Assembly (NCBI GenBank): GCA_021323895.1
Contig: JAJPKD010000270.1
Location: forward strand, 1-39,651
Reading direction: 5' to 3'
Source: Acidobacteriota bacterium
Lineage (GTDB): Bacteria > Acidobacteriota > Blastocatellia > Pyrinomonadales > Pyrinomonadaceae
DNA: 39,651 nucleotides
In this document: positions 1 to 39,651 of the stretch, piece after piece
How positions within the stretch are numbered: the first letter of the stretch is position 1
Layout of the letters: every line of letters starts with the position of its first letter
Notes under the pieces: model-generated
Databases searched by the model: none
Told to the model about the DNA's origin: nothing
What the model saw: only the letters and a program-made list of their open reading frames with translations
Made by a program: the position numbers and the translations under genes

Positions 1-1470
1 CGACACTTTGGCGTACTGCTCAAGGTGGCGACGCGCATCAATCGGCTGCGTCACACTCAGGAGTTGGTGCGCGAGATCATCGACTCGATCTTTGAAGTGG
101 TGCCGGCGGAGCGCGGCGCGATCCTGCTGACTCAGGATCAAAAAGAATTCTCAACTATCCATGGAAGGAATCGGCCAGATGATCCGCGGCCGGTCAAAGT
201 CAGCCGCACCGTGGTTGAGCGAGTAATCAATGAAGGCGTCACGGTCCTGGTGAACGACATCGCCACGAGCGATTCGTTGCGAACGGCTGAGAGTCTCGTC
301 ACCGCGCGGATCAGTTCACTGATGTGTGTGCCGTTGATGGTGGTGGAAACAATTGTCGGCGCCATTTATCTCGATACCAGCGATCCACTCGTAAGTTTCG
401 ATGAGGGTCATTTGCAACTGCTGATGGGGATTGCGGGAATCGCCGCCGTCTCTTTAGAGAACGCGCGGCAGATGGAATGGCTGGAGGGTGAGAACAGCCG
501 GCTGCGGTCGTCATTAGCGATCGAGCACAGCATGATCGGCGAAAGCGAAACTATTCAGGAGGTCTATCGCTTCATCCAACGCGTGGCGACTGCCAAGTCC
601 GCAGTGCTGATTTGTGGCGAAAGCGGTACCGGAAAAGAACTGGCGGCGCATGCGATCCACGCGAACAGTCCGCGCGCTGCGCAACCTTTCGTGCCGATAA
701 ATTGCGCGGCGTTAACCGAAACCTTGCTTGAGAGTGAACTGTTTGGGCATGAACGGGGAGCTTTCACCGGCGCCATTGGGAAGAAGCAGGGAAAACTGGA
801 GGTGGCAAACGGCGGCACTGTGTTCCTCGATGAGATTGGTGAGATGACGTTGCCGATGCAGTCGCGGCTGCTCAGGTTTCTCCAGGATCACAAGATCGAA
901 CGGCTCGGCGGCACGCGGTCGATGGAACTGGATGTGCGCGTCATCGCCGCGACCAATCGAAACCTGGACGAAGCGATCAAGACCGGAACCTTTCGCGCAG
1001 ATCTTTATCACCGGCTCAAGGTGGTGAAAGTGACAATGCCGCCGTTGCGCGAACGGCGCGATGACATTCCACTTTTGGCGAACTACTTCGCAGCGAAGTA
1101 CGCAAAGGAATGCAAACGCGCGATTACGGGAATCTCGCCGGAGGCTCGCGCTCTGCTGCAAAGCTACGAATGGCCGGGCAACGTGCGCGAGCTGGAGAAT
1201 GCGATCGAGCGCGCAGTGGTGCTGGGTTCACACGAGACGATTGGTCCGGAAGATTTGCCGCGGCGAGTGCTCGATGCAGCCGAAAACAGCGCCGCCATCG
1301 GCGTGAAATATTACGAAGCAGTGAAGGACGCGAAACGACAATTAATCATCAGCGCGCTCGAACAGGCCAAGGGAAATTACACTGAGGCAGCAAAGGCGCT
1401 CGGCATTCACCCGAATAACCTGCATCGAATTATTCGCACGCTGGATTTGAAGTCGGCGGTCGCAAAGTAG
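1..1470 (+). CDS. GAF-domain sigma-54-dependent activator, Fis-type HTH (5' truncated)
   Basis: Bacterial enhancer-binding protein that would drive sigma-54 RNA polymerase. The frame is open from base 1, so the gene begins before the window; the GTG at 25 is only the first internal start codon. Numbered from that GTG: GAF domain about residues 10-150, AAA+ domain about 170-405 with Walker A GESGTGKE at 198-205, the sigma-54-contacting GAFTGA loop at 245-250 and Walker B (VFLDEIGE), then a C-terminal Fis/HTH_8 helix-turn-helix ([20 protein letters not shown]). No receiver domain is visible, so control is probably through the GAF domain and whatever lies upstream. An FHA domain is common in front of this arrangement, but that is inference because the N terminus is missing. 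It converges on another sigma-54 activator gene at 1637. Confidence 0.93.
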
Positions 1471-1565
1471 GAAGCAGAGGTTAGAGGCAAGATCGAAAAA
1501 GCTTGGTGATGATTTAGGTCACAGCTTTTGAGTCTTGCGGGTAACGAACTGATCGCTTATGGCTA

Positions 1566-1635
1566 TTCTGACTTCTGACTTCTGACTTCTGACTTCTGAC
1601 TTCTGACTTCTGACTTCTGACTTCTGACTTCTGAC
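1566..1635. repeat. 10 x 7-bp perfect tandem repeat (TTCTGAC)
   Basis: Ten uninterrupted copies of TTCTGAC lie between the two convergent sigma-54 activator genes and end one base before the stop codon of the second. Other 7-bp-period repeats with different unit sequences occur at 9727, 11100 and 23405, resembling the heptameric STRR repeats known from cyanobacteria. Confidence 0.97.
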
Positions 1636-1636
1636 C

Positions 1637-3046
1637 TCATGCTCTCAAATTGATGTTGTAGGTTTTGATCTTCGAATTTAGCGTGGTCGGATTCATGCCC
1701 AGCAATCGCGCAGCGCGCGATTGATGTCCCGCCGTTTGATCAAGCGCGCGGCGAATCAAATCGATTTCAAATCGCCGCACCTCATCGTAGAAATTTATCC
1801 CGCGACCGACGTCAATGCCGGAAGCCGCGCCCGTCCCTTCACGCACCACGGCGCGCGCTGCCTGTGGGTCGGCAATCTCGGGGCGCAGGCACTCCTTCGT
1901 GATTTCGTCGCCGGGAGCGATCACCACTGCACGTTCAATCGCGTTCTCTAATTCGCGCACGTTGCCGGGCCACGAATAGTTTTCGAGCAGAGAAAGCACA
2001 TCCGGCGCGACGTGTTCGGATACTTGCCGGCCATTTTCCGCGTTGTACTTGCGAATGAAGTGCTGGGCCAACGGCAGCACGTCCTGACGGCGATCTCGCA
2101 GAGGCGGCAACTCGATCGGAGCGACTGAGAGACGGTAGTAGAGATCCTCGCGAAACACTCCCTGACGCACGGCCTCTTTCAAATCGATATTGGTGGCGGC
2201 AATGATGCGCACATCAACGCGGCGCGGGCTCGTGTCGCCCAGCGGCGTGAACTCGCGTTCCTGAATCACGCGGAGGAGACGAACTTGCGTCTCGGGCGGG
2301 ATGTCCCCGATTTCGTCGAGGAAGATCGATCCGCCATCGGCAACTTCGAATAAACCTTTTTTGGCCGCAACCGCGCCGGTGAAAGCACCGCGCGTGTGGC
2401 CAAACAATTCCGACTCGAGCAACTCAGTCGGGATGTTCGAGCTATTCACCGTGACGAAGGGTTTCTGTGCCCGCGGGCTGGCTTCGTGGATCGCTTTCGC
2501 GATTAGTTCTTTGCCGGTGCCGCTCTCGCCGGTGATGAGGATCGTCGAACGCGCCGCGGCAACCTGCTCGACGACGCGAAAGACTTCCTGCATTACGTCT
2601 GAGCGTCCCACGATCGCGCCGCGATCAACTTCGCGGCTCATGGCCTGGCGCAGCGAACGACGCTCTTCCTCTTTGCGTCGGCGCTTCACGCCCGCAGCCA
2701 CCTGCGCAATGATGTGTTCGTTCTGAAAAGGCTTGCGGATGCAGCCGAACGCGCCTTTTTCCCAGGCCGCGATCGCCGTATCGAAAGTGGCGTAAGCGGT
2801 GATCATTACGACCACCGCGTCCGGATCAAGCTTCAAGAATTCTTCGAGCGCGCGCAGGCCGCCGATACCCGGCATCGACACATCAAGCAACACCACGTCA
2901 TAGGATCGCCTGGTGTAAGTGTCCAAACCTGCCTCGCCGGTCTTGGCGAGATCGACGCGATAGCCGTCGGCCGAGAGCAACGTCTCGAGCACGTCGCGCA
3001 TTATTTCTTCGTCATCGACGACGAGTACTGATCCTTTTCTTGCCAT
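1637..3046 (-). CDS. NtrC-family sigma-54 response regulator (REC-AAA+-Fis HTH)
   Basis: Phosphorylation-controlled transcription activator for sigma-54 promoters, 469 aa, the normal NtrC/AtoC length. The receiver domain occupies about residues 6-120, with acidic pair D11/D12, phospho-acceptor D55 (LLDVSMPG) and Lys105 (RKPF). The AAA+ domain follows with Walker A GESGTGKE at 173-180 and the GAFTGA loop at 220-225. The C-terminal Fis-type HTH ends in NPTTLNSKIKTYNI. It lies 102 bases downstream of, and on the same strand as, the histidine kinase at 3149-6107, which is the obvious cognate sensor. The ATG start has no strong Shine-Dalgarno, and a small hairpin (3055-3072) sits just upstream. 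The target genes cannot be told; I found no clear -24/-12 promoter in front of the kinase. Confidence 0.96.
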   Translation of the reverse strand: MARKGSVLVVDDEEIMRDVLETLLSADGYRVDLAKTGEAGLDTYTRRSYDVVLLDVSMPGIGGLRALEEFLKLDPDAVVVMITAYATFDTAIAAWEKGAFGCIRKPFQNEHIIAQVAAGVKRRRKEEERRSLRQAMSREVDRGAIVGRSDVMQEVFRVVEQVAAARSTILITGESGTGKELIAKAIHEASPRAQKPFVTVNSSNIPTELLESELFGHTRGAFTGAVAAKKGLFEVADGGSIFLDEIGDIPPETQVRLLRVIQEREFTPLGDTSPRRVDVRIIAATNIDLKEAVRQGVFREDLYYRLSVAPIELPPLRDRRQDVLPLAQHFIRKYNAENGRQVSEHVAPDVLSLLENYSWPGNVRELENAIERAVVIAPGDEITKECLRPEIADPQAARAVVREGTGAASGIDVGRGINFYDEVRRFEIDLIRRALDQTAGHQSRAARLLGMNPTTLNSKIKTYNINLRA

Positions 3047-3054
3047 GATGGAGT

Positions 3055-3072
3055 GTGGCCATCGCCGGCCAC
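3055..3072 (-). other. small hairpin directly upstream of the response regulator start
   Basis: A perfect 6-bp stem (GTGGCC/GGCCAC) with a 6-nt loop lies 9 bases before the regulator ATG, where a ribosome-binding site would be expected. It could lower translation initiation or act as a weak attenuator between kinase and regulator. No poly-T tract follows, so it does not look like an intrinsic terminator. The function is inference only. Confidence 0.35.
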
Positions 3073-3148
3073 TTGAACTCTTCTTTGTGGTAAATGAACG
3101 ACGATTATTACTGAAACGGCCGACAAAAAGCTAATGATGAAATAGTGA

Positions 3149-3727
3149 TTACAGCGCGGCGGCCTGCAAACGCGCGCGCGGATCGCGAGTGGGAAGTGTG
3201 ATACGGAAGGTGGTGCCGGAACCGGGAGTGCTTGAGACGCTGATGTGGCCCGAATGCTCCTGCACAATGCCGTAGGTAACAGCGAGTCCGAGACCAGTGC
3301 CGCGGCCAATCCCTTTGGTGGTGAAGAACGGATCGTAAATCTTCGCAACATCTTCCGGCGCGATGCCGACTCCGTTATCGGAAACTTCGACGGTCAACGC
3401 TTCTTCTTCGCCGTTCTTCGTGGCGAGCACGATGCGGCCATTGCCGTTGGCGATCGAATCGCGCGCGTTCAGAATCAGATTCGTGAAAACTTGTTGGAGC
3501 TTAACTGAGTTGCCGTGCACCTGCGGCAGGTGATCTCCGTAACTGCGAATGATTTCGATTTGGCTGCGACGCAATTGCGGCTCGAGCAGTTGCAGCGTGT
3601 CGTCCAGCACACGATGGATATCAACTTCCGTGAATTCCGGCGCTGCCGGTGCGCGAAAAATTGAGAAGGTTGTTGACGATTTCTGTGGCGCGATCAGCCT
3701 GGCGGCGAACTTTTTCCAGCAACGCAT
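3149..3727 (-). CDS. Histidine kinase C-terminal fragment (HATPase_c), separated by a frameshift
   Basis: This frame carries the end of the sensor kinase encoded at 3621-6107. It holds the dimerisation-domain tail (from EFTEVDIHRVLDD) and the full ATP-binding domain, with N box NLILNARDSI, G1 box DNGVGI, F box DPFFTTKG and G2 box GRGTGLGL. The formal ATG at 3727 is not a real start: upstream of about 3640 the coding signal is in the other frame. About 162 residues belong to the kinase. A single extra base near 3636-3643 on the strand read explains the break; removing it joins the halves into one protein of about 985 aa. Whether this is real inactivation, programmed shifting or an assembly indel cannot be decided here. 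Confidence 0.85.
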   Translation of the reverse strand: MRCWKKFAARLIAPQKSSTTFSIFRAPAAPEFTEVDIHRVLDDTLQLLEPQLRRSQIEIIRSYGDHLPQVHGNSVKLQQVFTNLILNARDSIANGNGRIVLATKNGEEEALTVEVSDNGVGIAPEDVAKIYDPFFTTKGIGRGTGLGLAVTYGIVQEHSGHISVSSTPGSGTTFRITLPTRDPRARLQAAAL

Positions 3728-6107
3728 GCTTCGGATCGTTTTCCGAGAGCATGTTGAGCAGCATCTGCGTGTATGACGAAACGCCCGTTAGCGGCGTGTT
3801 GACTTCGTGCGCGACGCCCGCGGCCAGCAAACCAATCGAGGAGAGCTTCTCGCGCTGCTGAAGTTGTTCTTCGAGGCGCAGACGTTCAGTGACATTCTCG
3901 AAAACGACCAGCGCCCCGGTTTGCTCATGCGAGTCTGCCCACAGCGGCGCCAGCGCGATGTTGAGAACTATGGCGCGACCCGCGCGCGTCGCCGTGTGCA
4001 ATTTGTAAATTTGGCGCGTCTGCCGCAACTGCCAGCCGTCGGGACCAAGGACCTGGCGCAGAGTGTCGGCGAAATCTTCCGCGAATAATTCTTCTACTTT
4101 TTTGCCGACGACTTCATCGCGAGTAATCGAGAAAATTTCTTCGAGCGCGGAATTCAGGCGCGTGATGCGCCCATCCAAATCAACGGCCATCAGGCCGACA
4201 TTGATCGATTCGACGATCGACTCGTTGAACTCTTTGAGCAGTTCGAGCTCCGCGGCGCGCTCCTGTTGCTCCTGATAAAGCAAGCTGTTTTCAATCGCGA
4301 CCGCGATGTAGCCCGAGACGGTGCGCAAAATCTCAACGTCTTCCGACGACAACAACGCGCCATCAGCCGAGCGCCCGAGGCCAATCACCGCTACCATGCG
4401 GCCACGCACGACGCACGGCACGTAGTAATGCAGCACGCGCCGGACAAAGCCGTCACCTTCGGGCGCGATTTCGAGATCGTCTGCGCGGACGACACCGGTC
4501 TCTGCCGAGCGCGTGCGAATCATTTCGCGAAAATCAGCCGGCACGCTCATCGGCGAATTCAACCCGGCGGTGCGCGCGACGCGGTAGCCACCCGGGGCGT
4601 ATTGATCCTCGATGAAGATCGCGAGGCGCTCGACGTTCATGACTTCGCGCAGGCGGTTAATCAGCGCATCGAGCAGCGGATCGAGCGCGGTCGTTGCTGA
4701 AATTGTGCGGCCGAAGTCGAGCAGGCTATGGCGCATGTCGTAACGCCGGCCATAGAAGAGGCGATCAACCCGTTCTTGCAAAAAATTCTTAACCGGCGCG
4801 GCGATCATTACGATCAAAGCCATCGCCGTAATCGACAGAATCAATCGCAAGGTAATCTCGCCCGCGGAAACAACTTCACCGCTCAGCGCATAGAGGCCCG
4901 CGAAATAAACGATTGCGCCGATCGCCAGCGCAATCGCGAGCGTGGTCAGTGCGTAAACCGCGGCCCGGCGGACGACCAGTTCAACGTCCATCAAACGATA
5001 CCGGACCACTGAATATCCGAGCGCCAGTGGGATCAAAATCAGCGGCAGGACGGCTACTTCAGTGAACGGCCCGGCGCTTTCGCCGAAGACAAAGCCAATC
5101 GCGTAGAGCAGCGTGAACGGCGCGATCGCCAGCACCGATCCCCAGACGACCCATTTCAACTGCTGGCGCGCAACGGTGTTCTTGCTGACGATGAAGCGTC
5201 GCACCAGCAGCACCGCACTGGCGACCAGCGCGCTGGTAAAGTGAATGAAGGAAATTTTGTAAAAGCGCGCCGCGAAGTTAGGCGAATAATCCAGCACCTG
5301 ATGAGGAAGGAATTTGATCAGTTCATCGTGCAGGTAAATATCAGTCGCGACGAGCACCAAAATGAACGCCGGCAGATAGAGCAAAAGACTGCGCCAACGG
5401 CGCTCGGCGAACAGGTGATATCGAGTCGGATAGATCGCGCTGAAATGCAGAAACAACGGCGCGAACAATATGAATGCCGTATTCCGGAGAAATCCGATCG
5501 CCAGATCAAGATCGCGATAGATTCCCATCGGCGTGTAGAAGTGAAAGACAAAGGCCGCGAGACAAAGCCCGGCAAAGTGGATTACAAATGGCGCGCGCCC
5601 GCCTTGTTTGAAGATTACGAACAGGCCGATGCAGAGATAAACGACGCCGATTAAGTTGATGTACAAATCCAGCGCTGTCAGGTTGTTTACGGCGCCGAGG
5701 TTGTCGAGGTCGGCATAATAGTAACGCGTTTCCGGTGGATAAGATGGCCGCTCGATCAAGTAATGGATTTCCCCGCCGACGCGCGCCTGATCAAGATACA
5801 ACTGAATCTTTTCAGCGCCCGACACTTCTTCGCAGCGAATCCCGCGATTGACGTCTTCGCACTTGTCACCGGTCATGCTGACGGCGAGCAAGTGATCGCC
5901 CGGTATCATGCGCGCGCGGGCCGCGGCCGACCCGGGCTCGATCTTCTTCGCGACTATTCCCTGCGCAGTATCAACCCAAGTGACGCCATCCCACGCGGGT
6001 CCCTGGCTGTGAACGCGCTGATAAAAATTTACGACGCCAGCAGAAATCAAGAGTCCTGCCGCAATCAGCAGCACCCAAGTTTTTCCTGTGAGCACCGAAC
6101 CCTTCAT
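3621..6107 (-). CDS. Membrane sensor histidine kinase, N-terminal part (TM-PDZ-7TM-GAF-PAS-HisKA), frameshifted
   Basis: Sensor half of a two-component system with the NtrC-like regulator at 1637. Order: one TM helix (about 11-28); a PDZ-like domain (about 38-95, GIVAKKIEPGSAAARARMIPGD) probably outside the inner membrane; a run of about seven to eight hydrophobic segments (about 130-375); a GAF domain (about 455-600); a PAS domain (about 625-730, EEIFSITRDEVVGKK); and HisKA with phospho-acceptor His767 in AAGVAHEVNTPL. The frame then fails: after NNLLNFSRTGSA it runs into five unrelated residues and a TGA at 3621, while the ATPase domain continues in the neighbouring frame (3149-3727). As written the product would lack its ATP-binding domain and could not autophosphorylate. 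Confidence 0.9.
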   Translation of the reverse strand: MKGSVLTGKTWVLLIAAGLLISAGVVNFYQRVHSQGPAWDGVTWVDTAQGIVAKKIEPGSAAARARMIPGDHLLAVSMTGDKCEDVNRGIRCEEVSGAEKIQLYLDQARVGGEIHYLIERPSYPPETRYYYADLDNLGAVNNLTALDLYINLIGVVYLCIGLFVIFKQGGRAPFVIHFAGLCLAAFVFHFYTPMGIYRDLDLAIGFLRNTAFILFAPLFLHFSAIYPTRYHLFAERRWRSLLLYLPAFILVLVATDIYLHDELIKFLPHQVLDYSPNFAARFYKISFIHFTSALVASAVLLVRRFIVSKNTVARQQLKWVVWGSVLAIAPFTLLYAIGFVFGESAGPFTEVAVLPLILIPLALGYSVVRYRLMDVELVVRRAAVYALTTLAIALAIGAIVYFAGLYALSGEVVSAGEITLRLILSITAMALIVMIAAPVKNFLQERVDRLFYGRRYDMRHSLLDFGRTISATTALDPLLDALINRLREVMNVERLAIFIEDQYAPGGYRVARTAGLNSPMSVPADFREMIRTRSAETGVVRADDLEIAPEGDGFVRRVLHYYVPCVVRGRMVAVIGLGRSADGALLSSEDVEILRTVSGYIAVAIENSLLYQEQQERAAELELLKEFNESIVESINVGLMAVDLDGRITRLNSALEEIFSITRDEVVGKKVEELFAEDFADTLRQVLGPDGWQLRQTRQIYKLHTATRAGRAIVLNIALAPLWADSHEQTGALVVFENVTERLRLEEQLQQREKLSSIGLLAAGVAHEVNTPLTGVSSYTQMLLNMLSENDPKHALLEKVRRQADRATEIVNNLLNFSRTGSAGIHGS

Positions 6108-6385
6108 TTCTGTTTAATCAACTCGGCGCGTCCCCATTGCCGACGCACACTAAGACGCCTTCGTTCAGGCAACCAATGTTCCAACTCAGGATTTGCACTT
6201 CCGCGCAGTCGAAACGACTCGTTCCGAGATTTACAGCCAATTCTCAGACGTTCAACCGCGAAGCACGAGTTGGTACTGATGGCGCTCTCCATGTTTTCGT
6301 ACTCGTCCGAGATTTTGGAGAACAATCAGACGACTGCTGAGACAAGCGGCGCGAGAGGCTGAAAGGATCGCACCGCGCAAAGCTA
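6108..6385. other. intergenic gap of 278 bp, nothing supported
   Basis: This stretch lies between the kinase start and the stop of the barrel protein, both on the minus strand, so it must hold the kinase promoter. The short ORFs that cross it (for example 73 codons on the minus strand) show no recognisable domain or composition signal. I could not pick out a convincing sigma-70 or sigma-54 promoter. Confidence 0.4.
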
Positions 6386-8140
6386 TCAAAATCGAACCGA
6401 AATTCCGCCGCGAACAGACCTGGCCGTTGGCCCAACCTCGAGGATCATTTCACCGTTAGTCGTGCGCGGCTGGAAGTCGAAAAGATTACGCGCATCGATC
6501 ACTGCTTGCGCACGTACCGGCAAACCAAAGGTAGGCAAGTCCTGAGTGATTTGAACACTGAGAGACGGATCGTAAACCGCTAAACGCCCGGCAAAAGGAT
6601 CGATCGCAAACACGGTCGCCTGCGGCGAGAACCGGAATACAGTTTTCACGTGAGTGCCGGTGGACCAATCTCCCGCGACTTGTACGGCTCCTGTTTGGAA
6701 GAAACCGTTGCTGAACAAATCAGCCGGATTAGTAATTCCGAGCGGCGAAATCTTCTGACCGCGCCCAAACGAGTAACCGGCCGACGCGCTCCAAACACGA
6801 TTTATGCGACGCGAATAAACAACGCGCATTCCCCGCGCGGAACCGTTCTGATCCGCAACGTTGAGAATCGCTGCCGCGGGTTCGCCGGAGAAAGCTGAGA
6901 GCGGCATTGCCAGCAACCCAACGCCGCGGCCGCTGGTGAAATCCATGAACGCGGCAGCTTCCATTTTTGAGCGGTTATCGAGCACCCGCTCGACGCCGAA
7001 TTCGAGGCGACGACTCTGGCCCATGACAGCGCGCCCACCAACGAAGGCAACTGGCTGATCGGCTGGTTGTTTGAAAAAGACTTCGCTGTCTTCGAAACTT
7101 GCGGAGCTTTGGCGCGTCGTCTCATCACCGCCCGGCGCGAACGAAGCTCGCATGCGCGTGCGAGCGTTGGGATCGTATTGCAGCCCAAGCCGCGGCGTGA
7201 TCGCGGAAGCATTCCCCGCGCCTGTGAAGCGCGAATAATCCAAGCCCATGACGACGACGACGCCATCGCGAACGATCCATTCATCGACTGCGCGGATAGA
7301 AGTCTGGCCGAGGCCGCGCCGCGCATTTGTTCTGATGTCGAATACGTTGCTTAGCCGGGCGCCACCGCCAATCAAATCCAGCCGATGACGATCGTTCAAG
7401 CGAATCCGCGCAGTCGTTTCAAAACGCTGAGGCGCGCTCGCGCCAAGTCCGGTCTGGCCTGAGAAAATAAGATCGATGCTTTCGGAAGCCGGCAGAGCCA
7501 GCGCGAAATTCACGCCTTCGTAAGACGAAGAAAACGGATTTGATGAGCTGGCAAAATAAGTTTCAGCCACGCCCTGCAAACGAACTCGGCCTCGTTCGTC
7601 GGTTGCTGGTTGGGTTGTTTCACTGACTTCATCCGCGGCGTTCTCATCACCTGCTTGTTGGGCTGCGGCAATCGTCGGATCTTCACCTTCGTTAGCCTGG
7701 AAGATTGATTTGCGGCTTTGCGTCGATCTCAGCGTCCACTTGGCGCTGTCTTTATCGTTGCGTTGATTGACGAGTGTGCGCGACGAATTGGCGGGCTCAA
7801 GATTGAAGCGATAAGCAATTTCGGCTGAGGGACTAACCTGAACTGACGAGAACAAATCCTCGCTGAAGCCTGTGGCGATCGCCCTCAACGAATAACGGCC
7901 CGCGGGAATTTTGGCGCTGAAGCTGCCGTCCGCAGCCGTGCGCGTCTCTTTGACGAGCTGCTGGGCGCCGTCGCGCATTAACTGAATCAAGGCGCCAGCC
8001 AGCGGCGCGCCTTTGTTATCTCGCACCGTGCCGGTGATGGTGGCGAGGCGCGAACCTTTCCCCATGGACGGGGCGGCACTCGTAGCCACAATCAAGGCGA
8101 GACCAATCGCAAAAACGTTCAGCTTGAAAATAAATCTCAT
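6386..8140 (-). CDS. Carboxypeptidase-regulatory-like domain / outer-membrane beta-barrel protein
   Basis: Probably an outer-membrane protein related to TonB-dependent receptors. An N-terminal signal peptide (about residues 1-27, hydrophobic core FAIGLALIVATSA) is followed by an Ig-like carboxypeptidase regulatory domain (about 33-115, TITGTVRDNKGAPLAGALI). A low-complexity linker (about 115-190) and a long beta-rich region come next, ending in a terminal Phe (RGGISVRF) as is typical of BAM-assembled barrels. At 585 aa it is much shorter than the 900-1100 aa usual for such Acidobacteriota receptors, and no TonB plug domain is evident. A GGAGG Shine-Dalgarno at 8150-8154 lies 9 bases before the ATG at 8140; a GTG at 8143 is the alternative start. 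Substrate unknown. Confidence 0.75.
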   Translation of the reverse strand: MRFIFKLNVFAIGLALIVATSAAPSMGKGSRLATITGTVRDNKGAPLAGALIQLMRDGAQQLVKETRTAADGSFSAKIPAGRYSLRAIATGFSEDLFSSVQVSPSAEIAYRFNLEPANSSRTLVNQRNDKDSAKWTLRSTQSRKSIFQANEGEDPTIAAAQQAGDENAADEVSETTQPATDERGRVRLQGVAETYFASSSNPFSSSYEGVNFALALPASESIDLIFSGQTGLGASAPQRFETTARIRLNDRHRLDLIGGGARLSNVFDIRTNARRGLGQTSIRAVDEWIVRDGVVVVMGLDYSRFTGAGNASAITPRLGLQYDPNARTRMRASFAPGGDETTRQSSASFEDSEVFFKQPADQPVAFVGGRAVMGQSRRLEFGVERVLDNRSKMEAAAFMDFTSGRGVGLLAMPLSAFSGEPAAAILNVADQNGSARGMRVVYSRRINRVWSASAGYSFGRGQKISPLGITNPADLFSNGFFQTGAVQVAGDWSTGTHVKTVFRFSPQATVFAIDPFAGRLAVYDPSLSVQITQDLPTFGLPVRAQAVIDARNLFDFQPRTTNGEMILEVGPTARSVRGGISVRF

Positions 8141-8143
8141 CAC

Positions 8144-8450
8144 GGTCGGACCTCCGTCATTCGTCTGACAGGATCGTTTCGGCAGGAGTGAACGAAACCT
8201 TCGCTCGATGTTCGTTCGATTCTCAATTCGCTTCGTTCAGATGCCTGGAACAGCGCGTTTCATTGTTTTCGGAAACGCGAAGCCGTCCGGGCCAGGGAGA
8301 CCGTCACCCTTTTGGATGCAGCAATTTTCCGTTACGCTCCGCCGATAAGTCAAGCAGATCCAGTCATTTTCAGCCACATTTTACCGCCTCTTTTTGGCGT
8401 GTTAGGATGGATTGTTAAAGCCAGCAGAGTAGTTTTCACGAATTCACATA
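8144..8450. other. divergent intergenic region of about 307 bp
   Basis: It separates the barrel gene (leftward) from the M16 protease gene (rightward), so it carries both promoters. On the left side is the barrel gene's GGAGG ribosome-binding site (8150-8154). A hairpin with an 8-bp stem (8254-8261 with 8272-8279, CGCGTTTC/GAAACGCG) lies in the middle. No gene, known riboswitch or clear -35/-10 pair could be recognised. Confidence 0.45.
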
Positions 8451-9722
8451 ATGATCGACCAAGTTCAAACAACCCGTCTTCCCAATGGTCTGACGATTCT
8501 GACCGAACACATGCCGGGTCTCCGTTCAGTCAGCCTGGGCATTTGGGTGCGGCGCGGATCGCGGCACGAAGCCGAGCCGCTGAACGGCATCTGCCACTTC
8601 ATCGAACACGCCCTTTTCAAAGGCACCCAGCGCCGTTCGGCGCACGACATAGCCTCTGAATCGGATCGTTTGGGCGGCCAACTCGACGCCTACACGACGC
8701 ACGAGATGACCGGCTTTGCCATGAAGGTCGTCGATACCGAACTCGATCGCGCGTTCGATCTGCTGGCCGATTTGCTCCTGCATCCGCGCTTTGATGACGA
8801 CGACCTACTGAAAGAGCAGAAGGTCATCATCGAAGAAATGAAGATGATCGAAGATACGCCGGACGAGCTGCTCAATGAACTCTTTCACGCCGCGTACTTT
8901 CCAGATCATTCTCTCGGACGTCCGAGCGAAGGAACTGAGGAGACGGTTTCGTCATTCGATCAGTCAAAGACCCGCGATTTTCACAATTCGAATTTCGCGC
9001 CGCGGAATTTGGTCGTAGCCGCGGCGGGAAATGTCACGCACAATCAGTTGGTCGATTTGGTAGCGAAGGCATTTGCAGAAGTGAACGCGAAAGCGAACGG
9101 ACACGAAAGTTCGCCGGCGCCCAAAATTGCAGCTCCGATCTTAATCGAGCGCAAAGGCGAGCTTGAGCAAGCGCACCTGATTATCGCGGCGCCGTGGCCT
9201 TCGGCGAAGAGTGAAGATCGGTACGCGGCGAGCATGTTGGGCACGATCATCGGCGGTGGCACATCCAGCCGTTTGTGGCAGTCAATTCGCGAAGAACGCG
9301 GCTTGGCGTATTCGATCGGCGCCGGCGGAAACACTTACACGGATGTTGGGATGTTTACGATTTACGCTGGCACCTCGCCAACTCAAATCGATCAAGTGCT
9401 CGATCTATCGCTGAAAGAATTGCGTCGCAGCGTGCATGAAGCCGTGTCCGAAACTGAACTCCAATTGGCCAAAGCGCAAGCAATTTCTTCTGTGCTCTTG
9501 AGTTTGGAATCGTCAAGCGCGCGCGTCGGAGCCCTGGCTCGCCAGGAGATCGTCCACGGCCGGCGCATTTCGCCGGACGAAATCATTAACTGGATCGAAG
9601 GCGTGAAAATCGAAGACGTGCAACGCGTCGCGCAGACTTGTTTCACGAGCGAGTCGTTGGCACTCGGCGCATTAGGAAACCTGAACGGCTTCGCTGTAGA
9701 TCGTTCTCGCTTGGAAATCTAG
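8451..9722 (+). CDS. M16 family zinc peptidase (pitrilysin/processing peptidase type)
   Basis: Zinc metallopeptidase of the mitochondrial-processing-peptidase/PqqL/YmxG type, 423 aa, the usual length for the single-unit bacterial enzymes. The inverted zinc motif HxxEH is intact (HFIEH, His49-Glu52-His53). The distal zinc-ligand Glu lies about 76 residues on, in VIIEEMKMIED (Glu128/129). The second, inactive M16 domain holds the R/Y-type motif region GGGTSSRLWQSIREERGLAYSI. These enzymes degrade or process peptides; no signal peptide is seen, so it is probably cytoplasmic. The ATG start lacks a visible Shine-Dalgarno. A 7-bp repeat element follows 4 bases after the stop, before the YycJ-like gene. 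Confidence 0.95.
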   Translation: MIDQVQTTRLPNGLTILTEHMPGLRSVSLGIWVRRGSRHEAEPLNGICHFIEHALFKGTQRRSAHDIASESDRLGGQLDAYTTHEMTGFAMKVVDTELDRAFDLLADLLLHPRFDDDDLLKEQKVIIEEMKMIEDTPDELLNELFHAAYFPDHSLGRPSEGTEETVSSFDQSKTRDFHNSNFAPRNLVVAAAGNVTHNQLVDLVAKAFAEVNAKANGHESSPAPKIAAPILIERKGELEQAHLIIAAPWPSAKSEDRYAASMLGTIIGGGTSSRLWQSIREERGLAYSIGAGGNTYTDVGMFTIYAGTSPTQIDQVLDLSLKELRRSVHEAVSETELQLAKAQAISSVLLSLESSSARVGALARQEIVHGRRISPDEIINWIEGVKIEDVQRVAQTCFTSESLALGALGNLNGFAVDRSRLEI

Positions 9723-9726
9723 AGCG

Positions 9727-9794
9727 GTGACAAGTGACCAGTGACGAGTGACAGGCTATAATGCGTGTTCGACTCGTCAGTTATCACTCGTCAC
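9727..9794. repeat. 7-bp-period repeat forming an inverted element (GTGACNN units)
   Basis: Four tandem units GTGACAA, GTGACCA, GTGACGA, GTGACAG fill 9727-9754. The complementary strand carries GTGACGA, GTGATAA and CTGAC at 9794-9776, so the element can fold on itself. It fills the gap between the M16 and YycJ-like genes, and its loop contains TATAAT (9757-9762). Confidence 0.85.
9757..9762 (+). promoter_or_regulatory. possible -10 hexamer TATAAT inside the repeat loop
   Basis: A perfect TATAAT lies 41 bases before the YycJ-like start codon, in the loop of the 7-bp repeat element. No good -35 hexamer is visible 16-18 bases upstream (the region is GTGACC-like), so this is a weak candidate promoter. 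Confidence 0.25.
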
Positions 9795-9802
9795 AAGCAT
9801 TC

Positions 9803-10627
9803 ATGAAAATTTCTGTACTCGGAAGTGGCTCAACCGGAAACGCAGTGTTGCTGGTTGCTAACGGTACTCGTGTTTTGGTTGATGCTGGTCTGAGCGCGCG
9901 CGAGATTGCGCGCCGCATGGCTTTGCTCGGCGAGGATCCCAACTCGCTCGATGGCATTTTGATTACTCACGAGCATGGCGATCACGCGGGCGGCTTGCGC
10001 GTGCTGATGAAAGATCTCGATTGTCCCGTGTTTGTTTCAGGCAAGACGCGAGAGGCTTACGTTGGTGAGCGACGCAATGTTGCCAGCGACGAGCCGCGGA
10101 GGCGCGCCGATGCTTTGCGCGATCGCACGGTCGAGATAGATTCCGGACGCGACTTTCAGATCGGCAAGATCGAATTTCATCCGTTCACGATCCCGCACGA
10201 TGCCGTGGATAACTTTGGGTTCACAGCCACGCACAACGGCGTGAAGATCGCGACGCTGATGGACTTTGGCCACATCACGACGCTGATCACCGAGCGGTTG
10301 CGAGGCTGCGCGGCGGTCGTGATCGAATCAAACCATTCGCGCGATATGCTCAAGACTGTCGAGCATTATCCGTGGGAACTGAAGCAGCGAATTCTTTCGC
10401 GGCTTGGTCACTTGTCGAATGAAGACGTCGCGGAATGGCTGCTCGATGGCTTTGACGGACAGGCGCGGCACATCGTTTTGGCGCATTTGTCGCAGCGCGC
10501 CAACAATCCTTATCTCGCGAAGATCACCGCTGAGAGCGCTTTGCGCGAACGCGCGCCGCTGTTTCCGGGCGAGACTGAAGTTACGTTGTCATTTCCGAAA
10601 GAACCGACTGCGTGGATCGAAGTATGA
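9803..10627 (+). CDS. MBL-fold metallo-hydrolase, YycJ/WalJ-like
   Basis: Metallo-beta-lactamase-fold hydrolase of the YycJ/WalJ group, which are putative nucleic-acid processing enzymes. The metal-binding motif THEHGDHAGG is at residues 55-64. A downstream metal Asp is in TLMDFGH, and a terminal His is probably in IVLAHLSQRANNP. The start is placed at the ATG at 9803 (MKISVLGSGSTGNAVLL, the family's typical N terminus). An upstream in-frame ATG at 9761 would add 14 residues encoded by the repeat element, and I reject it. Length 274 aa. Its TGA overlaps the ATG at 10624 of the next frame (ATGA), so the two are probably co-transcribed. The substrate cannot be read from sequence. Confidence 0.9.
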   Translation: MKISVLGSGSTGNAVLLVANGTRVLVDAGLSAREIARRMALLGEDPNSLDGILITHEHGDHAGGLRVLMKDLDCPVFVSGKTREAYVGERRNVASDEPRRRADALRDRTVEIDSGRDFQIGKIEFHPFTIPHDAVDNFGFTATHNGVKIATLMDFGHITTLITERLRGCAAVVIESNHSRDMLKTVEHYPWELKQRILSRLGHLSNEDVAEWLLDGFDGQARHIVLAHLSQRANNPYLAKITAESALRERAPLFPGETEVTLSFPKEPTAWIEV

Positions 10628-10630
10628 ATG

Positions 10631-10702
10631 GTGTCAGAAGCCTGCGCGTCAGCAAGGGCCTAATGCGAAAGTTGCCCTCCCTGACGGTCGGGCTTCTGAC
10701 AC
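10631..10702. repeat. imperfect palindromic element (29-bp arms)
   Basis: The arms 10631-10659 and 10674-10702 match at 24 of 29 positions as inverted repeats, starting GTGTCAGAAGCC and ending GGCTTCTGACAC, around a 14-nt loop. The element overlaps the beginning of the lipoprotein gene: the loop contains an ATG (10663) and the right arm encodes the signal-peptide region. Confidence 0.85.
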
Positions 10703-11100
10703 TTTCGTTGCTTTGTTCGTGCAACGCGAGCATGCGCCGCAGCGGAATTCCGGCCGGTGCGCAGGCGGCACTCGATGCGGCGATCGCCGACATCGATGCG
10801 GGACGTTACGATAAGCTTTATCAGGAAGCATCAGACGAATGGCGCAGTCAATCGGCGCTTGAGCAGTCGAGAACTACATTCCAAACTCTGCGCGATCGAC
10901 TTGGAAATGCTCGTGCCCGCAGTTTGCTGACGGCGCGCGAAGAACAAACATCGACTGCGCCCATCGCCGGACACTCGGTCACAGTCGCTTATCAAACGAC
11001 GTTCGATCGCGGCGACGGACAGGAAACCTTCACGCTAATCGAACACGGAGGGCGCTGGGCGCTGGCGAAGTATTACGTGAGTTCGAGCGGACTGAAATAG
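10663..11100 (+). CDS. Small lipoprotein of unknown function
   Basis: Predicted lipoprotein of 145 aa. The ATG at 10663 gives MRKLPSLTVGLLTLSLLCSC: a basic n-region, a hydrophobic core and a lipobox-like LCS-C with the likely lipidated Cys at residue 20. AAGGG lies about 4 bases before this ATG. An alternative start at 10624 overlaps the YycJ-like stop (ATGA) and would add 13 residues. The mature part has a helical segment (AAIADIDAGRYDKLYQEAS) and a beta-rich end (VAYQTTFDRGDGQETFTLIEHGGRWALAKYYV). This resembles NTF2/DUF4019-type accessory domains, but that is only a resemblance. The signal-peptide coding region coincides with one arm of a palindromic repeat. Confidence 0.75.
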   Translation: MRKLPSLTVGLLTLSLLCSCNASMRRSGIPAGAQAALDAAIADIDAGRYDKLYQEASDEWRSQSALEQSRTTFQTLRDRLGNARARSLLTAREEQTSTAPIAGHSVTVAYQTTFDRGDGQETFTLIEHGGRWALAKYYVSSSGLK

Positions 11101-11152
11101 TGAATCGTAAATGGTAACCGCATCTATTTACGATTCACGATTTACTATTCAC
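11100..11152. repeat. 7-bp-period inverted repeat abutting purB
   Basis: Left units GTGAATC and GTAAATG (11100-11113) and four right units TATTTAC, GATTCAC, GATTTAC, TATTCAC (11125-11152) have a 7-bp period. They form an inverted repeat with a perfect 12-bp core (11101-11112 with 11126-11137). The element takes up the whole gap before purB and ends one base before its ATG. Confidence 0.9.
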
Positions 11153-11153
11153 T

Positions 11154-12446
11154 ATGATTGACCGATACACCTTGCCCGAAATGGGCGCGCTCTGGTCTGA
11201 AGAGACCAAGTTTCAGAAATGGCTCGACGTGGAGATTGCCGTCTGCGAAGTCCACGCCGAGATGGGCACGATTCCCAGCGGCGCGTTAGAGCAGGTTAAG
11301 AGCCGCGCAAAATTCTCGGTCGAACGCATCAACGAGATCGAGAAGACCACCGATCACGACGTGATCGCGTTCACGACGAACCTCGCGGAATCTATCGGCG
11401 AAGCCTCACGATTTGTTCATTACGGACTTACTTCTTCCGACGTTGTCGATACGGCGAACGCGCTGCTGTTGCGCGATGCTTGCGACATTCTGCTGCCTAA
11501 AATCGACGCGTTGACGGAAGTGCTGAAGCGTCGCGCGTCCGAATTCAAGCACACGCCGCAGATCGGGCGCACCCACGGCATTCATGCTGAGCCCACCTCA
11601 TTCGGACTCGTTTTCGCGCTGTGGTTCGATGAGATGCGCCGCAACCGAGCGCGCTTAACGAGAGCGCGCGAGATCGTTGCAGTGGGCAAGATTAGCGGCG
11701 CGGTCGGCGCGTTCGCCCATCTCGATCCGATTGTCGAAGAGAAAGTTTGCGAGCGCCTCGGACTAAGAGCCGCGCCCGTCTCGACGCAAATCATTCAGCG
11801 TGACAACTACGCCGAATTTCTTTGCACGCTGGCGATCATCGCCTCGTCGCTCGATAAGTTCGCTTTGCAAATTCGTCACTGGCAGCGCACAGAAGTTCGC
11901 GAAGCTCAGGAGAAATTCAAACGTGGGCAGAAGGGATCGAGCGCGATGCCGCATAAGCGCAATCCAATTCTTTCCGAGCGCATCTGTGGCATGGCGCGCG
12001 TAGTGCGCGCCAACAGCATCGTCGGATTGGAAAACGTCGCGCTGTGGCATGAACGCGATATCTCGCATTCATCAGCCGAACGCGTGGTGCTGCCTGATTC
12101 CAGTATCGCGATTGATTACATGCTGGCGAAGATGACTTCGCTCGTCGATGGTCTCGTGGTTTATCCGGAACGGATGCTCGAGAACCTGAACGCGACGCGC
12201 GGATCGATTTTTAGTGGGCAGTTGCTGCTAGCTCTTACGCAGGCCGGAGTCTTACGGGAACAAGCATACGAATGGGTGCAGCGGAATGCTTTGAAGGCTT
12301 GGGATGAGGGCGGCGATCTGAAATCGCTCGCGTCAGCGGACAAAGACATCGCCGGTCATTTATCGAAAGAACAAATCGAGCGAGTGTTCTCTCTCGACAC
12401 TTACCTGCGAAATGTTGACGCGATTTTTGGGCGAGTGTTTGGATAG
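11154..12446 (+). CDS. purB: Adenylosuccinate lyase
   Basis: Cleaves succinyl-AICAR in purine synthesis and adenylosuccinate in AMP synthesis, releasing fumarate. Length 430 aa, as in the Bacillus/Thermotoga-type enzymes. The fumarase/aspartase superfamily signature GSSAMPHKRNP is intact. The regions around TSSDVVDTA and GRTHGIHAEP (with the conserved catalytic His) are present, as is the conserved N terminus IDRYTLPEMGALWSEE. The start codon directly follows a 7-bp repeat element and has no Shine-Dalgarno, so translation may depend on a leaderless or weakly structured start. Two other purine genes, purS and purQ, follow about 1.2 kb downstream, separated by two leftward DUF4870 genes. purL is not in the window. 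Confidence 0.98.
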   Translation: MIDRYTLPEMGALWSEETKFQKWLDVEIAVCEVHAEMGTIPSGALEQVKSRAKFSVERINEIEKTTDHDVIAFTTNLAESIGEASRFVHYGLTSSDVVDTANALLLRDACDILLPKIDALTEVLKRRASEFKHTPQIGRTHGIHAEPTSFGLVFALWFDEMRRNRARLTRAREIVAVGKISGAVGAFAHLDPIVEEKVCERLGLRAAPVSTQIIQRDNYAEFLCTLAIIASSLDKFALQIRHWQRTEVREAQEKFKRGQKGSSAMPHKRNPILSERICGMARVVRANSIVGLENVALWHERDISHSSAERVVLPDSSIAIDYMLAKMTSLVDGLVVYPERMLENLNATRGSIFSGQLLLALTQAGVLREQAYEWVQRNALKAWDEGGDLKSLASADKDIAGHLSKEQIERVFSLDTYLRNVDAIFGRVFG

Positions 12447-12449
12447 TTA

Positions 12450-12535
12450 CAGAACCGGGAGCGGTAGCCACCGGATCAAAACGCGCCCTTTAGCTTAGTT
12501 CGCGATCGATCCGGTCGATACCGCTCCCGGTTCTG
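12450..12535. repeat. palindromic element, family A, copy 1 (between convergent genes)
   Basis: 28-bp arms at 12450-12477 and 12508-12535 match at 26 of 28 positions (CAGAACCGGGAGCGGTA... on each strand). The element makes up nearly all of the 97-bp gap between purB and the leftward DUF4870 gene. It could act as a bidirectional terminator or mRNA-end stabiliser, but no poly-T tract is present. Related copies lie at 13553 and 17106. Confidence 0.9.
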
Positions 12536-12543
12536 ACACCTAG

Positions 12544-12948
12544 CTACTTACCGGCGAACTTCTCAGCCATATTGCCGACGATTGGGAGCCTGAATTCGAC
12601 TCCCTGGTAAGACTTGATGGCAGCGAAAATCAGTCCTCCCAAGTAGGCGACAATCACCACCAGCCAGATTAAGCCAAACAACATTCCCGCCAGTCCACCG
12701 AGCGCGCCGCTGTTGGTCGCCGCGGCGGCGGCGATTCCCGCGATGGCAATCACGACGCCGATAATCCAGACCGCAATGATCACTACGATGAAGGCGACGT
12801 GCAACAGAATCGATTGCAGCGCATGAAACTTCACAAAGCGATTCCCTTTCTCCATGATTAGAGAGATGATTGCGATAATGCCGATCGGATAGCCGAGGGC
12901 GGCAGCGACATTTCCATCAAGACCAAGCGCAGACTTTCCGGTGTCCAT
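12544..12948 (-). CDS. DUF4870 (Tic20-like) small membrane protein
   Basis: 134-aa integral membrane protein of the DUF4870/Tic20-like family, function unknown. The typical family signature is seen: a first helix with AAALGYPIGIIAIISLIMEKGNRFVKFHALQSILLH, in which the NRFVKFHALQS block joins two helices, followed by two long hydrophobic segments (about 46-78 and 85-115) and the C-terminal YQGVEFRLPIVGNMAEKF. A good Shine-Dalgarno (GGAGG) lies 7-8 bases before the ATG. It follows a paralogue at 12989 by 40 bases on the same strand, so the two probably form an operon. There is no clue to a partner in the flanking purine genes. Confidence 0.88.
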   Translation of the reverse strand: MDTGKSALGLDGNVAAALGYPIGIIAIISLIMEKGNRFVKFHALQSILLHVAFIVVIIAVWIIGVVIAIAGIAAAAATNSGALGGLAGMLFGLIWLVVIVAYLGGLIFAAIKSYQGVEFRLPIVGNMAEKFAGK

Positions 12949-12988
12949 TCGATTTCCTCCAGTCGGGTCGAAGAATAATTTTTGCGGA

Positions 12989-13435
12989 TTACTTGTTGAC
13001 TGTGTTCCAGGCGAAATTGCCGATGATCGGCAGCTTGTACCATTGGCCGCCGTAAGCCTTGATGCCGCCGATGATCAAGAGGACGATGAAGATAAAGAAC
13101 AAAAGGAATCGGAAGCCAAGGATCAAAATCCACCCCAACAATTCCATGTGAATCATGTTGAGAACCAGCGACAGGATCACTCCCAGAATTCCGACAATGA
13201 TCCCGACTGCAATTTGCAGAGCTGCCAAAAACAACGATTGCACCGCGTGGAATTTGACAAATTTGTTTTCGTTCTCGGTGAACAAGAACACGATCGCGAG
13301 TACAAGGCCGAGGCAGCAAAGAAAATTCGCGATATAACAGAGCATCGCCCCGACGTTCGAGTCCAGGTTCATGAAACTCGTCTTGCCGCCGGGTGCTCCC
13401 GAAGCAGGTGCGCCATCTGGATATGGAGTTGCCAT
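12989..13435 (-). CDS. DUF4870 (Tic20-like) small membrane protein, paralogue
   Basis: 148-aa paralogue of the downstream gene, sharing the block NKFVKFHAVQSLFL and the C-terminal YKLPIIGNFAWNTV. A short Gly/Ala/Pro-rich cytoplasmic N terminus (about 1-20) precedes hydrophobic segments at about 28-52, 65-95 and 97-128. AAGGAG lies 7 bases before the ATG. First gene of a probable two-gene operon reading away from purS. The purS-side promoter region contains a family A palindrome. Function unknown; some DUF4870 proteins have been proposed as small transport or channel-like proteins, but nothing here tests that. Confidence 0.88.
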   Translation of the reverse strand: MATPYPDGAPASGAPGGKTSFMNLDSNVGAMLCYIANFLCCLGLVLAIVFLFTENENKFVKFHAVQSLFLAALQIAVGIIVGILGVILSLVLNMIHMELLGWILILGFRFLLFFIFIVLLIIGGIKAYGGQWYKLPIIGNFAWNTVNK

Positions 13436-13552
13436 CGCCGTACTCCTTGTTAACTTAAGTGCAAAGTGTCAATTGCGATGGCCGAAATACTATGCTATCG
13501 GCTACACCTCACGCAACATTTATCGTAATATCTAGCGTTCTTAGCGGGCGGA

Positions 13553-13636
13553 GTCAGTACCCGGAGCGATAGCGACGGGAGCAAGCGCGACCCAACGCTT
13601 CCCTCTGATCCGCTCACTATCGTTCGCGGTACTGAC
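13553..13636. repeat. palindromic element, family A, copy 2 (upstream of purS)
   Basis: Left arm begins GTCAGTACCCGGAGCGATAG at 13553; the right arm ends CGCGGTACTGAC at 13636; the arms are imperfect inverses. It lies between the divergent DUF4870 and purS genes and ends 8 bases before the purS ATG, so it occupies the purS 5' leader. Same family as 12450-12535 and 17106-17191. Confidence 0.8.
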
Positions 13637-13644
13637 ACTAAGTT

Positions 13645-13890
13645 ATGAAGGCCAAAGTTTACGTCACGCTAAAACCCAGCGTCCTCGATCCTCAGGGCAA
13701 GGCAATCAAGCACGCCGTTGAGTTACTGGGATTCAATGCCGTCAGCGATATTCGCAAGGGCAAGTACTTCGAGATTGCTATCGACGGATCGCGCAGCGCT
13801 GACGATGCTCGCGCCGATGCTGAGAAGCTGGCGCGTGACGTTTTGTCGAATCCGATCATTGAAGATTTTCGGGTGGAGATTGAGCAGTAA
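13645..13890 (+). CDS. purS: Phosphoribosylformylglycinamidine synthase subunit PurS
   Basis: Small scaffold subunit of the three-part FGAM synthase (PurS-PurQ-PurL). PurS dimers bridge the glutaminase PurQ and the synthase PurL so that ammonia passes between them. 81 aa, the standard length, with the family pattern KVYVTLKPSVLDPQGKAI at the N terminus and VLSNPIIEDFRVEI at the C terminus. purQ follows after 71 bases, interrupted by a strong hairpin. No Shine-Dalgarno is evident because the right arm of a family A palindrome ends 8 bases before the ATG. Confidence 0.96.
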   Translation: MKAKVYVTLKPSVLDPQGKAIKHAVELLGFNAVSDIRKGKYFEIAIDGSRSADDARADAEKLARDVLSNPIIEDFRVEIEQ

Positions 13891-13912
13891 CGTGAGCGCT
13901 TAGTGGCCAAGC

Positions 13913-13935
13913 TCCCTCTCCCTTTGGGAGAGGGA
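13913..13935. other. perfect hairpin between purS and purQ
   Basis: A 10-bp perfect stem (TCCCTCTCCC/GGGAGAGGGA) around a TTT loop. No T-run follows, so it is not a classical terminator. It could adjust the purS:purQ ratio or stabilise the purS mRNA. Similar GGGAGAGGG stems are common dispersed repeats in many genomes. Confidence 0.75.
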
Positions 13936-13961
13936 ACTGACGAAAGAAGCAGAGTAAGAAC

Positions 13962-14660
13962 ATGAAATTCGGCGTCATAGTTTTCCCGGGTTCCAATTGC
14001 GACCACGATGCTTACCACGTGATCTCGAAGCACGTGGGTCAGCCGGTTGATTTCATTTGGCATCGCGATACCGATCTTTCGACTTACGACGCAGTGATCA
14101 TTCCGGGTGGATTTTCTTACGGCGACTACTTGCGCGCGGGCGCGTTGGCGCGCTTCTCGCCGGTGATGAATTCAGTAAAAGAATTCGCGGCGAAGGGAAA
14201 CCTGGTGCTGGGAATCTGCAACGGGTTTCAAATCTTGTGCGAAGCGGGCCTGCTGCCCGGCGCTTTGATTCGCAATCGCGAGCTGCATTTCATCTGCGAC
14301 TATGTAAACGTCCGAGTCCAAGACACGAACACGCCGTTTACGCATGATCTGAAAACGGGAAGCGTGTTGCGGATGCCGATTGCGCACGCCGAAGGAAACT
14401 ACGTTTGTGACGACGCGACTTTGGCTGAGTTGCAGCGCGAACAAAGAATTATCTTTCGCTACTGTGACCTCAACGGCCAAATATCTGACAATGCAAATCC
14501 AAACGGTTCGCGAGATAACATCGCCGGCATTTGCAGTCGCGAACGCAACGTCCTCGGATTGATGCCGCATCCTGAGCGGGCCTGCGAAGACCTGTTGGGC
14601 TCGAGCGATGGCCGCGAACTCTTTCGATCGCTCGCAGGCGCTTTGGCCGCAGCGGCGTAA
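13962..14660 (+). CDS. purQ: Phosphoribosylformylglycinamidine synthase subunit PurQ (glutaminase)
   Basis: Class I glutamine amidotransferase subunit that hydrolyses glutamine and hands ammonia to PurL in step four of purine synthesis. 232 aa, normal for PurQ. The catalytic triad is visible: nucleophile Cys86 in LGICNGFQ, and His203 and Glu205 in MPHPERA. The oxyanion/loop region [15 protein letters not shown] is intact. Follows purS in the usual purSQ order. The next gene is an unrelated lipoprotein, so the purSQL operon is broken here. The ATG start gives [14 protein letters not shown], the family's typical N terminus. Confidence 0.97.
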
Positions 14661-14710
14661 TTGTACCGCAAACTGTTTTTTGTGTTCTGCCTAAACTGAA
14701 AGGACGAACT

Positions 14711-15208
14711 ATGAAACGTCACCCCGCTTATCTGGGCGCCGGCCTGCTGCTTTTTGCAGTGCTCGCCTGCAATCTCAGCAAGAACAGTAACAACTCGAAT
14801 AATTCGAATAATCGCAATTCAAACGCGAACGCCAACAAAGCGACGCCGCAGCCAACCCGCGCGGCCGACGCCGATGTTTACGTGGACAAGATCTACATGG
14901 CGAAGGACAACAACGGCCAGGCCGGCGACGAGACTACTTCGTATGCGCCGGGCGATCGCACCGTCCATTGCATCATCGAATTGAATAAGGCGAAGAAAGG
15001 CACGGAGGTTCGTTTCGTTTGGAAGGCTGTCGATGTTGCCGGTTCGCGCAATGAAGACATCAAGACGATCGACTACACGACCAAGTCTTTCGAGAACAAA
15101 GTGCACGGCCACCTGACGCTGCCGGGCGATTGGCCCACGGGAACATACCGCGTCGAGGTTTCCATCAACGGCGTTCTCGACAAAACGCTCGATTACACGG
15201 TCGAATAA
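14711..15208 (+). CDS. Asn-rich lipoprotein of unknown function
   Basis: 165-aa predicted lipoprotein: signal peptide MKRHPAYLGAGLLLFAVLAC with lipobox VLAC and lipidated Cys20. A low-complexity Asn/Ser spacer (about 22-43) would hold the mature domain off the membrane. A compact beta-rich domain (about 53-165) follows, with GDRTVHCIIELNKAKKGTEVRFVWK and LPGDWPTGTYRVEVSINGV, an immunoglobulin-like pattern. AAAGGA lies about 6 bases before the ATG. The DsbA-like gene starts 3 bases after its stop, so the two are almost certainly co-transcribed and both act outside the cytoplasm. The Cys in VHCIIEL is the only one in the mature domain. Function unknown. Confidence 0.82.
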   Translation: MKRHPAYLGAGLLLFAVLACNLSKNSNNSNNSNNRNSNANANKATPQPTRAADADVYVDKIYMAKDNNGQAGDETTSYAPGDRTVHCIIELNKAKKGTEVRFVWKAVDVAGSRNEDIKTIDYTTKSFENKVHGHLTLPGDWPTGTYRVEVSINGVLDKTLDYTVE

Positions 15209-15211
15209 CCC

Positions 15212-15889
15212 ATGAAGAAATCGCTTCCATTCATAGTCATTGCGATTGTGCTCGTAGCCGCGATCGTAGGGGGCTGGATCCTTTTGCGGTCGTCGCGGCA
15301 ATCGAGCAACTCGTCACAGCCAACTCCCGATCCGGCGCTCGAAGTTCAGGGCGCCGAACCGCCGCACATTCGCGGCAATCCGAGCGCGCCGGTGACGGTC
15401 GAAGAATTCGGCGACTTTCAGTGCCCTTCGTGCGGCGCTTACTACCCCGAGCTCAAGAAGATCGAAACGGAATTCGGCGACAAACTGCGCGTCATCTTTC
15501 GCGAGAATCCGCTCGTGCCGACGCACGAGCACGCGCTGCTGGCGGCGCAGGCTGCCGAAGCCGCCGGGCTCCAGGGCGAAGACAAATTTTGGGCGATGCA
15601 CGACAAGCTCTACGAGAATCAAAACACCTGGACACCAACCAAGGATCTGGTTCCTGTTTTCGTTGATTACGCAAAACAGATCGGACTGAACGCGGACCAG
15701 TTCATGAAGGATTTGAACGGCGAGAAAGTTGCGCAACGAATCTTTCAGGACGGAAAGCGCTCGCACGCGCTGGGGATCAAATCCACGCCCAGCTTTTTTG
15801 TAAATGGCAAAGAAGCGAGAGATGAGCAATGGAAGCCCGACGGCTTGCGCGCGATGATTAATGAGGCGTTGAAGGCCGCAGGGAAATAG
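15212..15889 (+). CDS. DsbA-like thiol:disulfide oxidoreductase, membrane-anchored
   Basis: Thioredoxin-fold protein of the DsbA/Thioredoxin_4 type, 225 aa. One N-terminal TM helix or uncleaved signal (about 5-26, LPFIVIAIVLVAAIVGGWIL), a Ser/Pro spacer, and the DsbA domain from about 50. The active site CPSC is in EEFGDFQCPSCGAYYPEL. The helical insertion is rich in Ala (ALLAAQAAEAAG), and the cis-Pro loop is GIKSTPSFFVNGKE. It would oxidise or isomerise disulfides in the periplasm. Starts 3 bases after the Asn-rich lipoprotein and has no Shine-Dalgarno of its own, which suggests translational coupling. The thioredoxin reductase gene is convergent next door, but that enzyme is cytoplasmic. 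Confidence 0.93.
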   Translation: MKKSLPFIVIAIVLVAAIVGGWILLRSSRQSSNSSQPTPDPALEVQGAEPPHIRGNPSAPVTVEEFGDFQCPSCGAYYPELKKIETEFGDKLRVIFRENPLVPTHEHALLAAQAAEAAGLQGEDKFWAMHDKLYENQNTWTPTKDLVPVFVDYAKQIGLNADQFMKDLNGEKVAQRIFQDGKRSHALGIKSTPSFFVNGKEARDEQWKPDGLRAMINEALKAAGK

Positions 15890-15993
15890 CAGGTAATAGT
15901 GTAGGCTGCAGCCTGCGAAGTCACGCGATTCAGACGGCGGGGCAAAGTCCGCGAATCAATCCCACTCGCTCAAACTGAAGTTTAAGCTACCAC
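15890..15993. other. convergent intergenic region with an imperfect inverted element
   Basis: A 104-bp gap between the DsbA-like and trxB stops. GTAGGCTGCAGCCTGCGA (15901-15918) and the inverse of AAACTGAAGTTTAAGCTACC near the trxB end share a GTAG-CTT-AG pattern only loosely. It may be a degenerate member of a dispersed repeat. No clear terminator is visible. Confidence 0.35.
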
Positions 15994-17088
15994 CTATTCG
16001 AATACCGGCTCGTTCGAAATCACTTCACCGTCGGGCTCGATAATCAACCGACGATCTCTCGTGATGTGCTCGCCTTCGATCGTGACTTCTTCTCCGCTCG
16101 GCATCTCAACCGGCAAATGATCCAGAAAGCGTTCGGCGTCGATGGCCGACATGCATCCCGTGCCGGCCGCGGTGATAGCCTGCCGGTAAACTGAATCCTG
16201 CACATCGCCGCAGGCAAACACGCCGGGAATGTTCGTCGCTGTCGAATGGCCGTTGGTGAGAATGTAACCGACCGGATCCATGTCGAGCTGCCCTTTGAAT
16301 AGTTCGGTATTCGGCTTGTGACCGATTGCGATGAAGACGCCTTCGACTTCCATCGCGCGTTCCTGGCCATTGTTGGTATCGCGCAAGCGCACCGCGTTCA
16401 CACCATCTGCCTGCGTGCCCAGAATTTCGACCAGTTCTGTGTTCCAGAGAAACTCGATCTTCTCGTTGCGCAAGGCTTTCTCTTGCATGATTTTCGACGC
16501 TCGTAATTTGTCGCGCCGATGGGCCACGTAAACTTTCGCCGCGTAACGCGTCAGAAAGGTCGCTTCCTCCATCGCGGTATCGCCACCGCCCACGACGAGC
16601 AAGCGCTTGTTGCGAAATGCCGGCAGCGGTCCATCGCAGGTTGCGCAAGCGGAAACGCCGTTGCCTCCGAAGCCGTGTGGAGTTTTGGCTTCGCCCGGAA
16701 TGCCAAGCCACTTAGCTGATGCGCCGGAAGCGATGATCAGCGTTTCGGCTTTGACGACATGATTCTCGGTGTAAAGCGTGAACGGCCGCTGATGGAGATC
16801 GACCTTGGTGATCCACGCTTCGAGGAATTCAGTTCCGAAACGTTCCGCCTGCTTGCGAAACTCGGCCATCAATTCGGGACCTTCTATGCCTTTTGCAAAG
16901 CCCGGATAATTTTCCACGTCGGTGGTAATCATCAATTGCCCGCCGGGCGTCGTCTGGCGCTCAGTGTCGGCCGGCGCGTCAATTAGTAAAGGGCTAAGAT
17001 TGGCGCGGGCCGTGTAAATCGCGGCGGTTAATCCGGCGGGTCCGGATCCGATAATAACTACCTGTCGGCGAATCTCTTCTGTGGGCAA
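15994..17088 (-). CDS. trxB: Thioredoxin reductase
   Basis: FAD enzyme that passes electrons from NADPH to thioredoxin. FAD-binding GSGPAG is at 14-19, the redox-active pair is in CATC (Cys148, Cys151), the NADPH motif GGGDTAMEEA starts at 167, and the C-terminal FAD motif is GVFACGDVQDSVYRQAITAAGTG. At 364 aa it is about 40 residues longer than most TrxB; the extra tail (MPSGEEVTIEGEHITRD to the end) is charged and of unknown role. The start is TTG at 17088: AAGGAG (17095-17100) lies 6 bases upstream and the FAD-binding strand follows at the right distance. A family A palindrome lies just upstream, in the promoter region. Confidence 0.97.
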   Translation of the reverse strand: MPTEEIRRQVVIIGSGPAGLTAAIYTARANLSPLLIDAPADTERQTTPGGQLMITTDVENYPGFAKGIEGPELMAEFRKQAERFGTEFLEAWITKVDLHQRPFTLYTENHVVKAETLIIASGASAKWLGIPGEAKTPHGFGGNGVSACATCDGPLPAFRNKRLLVVGGGDTAMEEATFLTRYAAKVYVAHRRDKLRASKIMQEKALRNEKIEFLWNTELVEILGTQADGVNAVRLRDTNNGQERAMEVEGVFIAIGHKPNTELFKGQLDMDPVGYILTNGHSTATNIPGVFACGDVQDSVYRQAITAAGTGCMSAIDAERFLDHLPVEMPSGEEVTIEGEHITRDRRLIIEPDGEVISNEPVFE

Positions 17089-17105
17089 TGTGGTCTCCTT
17101 ATGAA

Positions 17106-17191
17106 GTCAGAACCGGGGAGCGGTAGCGACCGGATCAATAAAATGCTTGAGTTGATTTTGACCCGCTCACTACCGTTGGCGGTTCTGTAAC
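17106..17191. repeat. palindromic element, family A, copy 3 (upstream of trxB)
   Basis: The left arm (17106-17137, GTCAGAACCGGGGAGCGGTA at its start) and the right arm (about 17158-17191, ending GGCGGTTCTGTAAC) are imperfect inverses. It lies in the trxB/3-hydroxyacyl-CoA dehydrogenase divergent gap, 6 bases beyond the trxB Shine-Dalgarno. It matches 12450-12535 closely in the left arm. Confidence 0.82.
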
Positions 17192-17336
17192 AACGCACGG
17201 GAAAATCTGTTGGCGTTTTCGTTGGCGCGTATAGTATAAATAATGCTGTACAAGTTAGTCGAACCAGGCAGGCCCCAGCCCCAACGTGGTCGAAACCTGA
17301 TCCACCTTTCGAGGTTGCCACGATTTAGGGAAGACG

Positions 17337-18260
17337 TTGATTACGAACTCGGACGGAACCGACAGGAATATCGCTCGCCCTATTCGGCGGATCGGTGTGC
17401 TCGGCGCGGGCACGCTGGGCCACGGCATCGCCCAGGTCGCGGCGGTAGCTGGTTATAACGTGGTGCTGCGCGACGTCAATGAAGAAGTGGTTTCGCGCGG
17501 GCGACAATCCATCGAACGAAACCTCGCCAAAGGCGTTCAACTCGGGAAAGTAACTGAAGGCGATCGAGATCAAACTCTCTCGCGAATCCGCACGACAACT
17601 CGGCTGGAAGAAATAGCAGACTGCGATCTAATCATCGAAGCGGCGCCTGAAAATCTCGATTTGAAACAGAGTCTTCTGCGCGAATGTGAATCGCTGACGA
17701 ACTCTGATTGCATCTTCGCATCGAACACTTCGTCCCTGTCGATTACCGAAATTGCCAAAGCGGCGATCCGGCCAGCGAACGTCGTCGGGATGCACTTCTT
17801 TAATCCGGTGCATCTGATGCGACTGGTTGAGATCGTCGTCGGTGAGCAAACTGATCAATCAACGACCGAAACCGTGCGCGCCGTGGCGCTGCAAATGAAG
17901 AAAGAACCGATCGTCGTACGCGATGTGCCGGGCTTTGCTTCGAGCCGCCTGGGGGTCACGCTGGGACTCGAAGCGATGCGCATGGTCGAACAGGGTGTCG
18001 CCAGCGCACGCGATATCGACACGGCAATGGAACTCGGTTATAACCATCCCATGGGCCCGCTGCGCTTGACGGATTTGGTCGGGCTCGATGTGCGGCTTAG
18101 CATTGCCGAGTACCTGCATCAGAAGCTGGGCTCGGAGACATTTCGGCCGCCGGAAATTCTGCGGCGGATGGTTCGCGAAGGAAAATTAGGCAAGAAATCC
18201 GGTGAAGGATTTTATCGCTGGAATGATCAAGAAAAGGCCCAAAAGGCATATACTACTTAG
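17337..18260 (+). CDS. 3-hydroxyacyl-CoA (3-hydroxybutyryl-CoA) dehydrogenase
   Basis: NAD-dependent oxidation of 3-hydroxyacyl-CoA in beta-oxidation, or the reverse step in butyrate/PHB metabolism. 307 aa. Rossmann motif GVLGAGTLGHGIAQ starts at 20; the NAD-binding Asp/Asn region RDVNEE is at 45-50; catalytic His153 is in GMHFFNPVH, and the dyad Glu is probably in LVEIV. The C-terminal domain carries DRDVPGF-like RDVPGFASSRLG and GYNHPMGPLRLTDLVGLD. Read with a TTG start at 17337, preceded by AGGGAAG; no ATG lies near the expected N terminus. It is followed by a PilZ gene and then an enoyl-CoA hydratase, whose product is its substrate. Confidence 0.95.
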   Translation: MITNSDGTDRNIARPIRRIGVLGAGTLGHGIAQVAAVAGYNVVLRDVNEEVVSRGRQSIERNLAKGVQLGKVTEGDRDQTLSRIRTTTRLEEIADCDLIIEAAPENLDLKQSLLRECESLTNSDCIFASNTSSLSITEIAKAAIRPANVVGMHFFNPVHLMRLVEIVVGEQTDQSTTETVRAVALQMKKEPIVVRDVPGFASSRLGVTLGLEAMRMVEQGVASARDIDTAMELGYNHPMGPLRLTDLVGLDVRLSIAEYLHQKLGSETFRPPEILRRMVREGKLGKKSGEGFYRWNDQEKAQKAYTT

Positions 18261-18292
18261 CCGGTGAGGTAACATCGCCGGGCAAAGAGATC

Positions 18293-18676
18293 GTGACAAC
18301 CGCTGTGAGCACTCCTTATCAAAACGAAGAAAGACGCTTTGCGCTCCGCATGGCCTTGCGTTTGCCGGTCGTTGTGTCCGGCCGATCAGATGACGGCGCA
18401 GCGTGGAGCGAACCAACCGAAACGGACGACATCTCGACCTCGGGCGCGCTCTTTCATCTGAATCAAAAGGTCAGTATCGGCGAGAAGCTCTACATCCGCG
18501 CGCATCGTCCCGATGGATCACCCACGGAAGCGACCGCTACGGTTGTGCGTCTTTCGCCGGCGATTTACGGCACGGCACGCGTCGGCGTGCAGATCGCCGA
18601 ACCTGCCGAGAATTGGACTCGCCTGTTCGTATCCTGGGTCGCGGATGAACAAGCCGCGGCGCCGGGTGAATCGTAA
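18293..18676 (+). CDS. PilZ-domain protein
   Basis: 127-aa single-domain PilZ protein, a candidate c-di-GMP receptor. The first motif is the Arg-rich RRFALRMALRLPV (RxxxR spacing at about 14-22). The second is DDISTSGALFHL, matching D/N-x-S-x-x-G. The remaining beta strands (EKLYIRAHRPDGS, ATATVVRLSP, YGTARVGVQIAEP) fit the barrel. Starts at GTG 18293 with AAAGAGA upstream; a second GTG at 18305 is possible. The short gap of 32 bases to the dehydrogenase suggests co-transcription. PilZ proteins of this kind often adjust motility, pili or polysaccharide output; no target is indicated here. Confidence 0.87.
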   Translation: MTTAVSTPYQNEERRFALRMALRLPVVVSGRSDDGAAWSEPTETDDISTSGALFHLNQKVSIGEKLYIRAHRPDGSPTEATATVVRLSPAIYGTARVGVQIAEPAENWTRLFVSWVADEQAAAPGES

Positions 18677-18696
18677 GTTCCGCGCGAAACCCGATC

Positions 18697-18766
18697 AGCC
18701 ACAGATAAACACAGATTGTCGTAGATAGCTCTTCTGATCTGCGTAAATCCGCGTTCATCTGTGGCT
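18697..18766. repeat. palindromic repeat, family D, copy 1 (CACAGAT type)
   Basis: The left arm (AGCCACAGATAAACACAGAT, 18697-18716) and the right arm (18737-18766) form an imperfect inverted repeat. It lies between the PilZ and enoyl-CoA hydratase genes. The same sequence type recurs at 19821-19882. Confidence 0.9.
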
Positions 18767-18826
18767 AGCTTTTTGTTTGTCGGTTGTGGTTAACTCTCAG
18801 CAAATTTCATAAGTGGAGCAAACTAA

Positions 18827-19612
18827 GTGACGAAATCATACGAGACCATTCTGGTTGAACGGCGCGGAGCCGTCGCCATTGTTACGATCAACCGTCCTGA
18901 AAAACGCAACGCGCTCAACATTCAAACGCGCAGCGAAGGGGCCGCGGCTTTGGACGAGTTGAGCGCCGACGATTCAGTACGCGTGGTGGTTTTGACCGGA
19001 GCCGGCGACAAGGCTTTCATCGCCGGCGCCGATATCGCTGAGTTTGCCGAGCGCACCGCGATTGAGCAGCGCGCAGTCATGCTCGATCGTTCGCTGTTCA
19101 ATGCGATCGATTCGTTTCCGAAACCGATCATCGCAATGGTGAATGGATATTGTTTAGGTGGCGGCTGCGAGGTGGCGCTCGCTTGCGACATTCGGATTGC
19201 CAGTGAAAAGGCTTCGTTCGGCCAACCAGAAATCAATCTGGGAATCATCCCGGGCGGCGGCGGCACGCAGCGTTTGACGCGCTTGGTTGGCGAAGGCAAA
19301 TCGATGGAGATGATCCTGACCGGCGAGATCATCGACGCGCAGACTGCGGTTGCGATTGGTCTGGCGAATCACGTCGTGCCGGCTGATCAGCTTGAAGCGA
19401 AGACGATGGAAATCGCGAACCGCATCGCTGAGAAGAGTCCGGTCGCGCTGCGTCTGGCGAAGGAAGCAGTGAAGCTTGCGTCACGGTCCAATCTCGATGA
19501 AGGTCTGCGGCGCGAAGTCGATCTCTTCGCGCTGGTCTTCTCGAGCGAGGACAAAGACGAGGGCGTGAAGGCGTTTCTCGAAAAACGCAAACCGGAATTC
19601 AAAGGAAGATAA
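18827..19612 (+). CDS. Enoyl-CoA hydratase/isomerase (crotonase)
   Basis: Hydrates trans-2-enoyl-CoA to 3-hydroxyacyl-CoA. 261 aa, standard length. Oxyanion-hole and catalytic regions are intact: AFIAGADIAEF (from 64), GYCLGGGCEVALACDIRIAS with Glu115, and GQPEINLGIIPGGGGTQRL with Glu135. The two Glu are 20 residues apart, as in rat mitochondrial hydratase (E144/E164), which supports true hydratase activity. Starts at GTG 18827, which gives the normal N terminus. With the upstream 3-hydroxyacyl-CoA dehydrogenase it would perform two successive beta-oxidation steps. The thiolase and acyl-CoA dehydrogenase are not in the window. Confidence 0.96.
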   Translation: MTKSYETILVERRGAVAIVTINRPEKRNALNIQTRSEGAAALDELSADDSVRVVVLTGAGDKAFIAGADIAEFAERTAIEQRAVMLDRSLFNAIDSFPKPIIAMVNGYCLGGGCEVALACDIRIASEKASFGQPEINLGIIPGGGGTQRLTRLVGEGKSMEMILTGEIIDAQTAVAIGLANHVVPADQLEAKTMEIANRIAEKSPVALRLAKEAVKLASRSNLDEGLRREVDLFALVFSSEDKDEGVKAFLEKRKPEFKGR

Positions 19613-19645
19613 CGGAAAGCGGCGTCCTTGCCCGCATCACTGTCG

Positions 19646-19852
19646 ATGATGAGCGAGTTGGAACTTGAAAGGTGGTCGGTGATCAGCGAACGCGGCTGCG
19701 AAGCCAGCGGTCTGTCTCATGAAGAGGCTCGTCGTCTGGTGCACAGACTTGGCGGCGAAGGCCGCCACGGCTTGTGCATCATCACGGATGAAGCGGCGAG
19801 CCGATTGAATGCTACGTCCAAACCACGGATGAACGCGGATGGACACAGATAA
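19646..19852 (+). CDS. Small hypothetical protein with a repeat-derived C terminus
   Basis: About 68 aa from the ATG at 19646 (a second ATG follows immediately; an upstream TTG at 19628 is less likely). The core SELELERWSVISERGCEASG, then LSHEEARRLVHRLGGEG and LCIITDEAASRL looks like a real compact protein. It has two Cys and a helix-strand pattern, and I have a vague impression of similar small hypothetical proteins in related genomes. I assign no domain or function. The last 12 or so residues (from TSKPRMNADGHR) and the stop codon are encoded by the left arm of a family D palindrome, so the original C terminus was probably replaced by the repeat. It follows the enoyl-CoA hydratase by 33 bases. 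Confidence 0.55.
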   Translation: MMSELELERWSVISERGCEASGLSHEEARRLVHRLGGEGRHGLCIITDEAASRLNATSKPRMNADGHR

Positions 19853-19882
19853 CGACATTTCTATCTCTGCTCATCTGTGGTT
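19821..19882. repeat. palindromic repeat, family D, copy 2 (CACAGAT type)
   Basis: The left arm 19821-19850 (starts AACCACGGATGAACGCGGAT) and right arm 19863-19882 (ATCTCTGCTCATCTGTGGTT) are imperfect inverses. It spans the convergent gap, touching the end of the small ORF on one side and the quinone oxidoreductase stop on the other. Confidence 0.9.
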
Positions 19883-20871
19883 CAAATCGTCAGCACAACC
19901 TTTCCAAAAGTTTCATTTGACTCAATCCGTTCGTGAGCTGCGCGGACGTCTTGCATCGAGAACACCTTGTCGATGACCGGACGCACTACTCCGGTTGCTA
20001 ACAGAGGCACAACCTGTTCGGCGAACAGACGCGTTGCCGTAGCTTTCTCTTCTGCTGAACGCGTGCGCAACGACGTTCCCATAATCTTCAGACGCTTGCC
20101 CATGACGATTCGATAATCGAGTTCCGCCTTTGACCCGCTGGTGGTACCCACGAAGATCAGGCGTCCCTTTGTTGCCAACGATTCCAGATTTGCTTGCAGA
20201 TAGGCGGAGCCAACCAGATCGAGAATGACGTTGACGCCGTTGCCGCCGGTCCACTCCTTCACCGCTTCCACGATCTTCATCGGCTCGCTGCCCACCACAC
20301 ATGACGCGGTGAGCACAAATTCTTTTGCGCGTTCGAGCTTGTCAGCGGTGCGAGACGTTCCGTAAGCGAATGCACCCGCGGCTTTCACTAATTGAATCGC
20401 TGCCGTCCCAACGCCTGAGCCGGCCGCGTGAATCAGGACGCTTTCACCGAGCGTCAAGCCGCATTGAGTGAATAGGGCGTCGTGCGCGGTCATGAAAACT
20501 TCCGGCACTGCGGCGGCTTCACTCCAACTAAGATTGTCGGGAATGCGCGCGAAATGATTCTCAGGCACGGTGACGAACTCAGCTTGTCCGCCACCGCCGA
20601 TAATTCCGAAAACCCGATCGCCGATTTTCCAGATGCGGACGTCTTCGCCGATCGATTCAACTTCACCGGCGAACTCCAGCCCCGGAATTTCCTGTGGATA
20701 TCCCGGCGGTGCGGGATAGCGCCCGAGTCTTTGCAGAATGTCGGCGCGATTCAATCCCGCAGCGCGCACGCGCACGCGAACGCCATCCGCAGTCGGCTTC
20801 GGAGCGTCGGGAACATCGCGGACTTCAAGACCTTCGACACCGCCGAAGGATGTGATGGTTACGGCTTTCAT
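19882..20871 (-). CDS. NAD(P)H:quinone oxidoreductase, zinc-independent MDR family
   Basis: Medium-chain dehydrogenase/reductase of the quinone-oxidoreductase (QOR/PIG3-like) branch, 329 aa. The N-terminal GroES-like domain shows GLNRADILQRLGRYPAPPGY, characteristic of the PIG3-type group. The NADPH-binding motif is HAAGSGVGTAAIQLVKAAGA. The catalytic and structural zinc ligands of alcohol dehydrogenases are absent, as expected. It would reduce quinones or quinone-like electrophiles by one or two electrons. Start placed at the ATG at 20871; a TTG two codons upstream is also open. There is no clear Shine-Dalgarno. It lies 31 bases after the antitoxin-like ORF on the same strand and may share its transcript. 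Confidence 0.94.
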   Translation of the reverse strand: MKAVTITSFGGVEGLEVRDVPDAPKPTADGVRVRVRAAGLNRADILQRLGRYPAPPGYPQEIPGLEFAGEVESIGEDVRIWKIGDRVFGIIGGGGQAEFVTVPENHFARIPDNLSWSEAAAVPEVFMTAHDALFTQCGLTLGESVLIHAAGSGVGTAAIQLVKAAGAFAYGTSRTADKLERAKEFVLTASCVVGSEPMKIVEAVKEWTGGNGVNVILDLVGSAYLQANLESLATKGRLIFVGTTSGSKAELDYRIVMGKRLKIMGTSLRTRSAEEKATATRLFAEQVVPLLATGVVRPVIDKVFSMQDVRAAHERIESNETFGKVVLTI

Positions 20872-20901
20872 TGTCAAAGGGGGGGATGTGAGAACGGGGC
20901 G

Positions 20902-21099
20902 TCAAGCAATCTTCAGCAGCTTCTTGACTTCCTGTGTCGTGTAACGCTTCTTTCCGAAGTTTCGTGCCCGGGCTTCAAGCAGATCCAAATAGTCGATCAA
21001 ATCCTCCAACTCCTCGCGCAGCTCGGCGATCCTCTTAACCACATACTTCTGCTCACGTTTGAAGTTGCTCTTCTTGATATTTGCGCTATTCGTAGACAT
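20902..21099 (-). CDS. Small antitoxin-like protein paired with a RelE/ParE-type toxin
   Basis: 65 aa, strongly charged and mostly helical: a basic N terminus (IKKSNFKREQKYVVKR), then ELREELEDLIDYLDLLEARA and RYTTQEVKKLLKI. The second half follows the pattern of the toxin-binding tail of RelB/Phd-like antitoxins (Glu/Asp-Leu-rich helix, then a short linker and xxEVKKxL). No HTH, AbrB or ribbon-helix-helix domain is visible. It overlaps the toxin gene by 14 bases and lies after it, the reverse of most RelBE/ParDE pairs. The antitoxin role is inferred from position and pattern, not from a recognised family. Confidence 0.65.
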   Translation of the reverse strand: MSTNSANIKKSNFKREQKYVVKRIAELREELEDLIDYLDLLEARARNFGKKRYTTQEVKKLLKIA

Positions 21100-21340
21100 T
21101 TTTTCGATGCCCGACCTTCTGAATTACGATTGTATCACCTTCAACATCGAACAGTATCCGGTAGTCACCCATACGCAACCGATAGCCAAAATCTGAACCT
21201 CGTAGCTGTTTGATGTTCCCGACCAATCCATCTTCTAGACGAGCCACCTTGCGGATAATCTGAGTCGCGATCGTTCGTGGTAACGCTTGAAGGTTTTCGA
21301 CCGCCAGCGATGTGTATTCTACTTGGAAACGTTTCGTCAT
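21086..21340 (-). CDS. RelE/ParE-superfamily toxin
   Basis: 84-aa protein with the compact RelE/ParE fold pattern: FQVEYTSLAVENLQALP at the start, a helical hairpin (TIATQIIRKVARLED), then KQLRGSDFGYRLRMGDYRIL and DTIVIQKVGHRKNVYE. The RMGDYRILFDV strand pair and the C-terminal GHRKNVY are typical of RelE-type mRNA interferases; the basic His-Arg-Lys end would be the catalytic cluster. A ParE-type gyrase inhibitor cannot be excluded. Its ATG lies 3 bases after the transketolase stop, so it should be expressed from the transketolase transcript, and the downstream antitoxin-like ORF overlaps its end. Confidence 0.88.
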   Translation of the reverse strand: MTKRFQVEYTSLAVENLQALPRTIATQIIRKVARLEDGLVGNIKQLRGSDFGYRLRMGDYRILFDVEGDTIVIQKVGHRKNVYE

Positions 21341-21343
21341 CGA

Positions 21344-23395
21344 TTATCGTGTTAACAGAGTCCGTGCACGTTTCACCACATTCTCAACGTTGAATCCCAG
21401 GTTCTTCAGCGCCACATCGCCGGGCGCAGATGCGCCAAAGCGATCGAGACAAATCACGTCGCCTTTCGGTCCAACGTAGCGATCCCAACCCTGTCGCACG
21501 CCGGCTTCGATCGCGAGACGAGCAGTAATTGATGGCGGAAGTACTTCGTCGCGATAATCCTGCGGCTGCTCTTCGAACAATTCGATGCAGGGCATTGAGA
21601 CGACGCGGGTAGGGATGCCGTCAGCTTGTAGCTTCTCGCGCGCTTCCAACGCTAGCGAAACTTCGGAGCCGGTGGCGATCAGGATCAACTTGATCCCGTC
21701 GCTGCCGCTCGCGCTACTGACACCTTCAGCTTCAGCCAGGATGTATCCACCGCGGCGCAAGCCTTCCGCGGACGCAAAATTCTTCCTATCAATCAAAGGA
21801 ACTTTTTGTCTCGTCAACGCCAATGCGGTCGGCGCGTGACGACGCAAGATCGCCAAACGCCAGGCTTCGCGCACTTCGTGCACGTCGGCTGGGCGCACCA
21901 CGAACAGGTGCGGGATCGCGCGGAGCGCCGCCAGATGTTCAATCGGCTGATGCGTCGGGCCGTCTTCGCCGAGACCGACTGAATCGTGCGTGAACACGTA
22001 GAGGACCTGAACTTCCGACAGACACGCGAGGCGAATTGCCGGCCGCATGTAATCGGAAAACGTCATGAACGTGCCGCCGTAAGGAATCAGGCCGCCATTC
22101 AAAGCCATGCCCGTCATCGTCGAGCCCATCGCGTGTTCGCGCACGCCGAAGTGAATGATGCGGCCGTCGTAAGTGCCTGCTTCGAAGCTGCCGCCGTCTT
22201 TGATGTCCGTGTTATTCGACACGCCGAGATCGGCCGAGCCGCCAATCAGCATCGGCATGTGTGGCGCGAGCGCGTTGATGACTTTGCCGCTGGCGACGCG
22301 CGTGGCCATCGGTTCGGCATCGTCGAAGGATGGCAGATGCTTCTCCCAATCTTCCGGCAACTCGCCGCTCATCGTGCGGCGCCAGAGCTTGCCCAAGTCC
22401 GCGTGCTTCTCCTCATCCCGCGCCACCAAATCATCCCACTCTTTTTCGTCCTGCTCGCCGCGATCGATCGCTTTTCGGAAGTGCACCAGCGCTTCGTCGG
22501 GAATGTAGAACTGTTTGTCTTCGGGCCAGCCGAGGTGTTTCTTCGCTTCACGCACCGCATCCTCGCCCGGCGCGTCGCTGTGAGCTTTGCGCGTGCCGGC
22601 GGTCGTCATGCCGTACCCGATGATCGTCTTGACCGAAATCAATGACGGTTTGTCGCCAACGGACTGCGCGTCGCGAATTGCGGCTTCGATCGCGGCGAGA
22701 TCGTTTCCGTCTTCGACGGTCGAAGTGTGCCAGCCGTAAGCTTCGAAACGCTTCGGCACATTCTCGGAAAAAGCGAGATCCGTGAAACCTTCGATCGTCA
22801 CGCGATTGTCGTCGTAGAGATAAATCAGCTTGCCGAGTTTCAAATGGCCGGCGAGCGACGCAGCTTCCGACGCGACGCCCTCCATCAAGTCGCCATCGGA
22901 AACAATCGCGTAAATGTAATGGTCGATGAGCGAAAAGTCCGGTTTGTTGAATTTCGCGGCCAGATGCGCGGCGCCCATCGCCATGCCGACGCCGTTAGCG
23001 AAACCCTGGCCCAGCGGTCCCGTCGTGATCTCAACGCCCGGCGTCAAAACATTTTCCGGATGGCCGGGAGTCTTCGATCCCCACTGGCGAAAGTTCTTGA
23101 TCTCATCAAGCGACAGATCGTAGCCCGTCAGATGCAGTAGCCAATACAGCAGCATGCAACCGTGACCCGCCGACAACAGGAACCGATCGCGGTTTTCCCA
23201 CTTCGGATTGGGCGGGTTGTACCGCATGAATTTTGTCCAAAGCACATAGGCCATCGGCGCAGCGCCGAGCGGCAAGCCCGGATGACCCGAGTTTGCTTTC
23301 TGCACCGCATCGAGCGTCAACGCGCGAATCGTGTTGATGCAAAGTTGATCGAGTTTGGGGTTGGCGTTTGTGTCTTCCTGCATTCGTGCGCTCAT
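21344..23395 (-). CDS. tkt: Transketolase
   Basis: TPP enzyme that moves two-carbon units between sugar phosphates in the non-oxidative pentose phosphate pathway. 683 aa, full length. TPP-binding motif [31 protein letters not shown], the early [14 protein letters not shown] block, substrate-binding [12 protein letters not shown], and the pyrimidine-domain motif [20 protein letters not shown] with [16 protein letters not shown] are all intact. It lies in a minus-strand run after a PfkB kinase and an FGGY kinase, which would supply phosphorylated sugars. A RelE-type toxin gene follows 3 bases after its stop. Starts at the ATG at 23395; an ATG four codons later is a possible alternative. Confidence 0.98.
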
Positions 23396-23404
23396 TGGTT
23401 CTTA

Positions 23405-23432
23405 GTTTCAGATTTCAAGTTTCAGGTTTCAA
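23405..23432. repeat. 4 x 7-bp tandem repeat (GTTTCAG/ATTTCAA type)
   Basis: Units GTTTCAG, ATTTCAA, GTTTCAG, GTTTCAA run without interruption in the gap between the FGGY kinase and transketolase genes, 10 bases upstream of the transketolase start on its transcript. It has the same 7-bp period as the repeats at 1566, 9727 and 11100. Confidence 0.88.
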
Positions 23433-23482
23433 GTTCGGCCATGCCGGAATGACCGGAGACCTTAAACTTTCTCGTGAAGCTT

Positions 23483-24808
23483 CTACTGTTGCTCAATCGT
23501 TCGCGCATAGATTGCGTGACGAGCGAAATCCGGTTCGTACACTTCGCCGCGCGGCGATTCAACTGTTTCTATGCTGTCTATCTTGCCAATCGCTTCGAGC
23601 GCGAGCAAGGCCGCGCCGCGCAAAGACGCATCGGCAACGGATGATAACTCGATAGGCTTCCCCAAAATATCCGCCAGCATCTGCGCCGCGGCGGGCGACG
23701 AAACTAGCGGCTCGTCCGCAGCAACAATCGTCGCGTTCGGAGCCAACTTGTCGAGCGCGCCAGCAAGCGCAGCTAAGCGATAACCAGTAACTTCCGTGCT
23801 CTCACGTTGGCCCAGCGTTCCTTCGTCGATGAACTGGTCGCCGATAACCACGCGATCTCGATCCGCTCGATGACTGAATAGCTCGGACGGCAAGGTCGCA
23901 GGCGGAGCGCCGCTGAACAAGACGTGAATGCCTGTGGATGATCCGATCGTCAACGCCGCGTATTCAGGCGTGACGCAACCCACGCCAATGTTGTGCGCCG
24001 CGCGGTCGCCGATTGCCGGAAACCAGGTCGCGCCTTCAAGCAGGGGCCAACGGGCCACGTGGTCCACGAAAGACAAACTAAACGTCTCGCCGGGTTGAGC
24101 AACGTCCGGTAGGTTCGAAATCGAGACACCCAAACCTTCGCACAATTCCTGATCCCAGTCGCACTCTTGTTGATTGAATAGCCCGGTACCGGATGCCATC
24201 GAAACACTTGTCGTGTCGATACCAAATAGCTGCAAGAAGAGATAGTCGCATACCGATAACCACCAGCGCGCTCGATCGAAGACTGTGGTCCGTTCATTCT
24301 TTAGCCAAAACAACTTTGCCGGCCAGTAACTTGGATGAAAACGCGCACCCGTGCGCGCGTGAGTGTTATCTTCATCGAAAGTCTTTCGAAGTTCCGCGAC
24401 AGCGGTCGTCGCACGCGTATCCGCCCACCCCAGCAAAGGCGTTACGGCGCGTCCTTGATCGTCGATGCCGAGTAGGCTGCGCCAAACACATGACACCGCA
24501 ACATAGTCGATGCGCGAGACAAAACTTTCGGCGCGCGCGGTCGCCACATCGATCGCGCGCATGATGAATTCGATCTGCGCGTTCGCATCAGATTCATCAG
24601 CCAAGTCAGCGAATTCGTCTGAGAGTGAAACGTGCGACCCAGCGATCTCGTTATCGCGACCGTCGAATAACGCTCCGGCGACTCTGTCGATACCAATGTC
24701 GAGAGCGAGCACGACTGGCTCTGGTCGTTCCAGACGGACTGACTCGTCGAGCAGCGCGGCGATGTCGGGAACGCGCTCAAGAGTTACCTCGTCGAGTACA
24801 GCGCTCAT
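23483..24808 (-). CDS. FGGY-family carbohydrate kinase (gluconokinase/xylulokinase-like)
   Basis: ATP-dependent sugar kinase of the FGGY family, 441 aa, a little short for the family (usually 480-520). The N-terminal ATPase-fold strand VVLALDIGIDRVAGALFDG, the substrate-side GWADTRA and SMASGTGLFNQQ, the hinge TIGSSTGIHVLFSG and the C-terminal SLRGAALLALEAIG are recognisable. The TIGSSTGIH segment is most like FGGY gluconokinases, but xylulose or another sugar is possible. It sits 28 bases after a PfkB kinase and 87 bases before transketolase on the same strand. A pentose/gluconate route into the pentose phosphate pathway fits, though the real substrate cannot be read. Confidence 0.87.
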   Translation of the reverse strand: MSAVLDEVTLERVPDIAALLDESVRLERPEPVVLALDIGIDRVAGALFDGRDNEIAGSHVSLSDEFADLADESDANAQIEFIMRAIDVATARAESFVSRIDYVAVSCVWRSLLGIDDQGRAVTPLLGWADTRATTAVAELRKTFDEDNTHARTGARFHPSYWPAKLFWLKNERTTVFDRARWWLSVCDYLFLQLFGIDTTSVSMASGTGLFNQQECDWDQELCEGLGVSISNLPDVAQPGETFSLSFVDHVARWPLLEGATWFPAIGDRAAHNIGVGCVTPEYAALTIGSSTGIHVLFSGAPPATLPSELFSHRADRDRVVIGDQFIDEGTLGQRESTEVTGYRLAALAGALDKLAPNATIVAADEPLVSSPAAAQMLADILGKPIELSSVADASLRGAALLALEAIGKIDSIETVESPRGEVYEPDFARHAIYARTIEQQ

Positions 24809-24836
24809 TTCAGTTTGGCGCGAGCAAAGGTTGTAG

Positions 24837-25919
24837 TTATCGCTGGATGCGCGCTGAGCCGCCTTTGGCGAAAGATCGGACTTGCTCGAGCGTGGCCATG
24901 CTGGTATCGCCTGGAAACGTAGTCAGCAACGCGCCGTGCGCCCACCCGAGTCGCAACGCTTCATCGGCCGATTCGCCCGCGAGCAATCCATAGAAAAATC
25001 CTGACGCGAAGCCGTCGCCGCCACCGACTCGGTCGTGCACCTCAAGATCGCAAGTCCCTGAGCTGTGAGTTTCACCGCCGACCCAGGCAACCGCTCCCCA
25101 GCAATGACGCGTGGTGGAATAGACTTCGCGCAAGGTCGTCGCCACGATTTTGATCTGCGGGTGCTTGTCAACGACGCGATCGATCATGCCGAAGAAAGCG
25201 GTGGCGTCGAGCTTCGAACTTGCGGCGACCTCCGGGCCGGGAATGCCGAGTCCTTTCTGCAAGTCCTCTTCATTCCCGACCAGCACATCGACATTCTTTA
25301 CGATGCGATTGATGACTTCGACGGCGCGATCCTGGCCGCCGGAAATCTTCCAAAGCTTCTCGCGGAAGTTCAGATCGAACGAGACGACGGCGCCGGCGGC
25401 TTTGGCCGCTTGCATCGCTTCGATAATTAATTCGGCAGTAGTAGGCGATAGCGACGCGAAGATGCCGCCGCTGTGAAACCAGCGCACCCCGTCGGCAAAA
25501 ATCTTCGGCCAGTCGAAATCGCCGGGTTTCAAACGCGCGGCGGCTTCATCTGAGCGGTTGTAAAAAACGACCGGTGCGCGCACGCCGTAGCCGCGATCGC
25601 TATAGACCGTGGCGATGTTCGGACCGCTGACGCCATTGTGATCGAAATGCTTGTAGAAGGGCTTGACGCCCATCCCCCGCACGCGTTCAGCGATGAGATC
25701 GCCAATCGGATAATCGACCATGGCAGTCGCGATCCCGGTGCGCAGGCGAAAGCAGTCGGCGAGATTAGCAGACACGTTAAACTCGCCGCCGCTAACATGA
25801 ATCTGGCACTCAGCCGCTTTGCGAAATGGCACGATGCCGGGATCGAGTCGATGAACCACGGCGCCGAGGGACAAGAAATCGAGATCGCCGGCGCTGGGGA
25901 TTTTGAGACTGTCTGTCAT
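24837..25919 (-). CDS. PfkB-family sugar kinase (2-keto-3-deoxygluconate kinase-like)
   Basis: Ribokinase/PfkB-family kinase, 360 aa. The family's first signature lies near GGEFNVSANLADC (about 44-57), and the second at DRVGGGDGFASGFFYG, with catalytic base Asp302. This replaces the common DTxGAGD by DRVGGGD, a form typical of KdgK-type kinases. The KdgK-like block SFDLNFREKLW is also present. Likely phosphorylates 2-keto-3-deoxygluconate or a related keto-sugar acid; other substrates are possible. It leads a minus-strand run with the FGGY kinase and transketolase. ATG at 25919; the promoter must lie in the 159-bp gap to the divergent zinc-ribbon gene. Confidence 0.9.
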   Translation of the reverse strand: MTDSLKIPSAGDLDFLSLGAVVHRLDPGIVPFRKAAECQIHVSGGEFNVSANLADCFRLRTGIATAMVDYPIGDLIAERVRGMGVKPFYKHFDHNGVSGPNIATVYSDRGYGVRAPVVFYNRSDEAAARLKPGDFDWPKIFADGVRWFHSGGIFASLSPTTAELIIEAMQAAKAAGAVVSFDLNFREKLWKISGGQDRAVEVINRIVKNVDVLVGNEEDLQKGLGIPGPEVAASSKLDATAFFGMIDRVVDKHPQIKIVATTLREVYSTTRHCWGAVAWVGGETHSSGTCDLEVHDRVGGGDGFASGFFYGLLAGESADEALRLGWAHGALLTTFPGDTSMATLEQVRSFAKGGSARIQR

Positions 25920-26003
25920 TGCATTTTCCGTGACCGCGGGCGACGGACTTTTTCCGCGTCAGCATCGCATAGCACCGTTTTTTCGTCCAGTGTGTTGCGT
26001 CTA

Positions 26004-26076
26004 GGTACGCATGCCTCCGGCATGCCGTCGGCTGTGATAGATTAGTCCTACTTAGCACGGCGGAGGCGTGCGTACC
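26004..26076. repeat. palindromic repeat abutting the zinc-ribbon gene start
   Basis: 22-bp arms 26004-26025 (GGTACGCATGCCTCCGGCATGC) and 26055-26076 pair at 19 of 22 positions. The right arm ends 2 bases before the ATG at 26079, so the gene has no Shine-Dalgarno and its start is part of the structured element. Confidence 0.88.
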
Positions 26077-26078
26077 CC

Positions 26079-26798
26079 ATGCAGGCGCAAAACCTTAACT
26101 GTCCAAATTGCGGCGCGTCGATTTCTTCCGATTCGCCGCGCTGCCAGTACTGCGAATCGAAGCTGGCCACGATCGCGTGTCCGTCGTGCTTTGCGATGAT
26201 GTTCGCCGGCAGTAAGCACTGTCCGCACTGCGGCGCGGCGGCGGCAGATGCTGCAAAAGCCGAACTTTCAATCCTGAAATGCCCGCGGTGCCGCATCGAC
26301 ATGACGCCAATCACATTGGGCGCCGAGCAAATTCGCGAGTGTGAAACCTGCGGCGGATTGTGGTTGGAAGTCGCGGTGTTCGAGAAGATTTGCGCCAGCC
26401 GCGAAGAACAATCCGCGGTGCTCGGTGGCGCATCGCATGAGCCTGAGCGCGCTGCGGGAAGTGAAGCGAAGGTTCGCTACGTGCCTTGCCCGCAATGTAG
26501 CCAATTGATGAATCGGATTAATTTCGCGCGTTGCTCTGGCGTGATCGTCGATGTGTGCAAAGGTCACGGCACCTGGTTTGATCGCGACGAGCTGAGTTCG
26601 ATCATTCAATTCATTCGCGACGGCGGCTTGGAACTTTCGCGTCAAAAAGAAAAGATGGAAATTGAAGACGAGCGCCAGAAGCTTAAGACCGAACAGATTG
26701 CCGCAGCGAATCGCGAGTTACTGCGTATGCGTCTCGAGGATGAACGAGTCGGCGGTCTCTCTGCCGCCGGCGGAATACTGAAGTTCCTGATTGAATAG
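26079..26798 (+). CDS. Multi-zinc-ribbon protein with zf-TFIIB-like domain
   Basis: 239-aa cytoplasmic protein with four CxxC-rich modules. A double zinc ribbon is formed by C8/C11, C22/C25, C34/C37 and C48/C51. A zf-TFIIB-like module follows (C68/C71, C88/C91, in ECETCGGLWLE), then a second one (C137/C140 and the C152/C160 region, GHGTWFDRDEL). Each TFIIB-type module ends in the usual GGxWL/GTWFDxxEL pattern. The C terminus (about 185-230) is a charged coiled coil, followed by a Gly-rich stretch. Such proteins are widespread in bacteria and of unknown function; nucleic-acid or protein binding is a guess. The ATG at 26079 directly follows a palindromic element. Confidence 0.88.
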   Translation: MQAQNLNCPNCGASISSDSPRCQYCESKLATIACPSCFAMMFAGSKHCPHCGAAAADAAKAELSILKCPRCRIDMTPITLGAEQIRECETCGGLWLEVAVFEKICASREEQSAVLGGASHEPERAAGSEAKVRYVPCPQCSQLMNRINFARCSGVIVDVCKGHGTWFDRDELSSIIQFIRDGGLELSRQKEKMEIEDERQKLKTEQIAAANRELLRMRLEDERVGGLSAAGGILKFLIE

Positions 26799-26811
26799 CT
26801 GGCAAGTTTTC

Positions 26812-27370
26812 ATGTTCTCAATTCGTCGCCCTTCACCCGAACAGATCGAAGAGTTTATTAATCAATCCAAGGCTCTTACGCTCTCGTACGACCAAGTTGG
26901 GATCGCCAATGGAAAACCCTCGGGATTCAAGGCCGACGAAGCCAGTGCGGTGATTGGAACCGGTCGCGATGTTTTTGTCAGAGCCAGAGACGCCCTGACG
27001 AACTGGCAACAATTCAAACTTGGTTGGGTCGAGCTGTTTCCGTGCGGTGCATCAATCGAGCCGGACACCAACGTCGCGGTTTTGGCTCGTCATTTGGGAT
27101 GCTGGTCGCTCAATGGATGTCGGGTCGTTTATTCAATCAATGGTCCGATGCGATTTGGTTTTGCGTATGGAACGCTGACCAATCACGCTGAATGTGGCGA
27201 GGAAGTCTTTGAAAGTCTCGGTGAATGATGAAGGCGCCGAGATTTAACGGATTCGCGCTGTGTCGAAACCACGCGCGGCGTTAGCGCGCATCGGTTATCC
27301 AATTACGAGAATGTTTCAAGCAAGGTTTCGTCGCGATTCAATTCACCCCATGCAGCGCGCCGTTCGCTAG
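26812..27370 (+). pseudogene. DUF1990-family gene, disrupted by a frameshift and an in-frame stop
   Basis: The first frame runs from ATG 26812 to a TGA at 27226 and matches DUF1990 up to AYGTLTNHAECGEEVF, then leaves the family pattern. The next frame, joined after dropping one base near 27208-27213 (TTTGAAA), reads KVSVNDEGAEI, a stop (TAA 27245-27247), then RIRAVSKPRAALARIGYPITRM and FQARFRRDSIHPMQRAVR to a TAG at 27368. That is the usual DUF1990 C terminus (SRPRxxLARxGYPxTRxxQxRFRRDS). The gene therefore once coded for about 185 aa. Its tail overlaps the end of the convergent GT-C gene by 4 bases. DUF1990 proteins are of unknown function. An upstream TTG/ATG extension (26791) is not needed. 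Confidence 0.82.
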
Positions 27371-29142
27371 TGGGAGTCGTCGTCATCGTCATCATCCTCG
27401 TCCTTCTTATTGGGATCGACCCGATGATAAATCTCGTAATTGCCGACAGAGTCGATTTGCTCAAAGTCTGCTTCTAACGCGGCCGTGATTTGTTCTTCTT
27501 CCTGATTCACACCGTCGTCCTCATCCTGCAAATCCTGTTTGACGATCAGCCATTTGATATTTCGTTCGCGGCAGATTTCGCGAATTTGTTCGGGCGAATA
27601 CGGGTTCACCGTTCGATCAAACAACAAAACCGGAAACTGCGGACGCCGCCCGGTTGCGTAATAGAACGGATCTTCGCCGGGAAGCAGCAGGATGCCTTCG
27701 TCGCGGGGAATCTTCTGTTCCGCGTAGCTTACCAGTTCTTCAAATTGCGGAATCCATTCGCCGCGCGTCGAGAGTCCTTTCAAAGCGGGCAGCTTCGATC
27801 GTCTCAGTTCGCCGTCGTCAAGGTTGGCATAGCTCAGACGCTCGTGCGAGCGGACGTAGAACGCGCCGGCGATCGACAGCGAGACCACGATAATCGCCGC
27901 TGTGATCAGTGAGACTGTCGCGCCATGTTCCTTCGCAAACTCACTGACCGCCACGAGGTTCGTCGCAATCAGAATCATCAAGAGCGGCCAGATGGCATAG
28001 GTCGATCCCCAAAGCTGTTGCGACATGAAACAGCCATTGATTGCCGCGATCAAAACGAACGGCAGAATCAGCGCAGTGCCGGATCGTTTCTTGATGGTTG
28101 CGATCGCTACTATGAATGCGACGATGATTACCACGGGCCAAACGTTAACCAAACGCTCGGCGCGCTCGGAAGGATCAGAATCGCGGAGCAGATAAATCAC
28201 CGGCCAAACGAATGGAATCGAAATCAGCAGCGCCGCCAGCATCGTCAGCCAGCGATTTCGTTCTCGAGCAAACCATAGCAGCAACACGCCCAGGACAATC
28301 AGCCCGAGCCAAATGAAGGTCACCTTGTCGGTGTAGATGCCGAGCATCTCGGCGCGTGCCGGCGTTCGACGTTCGGCCGCGAATTGAATCGTCCAGTGCC
28401 AATAATTTTTCAATCCAGCGGTCCACTGAATTAACAGCAGCGCGATTCCGGAGGTCGCTGCGGCACTCGCGACCGCTAGAACATATCGGCGCATCGGTCG
28501 CCGTCGAATTCGTTCCCAAACTGCGAGCGCTGCGAGCAGAGCGATCGCGCTCAAAAGAAACAGCAGCCCGGTGTTCTGCTTCACAAAGAAGGGAACGACG
28601 AGAAAAACCCCGGCGAGGATTGGCATCAGCTTGGACGATCGTTTCTGCTCCAGCCTTTCTAGTAGCAGCATGGCGATCAAGATCGCGAGCGTGCAATCCG
28701 GATCGTAGAACGGATGCGGAAACACTGAGTAAATGCCGAGCGGAATCAACGGCAAACTCAAAATGAATGCCAGCAGTCGGGCGTGCGACATCTCGCGGAG
28801 AGCGTTCCGCAGAATGCGCCACGTGAGCACCGTTCCCAGTCCGCCGGTGATCGCGCAATAGGCCACCGTGTGCCAGAAGACTCTTCCGGCCAGTTTGATG
28901 ATGGCAGCCTGAATCAGGAACGTGAGCGGCGGATACGGAAACGGAAAATCGCGATAAGGAAATTCGCCGAGCGAGATTCGGTGTGCAGTTTCGAGGACGT
29001 AGCTCAAATCCCAAATCACCGCCAGGTGCGCGTTTTGCCAAACGACGACTGCGCTGGTTGCGACGAACAAGACAATTCCCGCAGCTACTTTCAGAAGGGT
29101 GAAAGAGTTCCCGGGTCGAGTAGTCGCTTCGTCTTGTGGCAT
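27367..29142 (-). CDS. Polytopic GT-C-type glycosyltransferase (GT39/PMT-like)
   Basis: 591-aa membrane protein with about 11-12 hydrophobic segments between residues 15 and 430 and a C-terminal soluble domain (about 440-575). The first long loop holds VIWDLSYVLETAHRISLGEF then PYRDFPFPYPPLTF, with the acidic Asp/Glu pattern typical of lipid-phosphate-sugar-dependent GT-C enzymes (PMT, ArnT and relatives). Such enzymes add a sugar from an undecaprenyl or dolichol-phosphate carrier on the outer face of the inner membrane. The protein ends in an unusually acidic tail, DPNKKDEDDDDDDDSH. It follows the GT4 gene by 10 bases and is the last gene of the polysaccharide operon. The exact acceptor is unknown. 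Confidence 0.85.
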   Translation of the reverse strand: MPQDEATTRPGNSFTLLKVAAGIVLFVATSAVVVWQNAHLAVIWDLSYVLETAHRISLGEFPYRDFPFPYPPLTFLIQAAIIKLAGRVFWHTVAYCAITGGLGTVLTWRILRNALREMSHARLLAFILSLPLIPLGIYSVFPHPFYDPDCTLAILIAMLLLERLEQKRSSKLMPILAGVFLVVPFFVKQNTGLLFLLSAIALLAALAVWERIRRRPMRRYVLAVASAAATSGIALLLIQWTAGLKNYWHWTIQFAAERRTPARAEMLGIYTDKVTFIWLGLIVLGVLLLWFARERNRWLTMLAALLISIPFVWPVIYLLRDSDPSERAERLVNVWPVVIIVAFIVAIATIKKRSGTALILPFVLIAAINGCFMSQQLWGSTYAIWPLLMILIATNLVAVSEFAKEHGATVSLITAAIIVVSLSIAGAFYVRSHERLSYANLDDGELRRSKLPALKGLSTRGEWIPQFEELVSYAEQKIPRDEGILLLPGEDPFYYATGRRPQFPVLLFDRTVNPYSPEQIREICRERNIKWLIVKQDLQDEDDGVNQEEEQITAALEADFEQIDSVGNYEIYHRVDPNKKDEDDDDDDDSH

Positions 29143-29152
29143 GAATGATGTG

Positions 29153-30418
29153 TCAGTGATGCGCGATAGCCCAGGGATGAAGTTCCTGCGTAAGCGAATT
29201 CTGGACTCGATGGCCGTTGCCGCTCAAGCGGCCGTACGTTTCCAGCATGAGGGGAAGGACCACAGACGGCGAGAAGAGTTGTTGATAACGTTCGTACGCA
29301 GCCTGGCCCATTCGCTCGCGCAGATCGCGGTTGTTTGCGAGTCTTATCATCGCCTCGGCCAGCGCGTTCGCATCGCCAGCCGGGACCAGAATGCCCGAGT
29401 CGTCACCAATCATATCAGGAACACCCCCGACGTTTGACGCAATGATCGGCTTGCGATGGGCCATTGCCTCAACGATGCTGTTCGGCGTGCCTTCCGTGAA
29501 CGACGGCATCACAAAGACATCGATGCTTTCCATGAACGAGCGGCGCTCTTCCGGATGCGTGTAAACGCCATGATAGCGATAACGCCCCGCCATGTTGAAG
29601 GCCTTGGCCTGTACGGCGATCTTCTGCCTTTGCGAACCGTCACCCGCCAGATTGAGATGAATTTGATGGTTCTGCTGGCCGGCCATCGCCAACGCATTCA
29701 TCAGCACCATTGGGCCTTTCAATTCTTCCATGCGCGCCGCAAACCCGAAAGTGACTCTTTCATCGGCGGAAACTCTCGGCGTAGCCCCATTCACTAATTC
29801 ATGCGACATGATCGGGAGCACCGACAGACCTTTGTGCGGCGGCAGTTCCTCCCGGCAATGATTCATCAACAAAGGTGACAGCGCCGCGATCTCCGAACAG
29901 AGCGGGAGCACGGAAGCGAACTCGTGATAGTAATCGAATTCCGGCGGATGATAAGGAATTCCCAGTTCCTGATACATCACTGGAATTCCCGCATCGTGGG
30001 CCGCTTTGATCATAACCGCCGCGCCGGCGTTGGGCGTCATGACGTGCACCAGATCGGGCTGCTGCGCTGCAAAAAAATCGCGACATTGACGAGTGTACCT
30101 CTCCGCCATCGCGGTCAGCATCGGCTGCGTTTTCCGGCGAAAGAAATTCTTCGAAGCTGGAAAACTGTAGAACATCCGATTCGCGATCCTTCGACCTGCG
30201 CCATACGAGTTCTGCGTCAAATTGGAAGCGATCCACGACACCGGCACATCACCTTCGAGCAGACGCTGATAATACTGATCCTCTTCCGCGTGCAGATACA
30301 TCAACAGCACGGACACACTCTGGCCCGCCTGGCGCAACTCCGCCGCATAAGTCACCAACGTTTCGTCGGCGCCGCTGATGGGTCCGTCAAAATGACTTTT
30401 GCAGAGAACGATCTTCAT
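29153..30418 (-). CDS. Glycosyltransferase family 4
   Basis: Retaining GT-B glycosyltransferase, 421 aa. The N-terminal acceptor domain begins MKIVLCKSHFDGPISGADET. The C-terminal donor domain carries MEELKGPMVLMNALAMAG and the EX7E motif in EGTPNSIVEAMAHRKPIIASNVGGVPDMIGDDSGI, with both Glu present, as in active GT4 enzymes. It would add a nucleotide-activated sugar to the polysaccharide or its lipid-linked precursor on the cytoplasmic side. The ATG lies inside the end of the upstream GT2 gene (32-base overlap), so the two are translated together. Sugar specificity cannot be inferred. Confidence 0.93.
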   Translation of the reverse strand: MKIVLCKSHFDGPISGADETLVTYAAELRQAGQSVSVLLMYLHAEEDQYYQRLLEGDVPVSWIASNLTQNSYGAGRRIANRMFYSFPASKNFFRRKTQPMLTAMAERYTRQCRDFFAAQQPDLVHVMTPNAGAAVMIKAAHDAGIPVMYQELGIPYHPPEFDYYHEFASVLPLCSEIAALSPLLMNHCREELPPHKGLSVLPIMSHELVNGATPRVSADERVTFGFAARMEELKGPMVLMNALAMAGQQNHQIHLNLAGDGSQRQKIAVQAKAFNMAGRYRYHGVYTHPEERRSFMESIDVFVMPSFTEGTPNSIVEAMAHRKPIIASNVGGVPDMIGDDSGILVPAGDANALAEAMIRLANNRDLRERMGQAAYERYQQLFSPSVVLPLMLETYGRLSGNGHRVQNSLTQELHPWAIAHH

Positions 30419-31403
30419 CTTCGTCCAAATTGGATCGCAGTTTTTTGAAGTTAGTTTTTGCGTCAGCCAGATCGCGCTGAGTCGCGGCTGATCTGATTAG
30501 TGCCTTCACGGTCCGCAGATTCATCCAGCGCCTGCACACGAACCATAGCCCGATCGGATGAAGTAACCAGAGAGTTCGTGCGCTGCGAAAAGCCCGTGAG
30601 AATCCGCCCTGCCGAAGCTCGCTGAAAATATTCCAGGCCAAATGTTCCGCAACGTGTTTTGAGAATTCCTGCCACGCGCGTCGCTGCTGAACTCGCGAAG
30701 CAGCGGCGAAACGCGGCAGCTTGGTGAAGGCACGTCGAAAGTGTCGGCTGGCTTTCGCAATTACATCGACTGTATTCGAACTGCCTTGGACTGAGTCAGG
30801 AAATGATTGCCGCCAAACGATCACAGGATATTGAACCGCGGCTGTGGGAAAAATTTCTGTGACGCGCACCCACAAGTCCCAATCATCAATTCCCGGAATT
30901 GCATCATCAAGCAGCCCAATCGCAATCAGCGCCGAGCGGCGCACGACCACGCTGCCGCAGGGAATAAAGTTGCGAGCCAACAATGGCCAGAAGATATCTC
31001 CCTGCGGACAAAGCATCGGAAATGGCTCGCCGCGCTCACCATTTTCGGTTTCAGGAATGGCTTGACCGTAAACAAATGCAGCATCTGGCGTTCTCTCCAG
31101 CGCTTCAATCTGTTCATCGAGCGAGCCGGGCAGCCGCAGATCATCGTCATCCAGAAAAGTTATGTAATCTCCGCTGCTTGCTACGAGTCCAATATTCCGC
31201 GCGCCGGCGACTTGCTGGTTGCGATCGACACGTACGTACTTGATGTCGGCAATTGATTTGCAGACTGCGACGGTCTCGTCACTCGACGCATCATCGACGA
31301 CGATTATTTCCACGTCGCGTCCGGCCCGGCGCGCACTGTTGATCGCTTTCGGCAGCAAATCCGGCCGGTGGCGCGTGGCGATGATGACACTGACGTTTGG
31401 CAT
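30387..31403 (-). CDS. Glycosyltransferase family 2 (A)
   Basis: Inverting GT-A glycosyltransferase, 338 aa from the ATG at 31403; a GTG at 31415 would add four residues. Nucleotide-sugar binding and metal motifs: VSVIIATRHRPDLLPKAI, EIIVVDDASSDET, and FLDDDDLRLPGS as the DXD region. The catalytic-side motif GIDDWDLWVRV resembles the usual xEDxxL site with Asp in place of Glu. It is a tandem paralogue of the next gene (31454-32386), sharing most of these blocks. It overlaps the GT4 gene by 32 bases. Acts on the cytoplasmic face in polymer assembly; sugar unknown. Confidence 0.93.
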   Translation of the reverse strand: MPNVSVIIATRHRPDLLPKAINSARRAGRDVEIIVVDDASSDETVAVCKSIADIKYVRVDRNQQVAGARNIGLVASSGDYITFLDDDDLRLPGSLDEQIEALERTPDAAFVYGQAIPETENGERGEPFPMLCPQGDIFWPLLARNFIPCGSVVVRRSALIAIGLLDDAIPGIDDWDLWVRVTEIFPTAAVQYPVIVWRQSFPDSVQGSSNTVDVIAKASRHFRRAFTKLPRFAAASRVQQRRAWQEFSKHVAEHLAWNIFSELRQGGFSRAFRSARTLWLLHPIGLWFVCRRWMNLRTVKALIRSAATQRDLADAKTNFKKLRSNLDEDEDRSLQKSF

Positions 31404-31453
31404 GAACTTGTGCACGACGACCGATCGGGGGAGATCAGGTTGGAATTGATTCG

Positions 31454-32386
31454 CTAGCGTTCGATAAGACCAGTTCTCAAGATCAAGTTCTTTGCGAGCT
31501 TTTCATAAGCGCCCGGCCGGACGATGCTGATTGGATCGAGCCTCAGCGCAACCAGAACATTCGCGATCGCCGCTTTCACTTTGAAAGACGGCAGATGCTT
31601 CGCGGCGGCGGTCCAGATCAGATTCTCTGAAATGCGGTTGACCATTCGTTTGCGCGCGGCCCGCCGTTCGACTTTCGTGGCGGCGACCACGCGCGGCAAC
31701 CGAAACAAATTTCGCTGGTGTCGAGCGACGCGTAGCAGTTGCGCCGCGCGCGCTGACGAACCCTGACCTGAATCCGGAGTCGGCTGCCGATAAAGTCCGA
31801 CCGGCTCCGGCATGACCACCACGGGATACAACTCGGCGATGCGCGTGAAGATGTCCCAATCGTCGATGCTGCAGATGTGCCGGTTCAGCAGACCGATGCG
31901 CAGAAAGCATTCTTTTCGAATCAACGTACACAACGGCATCACTGGAAAGGCGAGTTCCAACAGCTCCCAAAAAACATCTCCGCCTGCCCGTTTTGGTTGA
32001 ATCAGCTCCGCGGTTGGCTGATAGTTTTGATCGGCCATGATCATCGCGCCGCAAACAAAGCCTGCATCCGGGTTGGCGTCGAGCAACGCGGCCTGACGAT
32101 CCAGAGATCCCGGCAGCCGCAAATCATCATCGTCCAGAAACGCGACGTACTCTCCGGTGCTCACGAAAATGCCGACATTGCGCGCGCCCGCGACACCCTG
32201 GTTTCTCTCGAGGCGCACGTACTTGATGCCTTCAAGTCCGCGGCAGACATCGGCAGTTTCGTCAATCGATGCGTCATCGACGACGATGATTTCGACATCG
32301 CTTCCGGCGGCCCGCGCGCTTTCGACCGCGCGCGGCAACAAGTGCGGTCGATTGTGAGTCGGAATGATGACGCTGATTTTGGACAT
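31454..32386 (-). CDS. Glycosyltransferase family 2 (B), tandem paralogue
   Basis: 310-aa GT-A enzyme: SVIIPTHNRPHLLPRAVESA, EIIVVDDASIDET, FLDDDDLRLPGSLD and SIDDWDIFTRIAEL, then YRQPTPDSGQGSSARA. The same landmarks, including DDDDLRLPGSLD and the QGSS block, occur in the downstream GT2 gene, so the two arose by tandem duplication and probably transfer different or successive residues. It follows the ABC ATPase by 2 bases. Like GT2 (A), it has an Asp-Asp-Trp-Asp at the position of the common ED motif. Confidence 0.93.
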   Translation of the reverse strand: MSKISVIIPTHNRPHLLPRAVESARAAGSDVEIIVVDDASIDETADVCRGLEGIKYVRLERNQGVAGARNVGIFVSTGEYVAFLDDDDLRLPGSLDRQAALLDANPDAGFVCGAMIMADQNYQPTAELIQPKRAGGDVFWELLELAFPVMPLCTLIRKECFLRIGLLNRHICSIDDWDIFTRIAELYPVVVMPEPVGLYRQPTPDSGQGSSARAAQLLRVARHQRNLFRLPRVVAATKVERRAARKRMVNRISENLIWTAAAKHLPSFKVKAAIANVLVALRLDPISIVRPGAYEKLAKNLILRTGLIER

Positions 32387-32388
32387 CG

Positions 32389-33201
32389 TTAATTGTTTGC
32401 GGCAATCTGTTTCAGATAGTTCGTGATCACAATGTCAGGTTTACCTTCGTCACAGAGTTTTCCGCCGTCGATGTGCAGCGCGCGGTCGCAGAGCTGCTCG
32501 ACTGAATTCAGATTGTGACTGACGAATAAGACCGTCGTGCCGTCTCGACTGGCGTCCTTGATTTTCTGCAAACATCTTTTCTGAAAAGTCGCGTCAGCGA
32601 TCGTCAACACCTCGTCGAGCAGCAAAATGTCCGGCTCGAGATGCGCCGCGATCGCAAAGCCGAGGCGCAGATACATTCCGCTTGAATATCGTTTGGCCGG
32701 CGTGTCGAGGAAATCTTCGACGTTGGCAAAAGCGACAATCTCGTCGAACTTGCGCGTAATTTCCTGCTTGTTCATCCCGAGAATCGCGCCGTTCAGATAA
32801 ATGTTCTCGCGGCCGGTCAGATCGGGCTGAAATCCAGTGCCGACGCCGAGCAGGCTTCCGGTGCGGCCAAACAAATCCGCAAGCCCGGTGGTCGGCCGCG
32901 TAATCCGCGCCAGAATTCTCAGCAGCGTCGATTTACCGGCGCCGTTGCGTCCGATGATGCCGACGACTTCGCCGGCTTGCACTTCGAAACTGACGTCGCT
33001 CAACGCCCAGATGTTCGGATCGGCGCCGTTGCTGCGGCGAACGAGCCGCGCCGCGGACTTCATCGAGTCTTTCAGCGCTTCGCGCAGAGTTGGCGCGACC
33101 GTTTCACGTCGCCCGAGGTAATATTTCTTCCCCAGGCATTCTGCCTTGATGATTGGCCTCATGCGAAGTATTTGCGGACGCGGCTTTAAATCAGACGTCA
33201 T
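32389..33201 (-). CDS. Polysaccharide ABC exporter ATP-binding protein (Wzt/TagH-like, short form)
   Basis: Nucleotide-binding subunit of an ABC-2 exporter for lipid-linked O-antigen, capsule or teichoic-acid-like polymers. 270 aa. Walker A GRNGAGKST at 84-92; signature YSSGMYLRLGFA from 172, the variant typical of polysaccharide exporters; Walker B DILLLDE ending at Glu197; switch His229 in FVSHN. The position after Walker B reads LTIADATF, where most family members have LAVGDAxF. It ends about 20 residues past the last ABC strand, so the C-terminal carbohydrate-binding domain of long Wzt proteins is absent. It overlaps the permease gene by 11 bases. An internal ATG (residue 14) is an alternative start. 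Confidence 0.95.
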   Translation of the reverse strand: MTSDLKPRPQILRMRPIIKAECLGKKYYLGRRETVAPTLREALKDSMKSAARLVRRSNGADPNIWALSDVSFEVQAGEVVGIIGRNGAGKSTLLRILARITRPTTGLADLFGRTGSLLGVGTGFQPDLTGRENIYLNGAILGMNKQEITRKFDEIVAFANVEDFLDTPAKRYSSGMYLRLGFAIAAHLEPDILLLDEVLTIADATFQKRCLQKIKDASRDGTTVLFVSHNLNSVEQLCDRALHIDGGKLCDEGKPDIVITNYLKQIAANN

Positions 33202-34084
33202 CCGCGAAACTACTCTCCATTTTGCGAAAGAGATGAACCGACAAAACCAGCAACAGGAAAGTTATGAATGCAGAGGGTAAGATCGCGGTCCAGTCGAACG
33301 GTAAATCAAAAAGCGAAGCGCGCGCCCCTTCAATTATTCCGGCCAGCGGATTTAGTGAATATACGAACCGCAGTCTTTGGGGGATGAGACTTGTGGAGTA
33401 AACAACCGGCGAAACAAACATCCAGACCTGGAGCAAAATCGGGAGCATCGTGCCTACATCGCGGTACCGAACATTCAGCGCCGCGCAGATTAATCCGACG
33501 GCGAGAGCCAACGCCGCAAGCTGGACGACAAAGACCGGAAACATCAGCGTGTTCCAGCTTACCGGCACATGAAAATAGATCATCAAACCAAACAGCACGA
33601 CCGATGCGATCAGCAGATCGACCAATCTAACGCCAACGGCGGCGGCGGGGATCATCACTCGGGAAAAATAAACGCGCGTGATGATTTGAGCGTTGGTAAC
33701 CAGGCTACAGCTGCTGCTCAGCACCGCGTTCGAGACGAACGTCCACAGTAGCAACGCGGTGAAGGCGAAGATCGGATAGGGCACGCCATCCGACGGAACG
33801 CGTATCAGTTTGCCGAGAAAGACTGCGAAGACGATTGTGATCAGGATCGGCTGCACAATCACCCAGGCTGCACCTATAATCGTTTGCTTGTAACGGACTT
33901 TGAGATCGCGCCAAATCAGGAAGTAGAGAACTTCGCGTTGCGTCCACAGCTCAGCGAAATCGATTTTTTCCCAGAAGCGGCTTTGGCGGATGCGCGTGAC
34001 CGGGTCTTGCGGTAACTCATTTGCGCGAGCACGACGCATCGCAACAGACAGGACGGCGTTTGCATCGTTCAGCGAGGTGCTCAT
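33191..34084 (-). CDS. Polysaccharide ABC exporter permease (Wzm/TagG-like, ABC-2)
   Basis: 297-aa ABC-2 membrane subunit. A cytoplasmic N terminus (about 1-50) with the typical ELWTQREVLYFLIWRDLKVRYKQTIIGAAWVIVQP is followed by six hydrophobic segments. The conserved GVPYPIFAFTALLLWTFVSNAVLSSSCSLVTNAQII and VWMFVSPVVYSTSLIP, then NPLAGIIEGAR, are clear Wzm/TagG markers. It pairs with the overlapping ATPase to move a lipid-linked polymer out of the cytoplasm. First gene of the minus-strand run; the 98-bp gap to the divergent GT4 at 34183 must carry promoters for both directions. ATG start. Confidence 0.96.
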   Translation of the reverse strand: MSTSLNDANAVLSVAMRRARANELPQDPVTRIRQSRFWEKIDFAELWTQREVLYFLIWRDLKVRYKQTIIGAAWVIVQPILITIVFAVFLGKLIRVPSDGVPYPIFAFTALLLWTFVSNAVLSSSCSLVTNAQIITRVYFSRVMIPAAAVGVRLVDLLIASVVLFGLMIYFHVPVSWNTLMFPVFVVQLAALALAVGLICAALNVRYRDVGTMLPILLQVWMFVSPVVYSTSLIPQRLRFVYSLNPLAGIIEGARASLFDLPFDWTAILPSAFITFLLLVLSVHLFRKMESSFADDV

Positions 34085-34182
34085 TCGGGGCGCAGCGCAA
34101 CTTTCTTACCGAATTAATTGATGACGGAGTCTAGCGATAACAAATCGACCGCGTCAAGACAGCTACATTTCGACTGAAGCGC

Positions 34183-35514
34183 GTGCAGATCACCTATCTC
34201 ACACATCAATACTTCCCGCATAGTGTTGGCGGCACGGAGGTTTACACGCGCGGCCTGGCTGTCCGCGCGCAACGCGCCGGCCATTCGGTCCACTTGATCA
34301 CGCATGTGGAGTCATCCTCGCTCGACCGAAGCGACTACCGCGCGACGTCAACTGAGCACGAAGGTATTCCGGTCACGGAGGTTCATTACAACCTGAGCCG
34401 AGCCAAACATCCTGCGCGGGCCGAGTACGACAATCAAGAGATCGCCCAACTCCTGAAACCCGAGTTGGAAAGGATCAATCCTGACATCGTGCATGCGATG
34501 CATGCTATGAAGCTTTCGGGCGCGGCGTTGCACTTGTGTTACGAAATGAACCTGCCGGTCGTGCTGACGCTTTCCGATTACTGGTTCATCTGTCCGCGTC
34601 ACACGCTGATTCGCTGGAACGAAGAACTATGCGAGGGCCCGCGCGACGATCTGGATTGCGTGCGGTGTTTGCACGATCTGCATGGCTTTGGCGGCGAGGT
34701 CACTGCAAAGCTCCCGAGGCCGGTGTTACAGCTAACATTGACGGTGGGATCGAAAATCCTTCGCGATCGTCAGCCGCGCTCGTGGCGAGATATTAAGGCG
34801 ATCAGCCAGAGGCAAGAATATTTGCGTGACACCGTTCAGTGCGCGGATCGAATCATCGCGCTTTCGGATTTTCAGAAGCAGATGTTCGTACGCAACGGTT
34901 ACGCGGCTGATAAGATTCGGGTGCTGCATCATGGACTTGAAACGGGAGGCTTGCGGCCAGCACAGCCGCACAATTCTGATCAGATCGAAATTGTCTTCAT
35001 TGGGAGTTTGGTCTATCACAAAGGCGCGCACATTTTGATCGAGGCGCTGGCGCGCCGGCCTGAATTGAAGGTGCGCTTGCGAATTTACGGCAACGCCAGC
35101 GGCGCGAATCCGTATCTTGATTCGATCAAGAAACTCGCCGCCGCGGACAATCGCGTCGAATTGATGGGAGCGTTTTCCCCGGACGAATTCGGTCAAGTAT
35201 TGGCGGCCGCGGATGCCCTGGCCATGCCCGCGCTTTGGTACGAGAACGCGCCTCTGGTCGTAAAAGCTGCGCAATACGTCGGGCTTCCGGTGCTCGTGAG
35301 CAACCTCGGCACGCTGGCGGATTCGATTAAGGACGGGAATGGAGTGCTGCTCCCACCAGGCGACGTTGAGGCTTGGGCCGATGCGCTTGCCGGCTTTCGG
35401 CCGCAACCTCTCGCTCAGGATTGTTCCATCAAGAGCATGGATGAAAACTCACGCGAGTTGTTAACTATTTATCAGGAGATTTACGCTGCCCGATGCTCCA
35501 AACTGAGTATCTAG
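34183..35514 (+). CDS. Glycosyltransferase family 4 with degenerate EX7E motif
   Basis: 443-aa GT-B protein: MQITYLTHQYFPHSVGGTEVYTRGLA at the N terminus (the GGxE acceptor-side loop) and EIVFIGSLVYHKGAHILIEAL at the start of the donor domain. The Cys cluster EELCEGPRDDLDCVRCLH (about 148-165) is typical of one GT4 subgroup. At the EX7E site the sequence reads WYENAPLVVKAAQYVGLPVL, so the first Glu is present but the second is Ala. That Glu normally helps bind the donor sugar; its loss suggests altered or no activity. GTG start at 34183. It overlaps the following sulfatase-like gene by 22 bases and is divergent from the ABC exporter. Confidence 0.88.
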   Translation: MQITYLTHQYFPHSVGGTEVYTRGLAVRAQRAGHSVHLITHVESSSLDRSDYRATSTEHEGIPVTEVHYNLSRAKHPARAEYDNQEIAQLLKPELERINPDIVHAMHAMKLSGAALHLCYEMNLPVVLTLSDYWFICPRHTLIRWNEELCEGPRDDLDCVRCLHDLHGFGGEVTAKLPRPVLQLTLTVGSKILRDRQPRSWRDIKAISQRQEYLRDTVQCADRIIALSDFQKQMFVRNGYAADKIRVLHHGLETGGLRPAQPHNSDQIEIVFIGSLVYHKGAHILIEALARRPELKVRLRIYGNASGANPYLDSIKKLAAADNRVELMGAFSPDEFGQVLAAADALAMPALWYENAPLVVKAAQYVGLPVLVSNLGTLADSIKDGNGVLLPPGDVEAWADALAGFRPQPLAQDCSIKSMDENSRELLTIYQEIYAARCSKLSI

Positions 35515-37511
35515 TTGATTCACTCGCATCTGCTTCGATCGACGCACCTTCTGGAGATTACGTCGATCTGGAGAAGATGATTCTTGCGCGCGAAGTTGAA
35601 ACGGCGCTCTTTCAACACCCACCATCGACGATCGTATTCCAACCACTAAAAATCGGTAGCCACGCAAAGCTCGTTTTCGCAATTGGCATCAAGGAAGTCG
35701 CGTGGTCGCAAATCAAGAGTCCGGTGCGATTCAGCATTAGCGTTAACCACGAAGGGAGCCACGAAGTTCTTTTTAAGGCAAGTCTGAATCCACGCAGCCA
35801 GGAGCGGGATCGAGGCTGGCAGCGCCACGAACTCGATCTTTCAAAGTTCTCCGGGCAATCGATTCGGCTAATCTTCAAAACCCAAGTCGGTTGGCGGCGC
35901 TCAACTGAGTACGCGTGGGCCGGTTGGGCCAATCCGCGCATTGTTCATGAAGTCGTCGTCAACGCGAAATCGCGACGAGCCGATCGACATCCACACATTT
36001 TTCTTTTGAGTGCGGACGCGTTGCCGGCGCGCTATCTTGGTTGCTATGGCGCTCCACAGGTGAAGACGCCCGGCCTTGAATCGCTGGCGGCAGACGGTGT
36101 GCTATTTGAGCAGGCCTGGTCGCAATCGTGCATGACCCTCGGTTCGTACGCTTCAATTCTCACTGGCCTGCATCCGCATGAGCACGGCGCCAGTCGCGAA
36201 TGGCAAGCCTTCCCCACTGAAAAAACAAATCTGCCGGGCACACTCAAGCAGCACGGCTATCACACCTTGTTCGTGGCGAGTTCACGCGAGTTATCCGGCC
36301 GCACCAACTATCTGGATCGAGTGTTCGATGAAGTGCTGCATACGTTGTCGAATCCGATGCAAGACGGCGCGGTGACCAACCGGCAACTCATGCGCTGGTT
36401 TTCACAGCGGCCCGATCAGCCGTGCTTTTGCTGGGTTCACTATTTCGATGTTCATCCACCTTCGATGTCGCCTGAGCCTTATGCCTCGATGTACTACGCG
36501 GGCGATCCGACGGACAAGCGAAACGAATTTCGGGCTGCGGATATTAGTCGCATTCGCTCGGTCGAGTCAGCGCTGGTAATGCGCGCCGTGCTTCCTTCGC
36601 TTGAACGAGGCGAGCCAGTAGCGGAAGCGATCGACATCCTGGAAGACACAGTCGCGGTCCTGACAGACGGCAGCGAACTCCGGCCCGATCTCGCCGAACA
36701 TATTTTGAATTTGGGTGGCCGAGCGATGCGCGGCGAATCGCGCGAAGAATTCGGCGATTGGCTTCGACTTCAGACTAGCGCTATGCGCGCCGGTAGCGTG
36801 ACAGCGGAACTGTTTGAATGGATCAAGACAATCATCAAGCTGCTCGAGAATACCGAGCAGGACATTACGTCGTGGCTGCGCGGAGTGGTGGACTTTCGAT
36901 ATCCGCTCGCGGTGTACAAAGGTACTGTCAGCTATTTCGATTCGCAGATCGAATCGCTGGTCGCCTCACTGAAAGAGCAGGGTCTCTATGATCAGAGTCT
37001 CATCATCGTGACGGCGCCGCACGGAGAAATACTAGACGACGCGCGGCTTCCTTATCATCATTTTTTGCTTACGCCGGACACGTTGCACGTGCCGCTGATC
37101 ATGAAGCTGCCGCAGGAAAGCGCGGCAAGACGTGGTGCGCGAATCCGCGGCATCATTGATTTGATTGATCTGTTTCCGACGATCATGGACATTCAGCAGC
37201 TACCGATTCCGAGTGGGCTCTCTGGCGCTTCACGCTGGAATGAAATTAGATCCGGGGCTGACATCAAGCCGCACGATAGTTTCGCCGCAGGACCCCACCA
37301 GTTGTCGCAGTCGATTTGTCGTCCGCCTTATTTGCTGGCGCGACAACATCCCGGAGACTCGCTCAAGAGTTTTCACACGGTGCTCAATGGAAGTGACCTC
37401 GCGCTCCATCACACAGAATCCGGGAGACTACTTTCCGATCTTTCCGCGAGCGAAGTTGAGGAGTTGCGACGAAGACTTTCCGAATGGCAATCACATTTCA
37501 TTTGGGAATGA
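35493..37511 (+). CDS. Sulfatase-fold protein with altered catalytic residues
   Basis: 672-aa protein. Residues about 1-155 form a beta-rich domain (PPSTIVFQPLKIGSHAKLVF, QSIRLIFKTQVGW) similar to a jelly-roll carbohydrate-binding module. Residues about 167-600 show the alkaline-phosphatase/sulfatase superfamily fold. The metal Asp survives (D175 in LSADAL); the nucleophile position is Thr215 in CMTLGSYASILTGL. This aligns with C-x-P-x-R sulfatases and T-L-P-S-H relatives, but Pro and His/Arg are replaced by Gly217 and Tyr219. The later D-H-G-E metal site is P-H-G-E (Pro509-His510), so one metal ligand is lost. A helical insertion of about 130 residues (340-470) splits the core. Hydrolytic sulfatase activity is unlikely; a phosphotransferase or binding role in polymer modification is possible. 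Confidence 0.85.
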   Translation: MLQTEYLVDSLASASIDAPSGDYVDLEKMILAREVETALFQHPPSTIVFQPLKIGSHAKLVFAIGIKEVAWSQIKSPVRFSISVNHEGSHEVLFKASLNPRSQERDRGWQRHELDLSKFSGQSIRLIFKTQVGWRRSTEYAWAGWANPRIVHEVVVNAKSRRADRHPHIFLLSADALPARYLGCYGAPQVKTPGLESLAADGVLFEQAWSQSCMTLGSYASILTGLHPHEHGASREWQAFPTEKTNLPGTLKQHGYHTLFVASSRELSGRTNYLDRVFDEVLHTLSNPMQDGAVTNRQLMRWFSQRPDQPCFCWVHYFDVHPPSMSPEPYASMYYAGDPTDKRNEFRAADISRIRSVESALVMRAVLPSLERGEPVAEAIDILEDTVAVLTDGSELRPDLAEHILNLGGRAMRGESREEFGDWLRLQTSAMRAGSVTAELFEWIKTIIKLLENTEQDITSWLRGVVDFRYPLAVYKGTVSYFDSQIESLVASLKEQGLYDQSLIIVTAPHGEILDDARLPYHHFLLTPDTLHVPLIMKLPQESAARRGARIRGIIDLIDLFPTIMDIQQLPIPSGLSGASRWNEIRSGADIKPHDSFAAGPHQLSQSICRPPYLLARQHPGDSLKSFHTVLNGSDLALHHTESGRLLSDLSASEVEELRRRLSEWQSHFIWE

Positions 37512-37561
37512 TTCGCTCAAGCTCGGCCCACTGTTTCAGATTTGAAGCAACGACCGGGGAA

Positions 37562-38743
37562 TTATCGCGCCATACGCTTCTTGCCTTCGCTTGAGTCCAG
37601 GTATTGAAACAAAATATCCGCCGCCAACTCGTTGCCCGCCTTGTTCCAGTGAGGATCGTTCAGCAGATAGAGTTCGCGCTTTTGCTCTTCAACCTTGAAT
37701 TGCTCAGTTAGATCGATATACGGAATCTGTTTCGTGGCGAGAAAGTTTGTGAGCAACTGTTGCGGTAAATTCAGATCGTAATCTTCCCGGTTCAATCCAA
37801 AGGTTTTCACAACCTCGTCAAATCTGTTCGGACTAACTTGAATCACATCCGGATAGATCGCCACCACGAACTTTATGCCGCGAGCGCGCAGCAAGTTGTC
37901 CATTTCGGTAAGACTCTGAAAGATGTGCTCAATGTTCGCGCGAAATATTTGGGTGGAAGTCTCTCGCTTGAAAAAAGCCAAGCCGCTTTTTTCAACTTGA
38001 AAGAAAACTTCCCGTGGCAAATTCTTCGTGGGCGTGGGCCGTCCGGTTGTGGCAGCCCACTCGGCCGCCTCTTTTCGCGATTGTGTAATGAGGCGGTGGT
38101 TTTCATATCTTTGGTTCAGAAATACCCAAAGTCGTGAGTGCGGAATGATGGGATAACCGAACGAGCGCATTTCGTGGCGGGTGTTGATGTCATAGAGACA
38201 GCCGTTAACGACAACTCGTTTGCGATTTGGATTGGCGTCAAGAAAATCGTTGCCGGCAAAGAAGCCGAGCACTACTAGGTCGGGATTGTATTGCAAGCCG
38301 AATTTTTTGAGCATCGCGAGTTGCTCGCCGGTGTGCGTTCCGGGATAGCCAGTGTTCACCACCTCCACTTTGTGCGAGCCGTCGCGAGCTGCAAACTTTT
38401 CTTCGAGCAGGGCCGTGTAGTTTGCTTTGAGTCCTCCGGCCCAACCAAACGAATCGCCCACCACAACTATCCGGAAAACGCCGGGACTTTTCATTAGCGG
38501 ATAATCTCGATCATTGAACCCAAATTGATTCGTGATCGTGCCATCGTCACCCTCGCCCACAAATCCGGGTTCAGTGCGAAAGTAAGCGCGCGCGCGAAAT
38601 CCTAAATCCGGGTCATATTCAAAACGATCTTTGAAGAGATAAGGATCGGTGACAATCATCAGGACTTCGACGCAAAACCACGAGACCAGCAGGATAACGC
38701 CGACCTTTAATGCGAGTTTGATGATTCGCGTCGGGCGCAGCAG
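37562..38743 (-). CDS. SGNH/GDSL-type hydrolase, membrane-anchored, likely CTG start
   Basis: SGNH-fold esterase or acyltransferase-like protein. Nucleophile block VVVGDSFGWAGG (Ser98 from CTG), the Asn block FFAGND, and catalytic Asp/His in LNDPHWNKAG. The first ATG (38659) has no Shine-Dalgarno and would cut a TM helix. Upstream the frame stays open to a TAA at 38756, with no ATG, GTG or TTG. A CTG at 38743 lies 8 bases after AAGGGA and gives LLRPTRIIKLALKVGVILLV, then SWFCVEVLMIVTDPYLF, a classic N-terminal anchor. Predicted 393 aa. It is the third plausible modifier of the polysaccharide locus and faces the sulfatase-like gene tail to tail, 50 bases apart. It may also be deacetylase-like; substrate unknown. 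Confidence 0.88.
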   Translation of the reverse strand: MLRPTRIIKLALKVGVILLVSWFCVEVLMIVTDPYLFKDRFEYDPDLGFRARAYFRTEPGFVGEGDDGTITNQFGFNDRDYPLMKSPGVFRIVVVGDSFGWAGGLKANYTALLEEKFAARDGSHKVEVVNTGYPGTHTGEQLAMLKKFGLQYNPDLVVLGFFAGNDFLDANPNRKRVVVNGCLYDINTRHEMRSFGYPIIPHSRLWVFLNQRYENHRLITQSRKEAAEWAATTGRPTPTKNLPREVFFQVEKSGLAFFKRETSTQIFRANIEHIFQSLTEMDNLLRARGIKFVVAIYPDVIQVSPNRFDEVVKTFGLNREDYDLNLPQQLLTNFLATKQIPYIDLTEQFKVEEQKRELYLLNDPHWNKAGNELAADILFQYLDSSEGKKRMAR

Positions 38744-38785
38744 TTTGAGATTCCCTTAAGCGGCCAGCGATGCGTTGAGGTGAAT

Positions 38786-38861
<76 letters not shown>

Positions 38862-38899
38862 GTTTGCGTCCGGTCGAAGCGACCGTTCAATGTCGTGCC

Positions 38900-38929
38900 A
38901 TGATAGAGGACAACGCGGCGGGATTCCAA
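38900..38929 (-). promoter_or_regulatory. candidate sigma-70 promoter for tRNA-Ala
   Basis: On the minus strand a -35 TTGGAA (38929-38924) and -10 TATCAT (38905-38900) are separated by 18 bases. This would start transcription about 30 bases before the tRNA. A short hairpin (CGGTCG/CGACCG, 38871-38885) lies in the leader. Confidence 0.4.
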
Positions 38930-38958
38930 GCGCGGCGCGGTCCGCATTCCCTCCGTCA

Positions 38959-39088
38959 GCGCCGAAGGCGCGAAAGTCAGTAGCCGCGGCTGTAAGGCCG
39001 TGGATCAATAACCGCGAAAATGAAATTGAGGCCCGCAGGGCCGGTATTCGCGTTGGGTGATGCGATTTCGATATCGCGCCTTCGGCGC
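38959..39088. repeat. palindromic element (GCGCCGAAGGCGCGA type)
   Basis: GCGCCGAAGGCGCGA (38959-38973) and TCGCGCCTTCGGCGC (39074-39088) are perfect 15-bp inverted repeats. Between them lies a second unit around GTAAGGCCGTGGAT that pairs loosely with the GTCCACCGGCTTAC region near 39111-39125. It resembles repeats that I recall as widespread in Acidobacteriota genomes; that resemblance is from memory. Confidence 0.85.
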
Positions 39089-39177
39089 TTAAAACGACCT
39101 GGCTGCCCACTGTCCACCGGCTTACGCCCGTTGCTATTCAATAACGGTTCTGCGAACCTCCCCATCGCGATTTTTTC

Positions 39178-39206
39178 TGCGACCTTTTTCCGCGAGGCAT
39201 CACTAA
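39178..39206 (+). promoter_or_regulatory. possible ECF-type promoter upstream of the last gene
   Basis: TGCGACC (39178-39184), then about 13-17 bases, then CATCACTAA (39198-39206), in a T-rich context about 54 bases before the start codon. This is loosely like ECF sigma promoters (TGCAACC...CGTC). It is weak and not confirmed by any other copy in the window. Confidence 0.25.
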
Positions 39207-39259
39207 CTTGTCAGTTCCAGAACTGTTCGGAAGCAAGTTTCAAAATAAGGAGAAGCGTT

Positions 39260-39651
39260 ATGACGAAGTCAATGCGGTACTTTGCTCTGGTCCTCGCAAT
39301 CTTTAGCGGTGCGGTCGCACTCACAGCGCAGGAAAAATCCAAAGAAAAATTCGACAAGAAAATGGACGAGTCTCTGCAATGTCGTGACTGGCGCGACGGC
39401 GATCGACTCTTCCGCCATTGCGAAGTCAAAGAGCAGACGCTGCAAGCCGGCGGCGCGATAACCGTCGATGGGCGGCAAAATGGCGGCGTCTCCGTCAAAG
39501 GTTGGGACCGCAACGAAATTCTCGTGCGCGCCAGGATCGAAAGCCGCGCGCCGACCCAGGCCGAGGCCGATGCGCTGGCGCAGCAAGTTCGAATCGAAAC
39601 CGCCGCGCTCAACATTCATGCCGTTGGTCCTGAATCACGCGACGATTATCA
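39260..39651 (+). CDS. Secreted DUF4097-like protein (3' truncated)
   Basis: Begins ATG 39260 with AAGGAG 7 bases before. The first 130 codons run to the window end, so the gene is incomplete. The signal peptide is MTKSMRYFALVLAIFSGAVA (cleavage near LTAQ). The mature start, EKSKEKFDKKMDESLQCRDW, has a Cys pair (C45, C56). It is followed by ITVDGRQNGGVSVKGWDRNE and ILVRARIESRAPTQAEADAL, a beta-helix-like pattern that fits the DUF4097 putative adhesin family (repeated xVxxxxGxVxVxGWDxxxVxVxA). These proteins are exported and often sit next to ECF sigma or anti-sigma genes. Function unknown. Confidence 0.82.
   Translation, partial: MTKSMRYFALVLAIFSGAVALTAQEKSKEKFDKKMDESLQCRDWRDGDRLFRHCEVKEQTLQAGGAITVDGRQNGGVSVKGWDRNEILVRARIESRAPTQAEADALAQQVRIETAALNIHAVGPESRDDY

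Follow-up and report, generated by a model that had tools for sequence, protein, structure and literature searches.

The window analysed here, a stretch of 39,651 nucleotides from a soil-dwelling Acidobacteriota bacterium of the family Pyrinomonadaceae, carries between yycJ and purB a gene for a predicted lipoprotein (Table 1), which matches the DUF4019 profile PF13211 with an E-value of 8.9e-13 and 49 bits against a cut-off of 26.5. As the first-pass annotation of this DNA had noted, the gene directly follows a YycJ-like gene; this neighbour is syntenic, and the junction between yycJ and the DUF4019 gene is conserved across the Pyrinomonadaceae. The longest yycJ open reading frame begins with an ATG at position 9761, inside a palindrome. 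Most yycJ orthologues align only from residue 14-15 of this frame, and the true yycJ start is probably ATG 9803, the extension 9761-9802 being a repeat artefact.

Table 1. Features at the lipoprotein locus (window coordinates) and open reading frames of the same genome with repeats inside (coordinates within the sequence named).
Feature	Position	Strand	Remarks
yycJ-like metallo-beta-lactamase-fold gene	9803..10627	+	syntenic upstream neighbour; its stop codon is the landmark of the insertion
DUF4019 lipoprotein gene	10624..11100	+	N-terminus MNGVRSLRVSKGLMRKLPSLTVGLLTLSLLCSC; lipobox LCS-C, Cys codon 10720-10722; Pfam PF13211
Likeliest start codon, ATG	10624..10626	+	overlaps the yycJ stop TGA (10625-10627) as ATGA
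Left arm	10631..10659	+	REP-like copy, type GCGCGTNAGCAAGGGC; reads VRSLRVSKG, the predicted basic n-region
Loop	10660..10673	+	14 nt; contains ATG 10663, a possible internal start, absent in G004
Right arm	10674..10702	+	inverted REP-like copy, type GACCGTNAGGGAGGGC; reads PSLTVGLLT in the lipoprotein frame, most of the predicted h-region
ORF with internal repeat, L163	1242..2147	-	
ORF with internal repeat, L018	571..2274		
ORF with internal repeat, L030	2..2242	-	
ORF with internal repeat, L019	1274..2179		
ORFs with internal repeat, L001, L002, L010, L023, L162, L169			

Between the yycJ stop codon and the lipobox lie two inverted arms of 29 nt each, of which 24 positions are complementary, exactly as first annotated for 10631-10702. 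The free energy of the 72-mer, folded as single-stranded DNA, is -24.1 kcal/mol, whereas its 200 dinucleotide shuffles average -9.97 (z -6.2) and not one of them folds as stably; an Rfam scan of the window returned a tRNA as its sole match. Each single arm is in turn imperfectly palindromic (GCCC-ga-CC..GG-ga-GGGC), forming a REP-like unit that folds with -4.8 to -4.9 kcal/mol, only moderately better than its shuffles (z -1.3 to -2.1). Allowing up to three mismatches, the arm motif TCAGAAGCCNGNNNGTNAGNNAGGGC occurs 136 times (71 + 65) in the 4.4-Mb genome, the reversed control only 4 times (1 + 3). This excess identifies the palindrome in the window as a dispersed repeat, as had been proposed, with more than 100 copies elsewhere in the genome. 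Many of the copies form head-to-head pairs separated by a spacer of 14-16 nt, and arms of the types CGCGTNAGCAAGGGC and ACCGTNAGGGAGGGC frequently pair with one another, which accounts for most of the mismatches between the two arms.

Judged from the orthologues, translation of the lipoprotein gene probably starts at ATG 10624 on the yycJ stop codon and not at ATG 10663 within the loop. The orthologues share an NTG over the yycJ stop codon (ATGA, GTGA or TTGA), and of the 33 yycJ-linked orthologues, 21 have this overlapping codon in frame and open up to the lipobox; the same is true of 9 of the 13 that bear a palindrome. In the window, it is ATG 10624, from which the open frame continues through both arms. 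Since the overlap is shared and the loop of the closest palindrome-bearing relative, G004, contains no ATG, both arms are most likely translated, giving MNGVRSLRVSKGLMRK-LPSLTVGLLT-LSLLCS-C. This sequence has the layout of a lipoprotein signal peptide, with MNGVRSLRVSKGLMRK as n-region, LPSLTVGLLTLSLL as h-region and LCS-C as lipobox; all signal peptides in our study are predictions, called by simple sequence rules and not by SignalP. The lipobox is found in nearly all orthologues. It lies outside the repeat, and LSLLCS, part of the h-region and lipobox stretch, is likewise not repeat-derived. The original description of the right arm as the hydrophobic core of a lipobox signal peptide consequently holds for most of the h-region but does not extend to the lipobox. 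The same description had the loop supply the start codon. An in-frame ATG preceded closely by AAGGG does exist there, and MRKLPSLTVGLLTLSLLCSC would be a plausible short lipoprotein signal peptide; the right arm alone would then be coding and the left arm would act as the ribosome-binding region. We regard such a start as unlikely, as the loop ATG is missing in G004 and the conserved start is the NTGA overlap, in frame and open in the proportions given above.

Relatives from the same genus differ in what follows the yycJ stop codon. In G004, whose protein is 85% identical, the same palindrome occurs at the same spacing from the stop, and behind it remains part of a hydrophobic core (PSLTVGLLTLIVAGAILFSAC) of apparently ancestral type, reading IVAGAILFSAC; in the genome of the window, this remnant is mostly lost (PSLTVGLLTLSLLCSC). 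In G006 (61%), a related REP palindrome occupies the same place but is read in a different frame, and an intact, independent core comes after it (LPTLLVVALALVFASC). No palindrome is present in G001, G002 and G005, and the comparison of orthologues called for by the first-pass annotation thus shows palindrome-free genes with ordinary signal peptides of unrelated sequence. Related REP arms occur in the genomes of all six congeners tested, these three included. The series formed by these relatives and the window looks like successive stages of a capture, the order of which we infer from the sequences. One ancestral insertion with a loss in G002 and independent gains both fit the pattern within the genus, and this pattern cannot separate them.

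Across the family, we scored the stretch from the yycJ stop codon to the lipobox for inverted repeats in 37 distinct orthologues, counting a stretch as positive when its palindrome score exceeded those of all 100 of its own shuffles, which keep base composition only. A palindrome was found in 13 of the 37, compared with 1/37 and 2/37 for control stretches of equal length from the mature gene and the end of yycJ, respectively, and its outer arm starts no more than 14 nt from the yycJ stop codon in 12 of these 13. Different families are represented: the REP type of the window, CTTTTGC arrays (G017, G020, G030), CTTCTGC/CTACTGC (G015, G138, G139), AAGCCTC (G007), CTTTGCG (L058), and others. The families counted are dispersed in the genomes concerned. 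Arms of the CTTTT-type heptamer number 677 in G020, 105 in G017, 14 in G030 and none in the genome of the window; CTDCTGC arms are numerous in G138 (443) and G139 (250) and few in G015 (5) and G009 (4); and G007 has 11 arms of the AAGCCTC type, with the palindromes of L040 (G008) and L058 left out of these dispersal counts. Mapped onto a mature-protein tree, palindrome presence requires eight changes (gains and losses counted alike), of which strongly supported branches force at least five. According to the translations, repeat DNA forms the whole or a large part of the hydrophobic core in about ten orthologues (L031, L032, L037, L038, L043, L044, L046, L048, L276, L287); in L036, L040 and L058 a separate core follows the palindrome. 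By these sequence comparisons, the locus is a recurrent target of several unrelated palindrome families. The genomes are mostly metagenome assemblies, in which repeats can cause misjoins, yet the junction recurs in independent assemblies.

Five of these orthologues (L046, L043, L044, L276, L287) come from a supported clade of sister genera in which the palindrome is retained and the heptamer families differ; in some of them, the family at the junction is one that is abundant in the same genome. This suggests turnover of the palindrome, or its conversion in place, within that clade.

Independently of any coding role, the palindrome could serve mainly as an RNA or DNA element after yycJ, be it as a stabiliser of the mRNA 3' end, an attenuator or a brake on coupled translation, so that selection would act on the hairpin and translation would be incidental. 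The strength of the hairpin would suit such a function, as would the position of the palindrome in L036, L040 and L058 and the fact that REPs lie mostly downstream of coding regions, with some within open reading frames (Di Nocera et al., 2013, PMC3733652). Against it speaks that repeat DNA provides the only hydrophobic core in about ten orthologues, and that 20 of the 33 yycJ-linked orthologues have no palindrome, so that the hairpin is not required; we hence judge this explanation to be quite improbable.

A survey of the other repeat copies, which the first-pass annotation had also called for, indicates that capture is rare per copy. Drawn from 100 of the 136 arms, it covered 68 sites in the genome of the window, of which only one or two encode a signal peptide: the window itself and perhaps C62:800 (L170), counted as tentative because it has no clear left arm. 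The signal peptide predicted there (MKSSLFQVIRHKLPSLALGLLTAFAIFAAAPAARAQ, at about 760-850 of L170) resembles the right arm and is read in the same frame. Among the listed sites, most other copies lie outside genes or upstream of starts, as might also be expected here if the palindrome were an ordinary intergenic repeat and the real lipoprotein started after it; this is very improbable, since only six codons separate the right arm from the lipobox cysteine and their sole start-like codon, TTG 10708, would leave four residues before the cysteine, too few for a signal peptide, so that the palindrome is not simply upstream of the gene. A repeat-centred survey of 1.06 Mb of G020 found 2 of about 57 palindromes to encode signal peptides, one of them at the DUF4019 lipoprotein gene itself; it replaced a strict lipoprotein census of 380 kb of that genome, whose six candidates were too few for a genome-wide rate. 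What makes this junction special is probably that the lipoprotein start codon overlaps the stop codon of yycJ, a type of position favoured by REPs; at other genes, the start mostly lies past the palindrome.

Repeats are also found inside genes. Ten open reading frames of the genome of the window (Table 1) carry them with the frame unbroken, and a Pfam domain spans several of the inserts; the products with internal copies or single arms include thymidylate synthase, lactate permease, DnaE (DNA polymerase III alpha), Fapy-DNA glycosylase and an AIR-synthase-like protein, among others. In this behaviour, the elements resemble the Rickettsia palindromic elements (RPEs), which are likewise palindromic repeats lying in frame within genes and translated. 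RPEs, however, occur in another phylum and are described as tolerated inserts, whereas the element in the window forms part of a predicted export signal.

With REPs and GTAG-tagged REPs (PMC3733652), the repeats share imperfect palindromic units of 20-40 nt, high copy numbers, inverted dimers, a frequent position after stop codons and an occasional one within open reading frames. They differ from the GTAG type in that the arms in the genome of the window carry GAAG in 102 of 109 cases and GTAG in none, GTAG-bearing copies being present in congeners such as G002 and G006, and in that they are not associated with RAYT genes. Y1_Tnp (RAYT-like) genes number 4 in the genome of the window and 8-25 in each congener (G001-G006); in the flanks examined, the repeat stood beside none of the 4 own loci and 1 of 20 congener loci. 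The cited paper on GTAG-tagged REPs (PMC3733652) nowhere uses the term 'signal peptide'. The closest precedent is YPO1552 of Yersinia, whose predicted signal peptide is formed in part by a MITE and whose homologues have unrelated signals (Delihas, 2007, PMC2759123; reviewed in PMC2229807). There, a single repeat (RU-2, about 168 bp) contributes to a putative exported protein and is conserved in two close species; in the present case, the lipoprotein is conserved and syntenic, the palindromes come from several unrelated families, the events recur across genera and both arms are probably translated. A search of the open-access literature gave no account of signal peptides derived recurrently from palindromes. 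The recurrence at one conserved gene, the participation of several families, the apparent intermediate stages and the probable translation of both arms appear to be new. Cyanobacterial heptanucleotide STRR sequences are tandem arrays of heptamers dispersed in the genome. The arrays in the Pyrinomonadaceae, similar by description only, differ from these in forming inverted pairs.

Purine-rich codons specify mainly K, R, E and G, and pyrimidine-rich codons L, F, S and P. Where the outer arm of a palindrome is purine-rich, either strand reads purine-rich first and pyrimidine-rich second, and a heptamer array repeats one seven-residue peptide in any frame. Using thresholds that were set once and not tuned, we searched for a net charge of at least +2 followed by a hydrophobic 9-mer (mean Kyte-Doolittle value of at least 1.6). 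Such an order was encoded in 34 of 342 strand-frames (9.9%) of 57 heptamer palindromes, corresponding to 34 of the 35 open ones, and in 7 of 156 (4.5%) of 26 REP palindromes, compared with 111/6840 (1.6%) and 29/3120 (0.9%) in length-matched random genomic DNA for the heptamer and REP controls, respectively. The basic-then-hydrophobic order is thus 5-6 times commoner in palindromes than in random DNA; the reverse order was never encoded by the palindromes and occurred 103 (heptamer control) and 19 (REP control) times in random DNA.

The data lend themselves to a model that we hold to be highly probable, namely that a dispersed palindrome was captured as the n-region and most of the h-region of a predicted lipoprotein signal peptide, and that the same occurred repeatedly in other genera, there with palindromes unrelated to this one. 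Two REP-like units in inverted orientation would have inserted a few bases past the yycJ stop codon. As the lipoprotein gene presumably starts on this stop codon, probably with translational coupling, DNA inserted there would become the N-terminus of the lipoprotein. The left arm would yield basic residues and the right arm hydrophobic ones, in the order of a signal peptide, and because the arms read in this order and in frame the gene would have survived the insertion, which may have been tolerated rather than beneficial. With the n-region and most of the h-region now supplied by the palindrome, the ancestral core would have been largely lost, a part persisting in G004, and the ancestral lipobox kept. 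The capture as an export signal originally proposed for this palindrome is supported by its other copies and by the unrelated signals of palindrome-free orthologues, in a form in which the lipobox is ancestral, both arms are probably coding and the event is recurrent.

Such a capture would provide a concrete route from selfish or neutral repeat DNA to functional protein sequence, and one gene offers a natural series (no palindrome, a palindrome beside an intact core, a palindrome as core) along which it may be traced stepwise. The suggested reason is that reverse-complement arms tend to read charged and then hydrophobic, and that signal peptides tolerate nearly any such pattern. A wider conjecture, which we see as evenly balanced, is that inverted repeats in general hold a supply of ready-made signal peptides, the heptamer arrays giving the basic-then-hydrophobic order in any open frame, and that in the Pyrinomonadaceae, genes whose start codon lies on an upstream stop codon repeatedly rebuild their export signals from whichever palindrome family is active in the genome.

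Palindromes of other types occupy the flanking junctions at 9724-9800 and 11101-11153, with GTGACNA-like and GTGAATC/GTAAATA heptamer arrays, so that three successive gene gaps around the lipoprotein gene each hold a different palindrome. At 1566-1642, the window also contains a perfect tandem array of the heptamer TTCTGAC.
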